Source: Fictibacillus enclensis
GTDB lineage: Bacteria > Bacillota > Bacilli > Bacillales > Fictibacillaceae
DNA: 64,000 bases
NCBI RefSeq assembly: GCF_001457035.1
Contig: NZ_KQ758618.1
Location: 62,001-126,000, forward strand
Direction: 5' to 3'
The notes under the pieces were generated by a model. The model saw only the letters and a program-made list of their open reading frames with translations. It was not told the origin of the DNA and did not search any database. This document shows, piece after piece, positions 1-64,000 of the stretch (the first letter of the stretch is position 1; each line of letters begins with the position of its first letter). A program made the translations under genes and the position numbers.

Positions 1-1
1 C

Positions 2-1141
2 ACCATAGCAGTCAAGCAATTTATCCGTGTGATCTTCTTCCTCTGTTCCGTCCTCTTTCCATTAAAAATGAACAAGGTTACCTTTGCGTCTTATCGATCC
101 GATAAGCTTACGGGTAATCTTGCTTACGTTTATAAAGAGATTCAACGAACCAGGAAGCAGCAATATGATACGTTTTTCTTATTAAAGAAGTTCGATTTCT
201 CATTTGCAGGGAAACTGGATTACGTGTTGCACATGATTAAGGCCAGCTATCATCTGGCGACTTCCAAATATTTTTTTATTGATGACTATTACTTTCCGGT
301 TTATTGCATCAAGCCAAGAAAAGGATCGGAAATCATACAGTTATGGCATGCGGCCGGTGCGTTTAAAAAGTTTGGTTACAGTACGATTGACAACTCGTTT
401 GGCCCGAGCCGAAAGTATTTGGAGCATGTGAAGATCCATTCGAACTATTCAAAGGTGGCCGTCAGCTCATCAGAGGTTATTCCATATTATGCGGAAGCGT
501 TTGATATGGAAGAAGAGAAAATCAAGCCATGGGGCGTGCCGAGAACGGATTACTTCTTCATGAAAGATAAGCATGCGAAGGTGAAGAACCGTTTTTATGA
601 AAAATACCCGCAGCTGAAGAACAAGAAATTGCTCCTTTATGCGCCGACCTTTCGGGGAAAGAGCCATTACCAGGATCAATTTGAATGCCCGATCCATTTT
701 GGAGCAATGCAAAAGGTACTGGGAGACGAGTATGCCCTGCTTGTGCATTTGCATCCGTATATTACAACCCCGGTGACGATTGAGCCTTCTGTCGAGCAAT
801 TTGTATTTGAAATCAAACAGGACTTTACCATCAATGAATTAATGATTATTTCAGATCTCCTGATTACAGATTATTCGTCCGTTATCTTTGAATACAGCCT
901 GCTGGGGCGTCCAATCGCATTTTTTGCAACGGATTTGGAAGAATATAAATCTGAACGAAACTTTTATTATGTTTACCAGTCTTTTATCCCTGGCCCGTTT
1001 TTTAATGAAACCGTGGCGCTTGGGAATTGGATTAAGCAGGGTGAGTATGATTATCAAAAAATCAATGCCTTCAGAGATCGATTCTTTGACTATGCGGATG
1101 GCAAAGCCGCTGAACGCTTAGTAAACGCGATTATGAAATAA
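2..1141 (+). CDS. CDP-glycerol glycerophosphotransferase, 5' end outside window
   Basis: Teichoic acid glycerophosphotransferase that would transfer glycerol phosphate from CDP-glycerol to a lipid-linked acceptor at the cytoplasmic membrane face. The frame is open to the left edge; a GTG at 29 exists, but the residues before it (AVKQFIRV) continue the hydrophobic stretch usual at the front of this domain, so the gene probably starts outside the window. Visible family motifs in order are QLWHAAGAFKKFG, GVPRTD, YAPTFRGK, HLHPY and ITDYSSVIFEYSLLGRP; the His of the first and the DYSS of the last belong to the CDP-glycerol site in the TagF family. The next gene, 55 bases on, is a paralogue. Polymerase, primase or side-branch role cannot be told from sequence. 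Confidence 0.85.
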   Translation, partial: TIAVKQFIRVIFFLCSVLFPLKMNKVTFASYRSDKLTGNLAYVYKEIQRTRKQQYDTFFLLKKFDFSFAGKLDYVLHMIKASYHLATSKYFFIDDYYFPVYCIKPRKGSEIIQLWHAAGAFKKFGYSTIDNSFGPSRKYLEHVKIHSNYSKVAVSSSEVIPYYAEAFDMEEEKIKPWGVPRTDYFFMKDKHAKVKNRFYEKYPQLKNKKLLLYAPTFRGKSHYQDQFECPIHFGAMQKVLGDEYALLVHLHPYITTPVTIEPSVEQFVFEIKQDFTINELMIISDLLITDYSSVIFEYSLLGRPIAFFATDLEEYKSERNFYYVYQSFIPGPFFNETVALGNWIKQGEYDYQKINAFRDRFFDYADGKAAERLVNAIMK

Positions 1142-1196
1142 AAGCATTCATTCGATTTGATACGGCAGAAATGAGGAATAGATTGGAGTTCAGTAA

Positions 1197-3083
1197 ATGA
1201 TTACGAGGGTTAAAAGAAAACTGAGAAGGATGCTGGGCAGAAATAATAACCAGCAGCAGCAACTTCCTGACCAGGATTTAATAATTAATGACAAGCACGT
1301 TATCATAAAAAAAGACAAGTTGGAACCCACCCTTCCTCTCATAAAGGAAATGGCAGGTGTCAGAGATAATTTAGTGCCCAGACGGAAGATTACCCATCTA
1401 TCCTTTACGGGGCCAGTAATGAAAATCAAAGGTTATTATTACTTGGATAATATTCCTATTCACGAAGATGATTATGTAAAAAAAAGATTGATACTGGTCA
1501 ATAAGAAGAACCTGCCGGACATCCATATTCCATTGCAGGATATAAAAATTGACGCATTGCACATGAATGAAACGATCAGTGAGGATTATAAATGGGCTGG
1601 CTTTCAGGGGGAAATTAATTTTTCCCGCATTGAGCTGGGGAACAAGCCGCTGATTGATTCCGAATATACGTTTTATATCGAAATCGAAATGAATGTCCCT
1701 GGACAAGATTTGGTAAGGAAAAGGTATCCGCTTGGAAATATCGAGTCCTTTTTACCGAATGGTTTTTATTCTGCAAAAATGGAGTACTTCTCTGCAAGAA
1801 GACACTTGAAATACAACCTTTTGGCCACGTATGACCGGGAAGTAAAAACACTGAAATTGGTTTCGTCCAAATTGAAGGATTTTGATCCGGCAGAGCTTGA
1901 TATGGATGAAGCGATCAGAAGAACGCCATTTTACCGATTCTTTTATTCCAAAGTGTTCAAGCAAATTTATAACTTTTGCTGCCTCTTCCCGATCAAGGAG
2001 AAAAAGGTGTTGTTTGCCTCTGACAGCCGTGAAGATATGAGCGGGAATTTTCAGTTTGTGTATGAAGAAATGCTGAAGCGAGATCTCGATTTTGATTATC
2101 ATTTCATGCTGAAAAAAGGTGTAGGGGTCAAGAAGAGCTACACTGAACTGATCAGGCTTGCGTATGATATGGCAACATCCAAATTTATTGTCCTGGATGA
2201 TTTTTATCCGCTCGTCTATCCGCTGAAAATCAGGGATAAGGCTGAGCTTGTTCAGCTCTGGCATGCGGTTGGGGCATTTAAGACGTTTGGATTCAGCCGT
2301 TTGGGAAGACCGGGTGGACCGTCTCCGAAGTCATTAAACCACCGAAATTACACAAAAGCCATCGTGAGCTCCCATAATATTGGTAAGTATTATGCTGAAG
2401 GCTTCGGTATTTCAGATGAGTATGTTGTACCTACCGGAATACCGAGAACTGATGTTTTCTTTGATGAAGCTTACCAAAAAGAAGTGAAAGATCGATTATA
2501 CGAGGAATTTCCATTCTTAAGGGACAAAAAGGTCATTACCTTTGCGCCTACCTTCAGGGGCAACGGTCAGCAATCTGCACATTATAATATGGAAATGCTA
2601 AATCTTGACAAGATTTATGAAGAACTGAAAGACGAGTATGTCTTCTTATTCAAAGTTCACCCTTTTGTTAAAAATGATTTTAGCATTCCTTATCAATACA
2701 GCGAATTTTTCTATGACTTCTCGTCTTACCGGGAAATCAATGATCTGCTATTTGTAACGGATATTCTGATTACGGATTATTCTTCCGTTTGCTTTGAGTA
2801 CGCGCTGTTAAACAAACCGATGATTTTCTTTGCGTATGATGTAGAGGAATACATTCAAAAAAGGGATTTCTATTTTGATTACCATTCTTTCATCCCTGGC
2901 CCGCTTGTCAAAACAACAGACCAGCTGGTTTCTACCATCAAAAGGGAAGATTTTAAAATGGAAAAGGTACAGCCGTTTGTAAACTACTTCTTTGATGATA
3001 TTGACGGGAAGGCGAGTGAACGGGTGGTTGACCGTATTTTCCTCGGAATAGGGGAAGAGAACGAAGAAGAACTTCAATCATAA
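1197..3083 (+). CDS. CDP-glycerol glycerophosphotransferase (TagF family)
   Basis: A 628-residue protein. Residues from about 255 to the end form a Glyphos_transf domain with QLWHAVGAFKTFG near 352, GIPRTDVFF, FAPTFRGN, KVHPF and ITDYSSVCFEYALLNKP near 524. The first 240 or so residues form an extra N-terminal region without a recognised motif, starting with a basic segment (VKRKLRRMLG). The C-terminal half closely resembles the preceding gene, so the two look like a tandem duplication. ATG at 1197 has GGAG about 8 bases upstream. It likely works on the cytoplasmic face in poly(glycerol phosphate) synthesis or modification; acceptor unknown. A terminator follows. Confidence 0.85.
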   Translation: MITRVKRKLRRMLGRNNNQQQQLPDQDLIINDKHVIIKKDKLEPTLPLIKEMAGVRDNLVPRRKITHLSFTGPVMKIKGYYYLDNIPIHEDDYVKKRLILVNKKNLPDIHIPLQDIKIDALHMNETISEDYKWAGFQGEINFSRIELGNKPLIDSEYTFYIEIEMNVPGQDLVRKRYPLGNIESFLPNGFYSAKMEYFSARRHLKYNLLATYDREVKTLKLVSSKLKDFDPAELDMDEAIRRTPFYRFFYSKVFKQIYNFCCLFPIKEKKVLFASDSREDMSGNFQFVYEEMLKRDLDFDYHFMLKKGVGVKKSYTELIRLAYDMATSKFIVLDDFYPLVYPLKIRDKAELVQLWHAVGAFKTFGFSRLGRPGGPSPKSLNHRNYTKAIVSSHNIGKYYAEGFGISDEYVVPTGIPRTDVFFDEAYQKEVKDRLYEEFPFLRDKKVITFAPTFRGNGQQSAHYNMEMLNLDKIYEELKDEYVFLFKVHPFVKNDFSIPYQYSEFFYDFSSYREINDLLFVTDILITDYSSVCFEYALLNKPMIFFAYDVEEYIQKRDFYFDYHSFIPGPLVKTTDQLVSTIKREDFKMEKVQPFVNYFFDDIDGKASERVVDRIFLGIGEENEEELQS

Positions 3084-3088
3084 ATTTT

Positions 3089-3126
3089 AAGGATGAATGA
3101 GAATCCCTCTCTTTCATCCTTTTTTT
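3089..3126 (+). terminator. Intrinsic terminator after the glycerophosphotransferase pair
   Basis: AAGGATGA at 3089-3096 pairs with TCATCCTT at 3114-3121, and a run of T follows. It separates the pair from the glycosyltransferase downstream. Confidence 0.75.
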
Positions 3127-3197
3127 ACATTTAGGATTGATTGAAGAGCGGAACGGGAAATGGACAAGAAATATCCGTACAGAAAGGTCTGTCAGAC

Positions 3198-4700
3198 ATG
3201 AAGAAAAAGGTATATATGGTCATAGGCAACATTGATATTGATAAGGGAGGAATCACAAGGGTGATGCTGAACCGCTCCTGGCTTCTGTGTGAGAGGGGAT
3301 ACAGTGTTACCCTTCTAACATTGAATTTCAAGAAGAACTACCCAGAGGTGGAAGCAGCCCTAAAGGGAGTGGGGCGGCTGCATCCCGACGTAGAAATCCT
3401 GAACATCCATGATTTTTACAAAATGAAAAATACGTCAGGCTATAAAGAAGAAGCCATTTCAGAGTCTGAAGAAGATTATGTGGTTCATCGTGGTAAGCGT
3501 CATGAACGCTATTTTAAAAATGGAGTATTAATCAAAGATGAAAAACGTGATGCCAATGGAGAACTGAAGTATATAGATTATTATAATGAAAACCGATTAA
3601 GGTCGAGGAGAGAAGATTTTTACAGGGGCCAATTGTATAGAACAACTCATTATCACCCGTCAACACAAAAGGCAACAGTGAAAAATTATTGCACGGAGCA
3701 CGGTTTTTGTTATTTAAGCCGCTGGTATAACGGAGAAACAGGTGAGCTTGAGAAACTCTTTCTATTTAATGCCCAGGACCGAAGCTGTAAGATGTATACA
3801 TCCAATGAGGATTTTCACGTCAGCTGGCTGAATGAAATGTGCAAACAGTCGGAAGAGAAACCTTATGTCATTTGCGACGGGCCTGGCAGCGCAGCCAAAG
3901 TTTTGGATATCGATAAAGACCGGGCTTACCGGATTCTTGCAGTGCATACCAATCATTTTTCATTTCCCCATAAGAAGGGCAGTGACATTAAAAAGAATCA
4001 CAAAGAACTGTTGGACCGTTTCAAGGAGGCAGACGCTCTTGTGCTGCTAACTGAAGAACAGAAGCGGGACATTGCGGAGCAATACGGAGATCCGGGGAAC
4101 ATTTATGTTATTCCCCACTTTGTTACACCCATGGAGGATACGTCTTCTGTTCGAAAGGACCCTCACTTGATTTCGATGGTGTCCAGGCTGCATGAAGAAA
4201 AAGGGCTGGATGAGGCGATCAGAAGCTTTAAACAGGTGGTTGGCCAATTCCCGGAAACCCGGCTTGAAATACATGGGTCGGGACCGGCAGAGGAAGAACT
4301 GGCGGAACTGATTGCCGAATTGGATTTACAGCAGCATGTCCAGTTAAAAGGGTACTGCGATCAAGTGGGACATGTCTTCAAACAATCCCTTTTTACGGTG
4401 CTTACCTCCAAATATGAGGGGCTCAGCCTTGTGATTATGGAATCGATGGCGAACTACACTCCCGTGATCAGTTACAACATTAAATATGGCCCTTCTGATC
4501 TCATTGACCACGGCGTTGATGGATATCTCGTCCAAAACCGCAGTCAGGATGAATTGGCCCACTATATGCTTGAGCTGCTAAAGAACCCGGAGAAAGCCAA
4601 GACAATGGGGGAGGAAGGGTATAAAAAGGCAAAAGCAAGATGGAATGAAGAGCTTCATTTCCAGCACTGGGAAACACTGTTTGAAAAAATCAGCCATTAA
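3198..4700 (+). CDS. GT4 glycosyltransferase, TagE-like (teichoic acid glucosylation)
   Basis: Family 4 (GT-B fold) glycosyltransferase of about 500 residues. The N-terminal Rossmann half has IGNIDIDKGGITRVMLNRSW, and the C-terminal half has the retaining GT4 pattern: SMVSRLHEEKGLDEAI, EIHGSGPAEEEL and the acidic KYEGLSLVIMESMA loop that binds the sugar nucleotide. The long insert and the neighbouring glycerophosphotransferases suggest poly(glycerol phosphate) alpha-glucosyltransferase, the role of TagE in B. subtilis, although sugar specificity is not visible. An in-frame TTG at 3141 would add 19 residues; I prefer ATG 3198 because AAAGG lies 10 bases upstream and the conserved strand begins there. 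It converges on tagO. Confidence 0.75.
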   Translation: MKKKVYMVIGNIDIDKGGITRVMLNRSWLLCERGYSVTLLTLNFKKNYPEVEAALKGVGRLHPDVEILNIHDFYKMKNTSGYKEEAISESEEDYVVHRGKRHERYFKNGVLIKDEKRDANGELKYIDYYNENRLRSRREDFYRGQLYRTTHYHPSTQKATVKNYCTEHGFCYLSRWYNGETGELEKLFLFNAQDRSCKMYTSNEDFHVSWLNEMCKQSEEKPYVICDGPGSAAKVLDIDKDRAYRILAVHTNHFSFPHKKGSDIKKNHKELLDRFKEADALVLLTEEQKRDIAEQYGDPGNIYVIPHFVTPMEDTSSVRKDPHLISMVSRLHEEKGLDEAIRSFKQVVGQFPETRLEIHGSGPAEEELAELIAELDLQQHVQLKGYCDQVGHVFKQSLFTVLTSKYEGLSLVIMESMANYTPVISYNIKYGPSDLIDHGVDGYLVQNRSQDELAHYMLELLKNPEKAKTMGEEGYKKAKARWNEELHFQHWETLFEKISH

Positions 4701-4703
4701 AAA

Positions 4704-4732
4704 AGCTTTCAGACCTGAACGTTGTCTGAAAG
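4704..4732 (-). terminator. tagO: Terminator for the first tagO (minus strand)
   Basis: GCTTTCAGAC at 4704-4713 pairs with GTCTGAAAGC at 4723-4732. On the minus strand the hairpin is followed by six T, so it ends the leftward tagO transcript. Confidence 0.7.
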
Positions 4733-4735
4733 CCG

Positions 4736-4771
4736 AACAAGCTGCATAGAGGGATGCAGCTTGTTTTTATT
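4736..4771 (+). terminator. Terminator for the TagE-like gene
   Basis: A stem of about 12 bp, AACAAGCTGCAT with ATGCAGCTTGTT, six-base loop, followed by TTTTATTTTT on the plus strand. It lies back to back with the tagO terminator. Confidence 0.8.
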
Positions 4772-5810
4772 TTTGCGGTCGTTTGATCGCGTTTAAAACG
4801 GGTTTGTAATTTTGGCTGACCAGTCCTATGCTCTCCACCACCAGTTCGATTCCGATGGTCAGAAGCGCCAGTATAATCATGGATCCCCAAAGCGTGGAGG
4901 TGGAAAAAATGATGGCAGCCAGTCCGAAAACCGAGCTCATGGCATAAATAATAAGAACGGTTTTTTGGTGTGAGAACCCAAATCGAAGTAAACAATGATG
5001 AAGATGTGATTTATCTGCCAATGAGATGGGCTGTTTATGAACGATCCGGCGAATGATAGCAAAAATCGTATCGGAAATGGGAACCCCCAAAATGATAACC
5101 GGAACAACCAAGGAAAACATGGTTACATTTTTAAATCCGAGAAGGGAAACGACGGCGATAATAAAGCCCAGGAAGAGGGCACCTGTGTCTCCCATAAAAA
5201 TCTTCGCCGGATAAAAATTATGAAAGAGAAAGCCGAGCGTGCTGAATAACGTTACAGACGCAATCATCAGGACAAATGCATCACCCATGATCATCGCCAT
5301 GATCGAGATGGTAATCAATACAATGGAGGAAACACCTGCAGCGAGCCCGTCCAATCCATCAATCAAGTTGATGGAGTTCGTGATGGCCAAAATCCAAATC
5401 ACCGTGACAGGGACGCTCAGCCATTCCAGTTCAAGCCTTCCATTAAAGGGAAGGTTAATAAAATTTACTTGAATATCCCCCATGAAAACAATGACTAATG
5501 CGGCAGCGATTTGTCCCAGGAGCTTAAGTTTTGGAGAAAGCTCGAATTTATCATCCAGGAAGCCTGTCAGTATAATCACTGATGCCCCAAGTACAATGGG
5601 CCAAACGGTTTTATTCGGTGGGTGAGCGATCAGGATGCCGAGAATGAAGCTGATAAAGATGGCCAGTCCGCCAAGACGGGCCATCACTGTCGCATGAACC
5701 TTCCGCTCAGATGGCCGGTCAACGGCTCCCACCGCAAGTGCCAATTTTTTAATTAATGGAGTTAGACTAAAAGAGGCAAGAAAACATATAAGCAATGTCA
5801 AAATTAACAT
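4767..5810 (-). CDS. tagO: Undecaprenyl-phosphate GlcNAc-1-phosphate transferase (TagO/WecA), first copy
   Basis: Integral membrane enzyme for the first step of wall teichoic acid synthesis: transfer of GlcNAc-1-phosphate from UDP-GlcNAc to undecaprenyl phosphate. It shows the MraY/WecA signature series: DRPSERKVHATVMARLGG, DDKFELSPKLKLLGQ, NSINLIDGLDGLAAG (Asp-rich Mg site), FNFYPAKIFMGDTGALFLG-like text (HNFYPAKIFMGDTGALF) and the HLHHCLLRFGFSH loop. About 10 hydrophobic segments cover its 347 residues. A GTG at 5819 gives three more residues, but ATG 5810 is better placed behind GAGGTG. tagA, upstream on the same strand, acts next in the pathway, but a terminator separates them. A second tagO lies at 32461. 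Confidence 0.92.
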   Translation of the reverse strand: MLILTLLICFLASFSLTPLIKKLALAVGAVDRPSERKVHATVMARLGGLAIFISFILGILIAHPPNKTVWPIVLGASVIILTGFLDDKFELSPKLKLLGQIAAALVIVFMGDIQVNFINLPFNGRLELEWLSVPVTVIWILAITNSINLIDGLDGLAAGVSSIVLITISIMAMIMGDAFVLMIASVTLFSTLGFLFHNFYPAKIFMGDTGALFLGFIIAVVSLLGFKNVTMFSLVVPVIILGVPISDTIFAIIRRIVHKQPISLADKSHLHHCLLRFGFSHQKTVLIIYAMSSVFGLAAIIFSTSTLWGSMIILALLTIGIELVVESIGLVSQNYKPVLNAIKRPQK

Positions 5811-5967
5811 TTGGTACACCTCATATCAAACCATATTCATTACGAAAAGGATTGTCGATTCATTTGATTATTTGTTGAAGATTATCTCTTTATGGATTAT
5901 ATCATAATCATTAAAAATAAACGTATAAAAACTACAAATTTTGTAAATGCTGTTAAGATCGGACAAC

Positions 5968-5997
5968 AAAAAAACAAGCCCCCTACATGAAGGGCTT
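5968..5997 (-). terminator. tagA: Terminator of tagA
   Basis: On the minus strand AAGCCC (5997-5992) pairs with GGGCTT (5981-5976) and is followed by GTTTTTTT. The hairpin includes the last codons and stop of tagA. Confidence 0.65.
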
Positions 5998-6741
5998 ATC
6001 AGCTGGTGTAATATTTTTCTGAAGCTTTTGCTGTAGAATTTTAAACGCAAATTGCGGCAGCGCCATTTGGCGTTTCCAGCGGGAAGGCTGTCTAACCAGG
6101 CGATAAAACCATTCCAGGTTCATCTTCTGCCAGATTTCCGGTGCCCGTTTTGCCTCACCGGCAATAACATCGAATGTACCGCCAACACCGATAAAGATCC
6201 CATGGTCAAACGATGGCATGCTCTTTGAAATCCATTGTTCCTGGCGGGGAGCACCCAATGCCACAAGTATAATATCGGGCTTTGTGCTTTCCACCGTCTT
6301 CATGATCTGATCATCAGCCAAGTCGAAATAACCATGATGATAGCCGGCAATCTTCACATTTGGAAAATCGCTTTTAATTCGGTCGGCTGCCTTTTCCACT
6401 ACGCGGTCCTTGCCGCCAAGCAAGTAGACGCTGAGCCCCTTTTTATTCGCAAGCTTCAACAGTCTCATGGTGACATCAAATCCCGGTACCCGTTCAGGAA
6501 GGGGAACTCCGAGAAGACCTGCCGATTTTACAATTCCAATGCCATCGGCTGTCACATAATCTGCTCCCTGAATAATATTCATCAACGTCTCATTTTTGCG
6601 GGCATCCATGACAATTTCGGGGTTCGCAGTGACAACAAATGTCTTTTCACGATTCTCGATGTGGGAACCCAGCGTGTGGACGAATTGTTTTACGGTTGTA
6701 TTTATAAAGTTTATTCCTAGTATATTTACTGTATTTTTCAT
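5983..6741 (-). CDS. tagA: N-acetylmannosaminyltransferase TagA (WecG/TagA/CpsF family)
   Basis: Membrane-associated GT26 enzyme adding ManNAc from UDP-ManNAc to undecaprenyl-PP-GlcNAc, the second step of the teichoic acid linkage unit. The 252-residue length fits the family. Recognisable segments are VVTANPEIVMDAR, ADYVTADGIGIVKSA (with the catalytic Asp/Thr region), VYLLGGKD and VALGAPRQEQWI, followed by GVGGTFDVIAGEAKRAP. The start ATG at 6741 has GAGGAT about 8 bases upstream. It is divergent from tagD across a 400-base regulatory gap, the arrangement of tagA and tagD in B. subtilis. The UDP-GlcNAc 2-epimerase that supplies UDP-ManNAc is not in the window. Confidence 0.93.
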   Translation of the reverse strand: MKNTVNILGINFINTTVKQFVHTLGSHIENREKTFVVTANPEIVMDARKNETLMNIIQGADYVTADGIGIVKSAGLLGVPLPERVPGFDVTMRLLKLANKKGLSVYLLGGKDRVVEKAADRIKSDFPNVKIAGYHHGYFDLADDQIMKTVESTKPDIILVALGAPRQEQWISKSMPSFDHGIFIGVGGTFDVIAGEAKRAPEIWQKMNLEWFYRLVRQPSRWKRQMALPQFAFKILQQKLQKNITPADKPFM

Positions 6742-6843
6742 AACACCAGATCCTCACTTTTTCATACGTGTAAGTATGTAGGCTCTTAAACTACCTTGCT
6801 ATCAACCTATTAGAATAGGTCCATTTCCATAAAAAGAAGGAAA

Positions 6844-6882
6844 TGTAAAAACTTCATTAAGAGCTTGTAAAAAAAACTTAAA
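6844..6882 (-). promoter_or_regulatory. PhoP-box-like array A (tagA leader)
   Basis: Read on the minus strand, hexamers recur every 11 bases: TTTAAG (6882-6877), TTTACA (6871-6866), TTAATG (6860-6855), TTTACA (6849-6844). Spacing and sequence resemble the TT(A/T/C)ACA direct repeats bound by phosphorylated PhoP, known to repress tag genes under phosphate starvation in B. subtilis. The array lies just downstream of the candidate tagA start point, a position suited to repression. Confidence 0.5.
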
Positions 6883-6886
6883 GATT

Positions 6887-6915
6887 ATATTATGAGTAAG
6901 GGTACCAAAATGCAA
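6887..6915 (-). promoter_or_regulatory. Candidate sigma-A promoter of tagA
   Basis: Minus strand: TTGCAT (6915-6910), 17-base spacer, TAATAT (6892-6887). This predicts a transcript start near 6880 and a leader of about 140 bases. The hexamers are imperfect, so it is only a candidate. Confidence 0.4.
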
Positions 6916-6954
6916 GTATTTTTACGAATTATTATATCATGAATGAGCTGCTTT

Positions 6955-6993
6955 TGTAAAAGTATGATTAATTTTTTGTAAATACACCTTGTA
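6955..6993 (-). promoter_or_regulatory. PhoP-box-like array B (tagA-tagD gap)
   Basis: A second 11-base-phased set on the minus strand: TACAAG (6993-6988), TTTACA (6982-6977), TTAATC (6971-6966), TTTACA (6960-6955). It repeats the TTTACA/TTAAT/TTTACA pattern of array A, displaced by 111 bases. It lies upstream of the tagA promoter candidate and about 150 bases upstream of tagD. I found no convincing tagD promoter by eye. Confidence 0.45.
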
Positions 6994-7141
6994 TTTTGTC
7001 CATGAAGTAAGGCTTTATTGTTGCGGAGGCTCTCGAAAAAACTTTACGTGAAATTTACCTTTATTTCATAGATTTAAAACATGGGCCGAATTCGTCGGAC
7101 TGGAAATTTTTTTCATTCTAATTAGTAGGAGTGTGAAGGCC

Positions 7142-7540
7142 ATGAGAAAAGTATTGACTTATGGGACATTTGACTTGCTTCATTGGGGACACATCAATTT
7201 GCTGAAACGGGCAAAAGATTTGGGAGACTATCTGATTGTGGGCCTTTCCGGAGATGAATTTAACGCAATTAAAAATAAAAAATCATACCACAGCTTTGAC
7301 AATCGAAAAATGATTTTGGAGTCCATTCGCTATGTGGACGAAGTGATTGAGGAGAAAAGCTGGGATCAAAAAGTAAGAGACGTAGTGGATCACAATGTGG
7401 ACATCTTTGTTATGGGAGACGATTGGGAAGGGAAATTTGATTTCTTGAAGGATTATTGCGAAGTAATCTACTTGCCGCGTACGATCGGAATCTCTACTTC
7501 CCAGATTAAAAAGGATTTATTTTCGGTGAACAATGGTTAA
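7142..7540 (+). CDS. tagD: Glycerol-3-phosphate cytidylyltransferase TagD
   Basis: Cytoplasmic enzyme making CDP-glycerol from CTP and glycerol 3-phosphate, the activated donor for all glycerophosphotransferases here. At 132 residues it is a typical TagD: LTYGTFDLLHWGHINLLKRA holds the nucleotidyltransferase HxGH motif (HWGH), followed by RYVDEV, FVMGDDWEGKFD and the C-terminal GISTSQIKK (the ISTT-like CTP-binding motif, here ISTS). GTG at 7133 is in frame but lies only 2 bases from GGAG, so ATG 7142 is chosen. It overlaps tagB by 8 bases and heads tagD-tagB-tagF-tagG-tagH. Presence of TagD without TarI/TarJ indicates a glycerol rather than ribitol polymer. Confidence 0.96.
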   Translation: MRKVLTYGTFDLLHWGHINLLKRAKDLGDYLIVGLSGDEFNAIKNKKSYHSFDNRKMILESIRYVDEVIEEKSWDQKVRDVVDHNVDIFVMGDDWEGKFDFLKDYCEVIYLPRTIGISTSQIKKDLFSVNNG

Positions 7541-8732
7541 GGAAATCGCTATCTGGCTGTATTTATTTTATTTCAAGCTTCAGTTTGGTTTTTTCAAACT
7601 CTTTCCTCTCAGGAAAGATAAAGTGACCTTTGTTGTTTCGTTTGGAGACAATTCGGTTTTTCTTTATGAAGAATTGAAAAAGATGCAGCCGGATAGCTCT
7701 ATTGTTTTTTTGGCTAAAAAAAATGCAATACCTAAATTGAATCCTTATAAATCAGATGCAAAACTTATTACATTTGATAATTCAATAATAAGTATAGCTA
7801 GATCGGCCTATCACCTGGCCACTGCCAAAGTGGTGCTTGTGGATAATTATTTTGGTTTCCTTTCAGCAATTAAATTTAAGGATGAGGCAGAATGCATTCA
7901 ACTTTGGCATGCTGCGGGCGCTATTAAAACATTCGGATTGAAAGATGAGTCCATCACCTATAGAAGCCGGCAGGCTCGTAAGCGATTTTTAAATGTTTAC
8001 AAAAACTTTCACAAAGTTGTTGTTGGATCTGATACGATGGCTGATATATTTAAGGAAGCCTTCCAACTTTCATCCTCAAACTTTTTACGGACCGGTGTAC
8101 CTAGAACCGATCTTTTTTTTGATGAAAAACAAATACGCGGCATTAAAGAAAAATTATATCGAGAAAACAACGCGTTAAAAGGAAAAAAAGTGATTTTGTA
8201 TGCACCCACCTATCGTGATCATCTTTTAAATCGATTTAAACTGCCGCTTGATCTTGATCTGATGTATCGTGAATTAGGCGATGATCATGTTTTATTAATA
8301 AGAAGCCACCCTGTACTCGCGCATAAGATGGATATAGAATCACGTTATCCAGGATTTGTCTACGATTATTCCTCCAGATGGGACGTCAACGAGATTTTAT
8401 TGATTACAGATATTTTAATTAGTGATTATTCTTCCATTCCATATGAATTTTCACTTTTAAATCGGCCGATGATTTTTTATCCATATGATCTTGAGGAGTA
8501 TTGTAAATCCAGGGGGCTATGGGATAATTACGAAAATTTGGTCCCGGGACCAATCGTTTTTGACAGTTATGAATTGATAAAAGTAATTAAAGAAAAGGGT
8601 TATGACATGAATAAAGTTCAGCAATTTTCGGCTAAGTGGAACCAATATCACTCCGGACACTCGAGCCGGTTATTGGCTGAATATATTCTTGATGCAGAAA
8701 GAGAGAGAAACGTAAATGCAGGCGGAAGTTAA
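7533..8732 (+). CDS. tagB: Teichoic acid glycerol-phosphate primase TagB
   Basis: Glycerophosphotransferase expected to add the first glycerol phosphate to the ManNAc-GlcNAc-PP-undecaprenyl linkage unit. At 399 residues it has the size of TagB, with a short amphipathic N-terminus (LYLFYFKLQFGFFKLFP) rather than the long N-terminal region of polymerases. Motifs: DNYFGFLSAIKF, IQLWHAAGAIKTFGL near 121, GVPRTDLFF, YAPTYRD, ISDYSSIPYEFSLLNRP near 295, and DNYENLVPGP, which matches the DNYLS-PG end of B. subtilis TagB as I remember it. It overlaps tagD by 8 bases and tagF by 17, so translation is probably coupled. Confidence 0.85.
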   Translation: MVKEIAIWLYLFYFKLQFGFFKLFPLRKDKVTFVVSFGDNSVFLYEELKKMQPDSSIVFLAKKNAIPKLNPYKSDAKLITFDNSIISIARSAYHLATAKVVLVDNYFGFLSAIKFKDEAECIQLWHAAGAIKTFGLKDESITYRSRQARKRFLNVYKNFHKVVVGSDTMADIFKEAFQLSSSNFLRTGVPRTDLFFDEKQIRGIKEKLYRENNALKGKKVILYAPTYRDHLLNRFKLPLDLDLMYRELGDDHVLLIRSHPVLAHKMDIESRYPGFVYDYSSRWDVNEILLITDILISDYSSIPYEFSLLNRPMIFYPYDLEEYCKSRGLWDNYENLVPGPIVFDSYELIKVIKEKGYDMNKVQQFSAKWNQYHSGHSSRLLAEYILDAERERNVNAGGS

Positions 8733-11028
8733 CATACAGATCCAAGACGGTTTTGCACCAACGAAAAAAAGAAAGTGCATCCTTCATACTATCGAATTCA
8801 ATGAAAATGTTGCTATTATAAAATATCTTTTAAAGAACAGTTCAGTCTTTCAGGAACCATTAGAAGGACATCTTTTAATGGTTGAACGTAACACGGGTCT
8901 TGAATGGGAGGTCCCGTTCACCGTTTTAGAAGCAAATGAACAGTATTATGTCTTTGAATCCCAGTTAGATCAATTAGAAATTGGAAAAGGTCTTGTTTGG
9001 GATGTATATCTGATAATTCATGCAAAACAGGCGGTGTCTCCTGACGAACAGCAGCATGAAAATGCCAGCTCTGAAGATGACATTGATGAAGGTGAAACTG
9101 CTGAAGAAGAAACTTCAACAGAGACTGATAATGATAGTGTAATCGAAAATGATAGCGAAGAAGAACCAGAATCGGAAGAGACGTTTGAAGAATATGGAAT
9201 TATTGAAAAGAAATACCGTATGAGAACGAAACACGCATTTCTGGAACTCGGTGCTGTTGTGCACCCTGAGACCAAACAGGCTATAACACCATATACGACG
9301 AATAAAGGCAACCTTTCCTTCAAAGTCCATGACCGCGGTACGTTGATCAAAGTTGAGAGTGCAGACCTTGATAAGAGAGGAAATGTAACTATAGAGGGCT
9401 TTTATTTTTCTCCGTTCTCCGATGAAAATGAAGCATTGGAAAAAGCATTGGTTATTAGGGGCCCCGAAGGATTTGAAGAACTTGCGATCCCCTTTGTGAC
9501 TCTAACCCGCAAAGACCTTAATCCCTACTATCAGGAGCAGCAGCCTTATGTGGCGATGGGTTTTAAGGCACTGATTCCTGTGAAAGAATTCTGCAATATG
9601 GATGAAAATTCGACCTTCCGTTTATATTTTAAATGGAAGGATGAGGAAGAGGCGGCCTCTGATCAAGAAGATCGGGCATATCCGCTTCAATTGCTTTCCT
9701 TTAAACGAAGAATTAATAAGTCCATTATCATCAATATGTATGAAGGAAAAAAGAAGGTCTCTCTCATTACCCGTAAAAAAACGAGATCGCTTGTTATTAA
9801 GGTGGTTAAGTACAGCCTTTTACAAGAACTGAAGAAAAAGGTAAGGCGCACAATTACGAAGGTAAAGCAGCATAAAAAGACGAAAAAAGCATATATGGTG
9901 GCCTTCAAAATGGCAGGCTATCTGCCGGTTAAGAAAAATTTAGTAATGTTTGAAAGTTTTCTTGGTAAACAGTACAGTTGTAATCCGCGTGCGATCTACG
10001 AATACTTAAAAGAGAACCGTCCGGATCTGGAACTGGTTTGGAGTGTTGATGGAAGAAGCATCAGCAAGTTTGAAAATGCAGGCATTCCTTATGCCAAACG
10101 TTTTTCAATCAAATGGCTGTTTAAAATGGCGCGCGCACGTTACTGGGTAACAAACAGCCGAATGCCGCTATGGATTCCAAAGGCGAAACACACGGTTTAT
10201 TTCCAAACGTGGCATGGAACACCGCTTAAACGTCTGGCAGCTGATATGGATGAGGTCCATATGCCAGGAACAAATACCAAAAAATACAAAGCCAACTTTC
10301 ATAAAGAATCAAGCAAATGGGACTATCTTTTATCCCCAAATGCTTACTCAACCGAAATTTTTCGGCGTGCGTTTAATTTTCAAAAAGAAGTGGTGGAAGT
10401 GGGATATCCCAGGAACGATGTACTCTACACGAAGAACAATCCAGATGATATTAAAGACTTAAAAGAGAAACTTCAACTTCCACAGGATAAAAAAGTCATT
10501 CTTTATGCACCTACATGGCGTGATGATCAATTCTACGGTAAAGGGCGCTATAAATTCGACCTCGAGCTTGATCTCTTGCAGCTAAAGGATAAATTTGGTG
10601 AAGATTATGTTATAGTGTTAAGGATGCATTATCTGGTGGCGGAGAACTTTGATTTGTCGCCATATGAAGGGTTTGTTTTTGATTTCTCTTACCATGGAGA
10701 CATAAATGAGTTGTATCTCGTATCAGATATCATGATGACTGACTATTCTTCTGTGTTTTTCGATTATGCAAACCTTAAGCGTCCGATGCTTTTCTTTGTA
10801 TATGATATTGATTCTTATCGTGATAAATTAAGGGGCTTCTATTTTGATTTTGAAACGTACGCACCAGGACCTTTAGTGAAGACAACAGATGAGGTTATTT
10901 CAGCCATAGAGAAAATTGAGTCTGATGGATATGAGATTCAATCAGAGATCTTTGATGACTTTTATGAACGATTTTGCTATTTGGAAAGTGGACAATCTTC
11001 TCACAAAGCCGTTCAAAAAGTATTCTAA
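8716..11028 (+). CDS. tagF: Poly(glycerol phosphate) polymerase TagF with acidic insert
   Basis: Chain-extending CDP-glycerol glycerophosphotransferase at the cytoplasmic membrane face. The C-terminal domain, from about residue 400, has FESFLGKQYSCNPRAIYEYL, FQTWHGTPLKRLA near 497, GYPRNDVLY, YAPTWRDD, VLRMHY and MTDYSSVFFDYANLKRP near 673, a close match to TagF. The N-terminal part (about 1-390) is divided by an acidic low-complexity stretch at residues about 108-160, rich in Glu, Asp, Ser and Thr; I do not know this as a standard TagF feature. A basic segment near 360-395 (KKKVRRTITKVKQHKKTKK) could contact the membrane. No strong Shine-Dalgarno is seen, consistent with coupling to tagB. 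tagG follows after 30 bases. Confidence 0.9.
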   Translation: MQAEVNIQIQDGFAPTKKRKCILHTIEFNENVAIIKYLLKNSSVFQEPLEGHLLMVERNTGLEWEVPFTVLEANEQYYVFESQLDQLEIGKGLVWDVYLIIHAKQAVSPDEQQHENASSEDDIDEGETAEEETSTETDNDSVIENDSEEEPESEETFEEYGIIEKKYRMRTKHAFLELGAVVHPETKQAITPYTTNKGNLSFKVHDRGTLIKVESADLDKRGNVTIEGFYFSPFSDENEALEKALVIRGPEGFEELAIPFVTLTRKDLNPYYQEQQPYVAMGFKALIPVKEFCNMDENSTFRLYFKWKDEEEAASDQEDRAYPLQLLSFKRRINKSIIINMYEGKKKVSLITRKKTRSLVIKVVKYSLLQELKKKVRRTITKVKQHKKTKKAYMVAFKMAGYLPVKKNLVMFESFLGKQYSCNPRAIYEYLKENRPDLELVWSVDGRSISKFENAGIPYAKRFSIKWLFKMARARYWVTNSRMPLWIPKAKHTVYFQTWHGTPLKRLAADMDEVHMPGTNTKKYKANFHKESSKWDYLLSPNAYSTEIFRRAFNFQKEVVEVGYPRNDVLYTKNNPDDIKDLKEKLQLPQDKKVILYAPTWRDDQFYGKGRYKFDLELDLLQLKDKFGEDYVIVLRMHYLVAENFDLSPYEGFVFDFSYHGDINELYLVSDIMMTDYSSVFFDYANLKRPMLFFVYDIDSYRDKLRGFYFDFETYAPGPLVKTTDEVISAIEKIESDGYEIQSEIFDDFYERFCYLESGQSSHKAVQKVF

Positions 11029-11058
11029 ACCAATCTCTTTGGGAGAGGATTACTAAAC

Positions 11059-11883
11059 ATGATTTCAGCTTTTAAAGTACTAAAAGAACAAATTAACAGC
11101 TTTTACCTCATGATTCGTTTATCGATGTATGAGCTTAAAATAAAGAATAACAACAACTATTTGGGAATGCTTTGGGAGGTCATTAATCCCGCTATCCAAG
11201 TTGCAGTTTACTGGATGGTGTTTGGGATGGGAATCCGGCAAGGAAAAAGTGTAGGAACTGCCGGTCAGGAAGTTCCCTTCCTGCAATGGCTTGTAGCCGG
11301 GATTATCGTGTGGTTCTTTATCAGTCCGGCCATATTAAACGGCTCCAAATCGATTTATACAAGAATAAAAATTATCGCCAAGATGAATTTTCCGTTGAGC
11401 GTCATTCCGAGCTATGTGATCTTTTCCATCTTCTATCCGAATGTGATGCTGCTCGCAGTGATTGCCGTCATCTTTCAGTTCACAGATCACGGAAAGATCT
11501 CGCTGTATTATCTGCAGCTTCCCTATTATATGGTGGCTGCCATAGCGCTTGTATTTTCCCTTTCCCTGATCACGTCAACCCTTTCAACGATCGTGCGTGA
11601 CGTCCAGATGTTTGTGCAATCGATCATGCGGATGCTGTTTTACATTACGCCGATTTTGTGGGTTCCGAAAGGTGACAAACTGCCTGAATTCATTAAACTG
11701 ATTATAAAAGGGAACCCTTTTAATTATATTGTTGAAGGATACCGCGACGCTCTGTTAAGCAGGGCATGGTTTTTTGAACATTGGGAACACACGCTGTATT
11801 TCTGGGGCTTTGTTCTGGTTCTGTTCATAATAGGTTCCGCACTCCATGTGAAGTTAAGAAACCGATTCGTGGATTACTTGTAA
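11059..11883 (+). CDS. tagG: Teichoic acid ABC exporter, permease TagG
   Basis: ABC-2 type membrane subunit of the exporter that flips undecaprenyl-linked teichoic acid out of the cytoplasm. At 274 residues it has a cytoplasmic N-terminal segment ending in the coupling helix text YELKIKNNNNYLGMLWEVINP, typical of TagG/RfbA permeases, and about six hydrophobic segments (for example near residues 40-60, 76-95, 120-145 and 245-265). GGAGAGG stands 11 bases before the ATG. It is co-directional with the ATPase tagH, 19 bases downstream. Confidence 0.93.
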   Translation: MISAFKVLKEQINSFYLMIRLSMYELKIKNNNNYLGMLWEVINPAIQVAVYWMVFGMGIRQGKSVGTAGQEVPFLQWLVAGIIVWFFISPAILNGSKSIYTRIKIIAKMNFPLSVIPSYVIFSIFYPNVMLLAVIAVIFQFTDHGKISLYYLQLPYYMVAAIALVFSLSLITSTLSTIVRDVQMFVQSIMRMLFYITPILWVPKGDKLPEFIKLIIKGNPFNYIVEGYRDALLSRAWFFEHWEHTLYFWGFVLVLFIIGSALHVKLRNRFVDYL

Positions 11884-11902
11884 GAATACAGGAGAGATGG
11901 AC

Positions 11903-12736
11903 ATGAGTAACCAAACCGTTATTGTGCGCGATGTCACAAAAAAATATAAAATGTATAAAAAGCCAGCTGAAAAGCTGCTTGATATTATTTTGCCGAATGG
12001 CTACGGCGAGGACTTTTATGCGATTCAAAATATCAGCTTTGAAGCGAAACAGGGCGATGTTATCGGGATTGTCGGTGTGAACGGATCAGGAAAGTCAACC
12101 TTGTCCAACCTCATATCCGGAATTATTCCGCCAACAACCGGAACGATTGAATTAAATGGAGAAGTCTCCCTGATCGCCATTGCCTCAGGATTGAACAACG
12201 AGCTAACCGGACGGGAAAACATTGAGCTGAAATGCCTGATGCTTGGCTTCAGCAAGCAGGAGATCAAACGCCTTGAACCGGAAATCATCGAGTTTGCTGA
12301 GATTGGAAAGTTCATTGATCAGCCCGTTAAGAAATATTCAAGCGGAATGAAGTCGCGTCTTGGATTTGCCATTTCGGTAACAGTGGATCCTGATATCCTC
12401 GTTATTGACGAAGCATTGTCTGTAGGAGACCAAACCTTCGCTGATAAATGTTTGGATAAAATGAACGAATTCAAAGAGCGTGGCAAGACTATTTTCTTTA
12501 TCAGCCATTCCATGGGCCAGGTGAAAAAGTTCTGTGAAAAAATTCTTTGGCTGGAATACGGTGAAGTTCGTGCCTATGGGCCAATGAAAGAGATCCTTCC
12601 GAAGTATCAAGAATTTCTGAAGGAATACAAAGCCATGTCGAAGGAAGAAAAGAAACGCTTCAAACAACAAGTGCAGCTCAAACAGAGCGGCCAGAACAAG
12701 CCTGGAGACAAGTTGCAAGCTTCATCTGCAAAGTAA
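11903..12736 (+). CDS. tagH: Teichoic acid ABC exporter, ATPase TagH (short form)
   Basis: ATPase of the TagGH exporter. Walker A is GVNGSGKST, followed by the signature KYSSGMKSRLGFA, Walker B DPDILVIDEAL, D-loop SVGDQTFADK and switch His in FFISHSM. The product ends about 60 residues after the ATPase core in a Lys/Gln-rich hydrophilic tail. B. subtilis TagH is about twice as long, with an extracytoplasmic C-terminal part; this one resembles short TarH forms. ATG 11897 is in frame but abuts GGAGAG, so ATG 11903 with 6-7 bases of spacing is preferred. Confidence 0.93.
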   Translation: MSNQTVIVRDVTKKYKMYKKPAEKLLDIILPNGYGEDFYAIQNISFEAKQGDVIGIVGVNGSGKSTLSNLISGIIPPTTGTIELNGEVSLIAIASGLNNELTGRENIELKCLMLGFSKQEIKRLEPEIIEFAEIGKFIDQPVKKYSSGMKSRLGFAISVTVDPDILVIDEALSVGDQTFADKCLDKMNEFKERGKTIFFISHSMGQVKKFCEKILWLEYGEVRAYGPMKEILPKYQEFLKEYKAMSKEEKKRFKQQVQLKQSGQNKPGDKLQASSAK

Positions 12737-12756
12737 TCGTCCGGGATGTAGAGAAC

Positions 12757-12792
12757 GGGTGCTGCGTTCATAAAACGTCAGGCACCCTTTTT
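12757..12792 (+). terminator. Terminator of the tagDBFGH operon
   Basis: GGGTGC pairs with GCACCC, with an inner CGTT/AACG pairing, followed by TTTTT. Confidence 0.8.
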
Positions 12793-12864
12793 CTAATAGA
12801 TTGTAAGTATGCGCTTACATACGTCTGAGATCCAATGAGATATGACATGAGGGAGAATGGAAGA

Positions 12865-15800
12865 ATGAAAAACCGAACCGGTATTTTAAATCGAATCATA
12901 CATATGCTGCGGCCGGAAAAAAAGGTCCGCAAAAGAAAGACATTTAAGCAATGGTTGATGATCATGCAAACCGGGGAGAAGGTGGCCATTGAAGGATATT
13001 TAGATTCCCATGTCCGGGTCAGGGAGCTTCTGTTTTTATCCCGCAATACCGGTGAGCTGATCAAGGTAGCTGAAATAGAACCATCCCCCCGTTTTTCGTT
13101 TGAAGTCCGGGTGAGTGACATTGATTCCCTTTTTCCTGGTGAAGAACGAGCAAACTTTGATCTGTACCTTGGAATACAGCGCCCTGCTGAAGAGGTAAAG
13201 GAAGACTTACTGGAAGGGAAGCAGGACCTGGCTGTCTTTTATCCCCGTGCAGATGGCGGACAGGATATTTGCTATCCAATCCGCCTTGGCCGCTTTGCTG
13301 AAATGGACTATAAGGAATTTGTCCCCTACCAAACCGAAGAAGGTTTAAGTTCATATCTTTATGTTACAAAAAAAGGGAATGTTTCCTTTGTGACCCGGGG
13401 AATGGTGAACATAAAGCCGAAAGTGCAGATCGATGAGATGTACTTTCGAAAAGACAAGCTTTCCTTTAATGGAAAACTTTTTACAAGGGATGCTGGAATC
13501 AATAACATTCAACTGCTGTTAAAAGGCCGTGATACCAACGTGGAAAAACGGCTTCCTGCTGAAATCGAAAAGATGCATGAAGAAACACGGCTGAAGTTTG
13601 GAATGCACCGCTACAGATATGGAGTGAATGTGGATTTCGAGCCGTTGTTTAACGACCCGATGTACAGCCAGGATATTTATGATTTCTTCTTTGAACTGAG
13701 CTTTGGATTTCCTCACCCACCTGTTCTGGTCAGGATTGGCCGGCCAAGATTTCAGGTGAAGTATTTTTTGAGGGACGGCTATGCCAGAGCAGGGGAAAGC
13801 ACGTATGCCCTCGCGCCTTACTTTACCTTTAAAGGTTTTAACCTTTCCCTTCAAGTGGATGAATTCGAGGAAAGCACTTACCGGTATCTTAGAAAAATTA
13901 AGCGCTGGGCATGGCTTCTAAGGCCATTTTACAAAAAACGAAACATATGGCTGGTGGGAGAACGTCCCTATAAGGCACAGGACACTGGATACCACTTTTT
14001 TAACTACGTACGAAAACAGCATCCCGAGAAGAATGTGTATTATGTGATTGAGCAGGATTCACCGGAAATAAGAAACGTAGAAGAGCTGGGGAATATTCTT
14101 TACTTTAAATCAAAGGAACACATTTTTCATACCTTCATGGCACAAAAGGTAATTGGTTCTCATCACCCGGATTATTTGTATCCGCTACGGACCAAACAGT
14201 ATAAAAAAGCGATAAAAGCGACAAAGATCTTTTTGCAGCATGGAGTCATGGGAACCAAAAATATGGTGGCCAACTATGGGAAACGGGCGCCAGGCTTTGA
14301 TACAGACTTATTTTTGGTCAGCTCCGACTTTGAAAAAAATATGATTGTTCATGATTTTGGCTACGACCCTGACGAAGTAGCCATTACCGGGCTTTCGAGG
14401 TTTGACAGTCTGCTGGCAGACGATGTTGAGAAAAAGCGCCAATTGTTGATTATTCCAACCTGGAGAGACTGGATTATAACCGATGAAGTGTTCATTGAAA
14501 GTGAGTATTTTGAGCGCTATCGGGAGCTGATCAATCATCCGATGCTGCACGAATTAGCGGATTCGCTGAATTTTGAAATCGTATTTTGCCTGCATCCGAA
14601 CATGCAGAAGTTTACATCCTTTTTTGCCGATTCTCCTGTACGAATCATCAGCCAGGGAGAAGTGGATGTTCAGCTGCTGCTGAAGGAAAGCGCCATGATG
14701 ATTACCGATTATTCATCGGTCGGATTCGATTTCAGCTTCCTTCATAAACCGATTCTCTATTATCAGTTTGACCAAAACCGTTTTATTGGAAAACGTCCGT
14801 CTCACCTTGATCTGGAAAATGATTTGCCGGGAAGAATCGTACTTGATGCAGAGGAGATTCTTACAGAGGTGAAAAAATACGCAAAAAATCACTTTGCTGC
14901 AGAAGAACAATACATCAGACGATCCTATAAATTTTTAAAGTACAGGGACCTGCATCATAATGACCGGATTTATGAGGCAGTCTCGGAATTTCCTGCGAAA
15001 AAGCATTGGATCCGTTCTATTCAGGATGATGAACTCATTCAGGCGTTTTTGCGGCGGTATCGCAAAAGCAAATACTATTTTCCATCCATGCGTGTCTTTT
15101 ATAAAGTGGCACAGCGTATCCTTCCGGTTGATGAAAACCTGATTGTTTTCGAGAGCGGTGTGGGTAAGCAGTATGCCGACAGCCCTCGCGCCATTTATGA
15201 GGAAATCCTCAGACGCGGGCTGAATTATAAAAAGGTTTGGATCTACAACAAAAAGGGTGCGTTCATGGACCCGGATACGAAAGTCGTTAAACGACTTAGT
15301 CCCAGCTATTATTATTATCTTGCAAAAGCACGGTACTGGGTAAACAATCAGAACTTCCCGACCTATCTTGGGAAACGGAAACAAACGACCTATATCCAAA
15401 CCTGGCACGGAACACCACTTAAGAGGATGCTCTTTGATATTGAGCAGGTGGAGGGCCGGGACGAAGGATATGTCGAGCGTGTGCATAAAGCAACCAAGAC
15501 GTGGGACTATCTTATTTCTCCGAGTCCTTATGCCAGTCAGGCATTCAGAAGTGCATTTCGCTATAAAGGCGAGATGCTCGAGATCGGCTATCCCCGTAAC
15601 GACATTTTTTACAGGGAGGACCGAAGCCAACTGACAGACAGCATCCGCCAGCGGTTGAGCATCCCGGAGGATAAAAAGGTGATTCTGTATGCACCGACCT
15701 TCCGGGACAATCAAACGTCGAAAAACAACAAGTTCACCTTTGAACTGCAATTCGATTTTGAACAAATGCAGCGGGAACTGGGAGATGACTATGTGCTTTT

Positions 15801-16215
15801 GCTTCGTATGCATGTGGTTGTCAGCAACAAGGTGTCCATTCCTGAAGAATACAAGAGCTTCGTATACAATGTTTCAAGCTATCCGGATATCCAGGATCTG
15901 TATCTGGTGACAGACATATTGATCACCGACTATTCTTCGGTCATGTTTGACTTCGCGAATATGAAGCGGCCGATTCTCTTCTTTACGTATGATTTTGAGA
16001 TGTACCGTGATCAATTGCGGGGCTTCTACATGGATTTTGAAAAAGAAGCACCCGGGCCGCTGCTGAGAACCTCAGACGAAGTGACGCAGTCCATTAAAAA
16101 TATTGAGCGTATTAAGCATGACTACAGTGAGCGATATACGGCTTTTCATGAGAAATACTGCAGCCTCGAAGACGGTGGCGCAGCTGGTCGGATCGTTGAC
16201 CGTTTCTTTGCTTAA
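12865..16215 (+). CDS. Double-domain CDP-glycerol glycerophosphotransferase
   Basis: A 1116-residue protein with two glycerophosphotransferase-type domains. Domain 1, about residues 345-690, has a diverged His motif (FLQHGVMGTKNM near 456), GLSRFDSLL, IPTWRDW, CLHPNM and ITDYSSVGFDFSFLHKP near 611. Domain 2, about 745-1115, is a canonical TagF-like domain: FESGVGKQYADSPRAIYEE, IQTWHGTPLKRM near 844, GYPRNDIFY, YAPTFRDN and ITDYSSVMFDFANMKRP near 1019. The first 340 residues are an extra region. The two domains could add different residues or act as primase plus polymerase; this is inference. ATG 12835 is in frame 30 bases upstream, but ATG 12865 has GGGAG at a 9-base spacing. A terminator precedes it, so it is its own unit. 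Confidence 0.85.
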   Translation: MKNRTGILNRIIHMLRPEKKVRKRKTFKQWLMIMQTGEKVAIEGYLDSHVRVRELLFLSRNTGELIKVAEIEPSPRFSFEVRVSDIDSLFPGEERANFDLYLGIQRPAEEVKEDLLEGKQDLAVFYPRADGGQDICYPIRLGRFAEMDYKEFVPYQTEEGLSSYLYVTKKGNVSFVTRGMVNIKPKVQIDEMYFRKDKLSFNGKLFTRDAGINNIQLLLKGRDTNVEKRLPAEIEKMHEETRLKFGMHRYRYGVNVDFEPLFNDPMYSQDIYDFFFELSFGFPHPPVLVRIGRPRFQVKYFLRDGYARAGESTYALAPYFTFKGFNLSLQVDEFEESTYRYLRKIKRWAWLLRPFYKKRNIWLVGERPYKAQDTGYHFFNYVRKQHPEKNVYYVIEQDSPEIRNVEELGNILYFKSKEHIFHTFMAQKVIGSHHPDYLYPLRTKQYKKAIKATKIFLQHGVMGTKNMVANYGKRAPGFDTDLFLVSSDFEKNMIVHDFGYDPDEVAITGLSRFDSLLADDVEKKRQLLIIPTWRDWIITDEVFIESEYFERYRELINHPMLHELADSLNFEIVFCLHPNMQKFTSFFADSPVRIISQGEVDVQLLLKESAMMITDYSSVGFDFSFLHKPILYYQFDQNRFIGKRPSHLDLENDLPGRIVLDAEEILTEVKKYAKNHFAAEEQYIRRSYKFLKYRDLHHNDRIYEAVSEFPAKKHWIRSIQDDELIQAFLRRYRKSKYYFPSMRVFYKVAQRILPVDENLIVFESGVGKQYADSPRAIYEEILRRGLNYKKVWIYNKKGAFMDPDTKVVKRLSPSYYYYLAKARYWVNNQNFPTYLGKRKQTTYIQTWHGTPLKRMLFDIEQVEGRDEGYVERVHKATKTWDYLISPSPYASQAFRSAFRYKGEMLEIGYPRNDIFYREDRSQLTDSIRQRLSIPEDKKVILYAPTFRDNQTSKNNKFTFELQFDFEQMQRELGDDYVLLLRMHVVVSNKVSIPEEYKSFVYNVSSYPDIQDLYLVTDILITDYSSVMFDFANMKRPILFFTYDFEMYRDQLRGFYMDFEKEAPGPLLRTSDEVTQSIKNIERIKHDYSERYTAFHEKYCSLEDGGAAGRIVDRFFA

Positions 16216-16224
16216 AGTAAAAAA

Positions 16225-16262
16225 AACGCCCCTAAAGCCAATCGGCTTTAGGGGCGTTTTTG
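16225..16262 (+). terminator. Strong bidirectional terminator
   Basis: AACGCCCCTAAAGCC pairs perfectly with GGCTTTAGGGGCGTT across an AATC loop, with T after it on the plus strand and on the minus strand. It serves the double-domain enzyme and the convergent pyruvyl transferase. Confidence 0.9.
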
Positions 16263-17645
16263 TTATTTTACGATATCGGCGACTTTTAAGGCCAGTTTTA
16301 CACTTTTTCGATTTAGTGTTCCGCGTTGCTTTTTAATGATTTTATCTTTTTCACTGATTTTGGCATTTAGTTTTTTCTTGGTTTGCTCAGCTTTGGCTTC
16401 TTCTTTGGCATTTACTTTAGGGTAATAGCTTTCCCACCGCTGAACCATTTCCTCTTTTGTGCAGCCTGTAATGGTGCCAATTGGAGGACGAACCTTAGAC
16501 TGATCCATTTTGTCATCAAGCGGTACTGAAGAAGGAGTAAGGGTTTCTTTATAAATATGATCAAGATTGTTTTTGTTTAAGAAATCAATATAATGATCAA
16601 AGTTTTTGCCCTGATTTTTGGTGACCGATTGGAAATCAAGTGTTTCGACCAGGTCCATGATATTGGTTTGATCGGTAATTTCGTTGGCCATAATATGAGT
16701 AAGGTTGTGGTACTCTGCCAACTCTCTCATGCGGGCATCTTTTGGAATGAGGATGCTAGGTGTACCTGCCAGAACAGCAGCAATATTTCCATGCAGCCGG
16801 GCACCAAAGCTTAAGTCTGCCTGTTTAAGGAAATCAAACCATCCTGTAGCATTGAGAGGATAACGGACACGGTCCTCAAGATACAATGGGTGGGACATGC
16901 GGTTCGGATAGCTGTCCTTTGCGTTGGATACAGAAGGGGCGCCTACATAGGTCATCACCATTTCTTTCATCCATTGCGGAATAAAGTAATGATTTGGAAA
17001 TTGGTTCATGCTTCTGTCAATAAAATCGAGCACATTCTTAGGTGAAAGGCGTGAAGAGTTGACGCTTACCATGGAATTTGGTGTAATATTTGTTTCACGT
17101 ATTTTCAGCTCCCGGCCGTACGCATACATGGAAGGACAGCCAATAACTGTGTGATCGGTTCCTTCCCGGAAGCCGAGTCTTGAAAGATAGTCAGAAGTAA
17201 TTTGGCCGCGCAGACCCAGAATGGATGACTTTTCCAATACCGCACTAACAAAGGCTTTTACATCTTCATCAAAAGAGAAGCCTTCATTGAGTTTTGGTTC
17301 AAATGGCGCGCGGAGGCCTACACCAATCACTACCACTGGAATCTTAAGTTTCTTGATCAATTTCGTATATTTGCGCAATGACGGAACAAAGTCCTCCCGA
17401 AACGCATCTGCCAAAGGAATAATGTACGCATCGTATTTTTCGTTGATCTCATCGGCATACTTGGGATTAAAATCATAATGGTCTGGTGTTATAGTAGTCC
17501 CCTCTGTCATTAGGGTTCGGAACACACTGTATTGATACACCAAGTTACCTACGTTTCCGCCGATCGAATTGTTGACAATAATCTGCGTTGGTTCGTAATT
17601 GTCATACGGCGCCATGCCGGCGCGAATTATGATATTTTTACTCAA
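16263..17645 (-). CDS. Polysaccharide pyruvyl transferase family protein
   Basis: A 460-residue member of the CsaB/pyruvyl transferase family, which puts ketal-linked pyruvate from phosphoenolpyruvate on cell-surface sugars. The C-terminal LSFGARLHGNIAAVLAGTPSI is the family's most recognisable segment (catalytic Arg/His), preceded by VVVIGVGLR and ILGLRGQITSDYL. The start is TTG at 17645 behind GGGGGA. The last 60 residues are Lys/Glu-rich, probably coiled coil (KAEQTKKKLNAKISEKDK). Its place between teichoic acid genes and an LCP ligase suggests it modifies a wall polymer, which would add negative charge or an SLH-domain anchor; the substrate is not visible. A methyl- or glycosyltransferase-like fold cannot be excluded for the N-terminal half. 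Confidence 0.75.
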   Translation of the reverse strand: MSKNIIIRAGMAPYDNYEPTQIIVNNSIGGNVGNLVYQYSVFRTLMTEGTTITPDHYDFNPKYADEINEKYDAYIIPLADAFREDFVPSLRKYTKLIKKLKIPVVVIGVGLRAPFEPKLNEGFSFDEDVKAFVSAVLEKSSILGLRGQITSDYLSRLGFREGTDHTVIGCPSMYAYGRELKIRETNITPNSMVSVNSSRLSPKNVLDFIDRSMNQFPNHYFIPQWMKEMVMTYVGAPSVSNAKDSYPNRMSHPLYLEDRVRYPLNATGWFDFLKQADLSFGARLHGNIAAVLAGTPSILIPKDARMRELAEYHNLTHIMANEITDQTNIMDLVETLDFQSVTKNQGKNFDHYIDFLNKNNLDHIYKETLTPSSVPLDDKMDQSKVRPPIGTITGCTKEEMVQRWESYYPKVNAKEEAKAEQTKKKLNAKISEKDKIIKKQRGTLNRKSVKLALKVADIVK

Positions 17646-17813
17646 TTTCTAAATCCCCCTGTTTTCTATCGTTATTTTAGAATAAATTTATATCCATCTT
17701 ACTTATACCCGTTCTCTACCATCTTAAAATCTTAGTGGATTAGTCGAAAAATGTCAATTGATCTCTATTTTGAAAAATAGGGGTAATAATCCAGTTATTT
17801 CAATAAACGGAAA

Positions 17814-17843
17814 AAGAAAAAGCTGGCCATGATTGGCCAGCTT
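17814..17843 (-). terminator. Terminator of the first LCP gene
   Basis: AAGCTGGCCA pairs with TGGCCAGCTT; on the minus strand it is followed by TTTTTC. Confidence 0.8.
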
Positions 17844-17854
17844 ACTTGAGCGTC

Positions 17855-18880
17855 TTAATTTGTAGTGCTGTCTGTGCTGCTGTTTGTATCTGTATCTGTT
17901 GTTCCTGTTCCTGAGTAGTCCAGATGTTCTTTCAATTTGTTTGAAACATCGAGTACTGATTGCTCGTCTAAGGAATAATAATAGATATTATTGATCCTTG
18001 CATCGCTGCCTTCCAGGCTCAACGATTCAATATTGTTTATTGATTTTGCGTATTTAAGGAGTGCAATCATGTTACCCAGCGTAAAGTTGGTGGACATGTT
18101 GTCTCCGACGTTTTCAATCAGCTGACCATACTTTGGAATGGACTTAATTTGTGTGGATTCTTTAATGATGGCTTCCACGATTTGTTTTTGCCTGTCGCCC
18201 CGCATGATGTCAGAGTCTGCATGCCGGGTACGGGCATAAGCAAGCGCTTCTTCAGGATTTAAGCGTTGCTTGCCGGGTTCAATGGTAATGGCTTTCGGCC
18301 GGTCCTGGCTATCCTGCTCGACAATTTTCTTTTTCACATCCACATCCACGCCGCCAAGCGTGTCTACAATTTGCAAGAAAGCATCGAAGTTAACACGTAC
18401 ATAGTAGTCTACTGGAAGGTTAAACAAGTGTTCCACAGTATCAACAGTCAGGTCGATGCCGCCATAGGCATGGGCATGTGTGATTTTATCTTTGTTGATC
18501 CGGCCAGGTATCTGAACGTAAGAGTCACGCGGGATGCTGACCATTTTTACTGATTTCTGTTCCCGATTGAAGGTGGCTAAGATCAGGGCATCTGTACGGT
18601 TGCCTTCAAATCCCTTTTTACCCTTCCGGTGTTTACTGTCATCAATACCTGCAATCAGAACAGAAAAGTTATCCTTGCCTGGATCAATAGCATTGAGACG
18701 AAGATTCGATTTTTCTCCCCGTGAAAGCGTCTCTTGCGCTTTTGATGAAGCATTCGCTAATTTATAGGTTAAATAAGATCCGAAACCGACTGTTCCTAAA
18801 AGGATAAGAATCAGTGGAAAGACGATAAATTTAATGCGTCTTTTTTTCTGCTTCTTTTTCCGCATTTGTTGACGGTCCAT
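17855..18880 (-). CDS. LytR-CpsA-Psr (LCP) wall-polymer ligase, first copy
   Basis: Membrane-anchored LCP phosphotransferase that attaches undecaprenyl-linked teichoic acid or other anionic polymer to peptidoglycan on the outer face of the membrane. It has a basic N-terminus (RKKKQKKRR), one membrane segment near residues 15-35 and an external LCP domain. Landmarks: NFSVLIAGIDD, NRTDALILATFN, SIPRDSYVQIPG (conserved Asp/Arg), KITHAHAYGG, DYYVRVNF, GGVDVDV and YARTRHADSDIMRGDRQKQ. The C-terminus is a Thr/Ser/Asp-rich tail. AAGGAGA is 9 bases before the ATG. Several LCP paralogues share the job in bacilli (TagT, TagU, TagV), so I give no symbol. Confidence 0.9.
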   Translation of the reverse strand: MDRQQMRKKKQKKRRIKFIVFPLILILLGTVGFGSYLTYKLANASSKAQETLSRGEKSNLRLNAIDPGKDNFSVLIAGIDDSKHRKGKKGFEGNRTDALILATFNREQKSVKMVSIPRDSYVQIPGRINKDKITHAHAYGGIDLTVDTVEHLFNLPVDYYVRVNFDAFLQIVDTLGGVDVDVKKKIVEQDSQDRPKAITIEPGKQRLNPEEALAYARTRHADSDIMRGDRQKQIVEAIIKESTQIKSIPKYGQLIENVGDNMSTNFTLGNMIALLKYAKSINNIESLSLEGSDARINNIYYYSLDEQSVLDVSNKLKEHLDYSGTGTTDTDTNSSTDSTTN

Positions 18881-19304
18881 CTATTAAATTCTCCTTTTTG
18901 TCTCTTCTTTTATCTATATGAGTTAATATTTTGGTTCGTTTTTACTGCTGGAACAACAGAGTATCTTCTCGTCCTTGTCGAATACCCTCGACATAAGGAA
19001 CGTAAATTTATGGAAGCATACAATAAAGATACCTTTAAAGTTGTGTAAATTCAATAAAAAAATTATAAAGAATATTACATTTTAATGAAGAATAAGGGAG
19101 CTGTAAAGCCTTATTCCGCATTATTTTACAAAAGTTTCATAATAAATTTAAGGTGCGTTAACAATCAACCCCTATCATAAGAACTCAGGCCGCTTTATGG
19201 AAAGTTAAGGTTTCACAAAAGAAAATGGCCTTCGAAAGATTAAGTGAACGGCCTTATACGGGCCAGTTTTGGAAAGAATGAAAAGAGCAGCAAGGATACC
19301 AAGG
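18881..19304. other. Intergenic region between LCP gene and surface polysaccharide locus
   Basis: 424 bases with divergent genes on each side. AT-rich, with no ORF of note. A minus-strand TTTACA (about 19048-19043) with an 18-base gap to TATTGT could be the LCP promoter, weakly. A long-range hairpin just before the glycosyltransferase start pairs AAAATGGCC (19222-19230) with GGCCAGTTTT (19261-19270), one bulge; its role is unknown. Confidence 0.35.
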
Positions 19305-20582
19305 ATGGTGAACACATTGCAAAACGTGAAGGAAACAGCAAGAAAGCACATGATTCTTATAACCAACCGTTATCCCTATCTGCCCGGGGAGCAGTTCTTG
19401 GAAACTGAAATGAAGTATATGGTGAACCTATTTGAAAAAATAGATATTGCTTCAGTCAATGGCAGTGGTGAAAAGCGTATGGTACCTGATCCTATTCAGC
19501 TGCATTCCATACCGGGAAGACCGGGAGGCACAAAAAAGTATATTCATACCTTTTACAGTGTAACCGCCGACCCCCAGGGACGCCGCTGGCTTTCAGCGGA
19601 GCTACCGAAGGCCAGGGCTTTTGGAAGCAAAGGATTGATGCAGCTGGCCAATTGGCTCAGTCACGCTCTCAGGATCCGTGACGAAATAAAGAAAAAATGG
19701 CTCGATGATCCCGGCTTTGCCATAAATGATGCCGTGTTTTATTCCTACTGGCTGACGCCGGCCGCAGTGGCGCTGGCCATGCTGAAGGAAACCTATCCGG
19801 AACTTCTCGCCGTCTCACGGGCTCACGGCGGGGATGTATATGATTACAGGCATTCACCTCCTTATCTTCCATTTCAGGAAAGAGTGATTAACGCGTTAAA
19901 TTCCGTGAGCATGATTTCCGAGGATGGGAAACGATTTTTGGAAGGCAAGTATTCCGGTGCAGGAGCGAATCTTCTTGTTCACCGTTTGGGTACAGAAAAA
20001 CCAGGATTTACGTCTTCTCCATCCACCGATGGGATCTTGCGGATTGTAACCTGTTCGTATGTGAAGCCTGTGAAACGACTGGACCTGCTTGTAGATGCTT
20101 TAAAGCAGACAACCATTCCGATCCATTGGACCCATATAGGGGATGGGGAGGATCGTGAAAAGCTGGAAAGAAAAGCAAAGGAAGAGCTGGATGGCCGGAT
20201 TGCCATTGATTTCAAGGGGCACTGGACCCAGCAGCAAATCTTTGAATTTTACCGAACCAGCCCCGTGGACCTTTTTGTTAATGTCAGTGCGAGTGAAGGA
20301 ATACCGGTGACCATTATGGAAGCATTCAGTACAGGAATACCTGTCATTGCGACGGATGTTGGCGGAGTGAGGGAGCTGGTCGATGAGAGCAACGGCTTCT
20401 TGATTCCATCTGATGTCTCTGCAGAGGAACTTGCGGGTTATATCGAGAAATTTGCAGCTTTGCCCGTTGAGCAAAAACAAACCTATCGTGAGCATGCATA
20501 TGGTAAATGGGAACAGGAATACAATGCTCAAAAGAATTACCACAGCTTTTTAATGAGTGTAAAGAATGGGAGCGGTTCTTGA
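19305..20582 (+). CDS. GT4 glycosyltransferase
   Basis: Cytoplasmic retaining glycosyltransferase of GT4 type for the surface polysaccharide repeat. The N-terminal half has ILITNRYPYLPGEQFLETE and VSRAHGGDVYDYR; the C-terminal donor-binding half has TCSYVKPVKRLDLLVDAL, IGDGEDREKLE and VNVSASEGIPVTIMEAFS (the E-x7-E motif), then GIPVIATDVGGVRELV. Sugar and acceptor are not determinable. Starts upstream at TTG 19269 and ATG 19278 are in frame; I choose ATG 19305 because AAGGA is 8 bases before it, though ATG 19350 is also possible. The end overlaps the region leading into the flippase by 0 bases (1-base gap). Confidence 0.8.
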   Translation: MVNTLQNVKETARKHMILITNRYPYLPGEQFLETEMKYMVNLFEKIDIASVNGSGEKRMVPDPIQLHSIPGRPGGTKKYIHTFYSVTADPQGRRWLSAELPKARAFGSKGLMQLANWLSHALRIRDEIKKKWLDDPGFAINDAVFYSYWLTPAAVALAMLKETYPELLAVSRAHGGDVYDYRHSPPYLPFQERVINALNSVSMISEDGKRFLEGKYSGAGANLLVHRLGTEKPGFTSSPSTDGILRIVTCSYVKPVKRLDLLVDALKQTTIPIHWTHIGDGEDREKLERKAKEELDGRIAIDFKGHWTQQQIFEFYRTSPVDLFVNVSASEGIPVTIMEAFSTGIPVIATDVGGVRELVDESNGFLIPSDVSAEELAGYIEKFAALPVEQKQTYREHAYGKWEQEYNAQKNYHSFLMSVKNGSGS

Positions 20583-20583
20583 T

Positions 20584-21912
20584 ATGAGCGACGACAACCG
20601 AAGCTTTGTCAGAAACAGTTTCTTAACGTTTTCCAGACAGGTGACCAATATCGTAATCGGCATTCTCCTGCTGGTAGTGCTTGCCCGGATTCTGGGACCT
20701 GCGGGGCAGGGGAAATACTCGCTGATCACCCTTCTTCCTACGGTATTGCTCACCTTTTTGACCCTGGGCATCAACACCTCCACCATTTATTACATCAGTA
20801 AAGGGGAGGTTAAGCTAAATACTGTCTATAACAACAATATTATCATCGGCACATTGCTGAGCCTTGTCAGCATAGGGCTTGGAGCGGTCGTCATCTTCTT
20901 TTTTTCCGAAAAGTTCTTTAATGAGACACCGCATGTTCTCTTGTACTTGTGCCTGCTTGCCCTGCCATTCATGTTTTTGCGTGAATATTTTCAGACGGTC
21001 TTTCAGGGATTGCAGGATTTTAAGCTGTTCAATACCGCGATGGTGGTGAACCAGCTTGGCATATTGGCCTTTGTTGCTGTATTTGTGCTGATCTTCAGAC
21101 TTGGTCTGGAAGGAGCAATCCTGGCGTTTATTGCAGGGAACTTGATTAACGTTGTTTATATGGTCTATCAGCTGAAAAAAAGGCATAAATTGCGCTTTGA
21201 TTTTCGGGGATTCTCATGGGAGTACCTCCGAAAATCCGTTAAATATGGATTGAAGGCGCATATCAGTAACTTTGCGAGTTTTCTGAACTACCGCATTGTT
21301 ATCTTTCTTATCGGTTTCTTCATGGTGGATTCGGCAGTGGGGATTTATGTCACCGCGATGAATATCGGGGAAAGACTTGCTATTTTTGCAGCATCGGTGT
21401 CAAATGTCCTTTACCCTAAAATTGCCGCCATCGAAACCGAAGAAGAACGAAACCATCTGACCTCGCTGGTGTCACGGAATATTTTAGCGATTACGTTTGT
21501 GATTGCATTGGCCGGTACACTCATCGCAAAGGATCTGATCGTCACATTGTTTGGCGAGCAATATGAAAATAGTGCAAATTTGCTGCGGATCATCTTGCCG
21601 GGTGTAGCGTTGCTTTCGGTTGAAAAGATATTGTCCAACGACATCGCGGGTAGAGGAAAGCCGGAGTTAAACATGTATCTGTCCATTTTTAATGTGCTGT
21701 TTAATTTGCTGCTGAACGTTGTCCTTATACCGAAGTATGGTCTTAACGGTGCAGCGCTTTCGGCGACCATTACCTATTTTGTCAGTTTTGTGGTCAAGAT
21801 TTTTCTCTACAAGAAAGTCACGAACGAACCATATCACCGCTTTTTGCTCGTAAAGAAAAGCGATTTGCGGCTCTATAAGAATGTCATTCGCAAACTAAAA
21901 CTCAGGTATTAG
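20584..21912 (+). CDS. Wzx-like polysaccharide flippase (MVF/MATE superfamily)
   Basis: Membrane protein of about 442 residues and about 12-14 hydrophobic segments, starting with the family's N-terminal text VRNSFLTFSRQVTNIVIGILLLV and LARILGPAGQGKYSLI. It probably flips an undecaprenyl-PP-linked repeat unit across the membrane for outside polymerisation. The Wzy-like and Wzz-like genes downstream support a Wzx/Wzy pathway. The open frame reaches back to 20566, but ATG 20584 with GGGAG 10 bases upstream is the likely start, directly after the glycosyltransferase stop. The epimerase follows after 15 bases. Confidence 0.85.
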   Translation: MSDDNRSFVRNSFLTFSRQVTNIVIGILLLVVLARILGPAGQGKYSLITLLPTVLLTFLTLGINTSTIYYISKGEVKLNTVYNNNIIIGTLLSLVSIGLGAVVIFFFSEKFFNETPHVLLYLCLLALPFMFLREYFQTVFQGLQDFKLFNTAMVVNQLGILAFVAVFVLIFRLGLEGAILAFIAGNLINVVYMVYQLKKRHKLRFDFRGFSWEYLRKSVKYGLKAHISNFASFLNYRIVIFLIGFFMVDSAVGIYVTAMNIGERLAIFAASVSNVLYPKIAAIETEEERNHLTSLVSRNILAITFVIALAGTLIAKDLIVTLFGEQYENSANLLRIILPGVALLSVEKILSNDIAGRGKPELNMYLSIFNVLFNLLLNVVLIPKYGLNGAALSATITYFVSFVVKIFLYKKVTNEPYHRFLLVKKSDLRLYKNVIRKLKLRY

Positions 21913-21927
21913 CAGGGGGAACAGCGC

Positions 21928-22851
21928 ATGAATGTATTGATAACAGGCGGTGCCGGTTTTGTAGGCACTTTTACGAAAAAGGCATTGAAAAATGAAGGGT
22001 ACAACCCGATTCTGCTGGATAATTTTCTGACAGGCAGCACATCCAATGTCCAAATGGATGATGTGATCATTGAAGGCGATATTTTGGATTCCTCACTAAA
22101 TGAGGTGCTTGAACCTTACGGGATTGATGCCATCATCCATCTGGCTGCCCAGACCAGTGTGCCGTCTTCTGTAGTCGATCCGGTGAACGACTTGCAATTG
22201 AACATTGAGGGAACGGTCCGGATTCTGGAATTGGCCCGTTCGCTTTCAGTAAAGAAGTTTGTCTTTGCCTCCACAGCAGCGGTTTATGGAAACAATGAAC
22301 AAGTGCCGCTCAAAGAAAGTGAACATCTAATGCCAACCGCTCCGTATGGCGTCTCCAAGGCTTCCTGCGAGATGTATGTTTCGGCTTTTTGTGAGGCGAA
22401 TGGTATTGGCTATTCCATTCTTCGCTATTCCAATATTTATGGCCCGAAGCAAACAAAGGACGGGGAAGGCGGAGTCATTAAAATCTTTTTGGATAAACTG
22501 CTCAACGGGGAGCAAGTGTCCATTTTTGGAGACGGAGGACAGACCCGAGACTTTATTTTTGTAGAAGACATTGCACGTGCCAATTGTGCTGCATTGCGGG
22601 TGGAAAACGGGATTTACAATGTAAGCTCCAATGAGGAAATTACCGTGAATGAGCTGTACCGGATTATGGCGAGGGAGATGGGCAGTCCGCTTGAGCCGGT
22701 TTATGGCGAGCCGCGTGAAGGGGATATTTACCGCAGTTGTCTGGACAATCAAGTGTTCATGGGCATTTCCGGCTGGAAACCCGAAATATCGCTGACCGAA
22801 GGGATTCGGGAAACGGTCAGACAAATGCAACGCGCCGAGAATTTAACATAA
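21928..22851 (+). CDS. NAD-dependent nucleotide-sugar epimerase/dehydratase (GalE-like SDR)
   Basis: Extended short-chain dehydrogenase of 307 residues. It shows the NAD-binding LITGGAGFVGTFTKKAL, DNFLTG, the catalytic Ser/Thr region FASTAAVYGN and PYGVSKAS (Tyr-x3-Lys), then RYSNIYGPKQ and GDGGQTRDFIFVEDIA, typical of UDP-glucose/UDP-GlcNAc 4-epimerases. The substrate is probably UDP-GlcNAc, UDP-glucose or a derivative; a 4-epimerase could make a galacto-configured precursor. It is the last gene of the glycosyltransferase-flippase-epimerase unit and is followed by a terminator. Confidence 0.85.
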   Translation: MNVLITGGAGFVGTFTKKALKNEGYNPILLDNFLTGSTSNVQMDDVIIEGDILDSSLNEVLEPYGIDAIIHLAAQTSVPSSVVDPVNDLQLNIEGTVRILELARSLSVKKFVFASTAAVYGNNEQVPLKESEHLMPTAPYGVSKASCEMYVSAFCEANGIGYSILRYSNIYGPKQTKDGEGGVIKIFLDKLLNGEQVSIFGDGGQTRDFIFVEDIARANCAALRVENGIYNVSSNEEITVNELYRIMAREMGSPLEPVYGEPREGDIYRSCLDNQVFMGISGWKPEISLTEGIRETVRQMQRAENLT

Positions 22852-22879
22852 TTGAATACAAGGCAAGAATATATATATA

Positions 22880-22909
22880 GCACTCTTCTTTTTTAGGAGG
22901 GTGCTTTTT
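22880..22909 (+). terminator. Terminator after the epimerase
   Basis: A 10-bp stem (22880-22889 with 22895-22904, including wobble pairs) with a T-rich loop, then TTTTT. Confidence 0.75.
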
Positions 22910-22988
22910 CATATGCAATTCGAGATAAGAGTACCGATTAATTTCTGTTTATTAAGAATATGTAAATCCCGAATCGCAGACAGCGTAA

Positions 22989-23026
22989 GCCTTTGAAGAA
23001 AAAGGCCGTAAAAACGGCGCGTTTTT
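22989..23026 (+). terminator. Overlapping hairpins, possible second terminator
   Basis: Hairpin 1: GCCTTT (22989-22994) with AAAGGC (23001-23006). Hairpin 2: GCCGT (23005-23009) with ACGGC (23014-23018), followed by GCG and TTTTT. They share two bases, so both cannot form fully. They lie upstream of the candidate promoter of the next operon, so a terminator for read-through is the simplest reading. Confidence 0.4.
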
Positions 23027-23058
23027 GTAAATCGGCTTAACAATCTCTTAACCGAGAA

Positions 23059-23086
23059 TTTACCTGAATTTGCTTGGAAATACTAT
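23059..23086 (+). promoter_or_regulatory. Candidate sigma-A promoter of the amino-sugar operon
   Basis: TTTACC, 16-base spacer, TACTAT, about 55 bases before the oxidoreductase start at 23141. Confidence 0.4.
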
Positions 23087-23140
23087 AAAATGAACGAAGA
23101 AATCTAGTGAAAAGCAAGCCAGAATGAAGGAGTTTTGTCG

Positions 23141-24175
23141 ATGCTTAATTTTGCAATTGTAGGATGCGGTCATATAGCGAAAAAACATGCAGAAGCCATT
23201 GAACGGGCAGAAGGAGCAGCACTTATCGCTGTCTGCGACACCATCCCGGAAAATATGGAATTCTACAGAGATACGTATAATGCCAGAACATACACGAATT
23301 ATACGGAAATGCTGGGCAACAAGGATATAGATGTCATCAACATTTGCACACCAAGCGGCTTTCACGCGTCATTGGTCGTTCAGGGAGCAGAAGCGAAAAA
23401 ACATATTGTCGTAGAAAAGCCCATTGCTCTTTTATTGAACGATACAAATGCAATGATTGAAGCGTGTGAACAGAATGGCGTAAAACTTGCAGTCGTTCAT
23501 CCGAACCGGTTCCGTCCGGCAATGAAGAAGCTGAAGGAAGTAATCGAGAGCGGGAAGCTTGGCAAAATCAGCCACGTGAACGCTACTGTCCGGTGGAATA
23601 GAAACCAGGCTTACTATGACCAGGCTCCCTGGAGAGGAACAAAAGGGCTGGACGGCGGTGTTCTAATGAACCAGGCGATTCATAACCTGGATTTAATGCT
23701 CTGGATGATGGGTGATGTTCATGAGGTATTCAGCATGAGCGCAACCCGCATTCGTGACATAGAAGCAGAAGATGTGTGCACCGGTCTCGTCAGGTTTACG
23801 AGCGGGGCACTGGGTGTGATCGAAACAGCCACCACCATTTATCCAAAAAACTTTGAAGAATCCCTCGCCATCTTCGGCGAAAAGGGAAGCATCAAAATTG
23901 GCGGACCAACCGCAGTCAACGTGGAACACTGGGTGGTCGAAGGAACAACTGAACTAGAAACAGAGGAACTTATGAAATCCATTAAGGCAGACCCATTTGG
24001 AAAGCCGGGCCATCAATGCATCATCGAGGATATGGTCGAAGCGGTTCAAGAGAACCGTGAACCCATTGTAACGGGTGAGGACGGCAAGAAAGCACTGGAG
24101 CTGGTCCTCGCATTGTATGAATCATCCGAAAGCAATCAGCCGGTAAAAATGCAACCTCAGGAGGTTTTAAACTAA
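23141..24175 (+). CDS. Gfo/Idh/MocA oxidoreductase, WbpB/WlbA-like UDP-GlcNAcA 3-dehydrogenase
   Basis: NAD-dependent sugar oxidoreductase of 344 residues. The N-terminal Rossmann motif is IVGCGHIAKKHAEAI, followed by the family's VEKPIALLLNDTNAMIEAC and the substrate-binding YDQAPWRGTKGLDGGVLMNQ. The WRGT-LDGG-LMNQ-IH-LDL pattern matches the WlbA/WbpB branch, which oxidises UDP-N-acetylglucosaminuronic acid at C3. The neighbours (UDP-sugar 6-dehydrogenase, aminotransferase and acyltransferase) are the other enzymes of that route. ATG 23141 has GGAG 8 bases upstream, better than TTG 23135. It overlaps the next gene by 1 base (TAATG). Confidence 0.82.
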   Translation: MLNFAIVGCGHIAKKHAEAIERAEGAALIAVCDTIPENMEFYRDTYNARTYTNYTEMLGNKDIDVINICTPSGFHASLVVQGAEAKKHIVVEKPIALLLNDTNAMIEACEQNGVKLAVVHPNRFRPAMKKLKEVIESGKLGKISHVNATVRWNRNQAYYDQAPWRGTKGLDGGVLMNQAIHNLDLMLWMMGDVHEVFSMSATRIRDIEAEDVCTGLVRFTSGALGVIETATTIYPKNFEESLAIFGEKGSIKIGGPTAVNVEHWVVEGTTELETEELMKSIKADPFGKPGHQCIIEDMVEAVQENREPIVTGEDGKKALELVLALYESSESNQPVKMQPQEVLN

Positions 24176-25515
24176 TGGAAACCCTACAGCGAACACAACG
24201 GGATGTAACACAGCAATTGCTGAACAAGATTCAAACAAAAGAAGCAGTCATCGGAGTGGTTGGACTTGGCTATGTGGGACTTCCACTCGCTGTTGAAAAA
24301 GCGAAGGCAGGGTATAAGGTCATTGGTTTTGATGTCCAGGAAAGCCGCGTTGACATGGTGAACGACGGCATTAATTATATTGGAGACGTTGTGGATGAGG
24401 AACTGGCAATGCTCACTTCCACGAAGCAGATCCGGGCGACCACCGACTATTCACTGATCGCAGAAGTGGATGCAGTTGCTATCTGCGTTCCAACACCGCT
24501 TGATATTTATCGCCAGCCTGATACATCCTATGTAGAAAGCTCAGGCAAAGAAATTGCGAAGTTCCTCCACGAAGGCATGCTCATTGTGCTTGAGAGCACA
24601 ACCTATCCGGGTACAACGGAGGAATTGCTTCGCCCGATTCTTGAGTCTTCCGGATTTACGTGCGGAAAAGAATTTCATCTCGCTTATTCTCCGGAACGGG
24701 TGGATCCGGGCAATAAAGTGTTTAATACAAAAAACACACCAAAAGTTGTCGGCGGTGTAACCCCGGCTTGTACTAAAGTTGCTTCCGCTCTTTACCGGGC
24801 AGTGCTGGAAGGCGAAGTTCATGAAGTAAGCAGCCCTTCTGTTGCCGAAATGGAAAAAATTCTTGAGAACACCTTCCGAAATATCAATATCGGCCTGGCA
24901 AACGAAATGGCCATCCTGTGCGACAAAATGAACATCAACGTATGGGAAGTGATTGATGCAGCGAAAACAAAGCCATACGGTTTCATGGCCTTTTATCCGG
25001 GACCAGGACTTGGCGGACACTGCATTCCAATCGATCCATTCTACCTTACCTGGAAGGCGCGTGAGTACAACTATCATACCCGCCTGATCGAAACTGCTGG
25101 AGAAATCAACAACAGCATGGCCGACTTTGTACTCGAGCGAAGCATGAAGATTCTCAATCAGGAAAAGAAAGCCATGAATGGTGCCAACATTGTCATCCTC
25201 GGGGTTGCCTACAAAAAGGATATTGAGGATATGAGGGAATCACCGGTTATTCCGATTCTTGAAAAGCTTGATACAGCGGGCGCCCGGTTTACGGTAGTTG
25301 ATCCTCACGTCAAAACCTTCCGCTACATGGGAGGCATTGTCGAAACACACGAGCTGTCCAAAGAGGTGCTGGAGAATGCCGATCTTGTTCTCCTGACAAC
25401 CGACCACAGCGCATTTGATTATGAACTCATCGCTGAACACAGCCCGGTGCTGTTTGATACAAGAAACGCGATGAAAGAACTCTCTTCCAAAGTAAAATCG
25501 TACCACCTGCTATAA
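24175..25515 (+). CDS. UDP-GlcNAc 6-dehydrogenase (WbpA-like nucleotide sugar dehydrogenase)
   Basis: NAD-dependent UDP-sugar dehydrogenase of 446 residues, making a uronic acid by two-step oxidation at C6. It contains GVVGLGYVGLPLAVEKAKAG (NAD site), CVPTPLD, ESTTYPGTTEE, YSPERVDPGN, GPGLGGHCIPIDPFYL with the catalytic Cys, and ILGVAYKKDIEDMRESP. The YSPERVDPGN and HCIPIDPFYL forms fit the WbpA/WbpO branch acting on UDP-GlcNAc or UDP-GalNAc rather than UDP-glucose. With its neighbour it should supply UDP-GlcNAcA. Start ATG overlaps the preceding stop; AGGAGG is 9 bases upstream. A terminator follows. Confidence 0.88.
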   Translation: METLQRTQRDVTQQLLNKIQTKEAVIGVVGLGYVGLPLAVEKAKAGYKVIGFDVQESRVDMVNDGINYIGDVVDEELAMLTSTKQIRATTDYSLIAEVDAVAICVPTPLDIYRQPDTSYVESSGKEIAKFLHEGMLIVLESTTYPGTTEELLRPILESSGFTCGKEFHLAYSPERVDPGNKVFNTKNTPKVVGGVTPACTKVASALYRAVLEGEVHEVSSPSVAEMEKILENTFRNINIGLANEMAILCDKMNINVWEVIDAAKTKPYGFMAFYPGPGLGGHCIPIDPFYLTWKAREYNYHTRLIETAGEINNSMADFVLERSMKILNQEKKAMNGANIVILGVAYKKDIEDMRESPVIPILEKLDTAGARFTVVDPHVKTFRYMGGIVETHELSKEVLENADLVLLTTDHSAFDYELIAEHSPVLFDTRNAMKELSSKVKSYHLL

Positions 25516-25589
25516 AAATACTTTAGGAACATTTGCGTAAAGAACCTACTCCTAAGTGAAACAAGGTTACGAAAACAGTCACAAAAGAA

Positions 25590-25616
25590 AAAACCAGGCC
25601 CATCCGGTCTGGTTTT
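25590..25616 (+). terminator. Terminator after the UDP-sugar dehydrogenase
   Basis: AAAACCAG pairs with CTGGTTTT, plus three inner pairs and a five-base loop. The T tract lies within the stem arm and is short, so read-through into the glycosyltransferases is plausible. Confidence 0.6.
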
Positions 25617-25659
25617 CCATACCAATGGTAAACTCACAAACTGAAGGTAGTGAACCACC

Positions 25660-26883
25660 GTGAAAATCTGTCATTTAACTTCTGTTCATCCCGCAGATGA
25701 TATCCGTATTTTTGTAAAAGAATGCCGGTCGCTTGCGCTTGCGGGACACGATGTATATTTAGTAGCTCCCAATACCGAAAATAAAATCATAGATAATGTA
25801 AAAGTAGTTGGCATAACGTCAGCCTCAGGCAACCGTTATAAGCGTATGGTGGATGCGGCAAAATCAGTTTACAGAGCGGCCATTGAGATTGATGCAGAGG
25901 TGTATCACTTTCATGATCCCGAGCTCATGGTCATTGGCCTTCTTCTGAAAAGAAAAGGCAAAAAGGTAATCTACGACGTTCATGAAGATGTACCGGAACA
26001 GGTATTGTCCAAGCAGTGGATTCCAAAGCCGCTCAGAAAAAATATCTCGGTATCGGTCAGAAGGATGGAAAAATTCGCAGCAGCTAAATTTGATGCCGTC
26101 GTAACCGCAACACCTACCATTACCAAACGCTTCAAAACCTATAATGCGAATACGGTGACGGTTCACAACTTTCCGATCTTGCAAGAACTGATAGAAAACT
26201 CGCCTAGGGCAGACCGTAACAGAAGAAAAGATAACAGCTTTCTGTATATTGGCGGAATTACTGAGCTTCGCGGGATAAAGGAAATGGTGCTTGCCATTGA
26301 ATTCCTCAATGGCCGGGGAGATGAAGGAAAATTGGTTCTGGCTGGGAAGTTTGCTCCTCCAGCTTTGGAACAAGAAATGAAGCAGAAGGATGGATGGCAG
26401 CATGTTGACCATAAAGGATGGCTTGGAAGAAGCGAGGTAAAAGACGTTCTTTCCCAATCCACCGCAGGCCTAGTTTTGATTCGGCCTGAGCCGCGCTACA
26501 TGGTGTCGTATCCGATTAAATTGTTTGAATACATGGCTGCCGGTATTCCGTCCATCGCTTCCAACTTTCCGTTATGGGAGGATTTCGTCATCGGCAACAA
26601 ATGCGGATTATGTGTGGATCCGCTGGATGCTGAGGCAATAGCCAATGCGATGAAATGGCTGATGGATCATCCGGAGGAAGCAAGGCAGATGGGCGAGAAC
26701 GGAAGAAAAGCGGTCATCGAGAAATACAACTGGGAAAAAGAAAGCCAGGAACTGGTTGCGTTATATGAGAGGCTGGCAGGAGCCGGCAACAGGTCTTTAA
26801 TATGGAGTGAGTCAGATGAAGGTATGGATTTTAAATCACGTAGCGTTAAAACCGTCGGAAACAGGAATAACCAGACACTATGA
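25660..26883 (+). CDS. GT4 glycosyltransferase
   Basis: Retaining GT4 glycosyltransferase of 407 residues. N-terminal half: KICHLTSVHPADDIRIFVKE and YHFHDPELMVIGLLLK, VIYDVHED; C-terminal half: FLYIGGITELRGIKEMVLAI, GWLGRSEVKDVLSQSTAGLV and the ER-like donor motif RYMVSYPIKLFEYMAAGIPS. This pattern is common in glycosyltransferases of capsule and exopolysaccharide clusters. Specificity is unknown. The start is GTG with GAAGG about 9 bases upstream. The last 23 residues after the usual helix overlap the next gene by 68 bases in another frame, longer than usual for coupled genes. Confidence 0.82.
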   Translation: MKICHLTSVHPADDIRIFVKECRSLALAGHDVYLVAPNTENKIIDNVKVVGITSASGNRYKRMVDAAKSVYRAAIEIDAEVYHFHDPELMVIGLLLKRKGKKVIYDVHEDVPEQVLSKQWIPKPLRKNISVSVRRMEKFAAAKFDAVVTATPTITKRFKTYNANTVTVHNFPILQELIENSPRADRNRRKDNSFLYIGGITELRGIKEMVLAIEFLNGRGDEGKLVLAGKFAPPALEQEMKQKDGWQHVDHKGWLGRSEVKDVLSQSTAGLVLIRPEPRYMVSYPIKLFEYMAAGIPSIASNFPLWEDFVIGNKCGLCVDPLDAEAIANAMKWLMDHPEEARQMGENGRKAVIEKYNWEKESQELVALYERLAGAGNRSLIWSESDEGMDFKSRSVKTVGNRNNQTL

Positions 26884-28072
26884 CATTGCTCATGAACTGG
26901 TAAAAAAAGACCATAAAATCAGGATTTTCGCAAGCAGCTTTCTGGCTTACCGGTTTGTGTGGAGAAACAAGCACAAGAAAAATTACAAAGAAAATGTGAA
27001 TGGCGTCATTTTTGAGTGGCTGTGGACTCTTCCTTACCAAGGGAACGGAGTTATGCGGATTTTGAACATGATCTCGTTCTTCTTCATGGCCCTGTGGAGA
27101 GGGATGATGAAGAAGGAACGGCCTGACGCCATTGTGGGATCCTCGGTTCACTTGTTTGCCTGCCTGGCTGCCTATTATTTAAGCCGGTGGAAAAAAGCTT
27201 CTTACATTGTAGAGATCAGAGATTTATGGCCAAGAACCTTAATTGAGCTCGGATCCATGTCAAAATACCATCCAGCTGTTCTCATGTTCGGAGCGATTGA
27301 AAAGTTCGTATATAAACGAGCAGATCAAATCATCGTCACACTGCCGGGAGCCGCAGAATATATCAAGGAAATGGGTGTGGACGAGAGCATCATCCATGTG
27401 ATTCCAAATGGCATCAATATGGATCGTATGGAAGAAAAGGAAGGCAATAGCTCTCTTCGCGAAGAAATTGAGAGTATTAAAGAAAAGCACGGGCAGGTCG
27501 CCATGTATGTGGGTTCCCATGGGGTGGCGAACTCCCTGGAAACCGTCGTAAAGAGCGCGAAGTTCATTCCGACAGACCAGGCAGCTTTTGTACTTGTGGG
27601 AGACGGGCCGGAAAAAGACAAGTTGAAGAAGCTGGCAAGTGAATATCCGCATGTCTACTTTTTTGATGGCATTCCTAAAAAGGAAGTCATGCCAACGCTT
27701 GACCTTGCGGATGTTCTTCTGGTTTCCATGCTGGACACCACACTCTATAAATACGGGATTTCCCTTAATAAGCTGAACGACTACCTTTTGGTCGGAAAGC
27801 CGATCCTTTTTGCAGGCAATGTATCCAATGATATCGTAGCCGAAGCAAAAGCGGGGGTAACTGTACCTCCCGAAAAGCCGGGAGCGTTTGCTGACGGGCT
27901 GGTTGAACTGCTTCACCTGAGTGGGGAAGAAAAATCGGAAATTGCCCGCAGCAGCTACCGGTATGTGAACGACAAACATAACATCACAAAGCTGGCAGAC
28001 CGTTTCCTGGATATTTGCGCTTATCGCGAACGTAAAGCGGAAACTCCGTCGTACCAGTTTTCAAGAAACTAA
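26816..28072 (+). CDS. GT4 glycosyltransferase (WbuB-like)
   Basis: Retaining GT4 enzyme of about 418 residues. Landmarks: WILNHVALKPSETGITRHYD, IVEIRDLWPRTLIELG, RADQIIVTLPGAAEYI, HVIPNGINMDRM and FDGIPKKEVMPTLDLADVLLV; the RDLWP and IPNGI text is characteristic of WbuB/FnlI-like transferases acting on N-acetylated amino sugars, in line with the pathway nearby. GTG at 26807 is in frame, but ATG 26816 has GGAG 8 bases upstream. It overlaps the upstream gene by 68 bases and the aminotransferase follows after 30 bases. Confidence 0.82.
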   Translation: MKVWILNHVALKPSETGITRHYDIAHELVKKDHKIRIFASSFLAYRFVWRNKHKKNYKENVNGVIFEWLWTLPYQGNGVMRILNMISFFFMALWRGMMKKERPDAIVGSSVHLFACLAAYYLSRWKKASYIVEIRDLWPRTLIELGSMSKYHPAVLMFGAIEKFVYKRADQIIVTLPGAAEYIKEMGVDESIIHVIPNGINMDRMEEKEGNSSLREEIESIKEKHGQVAMYVGSHGVANSLETVVKSAKFIPTDQAAFVLVGDGPEKDKLKKLASEYPHVYFFDGIPKKEVMPTLDLADVLLVSMLDTTLYKYGISLNKLNDYLLVGKPILFAGNVSNDIVAEAKAGVTVPPEKPGAFADGLVELLHLSGEEKSEIARSSYRYVNDKHNITKLADRFLDICAYRERKAETPSYQFSRN

Positions 28073-28102
28073 GCCAATACTACAAAGAAAGAGGGATCAT
28101 GA

Positions 28103-29251
28103 ATGAAAGTGCCAATGCTTGATTTATCAGAGCAATATCAGTCATTGAAAGAGGAGATTTTTGCAAGCCTGGAGGAAATCATGTCAGGGTCTCGTTTCAT
28201 CCTAGGGGACAATGTAAAAAAACTGGAGCAGGATGTTGCGGATTTCAGCTCTGCAAAATACGGAGTCGGGGTAGCGAACGGAAGTGATGCCCTTCATATC
28301 TCCCTGCTTGGATGCGGAGTGAAAGCAGGGGATGAAGTCATCGTACCCGCTTTCACCTTTTTTGCCACTGCAGGAGCAGTAGCAAGAGCTGGTGCAGTAC
28401 CTGTATTCGTGGACATCGATCCAAAAACGTACAATATTGATCCGGCGAAAATCGAAGCAGCAGTTACTGAAAAAACGAAGGCCATCATACCAGTACACTT
28501 GTACGGACAGATGGCGGACATGGGACCAATCGCTGAAATCGCCAAAAAGCATAACCTGGCGATCATTGAAGATGCAGCACAAGCCATCGGTTCCAAATAC
28601 AAAGGAAAAAATGTTGGAGAACTTGGCACGACGGCAACTTACAGCTTTTTCCCAACAAAGAATCTGGGAGGCTATGGAGACGGTGGCATGATCATAACAA
28701 ATGATGACGACATTGCTGAAACCATGCGTGTGATTCGTGTCCACGGCAGCAAACCGAAATACTATCATCATATTTTAGGCTACAACAGCCGTCTGGATGA
28801 ACTTCAAGCCGGCATTTTGAATGTGAAGTTTCCTCATTTAAATACATGGAGCGAAGCACGCCGCGAAAAAGCCGCAGTATATACTGAATTGCTGAACGAA
28901 AAGCTTGGGGATCTGGTTGTAACGCCTTTTGTGGAAGAACACAACTACCATGTTTTCCACCAATATACGATTCAGGTGCCTGACCGCAGCGGTTTGCAGG
29001 AATTTTTGAAAGAGAAGGGCATCGGTTCGATGATTTATTATCCAAAGCCGCTTCACCTTCAGCCTGTATTCAGTGAGCTTGGTTACAAGGAAGGCGACCT
29101 GCCTGAAACCGAAAAAGCAGCCGAAACCGTATTGTCTCTTCCTATGTTTCCGGAATTGAAAAGAGAGCAGCAGGAGTATGTGGTCGAACAGATCGCAGCT
29201 TATTTCAGCAACCATCCTGCCAAAGCAAAAAAAGAAACATCTTACGCATAA
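28103..29251 (+). CDS. DegT/DnrJ/EryC1/StrS aminotransferase (WbpE-like)
   Basis: PLP-dependent sugar aminotransferase of 382 residues, predicted to convert UDP-3-keto-GlcNAcA to the 3-amino sugar using glutamate. Motifs: GVANGSDALHISLLGCGV, VIVPAFTFFATAGAV, IPVHLYGQMADM, IIEDAAQAIGSKYKG and SFFPTKNLGGYGDGGM, where the Lys of PTKNLG forms the PLP Schiff base. HGSKPKYYHHILGYNSRLDE and the end MFPELKREQQEYVVEQI are typical of WbpE/WlbC. GAGGGA precedes the ATG by 6 bases. Its neighbours give the specific prediction; the fold alone would allow other keto-sugars. Confidence 0.85.
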   Translation: MKVPMLDLSEQYQSLKEEIFASLEEIMSGSRFILGDNVKKLEQDVADFSSAKYGVGVANGSDALHISLLGCGVKAGDEVIVPAFTFFATAGAVARAGAVPVFVDIDPKTYNIDPAKIEAAVTEKTKAIIPVHLYGQMADMGPIAEIAKKHNLAIIEDAAQAIGSKYKGKNVGELGTTATYSFFPTKNLGGYGDGGMIITNDDDIAETMRVIRVHGSKPKYYHHILGYNSRLDELQAGILNVKFPHLNTWSEARREKAAVYTELLNEKLGDLVVTPFVEEHNYHVFHQYTIQVPDRSGLQEFLKEKGIGSMIYYPKPLHLQPVFSELGYKEGDLPETEKAAETVLSLPMFPELKREQQEYVVEQIAAYFSNHPAKAKKETSYA

Positions 29252-29282
29252 TAAAGGCCTAGGTGAAAAAGAGGTGAATCCA

Positions 29283-29993
29283 TTGACAGTGTGCCAGGGA
29301 AGAAACGTTGTAATCGGAGAACATGTACAGCTCGGGGAGAATGTGATGATCGGGCATAACGTCGTCATTTATGACGGAGTTACAATCGGCGATAACTGCA
29401 TCATCCAGGACAATGCCGTGATCGGCAAACAGCCGGCACGTGCAAAGAATTCGGCTTTGCCGGAGTTAAAAACCTTGCCGCCTGCACAAATCGGTTCAGG
29501 TGTAACGATTGGAACCAATTCTATCATTTATGCCAGTGCGGAACTTGGGGATGATGTTTTTGTTGCTGATCTCGCAACCGTGCGCGAGCGGGTAACGGTG
29601 GGTGAAAAAACGATTATAGGGCGCGGAGCCGCCGTTGAAAATGACTGTGTGATCGGTGTGAAATGCAAGATTGAAACCAATGCCTACATTACGGCTTATT
29701 CGGAATTGGAAGATCTGGTTTTTATCGCCCCGGCGGTCGTTACGACCAATGATAACTATATGGCCCGTTCAAAGGAACGTTTTAAGCATTTTAAAGGGGT
29801 TACCGTGAAAAAAGGAGGAAGAATTGGGGCCAACTCAACCATTCTTCCTGGGAAGGTAATCGGACAGGAAGCAGCAGTTGCTGCCGGGAGCCTCGTGACC
29901 AAAGATGTGGAAAGCGAAAACCTGGTAGCCGGACATCCGGCCAGGAAGTTCCGGTCGGTACCTGAAGATCAGCTGCTCAAAAACCAAGTGTAA
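29283..29993 (+). CDS. Left-handed beta-helix N-acetyltransferase (WbpD-like)
   Basis: Hexapeptide-repeat acyltransferase of about 236 residues, expected to acetylate the 3-amino group made by the aminotransferase with acetyl-CoA. Repeats such as VVIGEHVQLGENVMIGHNVV and VTIGDNCIIQDNAVIG run from residue 8 to about 170, with the loop QPARAKNSALPE between coils; PAVVTTNDNYMARSKERFKHF and GRIGANSTILPGKVIG follow. This matches the WbpD/WlbB branch. TTG 29283 is chosen because GAGGTGA lies 6 bases before it; GTG 29274 is nearly as good. An open frame reaches back into the aminotransferase gene, but without a start site. Confidence 0.82.
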   Translation: MTVCQGRNVVIGEHVQLGENVMIGHNVVIYDGVTIGDNCIIQDNAVIGKQPARAKNSALPELKTLPPAQIGSGVTIGTNSIIYASAELGDDVFVADLATVRERVTVGEKTIIGRGAAVENDCVIGVKCKIETNAYITAYSELEDLVFIAPAVVTTNDNYMARSKERFKHFKGVTVKKGGRIGANSTILPGKVIGQEAAVAAGSLVTKDVESENLVAGHPARKFRSVPEDQLLKNQV

Positions 29994-30066
29994 CCTTCTG
30001 CAGTGTTTTCCTCAACCACAGCCAGGAACACACAACTTTGGAGGAAGGCGAGGAGAGGGGAAATAA

Positions 30067-31554
30067 ATGCCGGATTTGCGTAATATTCTTGAATCAAAAA
30101 TAACTCAAGTCATCCTTGCGCTTCTGTTTGCGGTGTTTGCAGGCAACTGGCTGCTGGGCAAAGTACCTGTCCAGTCACCGGTTCTGCTTTCAGGCGCGCT
30201 TGTGGGCTACATCATACTCATTGCCGTTTTTCTTGCAGCCAGACCGGTCATCCAGGAGATTCCTTTTACAACACTGCTGCTTTATCTCCTGGTTTTCACT
30301 TCCTTTCTGGGAGCCGGAATTCTCAGCATCCCGGCCGGCCCGGTCACCATGTTTCCGTACAGGATGCTGTATATGGTCATGGTGCCTGTTTTCCTTTACC
30401 TCGCTCTCTTTCAAAAGGAAGGACTGCAATGGGACAAGGTGAAAATCAAGCCGGCTTTGTATTTTCACTTGTTTTGGGTGCTGTATGCCCTGTTTTCATT
30501 AAGTTGGACACGCTCTTTTTCCATGGGGGCCGTTGATCTGATCTTTCTCGTCATTGGTATTTCCCTTATCTTTTTCATGGTATTTCTCCTGAATAAAGAA
30601 GAGGAATATATACATGTGTACTGGATCTGGCTCGTGATGTTTGCCGTACTGACGGTTATCGGGCTCTGGAACCATATAACACACAACCATCTCGCCATCT
30701 CAAGAATCAATCAGGTGGCAGAGTATCAAAAGGGAATTCCGACATCTGTGTTTGTGAACGAAAACGATTTTGCCAGTTTTCTCTCTGTCAGTTTTTTTCT
30801 GACCCTGGCCTTTGTGCACCGCACAAAATCATGGCAGTTGAAAGCAGCAGGCGGAGCGGTGATGCTTGTTTCTCTTTATGTACTTGTTTACACGTCATCC
30901 CGGGCAAATTTTATTGCCATCCCACTGGGGCTGTTCTTCTGGTTTGTTTTTTTAACGAACCGGAACGTCAAAAAAGTTCTGATCCTGCTTGGGGCAGCGG
31001 GGGGAGCTGCTTTGGCCATGGTGTACCCGTCCAAGCTTATGGCTGCTGTTTCAAAAGTAGAAGGCATGCTGGTGTCCCTCTTGACCACCAATGCTCCGGA
31101 AGCAGAAATCACCTCGGTGGATATCCGGTCCAACCTGATCAAAAACGGATGGTTATTTTTTGAGAAAAGCTTTGGATTTGGAATTGGTTCAGGAAACGCC
31201 AAATACTATCTGATGCATTTTGCCGAATACCCGACAAAGGGAATCATAAACGTCCATAACTGGTGGATGGAAATCCTGGTCAATTACGGCGCCTTGATTT
31301 TTATTGGGTATGTGCTTTTGTATTTGTGGGTCGTCCTGCAGCTTTTCCGCATTTTTAGACAATCTCATACCCGCTATGAAAAAATGATCAGTGAAGGGCT
31401 TCTTGGCGGCATGATCGCTTTTTCGCTTTCCTGCATCAGCCCAAGCTCACAAATATCATTAAACTATCTTTGGCTTCTCTTCGCATTCTCCTTGAGTTTC
31501 ATTAATTACTGGAGAGTGAAACAAAATGAGGAGTCATATCGACCAATGAAGTAA
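30067..31554 (+). CDS. Wzy-like polysaccharide polymerase / O-antigen ligase family protein
   Basis: Polytopic membrane protein of 495 residues with roughly 12 hydrophobic segments and a larger external loop near residues 330-410 (with VHNWWMEILVNYG, typical of the Wzy_C/O-antigen ligase domain) and the earlier PTSVFVNENDFASFLSVSFF. It probably polymerises undecaprenyl-PP-linked repeat units outside the membrane. It lies between the sugar synthesis genes and a Wzz-like gene. GAGGGG about 7 bases before the ATG sets the start. Confidence 0.8.
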   Translation: MPDLRNILESKITQVILALLFAVFAGNWLLGKVPVQSPVLLSGALVGYIILIAVFLAARPVIQEIPFTTLLLYLLVFTSFLGAGILSIPAGPVTMFPYRMLYMVMVPVFLYLALFQKEGLQWDKVKIKPALYFHLFWVLYALFSLSWTRSFSMGAVDLIFLVIGISLIFFMVFLLNKEEEYIHVYWIWLVMFAVLTVIGLWNHITHNHLAISRINQVAEYQKGIPTSVFVNENDFASFLSVSFFLTLAFVHRTKSWQLKAAGGAVMLVSLYVLVYTSSRANFIAIPLGLFFWFVFLTNRNVKKVLILLGAAGGAALAMVYPSKLMAAVSKVEGMLVSLLTTNAPEAEITSVDIRSNLIKNGWLFFEKSFGFGIGSGNAKYYLMHFAEYPTKGIINVHNWWMEILVNYGALIFIGYVLLYLWVVLQLFRIFRQSHTRYEKMISEGLLGGMIAFSLSCISPSSQISLNYLWLLFAFSLSFINYWRVKQNEESYRPMK

Positions 31555-31566
31555 GGGAGTAAGTGT

Positions 31567-32235
31567 ATGGACAAGGAAATGAAAGAAATTACAGAAAGCA
31601 TCTGGCACCGATTTAAAAAGTTCTTTATTTTATTGCTGCTGATACCGATATTAACCACTGTGATTGCTTATTTTTTAGCGTCCAGGGAACCCGGCACTTC
31701 CCAGGCCGATGCCAAAATAAAACTGGGATCTGCAGAAAATTCAACGCTGAATACCCCAGACAGTGCGAAAGAGTATCTTTTGAGTAATGAGTTTCTTCGG
31801 TCGGTCAAGGGCTTGAGCAAGGATGAGGAAAAGGAGCTGAAAGAAAAGCTTCAGGTGGTGCCTGAAACCGACACCATCATTACTCTGAGCTTGAGTGATG
31901 AGAATAAAAACAAAGCAAAAACCCAGTTGAAGTCTGTTGTAAAAGCCTTTATGAACGAGAGCGGCAATCAGTCTGAAAAATGGAGAACAACCCTTGATCA
32001 TCAGATTAAAAAGGTGGAGGGAACCGAGGTTTCAGGCGAAGGCACCATCAAAAAAGAAGAATATCTGTTTGATCTCAAAACAAGAATGCTAAAAATAAAA
32101 GATCCGAAACTGCTTGAAAAAGTAGATACAACAGACACGAATGCCAATCCGAAACGAAAAGCTATACTAGGTCTCCTGGTGGGATTAATTCTCAGTGCTT
32201 CACTGCTCCTGCTTCCAGAAATTTTTAAAAAGTAG
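31567..32235 (+). CDS. Wzz-like chain-length determinant protein
   Basis: A 222-residue protein with one N-terminal membrane segment (residues about 20-40), an external, helical Lys/Glu-rich region and one C-terminal segment (about 200-217). This is the two-helix layout of Wzz/polysaccharide co-polymerases. N-terminal text ITESIWHRFKKFFILLLLIP resembles that family weakly. There is no cytoplasmic tyrosine kinase domain. It is 12 bases after the polymerase gene, supporting a role in chain length. A weak AT-rich hairpin (AAAACT/AGTTTT) follows near 32308. Confidence 0.6.
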   Translation: MDKEMKEITESIWHRFKKFFILLLLIPILTTVIAYFLASREPGTSQADAKIKLGSAENSTLNTPDSAKEYLLSNEFLRSVKGLSKDEEKELKEKLQVVPETDTIITLSLSDENKNKAKTQLKSVVKAFMNESGNQSEKWRTTLDHQIKKVEGTEVSGEGTIKKEEYLFDLKTRMLKIKDPKLLEKVDTTDTNANPKRKAILGLLVGLILSASLLLLPEIFKK

Positions 32236-32460
32236 CGTTAATTCTCTCATTTGGTGGAATAAAGAAGAGATGGCTAAACGAAAAAGCCAGGGATGAAGCA
32301 GGACTCAAAACTGTAAGCATAGTTTTACTTTTGTTTATGGCCGTTTCGAGATATAATTTCTGAAGAGATGAATGCGAATTTTCATGGGGCGTTGTTGGGC
32401 AACATAAGCAGGGTGGAACTTGCTTAAAATCCATTGAAGAGTTAAAAAAAGAGGGATAAC

Positions 32461-33543
32461 ATGAATGTTCAATTGATCATTGCTGCGGTGGTGTCATTCG
32501 CAGTGGTCGCAATCGCCATGCCGTTCATTATCAAACTGGCGATTCGGCTGGGTGTGACGGACAAACCAAATCAACGAAAAGTTCACGATAAAATAATGCC
32601 CCGCTGGGGAGGAGTTGGGATCTTCCTCGGAGTGGTAGTTGGATATTTTGTCTCGGGCCTGTATGAAATGCAGCTAACCGGGATCATTGTTGGCGCTGTT
32701 CTTATTGTCATGATTGGCATGATTGACGATAAATTTGAGTTAAGCGCTCGAGTGAAGCTGGTCGGCCAGATTTTTGCCGCCCTTCTGGTTGCCTCTACCG
32801 GGTTAACCATTGAATTAATAACCATACCTTTTGTTGGTACATTTCATTTAGGTCCATGGGCATACATCACAACGATTTTCTGGATCATTGCCATCACCAA
32901 TGCCATCAATCTGATCGATGGGCTGGATGGCCTTGCAGGAGGCGTGTCCATCATTGTAATGATCACCATTGCGATCATGGCCGGATTAAACGGAAACATG
33001 ATGATCCTTACATTGGCATTGATCATCGCTGCTTCAACGGCAGGTTTCCTGATGTACAACTTCAGCCCGGCTAAAATATTCATGGGGGATGCAGGTTCTC
33101 TGTTTCTCGGCTACTCCATTTCCATTCTATCCTTGCTGGGATTGTACAAAAGCGTCACGCTTTTCAGTTTTGTCGTACCTATTATCATACTTGGTGTTCC
33201 GGTGTTTGATACATCCTTTGCCATTATCCGAAGAATGGCAAACAAAACGCCGATTTCCGCTCCGGATAAAGGACATCTGCATCATCGTCTGATGAACCTG
33301 GGATGGTCGCACCGAAAAACCGTGCTGGTTATCTATGCACTCAGCATCATTTTCAGCGTAGCCGCCGTAGTTTTTGAATCCAGTACGTTATGGGGCTCTG
33401 TGGTGATTGTTATCGGTTTGCTGCTCATGCTCGAAGTAATTGCCGAAATCATCGGTCTCGTGCATCATAAATACCGCCCGGTGCTGTACCTGTACAAGAA
33501 ATTTATCGGAACCATGCAGGTAAACAGTCCGGATAAAGACTAA
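32461..33543 (+). CDS. Undecaprenyl-phosphate GlcNAc-1-phosphate transferase (TagO/WecA), second copy
   Basis: Paralogue of the tagO at 4767-5810, 360 residues, with the same motif series: DKPNQRKVHDKIMPRWGG, DDKFELSARVKLVGQ, NAINLIDGLDGLAGG, NFSPAKIFMGDAGSLFLG and HLHHRLMNLGWSH. It probably starts the polysaccharide repeat of this locus by loading GlcNAc-1-phosphate on undecaprenyl phosphate, while the first copy sits by tagA, though the two could be interchangeable. It is separated from the Wzz-like gene by 225 bases and has its own terminator. GAGGGA is 6 bases before the ATG. Confidence 0.9.
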   Translation: MNVQLIIAAVVSFAVVAIAMPFIIKLAIRLGVTDKPNQRKVHDKIMPRWGGVGIFLGVVVGYFVSGLYEMQLTGIIVGAVLIVMIGMIDDKFELSARVKLVGQIFAALLVASTGLTIELITIPFVGTFHLGPWAYITTIFWIIAITNAINLIDGLDGLAGGVSIIVMITIAIMAGLNGNMMILTLALIIAASTAGFLMYNFSPAKIFMGDAGSLFLGYSISILSLLGLYKSVTLFSFVVPIIILGVPVFDTSFAIIRRMANKTPISAPDKGHLHHRLMNLGWSHRKTVLVIYALSIIFSVAAVVFESSTLWGSVVIVIGLLLMLEVIAEIIGLVHHKYRPVLYLYKKFIGTMQVNSPDKD

Positions 33544-33564
33544 CAGCAAAATAACCTACGAAAG

Positions 33565-33595
33565 TGCCAGGCCATTACAAGAGCCTGGCATTTTT
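33565..33595 (+). terminator. Terminator of the second tagO
   Basis: TGCCAGGC pairs with GCCTGGCA across a 10-base loop, then TTTTT. Confidence 0.85.
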
Positions 33596-33746
33596 ATGTT
33601 TTGATGACTTGCTTTGGAGAAATTTTAAAAGGCCGAGGAAAGCGAGCATCCTGAAATGGAGACCAACTCCTCCCCTGCCTTAAAATAATGAAGAAAATCC
33701 TAAAATAATACAGATATTTGGTCCCTTTTCAGGAAGAGTTTATTCT

Positions 33747-33769
33747 TATACTATATGTAAACGCTTTCA
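33747..33769 (+). promoter_or_regulatory. Catabolite-responsive element (CcpA operator) of the GH92 gene
   Basis: TGTAAACGCTTTCA at 33756-33769 fits the CcpA site consensus WTGNAARCGNWWWCAW except at its last base. It lies directly after a -10-like TATACT (33747-33752); no good -35 is visible. A bound CcpA would block transcription start, so the mannosidase gene is probably repressed by preferred sugars. The rest of the 305-base gap (33544-33848) holds the tagO terminator and an additional Shine-Dalgarno-like AGGAGG at 33793. Confidence 0.7.
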
Positions 33770-33848
33770 GTAATATGAAGTATTTTTATTTCAGGAGGTG
33801 AGTGATCCCGCGTTTTATAAGTGTCACTATTAAAAAGGAGGACCAGGT

Positions 33849-36800
33849 ATGATTCAGTTGAAAAGAAAGGCGGTTGCGCATGCGCTTCTTTCCTCTGCTA
33901 TTGCGGTCGGCATGCTGAATGCACCAGGGCTTGCACGGGTACACGCTGAACCGGAGACAAAGGCAGTGAAAGATTTTTTTACCTCATTTGAAAATGATCA
34001 ACAAAAACCAACATGGGAAAATACGGTGGAGACCGATCCAAACGGCAACAAAATGTCATCGGGGATTGACGGAAATATTCAGTATGACGGCATTCAAGGG
34101 GACATTACGAACAAAGTAGAGGAGGTACGGGTCAGTGCGGAAAACCCACCGAACGAAATCGGGGAAAAACTGATTGACAGGGATGTCAATACAAAATGGC
34201 TGGCTTTTGAACCGACAGGCTGGCTTCAGTTCAAGCTGTCCGGGCCGGAGACGGTGGTAAAGTATGCTGTTACATCGGCCAACGATTATGAGGGCCGGGA
34301 TCCGAAAGCATGGGAGCTAAAGGGTTCTAATGATGGCAAGAACTGGACCGTGCTCGACACACGAAGTGATGAGGCTTTCCCCAAGCGATTTGAACGCAAA
34401 CTCTACACGTTCGACAATGACACTCCTTATTTGTATTACAGGCTTAACATCACAAAAAATTCGGGAGACGGCCTGACTCAGGTGGCTGAAATAGCCCTCT
34501 CCAACGGCATTGACGTTCCTGAGCCGCCAGCAGCCGATATGAAGTCCGAGGCAAGCAGCGGGCCGCTGACGTCCTATACGGCGAAAACAAAAGCCGGCTG
34601 GACCGGGACAAAGGCCTTTACCTATTCAGGCACACATCTTGAAAAGGGCCGTGCCTATTCATACAACAAAGTTTTTGATGTAAATATCAAAGTCAATTCA
34701 AAAACGCAACTCTCTTATCTCATTCATCCGGAATTTACAGACAGCGACCAGAACGATTACTCCAGTTCCTACGCCTCGGTGGATCTCGCATTCGCCGATG
34801 GTACCTACCTCCATGAACTGGGTGCGGTGGATCAGCACGGCATCCCGGTAACTCCAGAAGAGCAAGGAAAATCAAAAACCCTTTATGTGAATCAATGGAA
34901 CTATAAGTATTCCAACATCGGTGCCGTTGCGGCCGGCAAAACGATTAAACGTATTTTGGTTGCCTATGACAACCCCAAAGGGCCGGGAATATTCCGGGGA
35001 ACGGTGGATGATATCAAGATCACCGGGAATCCTGTGCAAAAGAGCTACAACAATCTGACCGATTACGTCAACATTTTGCGCGGAACACAGTCCAACAGCA
35101 CGTTTTCACGAGGCAACAACTTTCCGGCCATTGCCGTTCCGCATGGCTTCAATTTCTGGACACCGGCTACGGACGCCGGATCCACGAGCTGGCTATACAG
35201 CTATAACCAAAGCAATAACGAAAACAACCAGCCGGAAATTCAGGCATTCTCCTTAAGCCATGAACCAAGCCCATGGATGGGAGACCGGCAGACGTTTCAG
35301 GTGATGCCGTCCGCTTCAGAAGCTGAAAAGCCGGATGCCGACAGAAAGGCAAGAGCCCTTCCGTTCAAGCATGAAAATGAAACCGCAAAGCCCCACTATT
35401 ACAGTGTGAAGTTTGATAATGGGATAAAGGCAGAAATTGCGCCAACCGACCATGCGGCCATGCAGCGTTATACGTTTAAGGGAGACACCTCCAGCCTTAT
35501 TTTAGACAATGTAAACAATAATGGAGGCATCTCAATCAACAAAGAAAAAGGTGAAGTAACCGGCTATTCGGATGTGAAAAGCGGATTGTCCGCCGGCGCT
35601 TCCCGCATGTACATCTATGCCACGTTTGACCAGCCGATCACAAACAGCGGCAAGCTGACAGGAGAAGGCAGGGATAATGTAACAGCATACGTCAGGTTCG
35701 ATACGAAAGACCAGAAAGCAGTCACCATGAAAATTGCGACCTCCCTGATTTCCATAGCCCAGGCCAAGAAAAACCTGGAACAGGAGATTCAGTCGGACGA
35801 TACTTTCCAGTCCATAAAGGAAAAAGCTCAGCAAAAGTGGGAAAAGCTGTTGAGTAAAATTGAGGTGGAGGGTGCCAGTGAAGACCAGCATGTGACGTTG
35901 TATTCCAACATGTACCGGCTGTTCTTGTATCCGAACTCCGGCTTTGAAAACACAGGCACAAAGGACAACCCGCACTATCAATATGCAAGTCCGTTTTCAC
36001 CGCCTGCTGGCAGCAGCACTCCTGAGGCAACCGGAGCAAAGATTGTGGACGGTAAAACGTACGTGAACAATGGTTTTTGGGATACGTACCGCACGGCATG
36101 GCCGGCCTATTCACTCTTCACTCCGAACATGGCCGGGGAGATGATCGACGGATTTGTACAGCAATACCGCGACGGTGGCTGGGTATCCAGATGGTCCTCT
36201 CCCGGCTATGCAAACTTGATGGTCGGCACCAGCTCGGATGTGGCATTTGCCGATGCCTATTTAAAAGGTGTTCACAACTTTGATGTGAAGAGCTTCTATC
36301 AATCCGCCATCAAAAACGCTTCCGTTGTCAGCCCGAACGCAGGAACCGGAAGAAAGGGTATATCACAGTCTATTTTTGATGGTTATACCAATACATCGAC
36401 TGGTGAGGGACTATCTTGGTCATTGGACGGCTATATCAACGATTATGGCATCGCAAACCTGGCCAAGGCACTCGGCAAGGAAGCGGGCGAGAATGCTTCG
36501 GATCATGCCCAATATAAAGCCGATGCAAACTACTACATGAACCGGGCACAAAATTATGTTCACCTCTTTAACCCTGACACCGGATTTTTTATGGGAAGAA
36601 AGGCAAATGGAGAGTGGCGCACGTCTGCGCAAGACTTTGATGCCCGTGATTGGGGCGGAGATTATACGGAAACGAATGCGTGGAACATGGCCTTTCATGC
36701 TCCGCAGGACGGACAGGGTCTGGCCAATCTGTATGGAGGCAAAAACGGGCTCGCAGACAAACTGGACGAGTTCTTCAGTACCCCGGAAACCGCACTGCAT

Positions 36801-38042
36801 GCCGGAGCTTATGGCGGCGTCATCCACGAGATGAGAGAGGCGCGGGATGTTCGAATGGGCATGTACGGCCACAGCAACCAGCCAGCACATCACATTACGT
36901 ATATGTACAATTATGCCGGACAGCCTTGGAAAACGCAGGAGAAGGTCCGTGAGGTGCTTGAGCGGCTGTACATCGGAAGCGAAATCGGTCAAGGATATGC
37001 CGGGGACGAAGACAATGGTGAAATGTCGGCCTGGCAAATCTTCAGTGCACTCGGTTTTTATCCTTTAAAGATGGGCAGCCCGGAATACGCGATTGGCGCA
37101 CCGCTATACAAGAAAGCAACCGTTCATCTGGAAAATGGCAAGAGAATAGTGATCAACGCGCCAAAGAACAGCAAGAAAAATAAATATATCCAGGGATTAA
37201 AAATCAACGGAAAAAGCTACAGCAAAACCTACCTGCTCCATTCTGACCTTGCAGATGGCGCACGTTTGGATTTTGATATGGGACCAAAGCCTTCTTCATG
37301 GGGAACCGGCAAAAAGGATGCTCCTGCTTCTATTACACCGTCTTCCACTGATGGATCAAGACTTGCTCCGCATCCAATGAGTGACTTGACCGACCATAGC
37401 GGCGGGAAGGCGAGCGATGGGGATGCTGGTACACTGGATGCTCTGTTCGATAATACGTCATCAACGAGAACAACGCTGAATGGTGAAAACCCAATCGTTC
37501 AATACAACTTTAATGAGGCAAAAAGGGTACAAATGTACACCTTGACGTCAGGAACGGATGGAAGTGACAGCGACCCGGCAAACTGGATGCTCAAAGGTTC
37601 CGCTGACGGCAAACACTGGACAATACTGGATCAGAGGACAAATGAGAAGTTTTCATGGCGGCTTCAGACGAAAGTTTACTCCATTAAGCATCCTGGTAAG
37701 TACAACTATTACAAACTGGAATTCGCGGAAAGCACAAGCACCAAATTAGCAGAGGTTGAACTGCTTGGAAGAGACCTTGCAGGTGATATTCATCAATTGG
37801 AAACCTCTTTACGAACGTTTGCGCAGGCCGGGGAACTAAAGAATCCTTTGAAAAATGACCTGATTAAGAATGTAAAGGTGGCTAAGGTTTTTGAAGAGAA
37901 AGGACAGTATACGAATGCTGCAGCGTATATGAAAAAAGCAATTAAACAAATCAACGCAGCAGCAGTGGGAAAAGAGATTACCAGAAAGGCAAAAAAATCA
38001 TTGGCAGCCGATGTACACGCTTTGCTGAATTCCCTACAATAA
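33849..38042 (+). CDS. Secreted GH92 alpha-mannosidase with two discoidin-type domains
   Basis: Large exported glycosidase of 1397 residues. Signal peptide: residues 1-33, ending at VHA. Domains: F5/8 type C (CBM32-like) about 85-225; GH92 N-terminal beta domain about 240-440 (FSRGNNFPAIAVPHGFNFWT, SLSHEPSPWMGDRQTFQVMP); GH92 catalytic (alpha/alpha)6 part to about 1150, with FWDTYRTAWP and GDEDNGEMSAWQIFSALGFYP, which carry the catalytic acid region; second F5/8 type C about 1180-1310; helical C-terminal tail. GH92 enzymes are Ca-dependent exo-alpha-mannosidases releasing mannose, mostly 1,2-linked, from N-glycans or yeast mannan. No LPXTG or SLH anchor is seen, so it is probably free. AAGGAGG is 7 bases before the ATG. 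Operator for CcpA upstream; strong terminator after. Confidence 0.9.
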   Translation: MIQLKRKAVAHALLSSAIAVGMLNAPGLARVHAEPETKAVKDFFTSFENDQQKPTWENTVETDPNGNKMSSGIDGNIQYDGIQGDITNKVEEVRVSAENPPNEIGEKLIDRDVNTKWLAFEPTGWLQFKLSGPETVVKYAVTSANDYEGRDPKAWELKGSNDGKNWTVLDTRSDEAFPKRFERKLYTFDNDTPYLYYRLNITKNSGDGLTQVAEIALSNGIDVPEPPAADMKSEASSGPLTSYTAKTKAGWTGTKAFTYSGTHLEKGRAYSYNKVFDVNIKVNSKTQLSYLIHPEFTDSDQNDYSSSYASVDLAFADGTYLHELGAVDQHGIPVTPEEQGKSKTLYVNQWNYKYSNIGAVAAGKTIKRILVAYDNPKGPGIFRGTVDDIKITGNPVQKSYNNLTDYVNILRGTQSNSTFSRGNNFPAIAVPHGFNFWTPATDAGSTSWLYSYNQSNNENNQPEIQAFSLSHEPSPWMGDRQTFQVMPSASEAEKPDADRKARALPFKHENETAKPHYYSVKFDNGIKAEIAPTDHAAMQRYTFKGDTSSLILDNVNNNGGISINKEKGEVTGYSDVKSGLSAGASRMYIYATFDQPITNSGKLTGEGRDNVTAYVRFDTKDQKAVTMKIATSLISIAQAKKNLEQEIQSDDTFQSIKEKAQQKWEKLLSKIEVEGASEDQHVTLYSNMYRLFLYPNSGFENTGTKDNPHYQYASPFSPPAGSSTPEATGAKIVDGKTYVNNGFWDTYRTAWPAYSLFTPNMAGEMIDGFVQQYRDGGWVSRWSSPGYANLMVGTSSDVAFADAYLKGVHNFDVKSFYQSAIKNASVVSPNAGTGRKGISQSIFDGYTNTSTGEGLSWSLDGYINDYGIANLAKALGKEAGENASDHAQYKADANYYMNRAQNYVHLFNPDTGFFMGRKANGEWRTSAQDFDARDWGGDYTETNAWNMAFHAPQDGQGLANLYGGKNGLADKLDEFFSTPETALHAGAYGGVIHEMREARDVRMGMYGHSNQPAHHITYMYNYAGQPWKTQEKVREVLERLYIGSEIGQGYAGDEDNGEMSAWQIFSALGFYPLKMGSPEYAIGAPLYKKATVHLENGKRIVINAPKNSKKNKYIQGLKINGKSYSKTYLLHSDLADGARLDFDMGPKPSSWGTGKKDAPASITPSSTDGSRLAPHPMSDLTDHSGGKASDGDAGTLDALFDNTSSTRTTLNGENPIVQYNFNEAKRVQMYTLTSGTDGSDSDPANWMLKGSADGKHWTILDQRTNEKFSWRLQTKVYSIKHPGKYNYYKLEFAESTSTKLAEVELLGRDLAGDIHQLETSLRTFAQAGELKNPLKNDLIKNVKVAKVFEEKGQYTNAAAYMKKAIKQINAAAVGKEITRKAKKSLAADVHALLNSLQ

Positions 38043-38044
38043 CG

Positions 38045-38076
38045 AAAAGCACCCGCCGGGCCGGCGGGTGCTTTTT
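38045..38076 (+). terminator. Strong terminator between GH92 gene and LCP gene
   Basis: AAAAGCACCCGCCGG pairs with CCGGCGGGTGCTTTT around a one-base centre (the terminal pairs open to form the loop), followed by T on the plus strand and by four T on the minus strand. It may serve both converging genes. Confidence 0.85.
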
Positions 38077-38082
38077 GTCTTA

Positions 38083-39156
38083 TTAATTGGAATCTTGTCC
38101 AAGCTCACTGCTGTCACCATTGCTGTTCGATGAAGCAGCTCCTTTTCCTTTGTAGTTCAGGATTTCCTTGATTCGTTCGCTGGCTTTCTGGACAGTGGCT
38201 GGATCTGGTTCAAAGAAATACTGACCATTGATGTATTCATCCTGTCCGCCAATTTTGATTTGTTCGAGTTTTTTATTCTGGATGCTGCTGTAGAAGTTTC
38301 TCATACCGAACAATTCTTTAAGCGAAATATTGGTTTGAACATTACTTCCGACGGACTGCAGCAGATTATCTGCGCGCGAAATGGATTTGATCGAGAGGGC
38401 CTTATGGGCAACAGCTTCCATTGCTTGCCGCTGGCGGTCCTGACGTCCAAAGTCACCGCGCTTATCTTGTTTACGCATTTGAACGTAGGTTAATGCTTCA
38501 TCACCATTCAGATGCATTTTTCCTTTATGGAAGTAAAGCTTCTTGCCTTTCAGATTTTTCTGATCAAAGTCAAACGGCACATTGACATCTATGCCGCCAA
38601 CAGAGTCCACCACTTCTTTGAATCCCTGGAAGTTGGTACGAACGTAGTAGTCAATCGGCACATCAAGGAAATTTTCAACAGCATCTATGGTTGCCTGTTC
38701 CTTATGGCCTTTCTTACCGTACGCATACGCGTGTGTAATTTTGCTTTTGCGGCCAATTACTGGCAGATATGTGCGGGAATCCCGCGGGATACTTGTGATG
38801 GCTACTTCTTTCGTATCCGGGTTAACGGTGAGCACCATCAATGCATCAGTGTGCCCCGGTGAACCCTTGTAACTCTCTACGCCCATTAAGAGGATATTAA
38901 CAGGGTCTTTACCCATAGCGACTTTATCCATGCGAAGATCGGATTTATTGCCATTAGCCAGGCCTTTGTAGCTTTCATCAGCTGTTGTTTTCACTTTATA
39001 GGCCAAATAACCGGCGTATGCCACGCCGCCAAGCATTAAGAATACCAAAAGAACGAGCATCAGGCGGAGTAGACGGCGGAATGGACGGCGCTTCCGTTTC
39101 CTGACTTTCCTTCTGACAAGCCGTGTCGGCTGCCTTTCTTCGTTATAATAACTCAT
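38083..39156 (-). CDS. LytR-CpsA-Psr (LCP) wall-polymer ligase, second copy
   Basis: Second LCP phosphotransferase, 357 residues. The N-terminus is strongly basic (RRKVRKRKRRPFRR), then one membrane helix near 30-50 and the external domain: VNILLMGVES, GHTDALMVLTVN, SIPRDSRTYLP, KITHAYAYGKKG, DYYVRTNFQG, GGIDVNVPF and YVQMRKQDKRGDFGRQDRQRQ. It likely attaches a wall polymer (teichoic acid or the locus polysaccharide) to peptidoglycan on the outer face. Its C-terminus is Ser/Asn-rich. GAGGAA is about 7 bases before the ATG. Confidence 0.9.
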   Translation of the reverse strand: MSYYNEERQPTRLVRRKVRKRKRRPFRRLLRLMLVLLVFLMLGGVAYAGYLAYKVKTTADESYKGLANGNKSDLRMDKVAMGKDPVNILLMGVESYKGSPGHTDALMVLTVNPDTKEVAITSIPRDSRTYLPVIGRKSKITHAYAYGKKGHKEQATIDAVENFLDVPIDYYVRTNFQGFKEVVDSVGGIDVNVPFDFDQKNLKGKKLYFHKGKMHLNGDEALTYVQMRKQDKRGDFGRQDRQRQAMEAVAHKALSIKSISRADNLLQSVGSNVQTNISLKELFGMRNFYSSIQNKKLEQIKIGGQDEYINGQYFFEPDPATVQKASERIKEILNYKGKGAASSNSNGDSSELGQDSN

Positions 39157-39260
39157 GTTTTATTCCTCACTTTAACGGGAAAATTCCCTGATTAGTCTGT
39201 CAACAATTTTGCCCTACAGTCCATAGTCTTCGACATAATCTGAGTTAATTGGGGATAGTT

Positions 39261-39896
39261 TTACAGAATTTTTTCTTCTAGATATTCCAGAGAGCCGTCT
39301 TCTATTGTAGCATTTGCATTTGTAAGGTTTATTACGTATTCTTTAAAGATTTGTATGTTTTCTGCGGCCACATACGTTACGATTTCGACTTGTTCCAGAT
39401 AGTTAATTTCTTTAATCAGGTAGGGGGAGGACCGCAATTCATTTTCGACTTTTCCGAGAAGAGTGTAATCAATTTTTATATGAACCATTTGCATCAGTTT
39501 GCGTTCAACGACACCGATGGCGTTCAGTCCTTCACTCACGCTTTTTCCGTATGCACGGATGAGCCCGCCTGCTCCCAGTTTAATTCCGCCAAAATAGCGG
39601 GTAACCACAACAACGACATCTTTTAATCGGCGTTTTTTTAGTACTTCGAGCATTGGAACACCAGCTGTTCCGCTCGGTTCTCCATCATCATTTGCCTTCT
39701 GAATTTGGTCGTGCTCCCCAATCAGATAGGCTGAACAGTTATGGTTGGCACTGTGATGCCTTTTTTTGATGGATTGGATAAACTCGTTGGCTTCTTCTTC
39801 TGTAGCTGCACGGGCGATATGGGCAATAAATCGGGAACGCTCAATCACAATCTCGTGTTCTCCGGTTTCTTTCACGGTAAGATAGTTGGATAACAT
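39261..39896 (-). CDS. yvyE: YigZ/IMPACT family protein YvyE
   Basis: A 211-residue protein of the UPF0029/IMPACT family: SRFIAHIARAATEEEANEFI, HHSANHNCSAYLIG and DDGEPSGTAGVPML, VVVVTRYFGGIKLGAGGLIRAYG are the conserved blocks; the C-terminal domain is ferredoxin-like. The biochemical role in bacteria is uncertain. It lies divergent to degS exactly as yvyE does in B. subtilis, which supports the symbol. AAGGAGC is 9 bases before the ATG. Confidence 0.92.
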   Translation of the reverse strand: MLSNYLTVKETGEHEIVIERSRFIAHIARAATEEEANEFIQSIKKRHHSANHNCSAYLIGEHDQIQKANDDGEPSGTAGVPMLEVLKKRRLKDVVVVVTRYFGGIKLGAGGLIRAYGKSVSEGLNAIGVVERKLMQMVHIKIDYTLLGKVENELRSSPYLIKEINYLEQVEIVTYVAAENIQIFKEYVINLTNANATIEDGSLEYLEEKIL

Positions 39897-40231
39897 AATT
39901 AGGGTGCTCCTTATTTATGAATTTAATAATCAGTTTCTATAATGAAATAAAATAGCCATTGGGCAAGTCATGAAAATTTAACGTGGAAATTCTCTTGAAA
40001 AGCTACAAATACAAGGGATTTAGTGCTATCCTTCATTATAAGGCGGGATAGTCTTTCCTACAAATTTCTTTGAATAATAGACATAAAATTCCTTTTTGAG
40101 CCGAAGATTATATGGAATAAATGTTTTTATTTGGATTTGTGGTAAGAAAGTCCCGAGTGTAAATTAGGTAAGATGGTTCTCGAACTAAAGTCTGTTCTTC
40201 TTTATCGTTTTAATTGGAGGATATTTACAAG
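39897..40231. other. yvyE-degS divergent intergenic region
   Basis: 335 bases between divergent genes, AT-rich. It must hold the promoters of both, but I find no -35/-10 pair I would defend. The only clear element is GGAGG (40216-40220), the degS ribosome binding site, with an 11-base spacing. Confidence 0.4.
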
Positions 40232-41392
40232 ATGGCAGCTAAAACACAAATTGACCCAAAGCTTTTAGATGGCATTCTTACGGAAACCATCAATACCGTT
40301 AAAGTAAGCCAGACCCAAGTTTTTGATATCAGCGAAGAATCCAGACAAGAATTTTTACGGCTGGCCAAAGAGCTGGATGATGTAAAAGAAAAAGCGCTTG
40401 AGGCTATCGACCGGTCGGATCTGCTGGAAGAGAAATCAAAAATCGCCAGATCAAAACTTGCGCAAGTCAGCAAGCATTTTGAAAAGTACAGCGAGGGCGA
40501 CATCCGTGAGGCTTATGAAAGTGCAAACGCCATTCAGATAGAAATGTCGATCGCCCGCCAGACTGAGAAACAATTACGTGAAAAAAGAGATGATCTAGAA
40601 AGACGCTTAAACGGACTGAAGGAAACCGTGTCGAAGGCGGAATCGCTTGTCGGCCAGATTTCGGTTGTTCTGAATTACTTAAGCGGGGATCTTTTAAAAA
40701 TTAATGAGCTTGTGGAAGATGCCAAACAGAAACAGGAGTTCGGTCTGCAGATCATTGAGGCACAAGAGGAAGAGCGCCGCCGCGTATCACGCGAGATTCA
40801 TGACGGCCCTGCCCAACTGATGGCCAATGTGCTGATCCGTTCTGAACTGGTGGAAAAGGTGTTCAAGGAAAAAGGTACACAAGCAGCAGTCAGTGAAATC
40901 AGAGACTTACGCGAGATGGTCCGTGCCTCTCTAAGGGAAGTAAGGAGAATCATTTACGATCTCCGTCCAATGGCGCTTGATGACTTAGGACTCATCCCAA
41001 CATTAAAAAAATACCTGCGCAACGTCCAGGAAAGTACGGGTATTGAAATCGAGCTTGTGTCAATGGGAAATGAACGAAGATTTCATACGAAGATGGAAAT
41101 TGCGTTATTTCGGTTAATTCAGGAAGCTGTCCAGAATTCATGCAAGCACGCTGATCCGAAAAACATTTCGGTAAAAATAGAATTCACAGACCGCAAAGTA
41201 TCTTTATTTATAAAAGATGACGGAAAAGGTTTTGATGCCCAAGGGCAGCAAAAAACCAATTCGTTTGGATTAATTGGCATGAGAGAACGCGTGGAACTCC
41301 TGGAGGGAACGCTCAGGATTCAATCACGCTTAAATTATGGAACCGGGGTTTATATTCAAATACCTATACGAGATCGGGAGGGTTCAGAATGA
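40232..41392 (+). CDS. degS: Sensor histidine kinase DegS
   Basis: Cytoplasmic sensor kinase of 386 residues that phosphorylates DegU, controlling exoenzymes, competence and motility. Layout: N-terminal sensor/coiled-coil region (SISTEESRQEF-like text, heptads through about 165), HisKA_3 dimerisation domain with the phospho-acceptor His in [17 protein letters not shown] near 189, and C-terminal ATPase ([38 protein letters not shown]). No membrane segment is present, as in B. subtilis DegS. An in-frame TTG at 40214 overlaps the ribosome binding site and is rejected. It overlaps degU by 4 bases (ATGA). Confidence 0.96.
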
Positions 41393-42129
41393 GAAGTCTA
41401 GATGTTTATGAGTCCAGTGCAGAGGCACCGGAAAAAACAAGAATTGCTATTATTGATGATCATCGTTTGTTCAGAGAAGGTGTTAAACGCATCCTCGATA
41501 TGGAAGACGAATTTTCTGTTGTCGCAGAAGGCGATGATGGTTCCGAAGCTGAGGATATCGTAAGCGAACATCATCCGGATGTCGTGCTGATGGATATTAA
41601 CATGCCGAATATTAATGGTGTGGAAGCCACACGCCGTCTGGTTGAAAAAGCTCCCGAGACAAAAGTTATCATCCTTTCCATACATGACGATGAGACCTAT
41701 GTGTCCCATGCGGTTCAAACTGGTGCATCAGGTTATCTGTTAAAGGAAATGGATGCAGACTCTCTTATCGAAGCCGTTAAGGTTGTAGCTGAAGGAGGAG
41801 CGTACCTTCATCCGAAGATTACGTATAACCTGCTTAATGAGTTCCGCCGCCTGTCAACAACCACAAAGACCAATAATGCAAACCCTAACACGATAGGGCT
41901 GCAGGAAGTGGAATACAGAAAGCCGTTGCACATCCTGACCCGCCGTGAATGTGAGGTTCTGCAATTGCTTGCTGACGGAAAGAGCAACCGCGGCATTGGA
42001 GAAGACCTGTTTATTTCCGAAAAAACAGTGAAGAACCATGTGAGCAATATTCTTCAAAAGATGAATGTAAATGACCGTACCCAAGCTGTTGTTGAAGCGA
42101 TCAAAAGTGGCTGGGTGAAAGTAAAATAA
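41389..42129 (+). CDS. degU: Response regulator DegU
   Basis: NarL/LuxR-type response regulator of 246 residues. The receiver has [29 protein letters not shown] with phospho-Asp 69, [14 protein letters not shown] and [14 protein letters not shown]; the C-terminal DNA-binding domain has [23 protein letters not shown] and [16 protein letters not shown]. Compared with B. subtilis DegU, the N-terminus is about 13 residues longer ([15 protein letters not shown]). GGGAGGG is 6 bases before the ATG, supporting this start. It works with DegS, the overlapping upstream gene. Confidence 0.96.
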
Positions 42130-42144
42130 AGGAAAAATATGATG

Positions 42145-42177
42145 AAAGCCGGGTACTTAAGTGAACCTGGCTTTTTT
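42145..42177 (+). terminator. Terminator of degSU
   Basis: AAAGCC-GGGT pairs with ACCT-GGCTTT (one wobble), followed by TTT. Confidence 0.65.
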
Positions 42178-42299
42178 AGCTGTTTTCATATTCTTTGTTG
42201 CTCTTGGAAGTTGTTGATTTCCGCTTCAGGATGCTCGCTTTCCGTGAAGCCCCGAGAAAGATGTTCCTTATTTAAGCATTTTCTAGAAAAGAGCTTTTA

Positions 42300-44093
42300 C
42301 TAGCTGATAAATGGCGTGTTGTCTGCTTTCATTGTCTCTTCAAGTCCGGGCAAGGAGATTTCTACGATTGTTCCTTCTCCCGGAATGCTTTTAAATCGCA
42401 CACTTCCATTATGGTTTTCAATGATTTTTTTACTGACGAATAAACCGAGGCCTTTTCCGCTCTTTTTGGTGGTGTAAAACGGTTGGCCCAGCTGCTGCAG
42501 CTCGCCAGAAGACATTCCAATTCCTTCGTCCTTAATATAGATGAGCACATTTCCTGTATTACCTGCCGTTGCCGTTACAGTAACGTTACCTCCCTCGGGC
42601 ATGGCTTCTATGGCATTTTTAAGCAGATTGACAAGCATTTTTTTGATTTGGTTCTTCTCGCCCCTGATCTCCCCACATTCAATGAGAAACTTGCTGTTTA
42701 TTATGACATTAGTAAGATTTGCCTGACTGGTCAAAAGGGTTGTCACCTGCTTGATGAGGGGAACCACATTAATGGAGGCAGTGATGGTCATGTGTGGCTT
42801 GGCCAGTACCATAAACTCGTTGGTGATGAGATTAATGGACTCAATCTCGTCCAGCATAATATTTAAATAGTTCTTCATTTCAGGAGAAGAAGGCGCGTTC
42901 ATCATGGTTTGGGTAAACCCTTTGAGTGTGGTCAGCGGATTGCGGATTTCATGGGCGACTCCTGCAGCCAGTTCTCCGACAACGGCTAATTTTTCTGATT
43001 CACGGATTCTTTGTTCGACCTGCCGTACGACCGTCAAATCTTTCATCGTTCCAACAATTCCCCGGATCTCGTTGTCCACATAATAAGGAATGTTGGTTAC
43101 TTCTGCATCAAACACATTTCCATTCTTTTGCCTGATGCGGGTTTCAACCTGCAGGGACTCTCCGCCAAGTGTACGCTGAAACAGCGACTCCATCCGGGGG
43201 GCATTTGTGTTCGCTAAAAGAAATGTATACGCTTTTCCGATCAATTCTTCAGACGTAAATCCTGTAAGTTCCTCAAGGGAACGGTTCACCACAGTCAATG
43301 TACGGTCTTTGTTAATAATGTAAACGCCGTCAGGATTAAGTTCAATTAAGGAATGATTCTGCTGTTTGCTTTCTTTCAGCAGGGCAGACTTAAGCTTAAG
43401 CTGCTGGTCGCTCCATTTTCCCATCATATAAAGCAAGGAAATAAAGAGAGTGGCTACTGCGACAATCGCAGTAGCGATCAAGGTCAGACTTCCAAGGGAT
43501 GGATCGTGGCTCATATGGTGAACATGCTGGGATTTCATGTACATGGCTTTTTCAGCTGTATAATGCAATCCTGCCATTGCAGCAGCCATCAGCACACTGC
43601 TGAAAAAATGGGATAAGAAGGAAGGGCGGCCCGTCTTAAAGTGGCGGTACATTGCCAGTCCTGAAAAGAGATACGCACATGCAGCGGCAAGAGAAAAGAC
43701 AGATAGATCGTAGCGAATGGCCGCAGTGGGGAAAATGGCCATCATGCCGAAATAATGAAGTCCGATCATGCTTGTCCCCATAATCACTGCAGAAATGAAC
43801 AGGTTCTTCTTTGCGAAATAAAAGGCCAGCCAAGCACCCCCGATCGCAAATATCATGCACAAAAGGAGATAAGACAGATCATGATGGACTTTCAGTGACA
43901 TATTGATCGACATCATCCCAACAAAATGCATGCCCCATATTCCGATCCCCATGGTGATGGATGCACTGAGAAGCCAAAGTCGGCGGGAGGAATTGGTTTT
44001 ACGGCTACTTCTTCGGGCAAAATCTAAAGCTACAAAGGAATAAATGACGGCTGTGATTACGGATAAGGCTGAGATGTATAGTTGATGCTCCAT
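42300..44093 (-). CDS. MHYT-PAS sensor histidine kinase
   Basis: Membrane sensor kinase of 597 residues. The N-terminal MHYT domain has about seven membrane helices and three repeats of the signature: GMHFVGMM, GLHYFGMM and GLHYTAEKAM, proposed in the family to bind metal and sense O2, CO or NO. Then a PAS domain (about 255-370: NPDGVYIINKDRTLTVVNRS), HisKA (VGELAAGVAHEIRNPLTTLK, His phospho-acceptor) and HATPase (NLLKNAIEAMPEGG, DEGIGMS, GKGLGLFVSKKIIENHNG), resembling sporulation kinases such as KinB/KinE-type. No response regulator is adjacent, so it may feed a phosphorelay. It is not expected in this position from the B. subtilis order. Confidence 0.9.
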   Translation of the reverse strand: MEHQLYISALSVITAVIYSFVALDFARRSSRKTNSSRRLWLLSASITMGIGIWGMHFVGMMSINMSLKVHHDLSYLLLCMIFAIGGAWLAFYFAKKNLFISAVIMGTSMIGLHYFGMMAIFPTAAIRYDLSVFSLAAACAYLFSGLAMYRHFKTGRPSFLSHFFSSVLMAAAMAGLHYTAEKAMYMKSQHVHHMSHDPSLGSLTLIATAIVAVATLFISLLYMMGKWSDQQLKLKSALLKESKQQNHSLIELNPDGVYIINKDRTLTVVNRSLEELTGFTSEELIGKAYTFLLANTNAPRMESLFQRTLGGESLQVETRIRQKNGNVFDAEVTNIPYYVDNEIRGIVGTMKDLTVVRQVEQRIRESEKLAVVGELAAGVAHEIRNPLTTLKGFTQTMMNAPSSPEMKNYLNIMLDEIESINLITNEFMVLAKPHMTITASINVVPLIKQVTTLLTSQANLTNVIINSKFLIECGEIRGEKNQIKKMLVNLLKNAIEAMPEGGNVTVTATAGNTGNVLIYIKDEGIGMSSGELQQLGQPFYTTKKSGKGLGLFVSKKIIENHNGSVRFKSIPGEGTIVEISLPGLEETMKADNTPFIS

Positions 44094-44285
44094 GGTAGGA
44101 AAGTCCCTCCTCCAAATGAATATATTTTACTATTTCTTACAGGTTCGATATTTTCCTTCCTTTTGTGACAAATTGCCACCTTTTTTTAATTTTCCGTTTA
44201 AGTTGGATGGCAGCATGATCAGTTTCTTAAACAGCGTATGCGGGTAAACTCTATGAAAAAATTAATAAAATGGGAGAGTGCATAA

Positions 44286-45257
44286 ATGGGAGAAAAATAT
44301 TATATCGGTGTGGACATTGGGGGAACAAATGTGGAAAGTGCCCTTTTTACACCGGATGGCATGATTCTTGCGGGCCGTGAATTTCACACACAGGAATTTG
44401 TGGAGTCGGGTGTCCTCGAGGAACTGGCCAAACAGACGAAAGAGATGGCAGAGGAAAAAAATATCCCATGGGAATCCATAGTGGCTGCAGGTATTGGAGC
44501 GCCGGGTGTAATCGATCCTGCTAAAGGAATCGTATTTAACGCACCCAATCTGAAATGGAAGGATTATAAATTGAAACAGGAAGCTGAGGCTTTATTCGGT
44601 GTTCCGGTTTATGTAGATAATGATGTGAATACAGGATTATTGGGAGAAGTCTATTACGGAGCTGCAAAAGGTAAGGAAAACGTTCTGCTGTTCATGATCG
44701 GAACAAGCATCGGGGCTGGCATGCTGGTGAACGGAGAAATTTACAGAGGTGCTCACTGGGCATCAGGTGAAGTAGGACATATGATCAGTGATCCCGAGGC
44801 AGCCTCTGGCGGATTTACCCCTATTAGAGAAGGCTATGGATTTTTGAGCAGCAAGATGGGAGGCGTCGCTATAGCCCATCATTACCGGGAAGCCAAACGG
44901 CTCAAGGGCGGTTCTTCGGAAGAACAGCTTAAAACTATTAGTACAACAGACGTTTTCAGGCTGGCGGATGAAGGGGATAAACTCGCCAAAGGCATCATCC
45001 GTGAGGGGATCGTTCATATGGGGATGGCCATTGTCAACGCAGCCGCTCTTCTCAATCCGCAAATCATCGTTCTGGGCGGAGGCGTCGCGTTATCGGGTAA
45101 GTCGTTTATCGGAAAGATCAGAAGCATGCTGGAAGAGTTTGTTCCATGTCCGACGGAGCTGGTGCTCGCAGGTTTGGAGGATCAGTCGGCGATTTACGGT
45201 GCACTGGCGCTTTGCCAGCTGATGCATAAGGAAGAAGTGAAAGCAGGAAAGGGTTAA
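44286..45257 (+). CDS. ROK family sugar kinase-like protein without zinc cysteines
   Basis: ROK-family protein of 323 residues, probably a glucokinase or related sugar kinase. It contains the ATP phosphate loop YYIGVDIGGTNVESALF, AGIGAPGVIDPAKG, VYVDNDVNTGLLGE (catalytic Asp in DND), GTSIGAGMLVNGEIYRGAHW, ASGEVGHMI (the ExGH sugar/metal motif) and IIVLGGGVA. The CxCGxxGCxE zinc motif that normally follows ExGH is absent; the stretch reads DPEAASGGFTPIREGYG. There is no N-terminal helix-turn-helix, so it is not an NagC/XylR repressor. Zinc loss makes specificity uncertain. Confidence 0.85.
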   Translation: MGEKYYIGVDIGGTNVESALFTPDGMILAGREFHTQEFVESGVLEELAKQTKEMAEEKNIPWESIVAAGIGAPGVIDPAKGIVFNAPNLKWKDYKLKQEAEALFGVPVYVDNDVNTGLLGEVYYGAAKGKENVLLFMIGTSIGAGMLVNGEIYRGAHWASGEVGHMISDPEAASGGFTPIREGYGFLSSKMGGVAIAHHYREAKRLKGGSSEEQLKTISTTDVFRLADEGDKLAKGIIREGIVHMGMAIVNAAALLNPQIIVLGGGVALSGKSFIGKIRSMLEEFVPCPTELVLAGLEDQSAIYGALALCQLMHKEEVKAGKG

Positions 45258-45382
45258 CGAGTCAGAGAAATTAAATAAAAACAAAGAAATGCGCCGTTTT
45301 GATGAAACCGGCGCCTGTTTCGTGTAAACTACTATCGTAGAAGAGAGGATGAAAAAAATCTCTGACAGGAAAGGAAATTACA

Positions 45383-46231
45383 ATGAATAAGGTAGCTATT
45401 ATTACAGACAGCACTGCCTACATACCAGAGCACGTCAGAAAAGAAAAAAACATTGTAATGATTCCGCTCAACGTTATTTTTGGCAATGAAACGTACAAAG
45501 AAGAAGTGGAACTCAAAAAAGATGGTTTTTATGAGATGGTTGGTAAGGGAGGAAATCTTCCGAAAACGTCACAGCCATCGATCGGTGAATTAGCGGATAC
45601 GCTAGAAGCTTTATCCAAGGAATACGATGAAGCGGTCATGATTACGTTATCCAGCGGCATAAGCGGTACCTATCAAAGTGCACTCAGCTTGGCGGATATG
45701 GTTGAGAACATAAAGTTCTATGTGTTTGATTCCGAAATCAGCTGTGCCCCCCAAGCCCATTACGCTTATACAGCAGTAGATATGGCCAATGAAGGCGCGG
45801 ACGGAGCGCAGATCATGGAGAAGCTGAACGAAATCAAATCGCAGGGAATTCCAGCTTACTTTGTAGTGAATGACCTGAACCATCTGCACCGGGGCGGACG
45901 TATGAACACAGCTCAGCTTTTGGTAGGGAACCTTCTTCAAATTAAGCCGGTCCTTCATTTTCAGGATAAAAAGATCGTTCCATTTGAAAAGATACGTACA
46001 AAGAAAAAAGCGATTGGCCGGATTCACCAGCTGATGGAGCAATCTGTCCGTCCCGATGAAAAGTTCCATGTCAGTGTCATCCATGCTCAGCGTGAGGAAG
46101 AAGCGAGAGAAATCGCCGGAGAAATTCAGGCAAAATACCCAAACGCCAGTGTAGCTGTCGATTATTTTGGTCCGGTTATCGGTACCCATCTCGGTGAAGG
46201 CTCGCTCGGCATTACGTGGATGAAAAACTAA
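45383..46231 (+). CDS. DegV family fatty-acid-binding protein (FakB-like)
   Basis: A 282-residue DegV protein. DegV/FakB proteins hold a fatty acid while FakA phosphorylates it, feeding exogenous fatty acids to phospholipid synthesis. Conserved segments: VAIITDSTAYIPEHV, VIFGNETYKE, TSQPSIGELADTLEAL (Thr/Ser at the carboxylate site), ITLSSGISGTYQSA, FDSEISCAPQAHY and LNHLHRGGRMNTAQ. It sits between degSU and comF as yviA does in B. subtilis, here with two extra genes before it. AAAGGAA precedes the ATG. Confidence 0.92.
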   Translation: MNKVAIITDSTAYIPEHVRKEKNIVMIPLNVIFGNETYKEEVELKKDGFYEMVGKGGNLPKTSQPSIGELADTLEALSKEYDEAVMITLSSGISGTYQSALSLADMVENIKFYVFDSEISCAPQAHYAYTAVDMANEGADGAQIMEKLNEIKSQGIPAYFVVNDLNHLHRGGRMNTAQLLVGNLLQIKPVLHFQDKKIVPFEKIRTKKKAIGRIHQLMEQSVRPDEKFHVSVIHAQREEEAREIAGEIQAKYPNASVAVDYFGPVIGTHLGEGSLGITWMKN

Positions 46232-46253
46232 ATCATTATACGGAGGGATTTTT

Positions 46254-46289
46254 ATGAAAATTCCTTATCAACAGGAGACTACGTCATGA
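46254..46289 (+). CDS. Candidate 11-residue leader peptide overlapping comFA
   Basis: Short ORF MKIPYQQETTS with GGAGGG six bases upstream; its TGA overlaps the ATG of comFA (ATGA). The comFA ribosome binding site AGGAG lies inside it. It looks translatable and coupled to comFA, but with such a length chance cannot be excluded. Confidence 0.35.
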   Translation: MKIPYQQETTS

Positions 46290-47785
46290 GGTTTGTCTCC
46301 TTTTTTGTTGATGGAAAAACCAGAATAGCTCCTGAACCATTGGCACCGCTCGACCACCATCCTCCTCCCGCTTCCTTTTACAATCTACCCGATTTTGACC
46401 CACCCCCTTTGAACGAAGACTTCGCTTTTAACCCCACCCTTCAAGCAGAACTTGCCGGCAAACTCCTTCTATTGGATGAACTTTCTCCCTCTTTGGAAGA
46501 GATACAACAGCACTATAATAATGGCTATATTCAGTACAACAAAGGAATAGACGATGAACAGGGAAATTGGAAATGCAACCGGTGCGGGAACTGTGAACCC
46601 CATATGTTTGCCTCCTTTTCCTGTTATCGCTGCAAGGAACCGCAATGTGTGTACTGCCGAAACTGTATCATGATGGGCCGGGTCAGCCAGTGTACACCGC
46701 TCGTTGCCTGGTCCGGCCCTGATCTGAACTGGGAGAGCAGGAATAGCGAACTGGTGTGGGACGGTATGCTGTCACCTGCCCAGGAGAGGGCTACTAAGAA
46801 GCTGGTCGGGAAGATTGGTGTAAGAGACGAGCTGCTGATCTGGGCAGTGTGTGGAGCGGGAAAAACCGAGGTGCTTTTTCAAGGAATCGAAAAAGCGTTG
46901 AAGGATGGACAGCGGGTCTGTATCGCTACTCCAAGGACCGATGTGGTTCTTGAATTGATTCCCCGTTTAAGAAAAGTGTTTCCTGGTGTTACTTTGTCGG
47001 GTCTCTATGGAGGCAGTAAGGATAAAATGGACGGTGCCCAGCTTATCCTTTCAACGACGCATCAGTTGTTCCGTTTCCGCAAGGCGTTTGATTTGATCAT
47101 TGTCGATGAGGTGGATGCCTTTCCTTTTTCCTATGATAAAACTCTGGCGCATGCCGTACAGCAAGCCAAAAGGGAAGAAGCACTGATGGTTTATTTAAGT
47201 GCTACACCTGACAGGAAAATGAAAAAACGGGGAGAACATGGTGAGCTTTCATCTGTAAAAATCCCGAAGCGGTATCACGGATTTCCGCTGCCTGTTCCCC
47301 GTTTTCTCTGGTGTGGCCATTGGAAAAAACTATTGAAAAAGAACAAGCTTCCTCAAAATGTGATGAGCTGGATTAGCCATCAGATAGAGAGGAACAGGCA
47401 AGGGTTTCTTTTTGTGCCTTCTGTCCGGACGTTGGAACAGATGGTAGCGATCTTGAAGAAAGTAAACCCTTTAATTGAAGGCGTCCATGCAGAGGACCCC
47501 GATCGAAAGGAAAAAGTAATGAGGTTTCGGAATGGCGAGACGCCAATTCTGGTAACGACCACGATATTGGAGCGCGGTGTCACAGTCCCATTTACTGATG
47601 TGGCAGTCCTTGGGGCCGAAGAAGAGATTTTCAGTGAAAGTGCGCTTGTTCAAATTGCCGGCCGTGCCGGCCGCAGCAAGGATGACCCTGCCGGAGAAGT
47701 GCTGTTTTTTCACTATGGCAAAACCAATGCCATGGTCCAGGCGAAACGGCATATCGAACAAATGAACAGGGAGGCGGGTCTGTGA
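46286..47785 (+). CDS. comFA: DNA uptake ATPase ComFA
   Basis: Superfamily 2 helicase-like ATPase of 499 residues that drives import of single-stranded DNA through the ComEC channel. A four-Cys zinc domain comes first (WKCNRCGNC and CYRCKEPQCVYCRNC, near 95-130), then Walker A AVCGAGKTE, Walker B DEVD (a DEAD-like box), motif III YLSATPD, and C-terminal helicase motifs TTTILERGVTVPFTDV and QIAGRAGRS. The first 60 residues are Pro-rich and unlike the rest. AGGAG 8 bases before the ATG sets the start. It overlaps comFC by 4 bases; comFB, between them in B. subtilis, is missing. Confidence 0.95.
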   Translation: MRFVSFFVDGKTRIAPEPLAPLDHHPPPASFYNLPDFDPPPLNEDFAFNPTLQAELAGKLLLLDELSPSLEEIQQHYNNGYIQYNKGIDDEQGNWKCNRCGNCEPHMFASFSCYRCKEPQCVYCRNCIMMGRVSQCTPLVAWSGPDLNWESRNSELVWDGMLSPAQERATKKLVGKIGVRDELLIWAVCGAGKTEVLFQGIEKALKDGQRVCIATPRTDVVLELIPRLRKVFPGVTLSGLYGGSKDKMDGAQLILSTTHQLFRFRKAFDLIIVDEVDAFPFSYDKTLAHAVQQAKREEALMVYLSATPDRKMKKRGEHGELSSVKIPKRYHGFPLPVPRFLWCGHWKKLLKKNKLPQNVMSWISHQIERNRQGFLFVPSVRTLEQMVAILKKVNPLIEGVHAEDPDRKEKVMRFRNGETPILVTTTILERGVTVPFTDVAVLGAEEEIFSESALVQIAGRAGRSKDDPAGEVLFFHYGKTNAMVQAKRHIEQMNREAGL

Positions 47786-48495
47786 ATTTTTGTTTATACT
47801 GCCACAAAGCGTTTTATGAACCGGTGAGCTGGTCATTTATAGCCGGACTTTCGGAAGCGATGCTTTTCTGTGAAGAGTGCTCTTCATCCTTAGAGAGGAT
47901 TAACGGGGAATACTGCGAAATTTGTGGAAGGTCGTTTATCTTATTTCCCGAGCAATATCGACAGAAACACTGCTGCACGGACTGCATTCGTTGGGAAGAA
48001 AGCAAGGAATGGAGCGGACTGTTGACGAAAAATCGCTCATTGTATGTCTACAATGACTTTTTAAAACAGATCATCAGCACGCTGAAATACAGAGGAGATG
48101 CGGAGCTCGCACAAGGGTTTAGGGCGCCATTTCGTAAGCTGTACAAAAAGGAATTCAGAGGAATGCTGATTGTTCCAATTCCATTGAGCGAGGAAAGGCA
48201 TTATGAGAGAGGCTTTAACCAGGCCATGCTTCTGGCCGAGCTGCTGGGAGGCGAATTACTATTTCCTTTGGAACGGGTCATTCATGAAAAAAAGCAAAGC
48301 AAAAAGTCGAGAAAGGAACGGATGGATATCAAGGAGAACATCTTTCAAGCATCAAAGGAAGCGGAAAGAATCAGGGGACAGAGCGTTCTTCTGATCGATG
48401 ATGTCTATACGACAGGTGCCACCATTCGCCAGGCGGCGAAAGTGATGTTGGAATCTGGGGCATGTGAGGTTTCGTCTATGACGGTGGGGAGATAG
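47782..48495 (+). CDS. comFC: Competence protein ComFC (phosphoribosyltransferase-like)
   Basis: A 237-residue ComF/GntX protein needed for transformation, probably with ComFA in DNA import. The N-terminal zinc ribbon has CLYCHKAF, CEECSSS, CEICGRSF and CCTDC; the C-terminal phosphoribosyltransferase fold has VPIPLSEERHYERGFNQAMLL and the PRPP loop VLLIDDVYTTGATIRQAA. The start GTG at 47782 overlaps the comFA stop (GTGA). Confidence 0.94.
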   Translation: MNFCLYCHKAFYEPVSWSFIAGLSEAMLFCEECSSSLERINGEYCEICGRSFILFPEQYRQKHCCTDCIRWEESKEWSGLLTKNRSLYVYNDFLKQIISTLKYRGDAELAQGFRAPFRKLYKKEFRGMLIVPIPLSEERHYERGFNQAMLLAELLGGELLFPLERVIHEKKQSKKSRKERMDIKENIFQASKEAERIRGQSVLLIDDVYTTGATIRQAAKVMLESGACEVSSMTVGR

Positions 48496-48518
48496 TGGCC
48501 CCAATGCCAAATAGGTGA

Positions 48519-48547
48519 AAAGTGCCGAGAAATCGGCACTTTTTTAT
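48519..48547 (+). terminator. Terminator after comFC
   Basis: AAGTGCCGA pairs with TCGGCACTT around GAAA, followed by TTTTT. Confidence 0.85.
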
Positions 48548-48589
48548 TTATTGATCGCTTTGGCCGGAAGGAAGGGTGCGAACGAACTA

Positions 48590-48616
48590 TGAAATTTCGA
48601 TCTTAAACTCCGATAT
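48590..48616 (+). promoter_or_regulatory. Candidate SigD promoter upstream of yvyF
   Basis: TCCGATAT at 48609-48616 is one base from the SigD -10 (GCCGATAT). TGAA at 48590-48593, 15 bases upstream, is one base from the -35 TAAA. Confidence 0.45.
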
Positions 48617-48648
48617 AACAGATAGAAGCTACAGAGGAGTGAACTTGA

Positions 48649-49035
48649 GTGAAAGAGTTAAAGAACTGCCCCAACTGCGGAAACCTGTTCGTTAAGCATC
48701 TCCGTCCGCTTTGTGACACCTGTTTCAGAAATGAAGAAGCGATGTTTGAAAAAGTAGCCTCCTATATCCGGAAAAAGGAGAATCGGCAGGCATCATTGCA
48801 TGAAGTCCAGGAAAACACAGGTGTTCCTGAAGCGAAAATCACCTGGTTCATCCGGCAGGGGAGAATTCAGGTGGCGCATCTTCCGCATTTTTATTATGAG
48901 TGCGAGATGTGTGAACAGCCCATCCAGGAAGGACGGTTGTGCCAATCCTGCAAAAATGATATCAGAACAGAACTGGAAACCCGTCCAACGGAAAAAAATT
49001 ATGAAAAACTAGGAAAGTCGTACCACATTAAGTGA
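48649..49035 (+). CDS. yvyF: Flagellar operon protein YvyF
   Basis: A 128-residue protein of the TIGR03826-type flagellar operon family. It begins with a zinc ribbon (NCPNCGNLF, LCDTCFRNEE) and ends with a second one (CEMCEQPIQEGRLCQSC); the middle is helix-turn-helix-like (VQENTGVPEAKITWFIRQGRI) and looks MerR/YvyF-like. Function is not established; it is next to flgM as in B. subtilis. Start GTG at 48649 with GAGGAG about 10 bases upstream. Confidence 0.9.
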   Translation: MKELKNCPNCGNLFVKHLRPLCDTCFRNEEAMFEKVASYIRKKENRQASLHEVQENTGVPEAKITWFIRQGRIQVAHLPHFYYECEMCEQPIQEGRLCQSCKNDIRTELETRPTEKNYEKLGKSYHIK

Positions 49036-49082
49036 TCAATGCTTCCTATTTTTGCCCGAAAACTTCATCTCTCTCGTTTTAA

Positions 49083-49090
49083 GCCGATAT
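49083..49090 (+). promoter_or_regulatory. SigD -10-like element upstream of flgM
   Basis: An exact GCCGATAT lies 49 bases before flgM. No TAAA is found 15 bases upstream, so only the -10 half supports it. Confidence 0.4.
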
Positions 49091-49138
49091 AAAGAATAGT
49101 CAAGCAGAAGTTTTTATCCTGCAGAAGAGGTGTAACTT

Positions 49139-49402
49139 ATGAAGATTAACAGCATAAATCACGTCAATATGAATCCATATACAAGGCAAAACCAGCCTTC
49201 CTCCATGAAAAATGAGGAAATGATGAACAAGAGTGATGAACTTCAAATCTCGACAGAAGCAAAGGAACTTCAATCCTCAGAGCAAATTTCACCCAGCAGG
49301 CAGGAAAAGCTTCAAGACATTAAAGACAGAATCGAGGCCGGTCAGTACCATGCTGATCCGATGAAAGTGGCCCGCAAATTTTATGAGTACTGGAAAAACT
49401 AG
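49139..49402 (+). CDS. flgM: Anti-sigma-D factor FlgM
   Basis: An 87-residue anti-sigma factor that holds SigD inactive until the flagellar hook-basal body is complete. Conserved C-terminal text: DELQISTEAKELQ and RQEKLQDIKDRIEAGQYHADPMKVARKFYEYW. The N-terminal half is Asn/Met-rich and probably disordered. GAGGTGT precedes the ATG. Confidence 0.93.
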   Translation: MKINSINHVNMNPYTRQNQPSSMKNEEMMNKSDELQISTEAKELQSSEQISPSRQEKLQDIKDRIEAGQYHADPMKVARKFYEYWKN

Positions 49403-49411
49403 GAGGAAATC

Positions 49412-49867
49412 ATGGCATCCGCACAAATGATTCCCATGCTGAAAAAATTGCTTTATGTCCATAAAGAATTAAACCATCTTGCTTCAGAAAAAACGGAAAT
49501 CCTGAAAAAAGGGGACGTGGCTGCACTTGATGCTTTGTTTGAAAAAGAAAATGAGCATGTCAAAACGCTGAGGGCGCTTGAAGAAGAGCGAAACCAAATC
49601 AGCACACTTACGATGTCTGAGCTGATCGAGCAGGCAGCGCCAGCAGAAATACAACAGCTTCAAGACCTTCAGGAGCAGCTGAAGAAAGAATACCTGTTCT
49701 TAAAGCAGCAAAATCAATTGAATCAACAATTGCTGCACCAATCCCTGCAATTTGTGAACATGTCGATGAACATGTTGATTCCCGAGCCCGAGAAACTAAC
49801 CTACAGTTCTTCCAAGGCTAACGGTTATGCAGGAAACAGTTTTACGTTATTCGATTCAAAAGCCTAG
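49412..49867 (+). CDS. flgN: Flagellar export chaperone FlgN
   Basis: A 151-residue helical protein, chaperone for the hook-filament junction proteins FlgK and FlgL, whose genes follow. Nearly all is coiled-coil-like (LKKLLYVHKELNHLASEKTE, LQDLQEQLKKEYLFLKQQNQ). Starts 10 bases after flgM with GGAGG before the ATG. Known as yvyG in B. subtilis. Confidence 0.9.
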   Translation: MASAQMIPMLKKLLYVHKELNHLASEKTEILKKGDVAALDALFEKENEHVKTLRALEEERNQISTLTMSELIEQAAPAEIQQLQDLQEQLKKEYLFLKQQNQLNQQLLHQSLQFVNMSMNMLIPEPEKLTYSSSKANGYAGNSFTLFDSKA

Positions 49868-49882
49868 AACGGAGGAACATCC

Positions 49883-51340
49883 ATGGTATCAACATTTAAC
49901 GGACTTGAAACCGCCCGGCGGGGTATGACAGCTCAATCGTACGCCCTTCAAGTGACCGGACAGAATATTGCCAACGCCAATACAACGGGCTATACACGGC
50001 AGCGGGTCAACTTTAACCAGACTGAGCCTTACCCTGCTCCATCCCGAAACCGGCCGCAAATCCCCGGACAAATGGGAACCGGTGTCGAAGCCGGCTCCAT
50101 CCAGCGTGTGAGGGAAGACTTTTTGGATGTACAGTTCAGGGGAGAGAATACAAAATCCGGCTACTGGGGAGCACGAAGCGACGCGCTCGAGAAAATGGAA
50201 GATATCATGAATGAGCCGAGCGACAACGGGTTGTCAAAGACACTGGACCAATTCTGGCAATCGCTTCAGGATCTTTCGGCAAACCCGGGAGATGACGGAG
50301 CACGCTCGGTTGTCCGCCAACGCGGTGTGGCCGTCGCAGAAACGTTCAACTATCTATCAAACTCACTTTTTTCCATTCGCGATGATATAAAAAGCCAGGT
50401 CGATGTTTCGGTCAATGAAGTGAATTCGATTGCTGAACAGATCAGTGGCATTAACCAGCAGATCAGTGAGATCGAACCCCACGGCTACCTGCCGAATGAT
50501 CTGTATGACGAAAGAGACCGGCTCGTCGACCGTCTGTCTCAGCTGGTGAATATCAAAGTCACCAAGACTCCAAGCAGTGATACTTCATCCAAGCTTGCGG
50601 AAGGAAACTATACCATTGAATTATTGGATTCATCCGGAGCCTCATTAGGAAAGCTGGTGGACAGTAACACGGCCGTTCAAAAACTCGGAATCTCGGAAAG
50701 TGACGGCAGCATCGCCGGCTTTACTTTGGGTGGTACCCCGATAACTTCAACCATTGTAGGCGGAAAGCTGGAAGGAATGACGTCCGCTTATAACAACGAT
50801 TACCCCGAGATGCTGAATCAGCTGGATCAATTGGCATTTGATTTTGCCGAGGAAATTAATGAGGTTCATCAAAGCGGCTGGAGCCTGAATGATATCAACA
50901 GCGGCACGCAAACCCAGCTTGATTTCTTTACGGTGGGCAGTGATGTAAAAGGGGCCGCCAAAGGGATTAAGGTTTCCACCTCTATTATGGATGATCTGAA
51001 AAATATCGCCGCGGCATCGACACAGGCGACAGGCGACGGTAATAACGCCCTGAATTTGGGCAATGTCATGGATACGATGCAATTAAAATCAAAATATGCC
51101 AGTGCAATCGGAAAGATGGCTGTTGATGCCGAGCAGGCGAACCGGATGAGTGTAAACGCCGATACGCTTGCGACTTCGGTTGACCAGCGCCGCCAGTCGG
51201 TGAGCGGGGTATCACTGGATGAAGAGATGACGAACATGATCCAATTTCAGCATGCCTATAACGCATCGGCCCGCATGATCACAATGGTCGATGAGATGCT
51301 CGATAAAATCATTAACGGCATGGGGGTTTCAGGAAGGTAG
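49883..51340 (+). CDS. flgK: Flagellar hook-associated protein 1 FlgK
   Basis: First hook-filament junction protein, exported through the flagellar type III system; 485 residues. N-terminal rod/hook signature: FNGLETARRGMTAQSYALQV and GQNIANANTTGYTRQRV; C-terminal heptads with GVSLDEEMTNMIQFQHAYNA and MITMVDEMLDKIINGMG. No signal peptide, as expected. ATG has GGAGGA at a proper spacing; flgL follows after 11 bases. Confidence 0.96.
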   Translation: MVSTFNGLETARRGMTAQSYALQVTGQNIANANTTGYTRQRVNFNQTEPYPAPSRNRPQIPGQMGTGVEAGSIQRVREDFLDVQFRGENTKSGYWGARSDALEKMEDIMNEPSDNGLSKTLDQFWQSLQDLSANPGDDGARSVVRQRGVAVAETFNYLSNSLFSIRDDIKSQVDVSVNEVNSIAEQISGINQQISEIEPHGYLPNDLYDERDRLVDRLSQLVNIKVTKTPSSDTSSKLAEGNYTIELLDSSGASLGKLVDSNTAVQKLGISESDGSIAGFTLGGTPITSTIVGGKLEGMTSAYNNDYPEMLNQLDQLAFDFAEEINEVHQSGWSLNDINSGTQTQLDFFTVGSDVKGAAKGIKVSTSIMDDLKNIAAASTQATGDGNNALNLGNVMDTMQLKSKYASAIGKMAVDAEQANRMSVNADTLATSVDQRRQSVSGVSLDEEMTNMIQFQHAYNASARMITMVDEMLDKIINGMGVSGR

Positions 51341-51351
51341 GTGACACATAA

Positions 51352-52266
51352 ATGCGAGTAACACAAAGCATGCTGTCAGGAAACATGCTGCGCAACTTAA
51401 GCAGCAGCTATGAAAAGATGGGGCGATTGCAGGATCAGCTTTCCACAGGAAAGAAGATTACGAGGGCATCGCAGGATCCGGTTGTGGCCATGAAGGGGAT
51501 GAGCTACCGCACGAACCTTACGCAGGTCGAGCAATACAAGCGAAACTTTTCTGAAGCCTACAACTGGGTGGAAAGCACGGATGCAGCTCTTGATAAAGCA
51601 ACAAGCGCCCTGCAGCGGATTCGCGAGCTCACTGTTCAGGCATCCAATGGCACCTATGAGGAAAATCAAAAGGCTGCCATTGGTGAAGAAATTCAGCAGC
51701 TAAAGGAGCACCTTGCAACAATCGCCAACACACAGGTCTCCGGAAAGTACATTTTTAACGGAAATGAAACGTCGAAAGCTCCTGTTACTGTAACAGATGG
51801 AGAGGTAACACAGGTTTCCAGCAATACAGACGATGTGAAAATAGAGCTATCTAAAGGCATCCAACTCGGGGTAAACGTAAAGGGAACGGAAATCTTCACA
51901 ACGAGTGATGAACCAGGGAAAGGGTTGTTCAGCGATTTGTCGGCGTTGGAAAAGGCACTGAACAACCAGGATACGCCGGACGGTTATTCCAAGGAGATCG
52001 GAAACTTTCTCGGATTGCTTGACGGGCATATCACCAAGGTGGTAGCAGAACGGGCAGAGCTCGGCGCGAAAAGCAACCGTTTGGAGCTGATGGAAGACCG
52101 GGTGGACGAGCAGGAAGTGATCGCAAGCCGTATTCTGTCCGACAACGAGGATGCCGACATCGAACGCGTCATTACGGATATGAAATCACAGGAAAGCGTG
52201 TATCGTGCTGCTCTTGGTGTAGGATCGCGCATTATTCAGCCGTCACTGCTGGACTTTTTACGCTAA
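51352..52266 (+). CDS. flgL: Flagellar hook-associated protein 3 FlgL
   Basis: Second junction protein, 304 residues. N-terminal flagellin-like helix MRVTQSMLSGNMLRNLSSSY, LSTGKKITRASQDPVVAMKG, and RELTVQASNGTY; the middle IANTQVSGKYIFNGNET is characteristic of FlgL; C-terminal LMEDRVDEQEVIASRILSDN and VYRAALGVGSRIIQPSLLDFL. Export substrate of the flagellar system with FlgN as chaperone. Confidence 0.96.
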   Translation: MRVTQSMLSGNMLRNLSSSYEKMGRLQDQLSTGKKITRASQDPVVAMKGMSYRTNLTQVEQYKRNFSEAYNWVESTDAALDKATSALQRIRELTVQASNGTYEENQKAAIGEEIQQLKEHLATIANTQVSGKYIFNGNETSKAPVTVTDGEVTQVSSNTDDVKIELSKGIQLGVNVKGTEIFTTSDEPGKGLFSDLSALEKALNNQDTPDGYSKEIGNFLGLLDGHITKVVAERAELGAKSNRLELMEDRVDEQEVIASRILSDNEDADIERVITDMKSQESVYRAALGVGSRIIQPSLLDFLR

Positions 52267-52315
52267 AATGGAGCTATCTCTTGGATAGCTCTTTCTTGTT
52301 GAAGGAGGAGATTCA

Positions 52316-52891
52316 ATGGCTATTCCACAGGTGTCGATGCAATCGACAAAAGGACAGATTTCTATCTCAACGACTCCACCGGTCCAGGAAATCCAGCAGC
52401 GGCCTGCTGATCTCAGTATTCAGCAGCCCAAAGCCGATCTTCGAATTGAAACGACCCCAGGAAAGCTGACGATTGACCAGTCGCAGGCGTGGGCAGATAT
52501 GGACTTAAAACCGATTTCCAAGCGGATCGAGGAGTTTGCGCAACAAGGTTATAGCGATTGGCTGGAGGGCCTGGCGCGAATGGCAGAGCAGGGTGACCTG
52601 TTGATGAGGATAGAGAATGGCGGCATGCCCATTGCTGATCAGGCCATGGAAAACAGTGAAGACCCGAAGCTTGAATTCAATATCGGGTTTGTGCCCTCGC
52701 CTTTTAGTGTAAAAACAAACTATGAGCGAGCGAAAGTCAATATCGGCTGGCAGGTGAATAAGCCGGTGATAGAAGCGGCCATCAATCGTCCGCAGCACAG
52801 CTACAAGCCTGGGGAAGTCCACACGGAACTTAAGCAGTACCCAACATTAACGATTGAAGTGGAAGAACCAAAAATCAATCAATTAAAATAA
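52316..52891 (+). CDS. yviE: DUF6470 family flagellar-cluster protein YviE
   Basis: A 191-residue protein of unknown function always found between flgL and fliW in bacilli. The N-terminus has QVSMQSTKGQISISTT and the repeat-like RPADLSIQQPKADLRIETTP, predicted beta-rich; WADMDLKPISKRIEEFAQQG follows. GAAGGAGGAG lies before the ATG. Confidence 0.88.
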   Translation: MAIPQVSMQSTKGQISISTTPPVQEIQQRPADLSIQQPKADLRIETTPGKLTIDQSQAWADMDLKPISKRIEEFAQQGYSDWLEGLARMAEQGDLLMRIENGGMPIADQAMENSEDPKLEFNIGFVPSPFSVKTNYERAKVNIGWQVNKPVIEAAINRPQHSYKPGEVHTELKQYPTLTIEVEEPKINQLK

Positions 52892-52904
52892 AGTGGTGAA
52901 AAAC

Positions 52905-53348
52905 ATGAAGCTGAAAACAAAATTTCATGGAGAAATTGAAGTTGAAGAAAGTAATATGATCACGTTCGAACATGGCATTCCCGGATTTGAAGAGGAAGGG
53001 AAGTTTATTATTGTCCCGTTTGAGGATACGCCTTTTTCGATTTTACAATCGGTAAAAACAGCAGAACTTGCGTTTGTGACTGCCGATCCCTTTATGTATT
53101 TCGAAGACTATGACTTTACTCTTCCAGATGCAGTCGTGGAAGGTTTGGAAATCAAGGAACAGCAGGATGTGTTTGTTCAGGTAATTGTCACGCTCCGGGA
53201 CGAATTGTCAAAGTCTACGGCCAACCTGCAGGCACCGGTTGTTATTAACAAAGTAAACAACCAGGGGAAACAGGTTGTGTTAAACGACCGTAACTATACG
53301 CCACGGCACCAACTATTTGCCGAAACAGCAGCAGAGCGGGGTGTGTAG
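52905..53348 (+). CDS. fliW: Flagellar assembly factor FliW
   Basis: A 147-residue FliW that binds either flagellin or CsrA. When Hag builds up inside the cell it sequesters FliW, freeing CsrA to block hag translation. Conserved: [57 protein letters not shown] and the C-terminal [22 protein letters not shown] 52893 is in frame, but GGTG then acts as ribosome binding site for ATG 52905, which I prefer. csrA follows after 2 bases. Confidence 0.94.
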
Positions 53349-53350
53349 AA

Positions 53351-53575
53351 ATGCTTGTACTGACAAGAAGAACAGATGAAGCGATTAAGATTGGTGATGA
53401 CATTGAGATAACCATTCTCGGGATCGAAGGAGATCAGGTGAAGCTTGGGATCAATGCCCCTAAACAGGTGGAGATTCACCGTAAGGAAATCTATCTTTCC
53501 ATTAAACAGGAAAACAACGATGCGGCGAATCCCAGCCTGAATATCATGGACCAATTAAAGGCACTTAAAAAATAA
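53351..53575 (+). CDS. csrA: Carbon storage regulator / hag translational repressor CsrA
   Basis: A 74-residue RNA-binding homodimer. Text [40 protein letters not shown] and RKEIYLSI is canonical, with Arg of the IHRKEIY segment in the RNA-binding strand. It binds GGA in hairpin loops; two such hairpins precede hag just downstream. Start ATG with GGGGTG six bases upstream. Confidence 0.96.
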
Positions 53576-53583
53576 AAAACTAT

Positions 53584-53610
53584 TAAACATTTAACCCCTA
53601 AAGACGATAT
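53584..53610 (+). promoter_or_regulatory. SigD promoter of hag
   Basis: TAAA (53584-53587), 15-base spacer, GACGATAT (53603-53610), one base from the -10 consensus GCCGATAT. It starts a hag leader of about 100 bases. Confidence 0.75.
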
Positions 53611-53678
53611 AAATGGTGAGCAAACGAGAAAGATGTTTGACGGCCGCAATCGTCTTTTTTGTTTGAAAACACACCCAA

Positions 53679-53692
53679 CCACAAGGACGTGG
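53679..53692 (+). promoter_or_regulatory. CsrA-binding hairpin 1 in the hag leader
   Basis: CCAC pairs with GTGG around the loop AAGGAC. ACAAGGACGT fits the CsrA consensus RUACARGGAUGU, with GGA in the hexaloop. Confidence 0.7.
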
Positions 53693-53700
53693 GCGGGCAC

Positions 53701-53716
53701 ATTTCAAGGAGGAAAT
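53701..53716 (+). promoter_or_regulatory. CsrA-binding hairpin 2 covering the hag ribosome binding site
   Basis: ATTTC pairs with GAAAT around the loop AAGGAG, which is the Shine-Dalgarno core of hag (ATG 53721). CsrA bound here would block ribosomes. Confidence 0.7.
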
Positions 53717-53720
53717 TTAA

Positions 53721-55253
53721 ATGCAAATCAATCACAATATCGCAGCGCTCAACACGTTCAACAAATTAAACAGCGCAACAAACGCTCAATCTAAATCAAT
53801 GGAAAAATTGTCTTCAGGTCTTCGTATCAACCGTGCTGGAGATGATGCCGCAGGGCTAGCAATATCTGAAAAAATGCGTGGACAGATTCGTGGGTTGGAT
53901 CAGGCATCTAGAAATGCTCAAGATGGTATTTCAATGATTCAAACGGCTGAAGGTGCATTGAATGAGACTCATGATATTCTTCAGCGCATGCGTGAACTTT
54001 CTGTACAAGCTTCCAATGATACTAACACATTAGATGACCGCCAATCTATAGGTGATGAAATTTTTGAACTAAAAAAAGAGATAGATAGAATCTCTGAAAC
54101 AACTAAGTTTAACGGTAAAGGTTTATTAAATGGTGATATGTCTACTTCTCAGGATGCCACGTCAACAGCTAAACTAGGTGTTGCTATTGGTGCTGCTGTA
54201 ATATCAAAGGTTGATGTAAGTGGAGCTGTAGCTGGTACATCTTATACTTTTGCAGATGGTACAGCTGCTGATGGTAAACTCACTATGAATGCAACTGTAA
54301 ATGGAAAAACGGTTTCTGAAACAGTAAATGTTGGAGCCAATAGTCAAACTTTAAACTTTTCAAGTCTTGGAATTAGTATTGAACTTGCCGGTACTGAAAC
54401 TTCCACAAATATTGAAGCTAATCTAAGTGGTAAAACCATTGTAACTGCTACTGGAAGTGGAAATGCAACTTTCCTTGTGGGAAGCAATGGAGAAGCGGCT
54501 GAAAAAATCACTGTGGATTTTAAAAAGATGGATACAACAACTTTAGGTTCTGGTGGTGCTAATAACATTGCTGATAAAGTAACTGATAATACGGCAGTTA
54601 ATACTGTTGGTAAAGCGGATGCACTTACTGCTGTATTAGATAATGCTATTAAGCAAGTATCTCAACAACGTTCTAATTTAGGTGCTAACCAAAACCGTTT
54701 AGAACACACTATTAACAATTTGAGCACATCTTCTGAAAACCTAACTGCTGCGGAATCTCGTATCCGTGACGTAGATTATGCTTTAGCTGCCTAGGCAGTG
54801 ACAAGCACAGTCGTCCTGGCTGGTAACGGTCGGCGATCATAATCGGGTGAATTGCTGGAAACCCCTTAAGCTTTTCTTGCCACAACGTAGTTGGAAACAA
54901 CAGGCGTGACGGCTTGAAAAAAAGAAAAGATTGGGCAATCAGCAGCCAAGCTCCTGTCTTGAAAGAGTGGAGAAGGTTCAACGACTAGGATAGACCATCT
55001 AAGGCAACTGCTATGATGATGAAATCCGTAGGTGAAACAATGTATCATCAGCATTGTGAATCCGAAGTGCCCGGCCCCTACTAGATTGCTGGAGGGTGAA
55101 GATATAGTCTGGTCATTTATGAAAGTAAATGTTCGCACGATGGCGAAAGAAATGATGAACCAAACAAAGAATTCTATTCTTTCTCAAGCAGCACAAGCAA
55201 TGCTGGCTCAAGCAAATCAGCAGCCGCAAGGAGTTCTTCAACTTCTTCGTTAA
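53721..55253 (+). CDS. hag: Flagellin Hag, interrupted by a group I intron (join 53721..54776, 55140..55253)
   Basis: Filament protein of about 389 residues when spliced. Exon 1 gives the conserved N-terminal D0/D1 (MQINHNIAALNTFNKLNSAT, KLSSGLRINRAGDDAAGLAI, GISMIQTAEGALNETHDIL), a variable Ala/Thr/Gly-rich centre (about 140-300) and the start of the C-terminal D0 (LTAAESRIRDVD). Unspliced, the frame stops at 54792-54794 and loses the last 35-37 residues, needed for export and polymerisation. Exon 2 supplies MAKEMMNQTKNSILSQAA to VLQLLR. Joining at DVD/MAKEMM restores the normal flagellin end without gap or insertion. Exon 1 is richer in A/T than its neighbours, perhaps codon bias of a highly expressed gene. 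Expected control: SigD, CsrA/FliW and splicing. Confidence 0.85.
54777..55139 (+). ncRNA. Group I self-splicing intron in hag
   Basis: The core elements stand in the right order: P (TGAATTGCTGGAAACC, 54848-54863), Q (AATCAGCAGCCAAGCTCC, 54937-54954), R (GTTCAACGACTAGGA, 54976-54990) and S (GAAGATATAGTCTGG, 55098-55112). P7 forms between GACTA (54983-54987) and TAGTC (55105-55109). P9 is a 7-bp hairpin CATTTAT/GTAAATG capped by GAAA. A likely P2 pairs CTAGG (54791-54795) with CCTGG (54815-54819). The 5' exon ends in T and the intron in G, as required. Boundaries are uncertain by 3 or 6 bases: 54780-55142 and 54783-55145 also keep frame and the T/G rule. I prefer 54777-55139 because GTAG-a-T can pair with GCTGC (54786-54790) as P1. 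It has no endonuclease ORF. Confidence 0.85.
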
Positions 55254-55263
55254 TTTTTACAAA

Positions 55264-55292
55264 GGTCCTGGTATTTTCCAGGGTCTTTTTCT
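55264..55292 (+). terminator. Terminator of hag
   Basis: GGTCCTGG pairs with CCAGGGTC (two wobble pairs), loop TATTTT, then TTTTTC. It follows exon 2 by about 10 bases. Confidence 0.75.
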
Positions 55293-55388
55293 TTTCCCTC
55301 AATTCCTCCATTGGTCCTACCTCCACCGTCTTCAATTTCCCGAATTTCCGCCGATACAATATGTAGAAACCAAATGGGAGGAGTTCAT

Positions 55389-55733
55389 TTGAGTATTCAT
55401 CCGATTTCTTCAGTTACGCCTGTCAATCCAGTATATAACCGAACGCAAGGCGAGCCTCAGTCCCAGCAGCAGGATCTGTCATTACAAGAAAATGGCTCAA
55501 CTCAACCAACCAAAAAGGAACTCCATGACATTATTAATGGGATCAATAACATACTGATTCCCTCACATACGTCATCCAAATTCGTTTTCCACGAAAAGCT
55601 GAACGATTATTATGTTCAGGTGGTGGACGACCAGACGAATGAAGTGGTACGAGAAATCCCGTCCAAGAAGTTTTTGGACATGTATGCCGATATGCTCGAT
55701 TTTATGGGGATATTCGTGAATCGGAAAATTTAA
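55389..55733 (+). CDS. flaG: Flagellar protein FlaG
   Basis: A 114-residue FlaG family protein (yvyC in B. subtilis), linked to filament length control, though its mechanism is unclear. The C-terminal conserved block is FVFHEKLNDYYVQVVDDQT, NEVVREIPSKKFLDMYADML, DFMGIFVN; the N-terminal half is polar and low in conservation. Start TTG at 55389 with GGAGGAG 5 bases upstream; the longer open frame from 55311 overlaps the hag terminator area and lacks a binding site. Confidence 0.88.
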   Translation: MSIHPISSVTPVNPVYNRTQGEPQSQQQDLSLQENGSTQPTKKELHDIINGINNILIPSHTSSKFVFHEKLNDYYVQVVDDQTNEVVREIPSKKFLDMYADMLDFMGIFVNRKI

Positions 55734-55748
55734 AGCGAGGTGAAGTGA

Positions 55749-57809
55749 ATGAGTACATTGCGCATCAGCGGTTTGGCCAGTGGAATGGACGTGGATTCCA
55801 TGGTCAAAGAAATGATGAAGGCTCAGCGCCTGCCGCTCGATAAATTGAATCAAAAGAAACAAATCCTGGAATGGCAGCGGGATGACTACCGGTCAATGAA
55901 TACACTGCTTTCAACCTTAAAGGATCTGACCTTCTCGATGAAGCTAACGTCTTCCTACCGGTCAAGAACAGTATCTTCTTCTGATGAGAGCAAAGTGACA
56001 GCAACCGCCAGTTCAGCCGCCAATCAGGCATCCTATACTATTTCTTCTGTTGAAAAGCTGGCGAGTGCAGCAACCAAGGTAAACGGTGGCTCTCTTTCCA
56101 AATCCGCTTCTGACAAAATTGATGCCAACGCCGGACTGTATGATCAAATGGCGAAATTCGAAAGCTATGCCGACAGCACCAGCACGGGCTTTGACTGGAA
56201 GCAGGGAAGCATTGAAAAGGAATCGATTGCAGTAACTTCTGCAACCGACACGCTGCAGTTCAAACAAGCCAATCTCGACAGTTCACTGCTCTCCAGCAGC
56301 ATTATCAAAGTAAACGGTAAGGACTTTCAGGTAGTAGATTCGTTAACAGATCCGAAAACACCAGGACAGGTCATGGTCGGCCAGGACGGCAGGCTGACGT
56401 TCAGCGAGCAGCTGGCACCAAACAGCTCAGTGTCTGTTACTTATTTCACGCCTGACCATACAGATACCTTTACAGCCTCCGGGGAAACAAAAGTTTTTCA
56501 GCTGACGAAGTCCTCCATCGCCCAGGGATCTTTATCTTCCGTAACCGTAGAAAAAGCAGATGGAACAAAAGACTCCTACAGTATTGTGACGGATAAAAGC
56601 CTTCTAACGAGTGGTTCCAACAATGTGTATGTAGACGAAAAGACAGGCAAGCTTTCATTTGCAGACAACGTTGAAAAGGATGCAAAAGTATCCGCGACCT
56701 ACAAAGAAAACTTTTTTACCTTTGGCATTCAAACATTCAATACCGAAGGAAAAGCGGTCAACCAAACCTTTGCGGTCAATGGAGCAACCTCTTTAAATAC
56801 AGTCATCAATCAAATAAATACGTCCTCTGTTGGGGTAACTGCGTTTTATGATACCCAGACCGACCGGATGACACTTACCCGGTCACAAACCGGGAACTTC
56901 AATCCTGCTGGTGATGAAATTATTACATCAGGCGCATTTTTAACGTCTGCGGCCCGGTTTGATGATACGGCAACAGAGAGCGGGGGAGAAAATGCCGTTT
57001 TTACGGTCAATGGACTCAGAACGGAGAGAAACGCCAATACGTTTGCCATGAACGGCGTTACCTTTACCTTGAAGCAAACCTTTGACACAGGAACGGTTTC
57101 CCTTGCGGTTGGAAATAATGCCGATGATGTGGTAAAAAACATCAAAAACTTTGTCGATAAGTACAATGAGACGATTTCCAAGATCAAGGATAAAGTCTCG
57201 GAAGAACGCTACAGAAGCTACCAGCCGCTTTCCGACGAAGAGCGGCAAGGAATGACCGACAAACAGGCAGAGCTTTGGGATGAAAAGGCGAAGAGTGGCT
57301 TAATTAAGGGCGATACAGTTCTTAATTCCGCTTTAAATGACATGCGCCAAAACCTGTATGCAACGGTATCTGACAGCTCGATCAGTTCAAACTACAATCA
57401 GCTTGCGAAAATCGGGATTACCACAAGCGCCAATTATCTTGAAGGCGGAAAGCTCGTCCTTGATGAAGCGAAATTGAAAAAATCGGTCGAGGATGATCCG
57501 TCATCGGTGGAAAAGCTGTTTACAGCAACAAGCTCTGTCAGCAGTGAAAACGGCTTGATGCAGCGTTTGTACGATACACTAAATAATTCGATGAACAGCA
57601 TAAAGGATAAAGCGGGATCGTCTTTGCTTGTAAACAATCAGTTTGTGATCGGAAAGGAATTAAATGATTTGAACACAAGAATCGATGCCTTCAATAAGCG
57701 ATTGACGCAAATTGAAGACCGTTACTATAGCCAGTTCACGGCTATGGAGCAGGCGATTCAGCGTTCGAACCAGCAGAGCACGTACCTCTCCCAGTTTTTT
57801 AGCAGCTGA
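55749..57809 (+). CDS. fliD: Flagellar cap protein FliD (HAP2)
   Basis: Filament cap protein of 686 residues that promotes flagellin assembly at the tip. N-terminal ISGLASGMDVDSMVKEMMKA and LDKLNQKKQILEWQRDDYRS and the C-terminal FliD_C region (GLIKGDTVLNSALNDMRQNL, LNTRIDAFNKRLTQIEDRYY, QFTAMEQAIQRSNQQSTYL) are typical. The middle is variable and long compared with B. subtilis FliD (about 500 residues), with two copies of a TYFTPDH/FTASGETKVFQL-like beta region. GAGGTGAA before the ATG sets the start. Confidence 0.95.
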   Translation: MSTLRISGLASGMDVDSMVKEMMKAQRLPLDKLNQKKQILEWQRDDYRSMNTLLSTLKDLTFSMKLTSSYRSRTVSSSDESKVTATASSAANQASYTISSVEKLASAATKVNGGSLSKSASDKIDANAGLYDQMAKFESYADSTSTGFDWKQGSIEKESIAVTSATDTLQFKQANLDSSLLSSSIIKVNGKDFQVVDSLTDPKTPGQVMVGQDGRLTFSEQLAPNSSVSVTYFTPDHTDTFTASGETKVFQLTKSSIAQGSLSSVTVEKADGTKDSYSIVTDKSLLTSGSNNVYVDEKTGKLSFADNVEKDAKVSATYKENFFTFGIQTFNTEGKAVNQTFAVNGATSLNTVINQINTSSVGVTAFYDTQTDRMTLTRSQTGNFNPAGDEIITSGAFLTSAARFDDTATESGGENAVFTVNGLRTERNANTFAMNGVTFTLKQTFDTGTVSLAVGNNADDVVKNIKNFVDKYNETISKIKDKVSEERYRSYQPLSDEERQGMTDKQAELWDEKAKSGLIKGDTVLNSALNDMRQNLYATVSDSSISSNYNQLAKIGITTSANYLEGGKLVLDEAKLKKSVEDDPSSVEKLFTATSSVSSENGLMQRLYDTLNNSMNSIKDKAGSSLLVNNQFVIGKELNDLNTRIDAFNKRLTQIEDRYYSQFTAMEQAIQRSNQQSTYLSQFFSS

Positions 57810-57837
57810 TTCTAACACCCAATAAAGGAGTAAGATC

Positions 57838-58239
57838 ATGAGTTTACCCAATCCGTATCAGTCGTATCAGAACAACTCGGTTCAAACGGCATCGCCCGGC
57901 GAACTGACGCTGATGCTGTATAACGGCTGTTTGAAGTTTATACAACTATCAAAGCAAGCCATTCAACATAAAAACATCCAAGAAAAGAATATGAACTGCC
58001 TGAAAGCACAAAAAATCATTCAGGAGCTGATGGTCACCCTGAACATGGATGCTTCGGTCTCCGGCACACTTTTGCCGATGTATGATTATTTGAACCGCCG
58101 GCTGATCGAAGCCAACATTCAAAGCAATTTAGAGATTTTGGATGAGGTGGAAGGTTTAGTGAAGGAATTGCGTGATACGTGGAAGGAAGTTATCCAGATC
58201 AACCGACGCCAGCAATATGGACAGGGTGGTCGTGTCTGA
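57838..58239 (+). CDS. fliS: Flagellin export chaperone FliS
   Basis: A 133-residue chaperone that binds the C-terminal end of flagellin and prevents early polymerisation. Text: NPYQSYQNNSVQTASPGELT, LMLYNGCLKFI and LNMDASVSGTLLPMYDYLNR, RRLIEANIQSNLEILDEVEG. AAAGGAG is 6-7 bases before the ATG. Its stop overlaps the fliT start (TGATG). Confidence 0.96.
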   Translation: MSLPNPYQSYQNNSVQTASPGELTLMLYNGCLKFIQLSKQAIQHKNIQEKNMNCLKAQKIIQELMVTLNMDASVSGTLLPMYDYLNRRLIEANIQSNLEILDEVEGLVKELRDTWKEVIQINRRQQYGQGGRV

Positions 58240-58589
58240 TGGGAACGATTTCACGTCTTCTTGAAATCACCCAGCAGTTGAGCGCTCATGTGATGAAAGG
58301 ACTCCCGAAAGACGACCGCGAGCCTTATATCCAGCGTGTGAATGAACTTCTTGATCAGCGGGAAGCCTTGCTGGAGGATATTCCGGCCCATTTTACAGAG
58401 GAAGAAAAGCGTCTCGGGCTCGTCATTCTTCAATTGAATGAAGGCTTTGAACCAGAACTTGATCGTCAGCTGAATGAAATTAAACGAGATATTGTGCTGA
58501 TGAACCAAAAGAAAACCCAGTCGGCGCACTATGCCAATCCGTATGCCTCGGTTTCGGGTGACGGGATGTTTTTTGATAAAAAGAATTGA
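58239..58589 (+). CDS. fliT: Flagellar protein FliT
   Basis: A 116-residue helical protein at the fliT position, chaperone-like for FliD. Seen: SRLLEITQQLSAHVMKGLPK, REPYIQRVNELLDQREALLE and LDRQLNEIKRDIVLMNQKKT. An upstream frame (58179) lies inside fliS and is rejected in favour of ATG 58239. A strong terminator follows. Confidence 0.88.
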   Translation: MGTISRLLEITQQLSAHVMKGLPKDDREPYIQRVNELLDQREALLEDIPAHFTEEEKRLGLVILQLNEGFEPELDRQLNEIKRDIVLMNQKKTQSAHYANPYASVSGDGMFFDKKN

Positions 58590-58593
58590 ACAT

Positions 58594-58633
58594 GAAAAAA
58601 AGAGCAACAACCTCAATGGCCGTTGCTCTTTCT
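58594..58633. terminator. Bidirectional terminator after fliT
   Basis: AAAGAGCAAC (58599-58608) pairs with GTTGCTCTTT (58622-58631). T follows on the plus strand and a longer T run on the minus strand, so it can end both fliT and the convergent secreted-protein gene. Confidence 0.75.
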
Positions 58634-58634
58634 C

Positions 58635-58980
58635 TTATTGGTGGTTTACCAGGTTCACATGATCTGCTTTTCCATCTTTGCCGATGATAAATTCCAGTTC
58701 AAAATCACCGGTTTCATAAATGTAGCCCGTTTCTCCCGTGTTTGGAAGATGACGGATGTGGTCCGCGCTACCAATTTCATCACCGAGCATTTTCACAGTA
58801 AGCACTGTAATAGATGGTGTTCAGTTTTTCTGCAGCCTCCTTTTTCGCTGTGCTCTGATCGGACGCTGTGGCAGATGCAGCATGTGCTGTGTCGTTAAAG
58901 GAGATCATGCCTGTTCCTAAAACGGAGCCTGTGAGCAGTGAAGCTGTCATCAGTAAATTTGCTCGTTTTTTCGGTAACAT
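58635..58980 (-). pseudogene. Frameshifted small secreted protein
   Basis: Minus-strand gene with a good start (AGGAGGG 6 bases before ATG at 58980) and a signal peptide (MLPKKRANLLMTASLLTGSV to TAHA). After residue 55 or so (EKLNTI) the frame goes off and stops at CENAR. In the next frame, an open continuation ITVLTVKMLGDEIG, SADHIRHLPNTGETGYIYET and DFELEFIIGKDGKADHVNLV runs to TAA at 58635-58637, where the terminator begins. One added base or two lost bases in the stretch near 58810-58821 would join them into about 115 residues. The function is unknown; the C-terminal part looks like a small beta domain. A sequencing error is possible. Confidence 0.7.
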
Positions 58981-59032
58981 TGTATCCCTCCTATAGATAG
59001 TTCCTTCCACGTTTGTTAAAAGAATTGAAACT

Positions 59033-60850
59033 TTAATTTACTGCCCGTTCCACCAGTCTTGCGTAGGCGAGTGCACCTTCTGGTTTAAGATGCACTCCGT
59101 CTTCATAAAAATAAGATGATTGACCGTTGCTCGCCTGGTTCCAATTGACAAGCTTGGTGTGCGGATGATGGGAAGCCACTTCCTGAATGGTTTGGTTGAC
59201 TTCTTTTTCCCATGGACGCGGCACCTTGCTGTTAATAAGGACAATGTTCTTATCCTTGCCTGCATCATTCAGTACACTGATCAGCTGTTGTTTAGAAAAA
59301 GGGCCATTTGTTCCGAGTCCAATCACAATGGTATCACCGAGACTGCCCTTTGCCTTCATCTGATCAATGACTTTTGGCGCGTCTGTCAGCTGCCTTCCGA
59401 TTTTTGCATCCACCGTGGCGTCCGGGAATTTTTTCTTCAGATAAGGAGCCACATTGACCATGACGGAGTCGCCAATAACTGTAATTCTGTGGTCTTCTTG
59501 CTTTGGAGCAGGTGAAGGCTTCGGATCCTTTTCAGGGTGCTCCTTTTCATTATGTGATGGTTTTTTCTTAGGTGTTTCTGGTACAGGATGAACATATTTT
59601 TGAGCTTCTTTTTTCTCCTGCGCAGCTTCAAGTTTTTGAATGCCGGGCACAACAACCGTATATAGCATGATCAGAACAGCAACGGCTGAACATCCCAGAA
59701 TGGATTTCTGAAATAGGGTGGCCCTTTTCCATGAAAATGCTGTTACTTCCCGTTTTTCCTGACCCGTATTTAATGCACTTCGCCGCACAGGCTCTTCAAT
59801 AAAGTGCCAGGAAATGGCTGCTAAAAGAATAATTATCCCAAACTGTACCCATCCAAGCCAAGAGGAGTGCTCTGCCGCCTGTGATGGTTGGGTGAGCACA
59901 ATGACCGGAAAGTGCCATAAGTAAATGCCGTATGAACGGACACCGATCCAGCGAAGCGGCTGCCACCCCATGATAGCCCCAAGCTTGCTTGCGGGGTGGG
60001 CAAGTGCTGCGACAAGAAGAGCCGTACATATGGATAGCAGCACCATGCCGCCCCGGTACAAAAAGGAATCAAACTGGCTGGTCAGCATAATCAGCAGCAG
60101 AATACCAACAAGGCCAATGGTTCCTGAAATGTCCAACGCAATCCTGGGTTCTCTTGGCAGATGAATGGAAAGCTTTCGGCTTGGCCAGATCAGAGCCAGT
60201 GCGGCACCAATAAACAGTGAAAAAGCTCTCGTATCGGTTCCATAGTACACACGGCTTGGATCCTGTCCGGGTGTATAAAGAACTGCCATCAAAACGGCAG
60301 AAAGTACTGCAGCTCCAAGAATGAACCGCAGGATGATTTTTCGATTACCAATAAACCGCAAGCCAGTCAGAAGCAGAAGCGGCCATATTAAGTAGAACTG
60401 TTCCTCTACCGCCAGGGACCAGAGATGGTTAAGTGGTGACGGCGGTCCGAATTGGGCAAAATAGGAGACTTTATGAAAAATAAGCCACCAGTTGCTGACG
60501 TATAAAAGAACAGAAAGCACATTGCCCCAGAGGTCGAGCAAAAAGGAACGCTCAAACATCAGGATCCATAAAATCACAATGAACAGCATGGACAGCAAAG
60601 CCGGCAGCAGTCTTCGTGCTCTTCTGATCCAGAACTTCTTGAAATCTATTTTTTCAGTCCTGAGGTATTCGGTTGCAATGATGTCTGTTATCAGGTAGCC
60701 GGATAAAACAAAAAAGATACCCACACCCAGCAAACCGCCAGGCGCAAAGCCAAGGTTCAAGTGATAGGCGATCACCGCCAGCACTGCCAATGCTCGTAAC
60801 CCGTCTATGCCGGGCATATACCTTTTGCTTTTTTGGGTAGGTTCAGGCAT
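59033..60850 (-). CDS. OatA-like membrane acyltransferase (acyltransferase-3 plus SGNH domain)
   Basis: A 605-residue envelope O-acetyltransferase. The N-terminal acyltransferase-3 part (about 1-380) has some ten membrane segments and YMPGIDGLRALAVLAVIAYH, GLLGVGIFFVLSGYLIT, FWIRRARRLLPALL and LWSLAVEEQFYLIWPLLLL; the conserved His of YHL is present. An external, charged linker (about 425-460; KKPSHNEKEHPEKDPKPSPA) leads to a SGNH-like domain with ITVIGDSVMV, VIGLGTNGPF and DGVHLKPEGALAYA. This is the OatA layout for peptidoglycan O-acetylation, which gives lysozyme resistance; teichoic or exopolysaccharide acetylation is the alternative. GGGGGAA precedes the ATG. Confidence 0.9.
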   Translation of the reverse strand: MPEPTQKSKRYMPGIDGLRALAVLAVIAYHLNLGFAPGGLLGVGIFFVLSGYLITDIIATEYLRTEKIDFKKFWIRRARRLLPALLSMLFIVILWILMFERSFLLDLWGNVLSVLLYVSNWWLIFHKVSYFAQFGPPSPLNHLWSLAVEEQFYLIWPLLLLTGLRFIGNRKIILRFILGAAVLSAVLMAVLYTPGQDPSRVYYGTDTRAFSLFIGAALALIWPSRKLSIHLPREPRIALDISGTIGLVGILLLIMLTSQFDSFLYRGGMVLLSICTALLVAALAHPASKLGAIMGWQPLRWIGVRSYGIYLWHFPVIVLTQPSQAAEHSSWLGWVQFGIIILLAAISWHFIEEPVRRSALNTGQEKREVTAFSWKRATLFQKSILGCSAVAVLIMLYTVVVPGIQKLEAAQEKKEAQKYVHPVPETPKKKPSHNEKEHPEKDPKPSPAPKQEDHRITVIGDSVMVNVAPYLKKKFPDATVDAKIGRQLTDAPKVIDQMKAKGSLGDTIVIGLGTNGPFSKQQLISVLNDAGKDKNIVLINSKVPRPWEKEVNQTIQEVASHHPHTKLVNWNQASNGQSSYFYEDGVHLKPEGALAYARLVERAVN

Positions 60851-61283
60851 GCAATTTCCCCCTAACCAAAAAAAGGTTGTTTTGATTATATGTAAACGCT
60901 GCTTCCGCTATATTTACGCTGTTCATTTTTTGCGGAAAGCCCTTGGTGATCAACATCATCGTTCTCCCTTCAAATAAGCAAGTCTTTTAATCTCCCATAA
61001 TAGTTTAGTGCTTTTTAGAGAGGATGGAAACAAACCGTTTCTACTATTTTCGACAAAAGTTTTTGCTAAAAACTGCCGAAATTCAGGGGAATATTTCCTA
61101 TCACCCACTATAGTTCATTTGGTTTTTAACATTCAAGGATTATAATGCCCATCCAGCGGGAATGGGAGAAATGTCATGCGTAAGAGGTAAAAATATCTAA
61201 AAGATGCAAGATATTAGTAAAAATGACTAGTTCATAAGGCAATATTCCTTCTTTACAATAGGAAGATAGAGAGAAGGCAGGCG
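60851..61283. other. Intergenic region upstream of the OatA-like and 61284 genes
   Basis: 433 bases between divergent genes. Near 60888 (TGTAAACGCTGCTT) is half a CcpA site; the second half does not fit. For the right-hand gene, TTCATA (61231-61236), 17-base spacer and TACAAT (61254-61259) form a weak promoter candidate. I see nothing else. Confidence 0.3.
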
Positions 61284-61640
61284 GTGAAACGGATGTTAAT
61301 TGATAAACAAAAGTACAGAATGCAGGCAGAAATGCTCGATTGGTATTCGGGAAAAGTATCCGAATCCATGAACCAGCTGGATCAGTTGGGAAGAGAACGG
61401 ACAAATGTTCTTGCGAAAGCTCAGAGCTGGGAGAGTAAAAGCAAGAAAACCTACCAGCAGATCATGTCGGAGGCAGGAAGCACCCATTATTCAGCAGCAG
61501 GTACGGGAGAGCAGTTGAAAGAAGCTTTGAAGCGTGAAGCCAATCACTTGAGGCAGTTTGCAAGCGAATTGGAGAGGAAGGAAAAGCTGGAAGAAGCAAA
61601 AAAGCTTGAAGAAGCAAAAAAGAATCATAGCTCTAGATAA
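61284..61640 (+). CDS. Small helical protein of unknown function
   Basis: A 118-residue protein that I do not recognise. It is helical throughout: KYRMQAEMLDWYSGKVSES, then QSWESKSKKTYQQIMSEAG, and a coiled-coil tail with the tandem repeat KLEEAKKLEEAKK. The W-x4-K-x3-Y pattern and length recall WXG100-like and YwqI-type proteins around type VII secretion, but no secretion gene is nearby and the match is weak. GTG 61284 follows AAGG by 6 bases; ATG 61293 is an alternative. Confidence 0.55.
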   Translation: MKRMLIDKQKYRMQAEMLDWYSGKVSESMNQLDQLGRERTNVLAKAQSWESKSKKTYQQIMSEAGSTHYSAAGTGEQLKEALKREANHLRQFASELERKEKLEEAKKLEEAKKNHSSR

Positions 61641-61695
61641 ATTTTGTTCTGGGGTTATTGATTTACTACATAGGTGTTAGGAAAGAAAAACAAGC

Positions 61696-61998
61696 ATGGG
61701 TTGTTTAGGGTCAATTTTTCGCTTCACCTTATTGTTGGTCTGTCTGCTTCCCTTAATGTGGACAGGCTTTTTATCTATTTATACATTCTTTACCGCTTTG
61801 TTCGGCGGAAGCTGGGGCAATTTTGGCAAGGCGTTTTTCATATGGATGATTTTAAGTTACATCATCGGCTGGCTGTTTGATGCCAAGTGGGAGGATACCG
61901 ATATGGGAGATCCTTTTTTAGGTGTTGTCCTGGAACTCTGCAGCATCATGGTCTATCGTACGGTCAACCGGGTGGGCAGGATGGTAACCAGAGGGTAA
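61696..61998 (+). CDS. Small membrane protein of unknown function
   Basis: A 100-residue protein with two hydrophobic segments (about 8-35 and 45-60) and a C-terminal cytoplasmic-type end with Arg. The glycine- and aromatic-rich FGGSWGNFGKAFFIWM joins the segments. I do not recognise the family. AGGAAAG precedes ATG at about 10 bases; the gene follows 61284-61640 by 55 bases and may be in its operon. Confidence 0.6.
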   Translation: MGCLGSIFRFTLLLVCLLPLMWTGFLSIYTFFTALFGGSWGNFGKAFFIWMILSYIIGWLFDAKWEDTDMGDPFLGVVLELCSIMVYRTVNRVGRMVTRG

Positions 61999-62029
61999 TT
62001 AATAAAAAATGCAATGGTAGCAAGAAGTT

Positions 62030-62060
62030 GTCTTAGGGAAGAGTGTCTCTAAGACTTTTT
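62030..62060 (+). terminator. Terminator
   Basis: GTCTTAG pairs with CTAAGAC around a 12-base loop, followed by TTTTT. Confidence 0.75.
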
Positions 62061-62182
62061 AATTTTCTCTAATTTCACCTTCGTTTCTACCCATTTAATT
62101 TCCAAAAGTGATGTATAATGTTGAGGATACATAAAATGAATAAGGATTCATCTGCTGGAGATGAGGCAAAGCGAGGTGTGAC

Positions 62183-64000
62183 ATGAAGGGTTCAGAAATC
62201 ATTAAGGACTTATTCGAACTAAAAGAAAAGGGATATATAAAGTATGACGATTATTTAAAAGTGGTGGAAGGGATCAATCGCTACGAAAAAGACCAGCGGC
62301 GAATTGCTGAAGGAAAAGAACCATCTATACAGACGAGGGAGGAACAGGAGCCACAGTTTGAGAAAGAAAAGGATTTTGTTCAACCCGTTCAACAGCCCAT
62401 TCTCTCCAGTACTGCGCCGGCTGCTCAGCCTTTGCCAAAGTCAAGGCCAAGGCCTGTTCCGACAGCTCCACCAAAACCAGCGCTGAGTGCTGAACAAAAA
62501 CGCGAGCGCAATCTGACACTGCTTATGGCAGCAGGTGTCATTCTGTTGTTGATTGGCGGTCTTACATTGGCAACCAGCCAATGGGAAGTGTTTACGCCGT
62601 TGGCCAAAACGATGCTTGTTGGCGGAATTGCCGCTTTGTTTGGCGGATTGGGGGCTCTGTCTCAACGCGTGCTGCACATTAAAAAGACGGCGTTTGCTTC
62701 CTTTGTGCTTTTTGCGCTCTTTCTGCCAATCACGATCTTGTCTGCAGGGTTTTTTAAGCTTTTCGGCAGCTGGCTGAGTTTTTCTGGTGACGGGAAGTAT
62801 GTACTGGGTGCTATTACAAGTCTGGTATGTCTGCCGATTTATTGGAAGTTTGCTAAGTCCTTCGGCTCCAGGCTGTTTGTCTGGTTTACGCTCATTGCTT
62901 CGGGCATCTGCTATGGATTTATTCTTCTCGCGCTTGGTGCGGAGAAGAATGTGTTTTACTTTTTGTATGCGCTTGGAAACGGGGCTTATATTTATCTGTA
63001 TCATTTGCGGAAAACGAAGGACAGGGAAGATATCTATCAAAAGGTCCTTCCTGTCTTTATTCAGACGAACCTTATTTTATCATCGGTCCTCATTATTGTT
63101 TCCTTTGAACAGCCGCTGTCCCAAAGCTTTAATTTAATTTTGACCGCTGCACTGTATTTGGCGATGAGAATGGTCAACAAGCGGGTGGAGTATGAACTGC
63201 TTTTTATGGCATTTATCTCTTACGGTTTGTACCAGCTCGTTGAACAGGCGGCAGTAGCAGGCTTGGCGCTTGTACTGATTCCTGTGGTGCCGGTTGTTCT
63301 GCTTGCGGTGGCGCGCTTTTCAAAAGGCGATTTGAAAAAGTACTACCACGTCTCCAACGCAGTCGTATCGGTCATTGCTTTTTTACTCGTGACAGGCAAA
63401 GGACTTATGCTCTCTGGGGGAGAAGGAAGCGTATGGATGCTGCTGGGGTATCTTGTGGTTGCCGGAAATTTCATTTATCTAAGCTATAGCACGGCGTTTC
63501 GTTTGTTTTCGTACCTGGCGTCCTTTTATATTTTTATTGCGTCTTCTGAGGTATATCACCTCACCAGCTCAAACGATATGAAGCATTGGGCGCTGGCAAT
63601 TGGATTATCAGGACTGGTGACCTATGCGGCAGGTCAATGGATCAAACCTCTCCGGCGTTCGGGATTGTTTGTAGGAGGCGCCTTTCTTCTGGTCGGTTTT
63701 GGGTTTACCCTTTTAATTCCGGAATATTGGCAGATGGCACTGCTCTCGCTTGTTCTGACAGGGTTGGCAGCACGGCACTACCGGCTTGAAGAGGATCTTG
63801 CCAAAAAGATGGCCAGTGCAGGCGTTTCCGTCTTTGGCTTTTTCACAGGATTTTCGTCGGGGATGGCCTTGATCCCTGATCCGGACAGGGCACTATCGAT
63901 CGGGATTGGAACCATTCTTCTGGCGGCTCTTTATTATTGGAGAAAGAATGACAGAATCCTTGGACAATATGCGGTGATGGGAGCCATCTTTGCTTCCTTC
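62183..64000 (+). CDS. Large polytopic membrane protein, 3' end outside window
   Basis: Open frame of at least 606 codons running off the right edge. The first 115 residues are soluble: a helical start (GSEIIKDLFELKEKGYIKYD) with a short-helix look seen in proteins that begin with a DUF1707/SHOCT-like segment, followed by a Gln/Pro-rich linker (SRPRPVPTAPPKPA). From about 115 on the protein is a chain of at least 15 hydrophobic segments, beginning LLMAAGVILLLIGGLTLAT. No catalytic motif is visible, and I do not recognise the family. GAGGTG is about 6 bases before the ATG. Confidence 0.75.
   Translation, partial: MKGSEIIKDLFELKEKGYIKYDDYLKVVEGINRYEKDQRRIAEGKEPSIQTREEQEPQFEKEKDFVQPVQQPILSSTAPAAQPLPKSRPRPVPTAPPKPALSAEQKRERNLTLLMAAGVILLLIGGLTLATSQWEVFTPLAKTMLVGGIAALFGGLGALSQRVLHIKKTAFASFVLFALFLPITILSAGFFKLFGSWLSFSGDGKYVLGAITSLVCLPIYWKFAKSFGSRLFVWFTLIASGICYGFILLALGAEKNVFYFLYALGNGAYIYLYHLRKTKDREDIYQKVLPVFIQTNLILSSVLIIVSFEQPLSQSFNLILTAALYLAMRMVNKRVEYELLFMAFISYGLYQLVEQAAVAGLALVLIPVVPVVLLAVARFSKGDLKKYYHVSNAVVSVIAFLLVTGKGLMLSGGEGSVWMLLGYLVVAGNFIYLSYSTAFRLFSYLASFYIFIASSEVYHLTSSNDMKHWALAIGLSGLVTYAAGQWIKPLRRSGLFVGGAFLLVGFGFTLLIPEYWQMALLSLVLTGLAARHYRLEEDLAKKMASAGVSVFGFFTGFSSGMALIPDPDRALSIGIGTILLAALYYWRKNDRILGQYAVMGAIFASF

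Follow-up and report, generated by a model that had tools for sequence, protein, structure and literature searches.

A putative ssrA-like tail in the unspliced reading frame of a flagellin group I intron of Fictibacillus enclensis

The flagellin gene of Fictibacillus enclensis is split near its 3′ end by a group I intron, and the upstream reading frame continues into the intron before it meets a stop codon. The locus therefore raises the question of what protein would be made from a message that is translated with the intron still in place, and whether the end of that protein has a function of its own. We addressed this question in a 64 kb stretch of DNA that contains the gene (the window) and in a collection of related introns.

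The flagellin gene and its intron

Exon 1 of the flagellin gene (hag) lies at 53721-54776 on the forward strand and encodes 352 residues ending RIRDVD; it was taken from the ORF list and matches the NCBIfam flagellin Hag model at 1.9e-92, short of that model's own cut-off. The ORF itself (53721-54794) enters the intron and stops at the TAG at 54792-54794. Exon 2 (55140-55253, forward strand) encodes 37 residues, MAKEMM...QGVLQLLR, and was recognized from a Pfam Flagellin_C match and by comparison with a congeneric flagellin gene that has no intron. Joining the two exons yields a flagellin of 389 residues with the junction DVD|MAKEMM, exactly as in the intronless gene, which bears out an earlier, sequence-only reading of this DNA in which splicing restores the flagellin C-terminus. 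The same reading stated that the unspliced product loses its C-terminal residues, and the loss amounts to the 37 residues of exon 2. Exon 2 carries the C-terminal region that is paired with the N-terminal helix in flagellin filaments and to which FliS binds. One flagellin gene was found in the genome, the other match reaching only 28% and lying at flgL in the window, in agreement with the claim that the filament depends on splicing. Around the gene stand flgK, flgL, fliW, csrA, flaG, fliD and fliS.

The sequence-only reading placed a group I intron at 54777-55139 and suggested a search against the Rfam Intron_gpI model. In this search (cmscan), RF00028 matched the forward strand at 54783-55131 with 93.8 bits (E 7.7e-23) over model positions 1-253 of 253, above the gathering score of 50. 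It was the sole Rfam match at the gathering threshold in the window, and the flagellin intron was the one RF00028 match in the whole genome. The other parts that had been listed, namely the P, Q, R and S elements, a GAAA-capped P9 and the T/G boundary bases, were all located. On the forward strand, the P element AATTGCTGGAAA (54850-54861), the Q element AATCAGCAGCC (54937-54947), the R element GTTCAACGACTA (54976-54987) and the S element GAAGATATAGTC (55098-55109) were read off the sequence and rechecked; they belong to a P3-P8 catalytic core that the Rfam alignment places at 54842-55109, with approximate ends. A P2 hairpin (54816-54833) was drawn by eye from an alignment of 13 introns, and the P9 hairpin with its GAAA loop (55114-55131) was drawn from the Rfam alignment and the sequence, both again on the forward strand. 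A Pfam scan of the three intron-overlapping ORFs of at least 60 residues found no endonuclease domain, and the region as a whole folded only slightly better than shuffled sequences (z -1.92). Together with the P1 helix and boundaries seen in 154 introns and an empty site in the same genus, the Rfam match confirmed by sequence comparison that the 363 nt at 54777-55139 of the forward strand are a group I intron in the flagellin gene. We infer that it is spliced in vivo.

The splice boundaries had been left with an ambiguity of three or six bases, DVD|MAKEMM or DVDYA|KEMM. The 5′ strand of P1, GAU|UAUGCU (54774-54782, forward strand), pairs with the internal guide sequence AGCACAGUC (54804-54812, forward strand), in which G54810 faces U54776 as a U-G pair. 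We followed this pairing through 154 distinct introns at the same site, the window's own included. The last base of exon 1 was T in all 154, where the script allowed C or T, and a guide anchor with a G facing the equivalent of U54776 was found in every case. The P1 pair at intron position +5 was CG in 125 introns, AT in 15, TA in 8, TG in 5 and GC in 1, a standard pair in all 154; position +2 was an A-C mismatch in 147. Across the 154 introns, P1 pairing thus sets T54776 as the last base before the 5′ splice site and rules out DVDYA|KEMM; the first of the two boundaries (54777-55139) stood and the second did not. With DVDYA|KEMM, a U-G pair at intron position 6 would be present in only 4 of the 154 introns, and the base ending exon 1 would be C in the introns L014 and L025. 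A first candidate for P1, GAUUAUG with CAUAAUC at about 54836, was also dropped, as it was without covariation.

The spliced junction read DVDMAKE in 152 of the introns, DVDMAEE in one and DTDMAKE in one, but the script that collected them demanded CACG|ATGGC, a terminal G and a D-V-D-like anchor, so the set is no test of those features. GCACG|ATGG was invariant in the 13 introns that had been collected by DNA similarity; the 3′ terminal G is G55139 in the window. Eight further matches were excluded from the set of 154 because their 5′ end was not found, and most of these look cut by the edge of the locus, read as N, or devoid of the 5′ part. The intronless flagellin gene of the same genus (G004) reads GAC|ATGGCGAAAGAA at the insertion point, a precise empty site, and agrees with exon 2 over the first 68 nt without a difference and over 108 of 114 nt overall. 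By eye, no convincing P10 pairing of the 3′ exon with the guide was seen in the window sequence.

The read-through tail and the hairpin that overlaps it

In the unspliced frame, the intron begins with Y-A-L-A-A and TAG (54777-54794, forward strand), which we propose as an ssrA-like degron on the basis of tail conservation, a bias of changes toward third codon positions and the tmRNA tag of the host. The sequence-only reading was silent on this tail and on the spread of the intron beyond thermophiles. According to PMC9382460, the ssrA tag of E. coli ends in YALAA; the same paper gives LAA as the common ending of tags, with LVA, AAV and SVA among the variants. The tmRNA of the host itself encodes GKTNNNLALAA, and the host genome contains clpX and two clpP genes. 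The tmRNA tags of 12 further hosts, picked to include unusual tails, keep the terminal AA and differ in the residue before it (FAFAA, SLAAA, AVAA, LALAA, ALAAA); six of these tags were obtained with ARAGORN and six by a pattern that itself required AA or VA.

Among the 154 introns, the tail reads YALAA in 89, and its last two residues are AA in 145, VA in 7, AV in 1 and TA in 1. The third residue from the end is far more varied: L in 106, E in 15, S in 10, A in 9, I in 6, F in 4, Q in 2, K in 1 and V in 1. The last position draws on all four Ala codons (GCT 57, GCC 41, GCA 32, GCG 23, with GTA once), followed by TAA in 130 introns, TAG in 23 and TGA in 1. The tail has five residues in 136 introns, six in 17 and eight in 1. 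The six-residue tails carry an extra codon and keep the AA end in 16 of 17, with VA in the other, and the sole eight-residue tail, YALAASAA, has lost the first stop and still ends SAA. When introns were instead collected by a pattern at their distal 3′ end, 101 of the 104 listed end AA, two VA and one TA. As background, an AA end occurred in 1 of 379 other ORFs of the host genome (at least 120 residues long, in a sample of 464 kb).

Restricting the set to the 136 introns whose tails have five residues, we then counted the fewest changes required at each base on a tree built from the intron minus the tail region. For codon positions 1, 2 and 3, the counts were 1/6/16 in codon 4, 0/1/57 in codon 5 and 0/0/21 in the stop codon, so that third positions take 73 of the 81 inferred changes in the last two codons. 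Nearby exon codons show a like coding pattern, for example 0/0/31 and 0/0/33, and each of the eight bases 3′ of the stop took 35-54 changes. Codons 2 and 3 are without the coding pattern (8/9/9 and 11/11/8), and codon 2 follows the P1 pairing.

The last two codons also belong to an RNA structure. A small hairpin in the P1 loop, GCUGC/GCAGU (54786-54799, forward strand), overlaps both Ala codons and has the stop codon in its loop. At least four of its five pairs are possible in 139 of the 154 introns. The other 15 all end AA, and RNAfold gave a hairpin in another register in 14 of them; a hairpin of some register is thus possible in 153 of 154, the only intron without any being L118 (YAFAA). 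The hairpin shifts its register and Ala-Ala-stop stays constant. In the 139 introns with the usual hairpin, 7 variants occur on the coding strand against 25 on the strand opposite. For 16 of the 139, the facing base would permit a G-to-A change at the first base of the last codon with pairing kept, and this base is G in 154 of 154. The 154 introns are related sequences and not independent observations. Overall, it is well supported by these comparisons that selection acts on the tail peptide; the hairpin is conserved too, and the two are not fully separable because the Ala codons overlap a hairpin that can form in nearly every intron.

A proposed fate for unspliced flagellin

Based on these data, we suggest a putative mechanism by which the intron limits the damage from its own incomplete splicing. 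On an unspliced message, the ribosome would read five intron codons and stop, giving a flagellin that ends YALAA and lacks the C-terminal region for export and assembly; the spliced message would give mature flagellin. A truncated subunit, being unable to assemble, could block export, hold FliW or tie up chaperones. Its destruction would fall to ClpXP or to a different protease that recognizes C-termini of this kind. We consider it fairly likely that unspliced flagellin is cleared through a ClpXP-type degron encoded in the intron, where degradation, recognition by the host's ClpXP and the benefit are inferred. Against this proposal, the third residue from the end varies and includes EAA, KAA and SVA ends, and two of the 154 tails end AV or TA. 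In addition, we rate the degron slightly lower because 14 of the 15 introns with poor pairing in the usual register form the hairpin in another one.

Group I introns in the flagellin genes of thermophilic bacilli are already in print (Hayakawa & Ishizuka 2009, 2012, as cited in PMC3984707 and PMC4853749), which substantiates a precedent named in the sequence-only reading. Those of Geobacillus stearothermophilus and thermophilic Bacillus, reported as IA2, are likewise group I introns in Bacillales flagellin genes, and Geobacillus proteiniphilus (L217) has an intron at the identical site with the tail YALAA. The intron-encoded ssrA-like tail appears to be new: in a search of largely open-access literature, we found no paper that connects an intron with an ssrA-like tail or with alternative ends of flagellin; two phage papers contain the words for both intron and tag once each. 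The tail resembles the ssrA/tmRNA-ClpXP system in placing an LAA-type tag at the C-terminus of an unfinished protein. However, the tag here would sit in an mRNA intron, with no tmRNA and with a normal stop codon. If the degron model is correct, it would explain how the intron survives in a heavily translated gene, as the intron's own tag would remove the cost of unspliced translation. Five codons and one protease would then offer a simple test for damage control at the protein level in selfish introns, and flagellins predicted from such genomes that end in DVDYALAA would be read-through products rather than mature protein.

The conserved end might instead be a by-product of RNA structure, GCUGC/GCAGU spelling Ala-Ala by chance with only the ribozyme under selection. 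The frequency of the usual hairpin and of hairpins in any register speaks for this, as do the position of the two Ala codons on its 5′ strand and a second codon that tracks P1 pairing and not the amino acid. However, a selected hairpin does not account for the lower number of variants on the coding strand than on the strand it faces, nor for the AA end of all 15 introns in which the usual pairing is weak or missing. Moreover, the U and A of the stop codon, which lie in the loop, show no change next to a base that changed 57 times, and AA precedes the stop despite an extra codon in all but one of the six-residue tails. We regard this explanation as unlikely. The near-constant tail length would also suit selection of Ala-Ala-stop for clean termination or ribosome spacing, in which early termination holds ribosomes away from the ribozyme core and the final codons serve only to assist release. 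PMC3984707 describes bacterial group I introns in which the exon 1 frame enters the intron and stops early, and discusses such stops as a folding aid. A folding aid does not call for particular amino acids, and neither termination nor spacing predicts the amino acids observed. The AA tail is also not a general feature of introns, because the early-stop tails of other introns end otherwise. At a third flagellin site (site C), the tail is mostly EMPL: 12 of the 13 rows listed, some of which are the same place fetched twice, read [RK].EMP[LR]-stop, and the other stops after one residue. In related genomes, four further group I introns are entered by ORFs that end GGSR in two cases and MSD in two, with the frame set by the longest ORF rather than by a mapped splice site. 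With AA ends so rare among the other ORFs of the host genome as well, we consider termination or spacing quite unlikely as the source of the tail.

An ordinary flagellin intron that switches motility with temperature, and whose read-through peptide has no role, would accord with the temperature-dependent splicing of thermophile introns reported by Hayakawa & Ishizuka (2012), as described in PMC4853749. However, such a switch leaves the conserved peptide unexplained, and the intron is also present in Planococcus, Psychrobacillus and Sporosarcina. We consider this reading very unlikely as a full account of the locus; a switch would be compatible with the degron. A dead intron in a flagellin pseudogene is the most improbable of the explanations. 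Intron and gene are known here from their sequence, which leaves room for it, but the Rfam match is full-length, P1, the boundaries, P9 and both exons are intact, and the single flagellin gene adjoins the intact flagellar and regulatory genes named above.

Other intron sites and distribution

A second group I intron occurs in many relatives 69 nt further on, at MLA|QANQQP (site B, the site of the window's intron being site A); site-B introns include those of L003, L007, L010, L011, L014 and L025, among others. Of the 154 site-A introns, at least 55 lie in a gene that also carries one. The site-B intron opens with a second, in-frame, complete C-terminus in 83 of 84 anchored cases, a count that drops the condition on the intron-encoded end; the initial rows had been chosen by a motif in both ends, which made their codon counts partly self-fulfilling. 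Five of 89 rows were without the anchor, four being site-A introns and the fifth, L192, ambiguous. The intron-encoded end is most often QSNQMPQGVLQLLR-stop (33 of 83) and the spliced end mostly QANQQPQGVLQLLR-stop (68 of 83), and the two are never identical within one gene. Unspliced and spliced site-B messages would consequently give different full-length flagellins. The exception, L119 (forward strand, near 4112) of Oceanobacillus luteolus, reads MLA-QFEQIAA-stop, again with an AA end.

These site-B C-termini, which lie outside the window, fit the idea that the introns would make the unspliced message harmless. We lean modestly toward a common view of both as fail-safe frames, in which the site-A intron would write an ssrA-like tag independent of tmRNA and the second site would write a replacement C-terminus, with two full-length flagellins as the result. 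Fungal mitochondrial mobile elements bring their own C-terminal coding part. They are in this respect like the site-B introns with their replacement C-terminus, whereas the intron of the window would supply a destruction-type end.

The third flagellin site, NAQDG|ISLIQTAEG, lies near the N-terminus and holds another intron type (L136, 2799-3051); such introns were also seen in L008, L078, L082, L086, L087, L096, L099, L119 and L262. One flagellin gene of Fredinandcohnia onubensis seems to carry introns at all three sites, the middle one being partly N. Beyond flagellin, the group I introns L052, L053, L055, L056 and L060 of related genomes have a like core, and we would guess that their host genes are prophage genes.

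Full-length matches to the intron of the window were present in 13 of 60 relatives and, within these scopes, in 10 of 34 genomes of the family and 2 of 7 of the genus, this genome being included in the counts. In a sample of 397 genomes from the order, such matches were listed for at least 73, among them G274, in which the 5′ part of the intron is missing. A pattern scan of named genomes gave at least 104 introns under at least 40 genus labels, one of them blank. The genera include Geobacillus, Anoxybacillus, Planococcus, Psychrobacillus and Sporosarcina, the last three of which are mesophilic or cold-adapted. The intron is thus not confined to thermophiles. The label Pseudomonas sp. ISL-84 probably belongs to a record under the wrong name.

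Phage and plasmid records gave partial matches. Among 50,697 phage records, 183 matched, none over more than 80% of the intron and at most over 42% among the 20 listed; 4 of 72,556 plasmid records matched, over 38-40% of it. Two viral contigs with the 3′ pattern were below the Rfam threshold, and we treated them as chance matches. Genus labels mapped onto the intron tree were clustered but scattered, with 100 changes against 135.1 for shuffled labels and a minimum of 68; group codes and names were counted as separate labels and tree support was weak, and we read from this test no verdict on transfer between genera.

Some copies appear damaged. In L121 and L228, of Ornithinibacillus halophilus, the site-A intron is without its 5′ part or the usual end of exon 1 and is apparently a broken copy. 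In Neobacillus vireti (L160, about 4000-4080), exon 2 of one flagellin copy has lost a few bases downstream of the intron, which brings about an in-frame stop.
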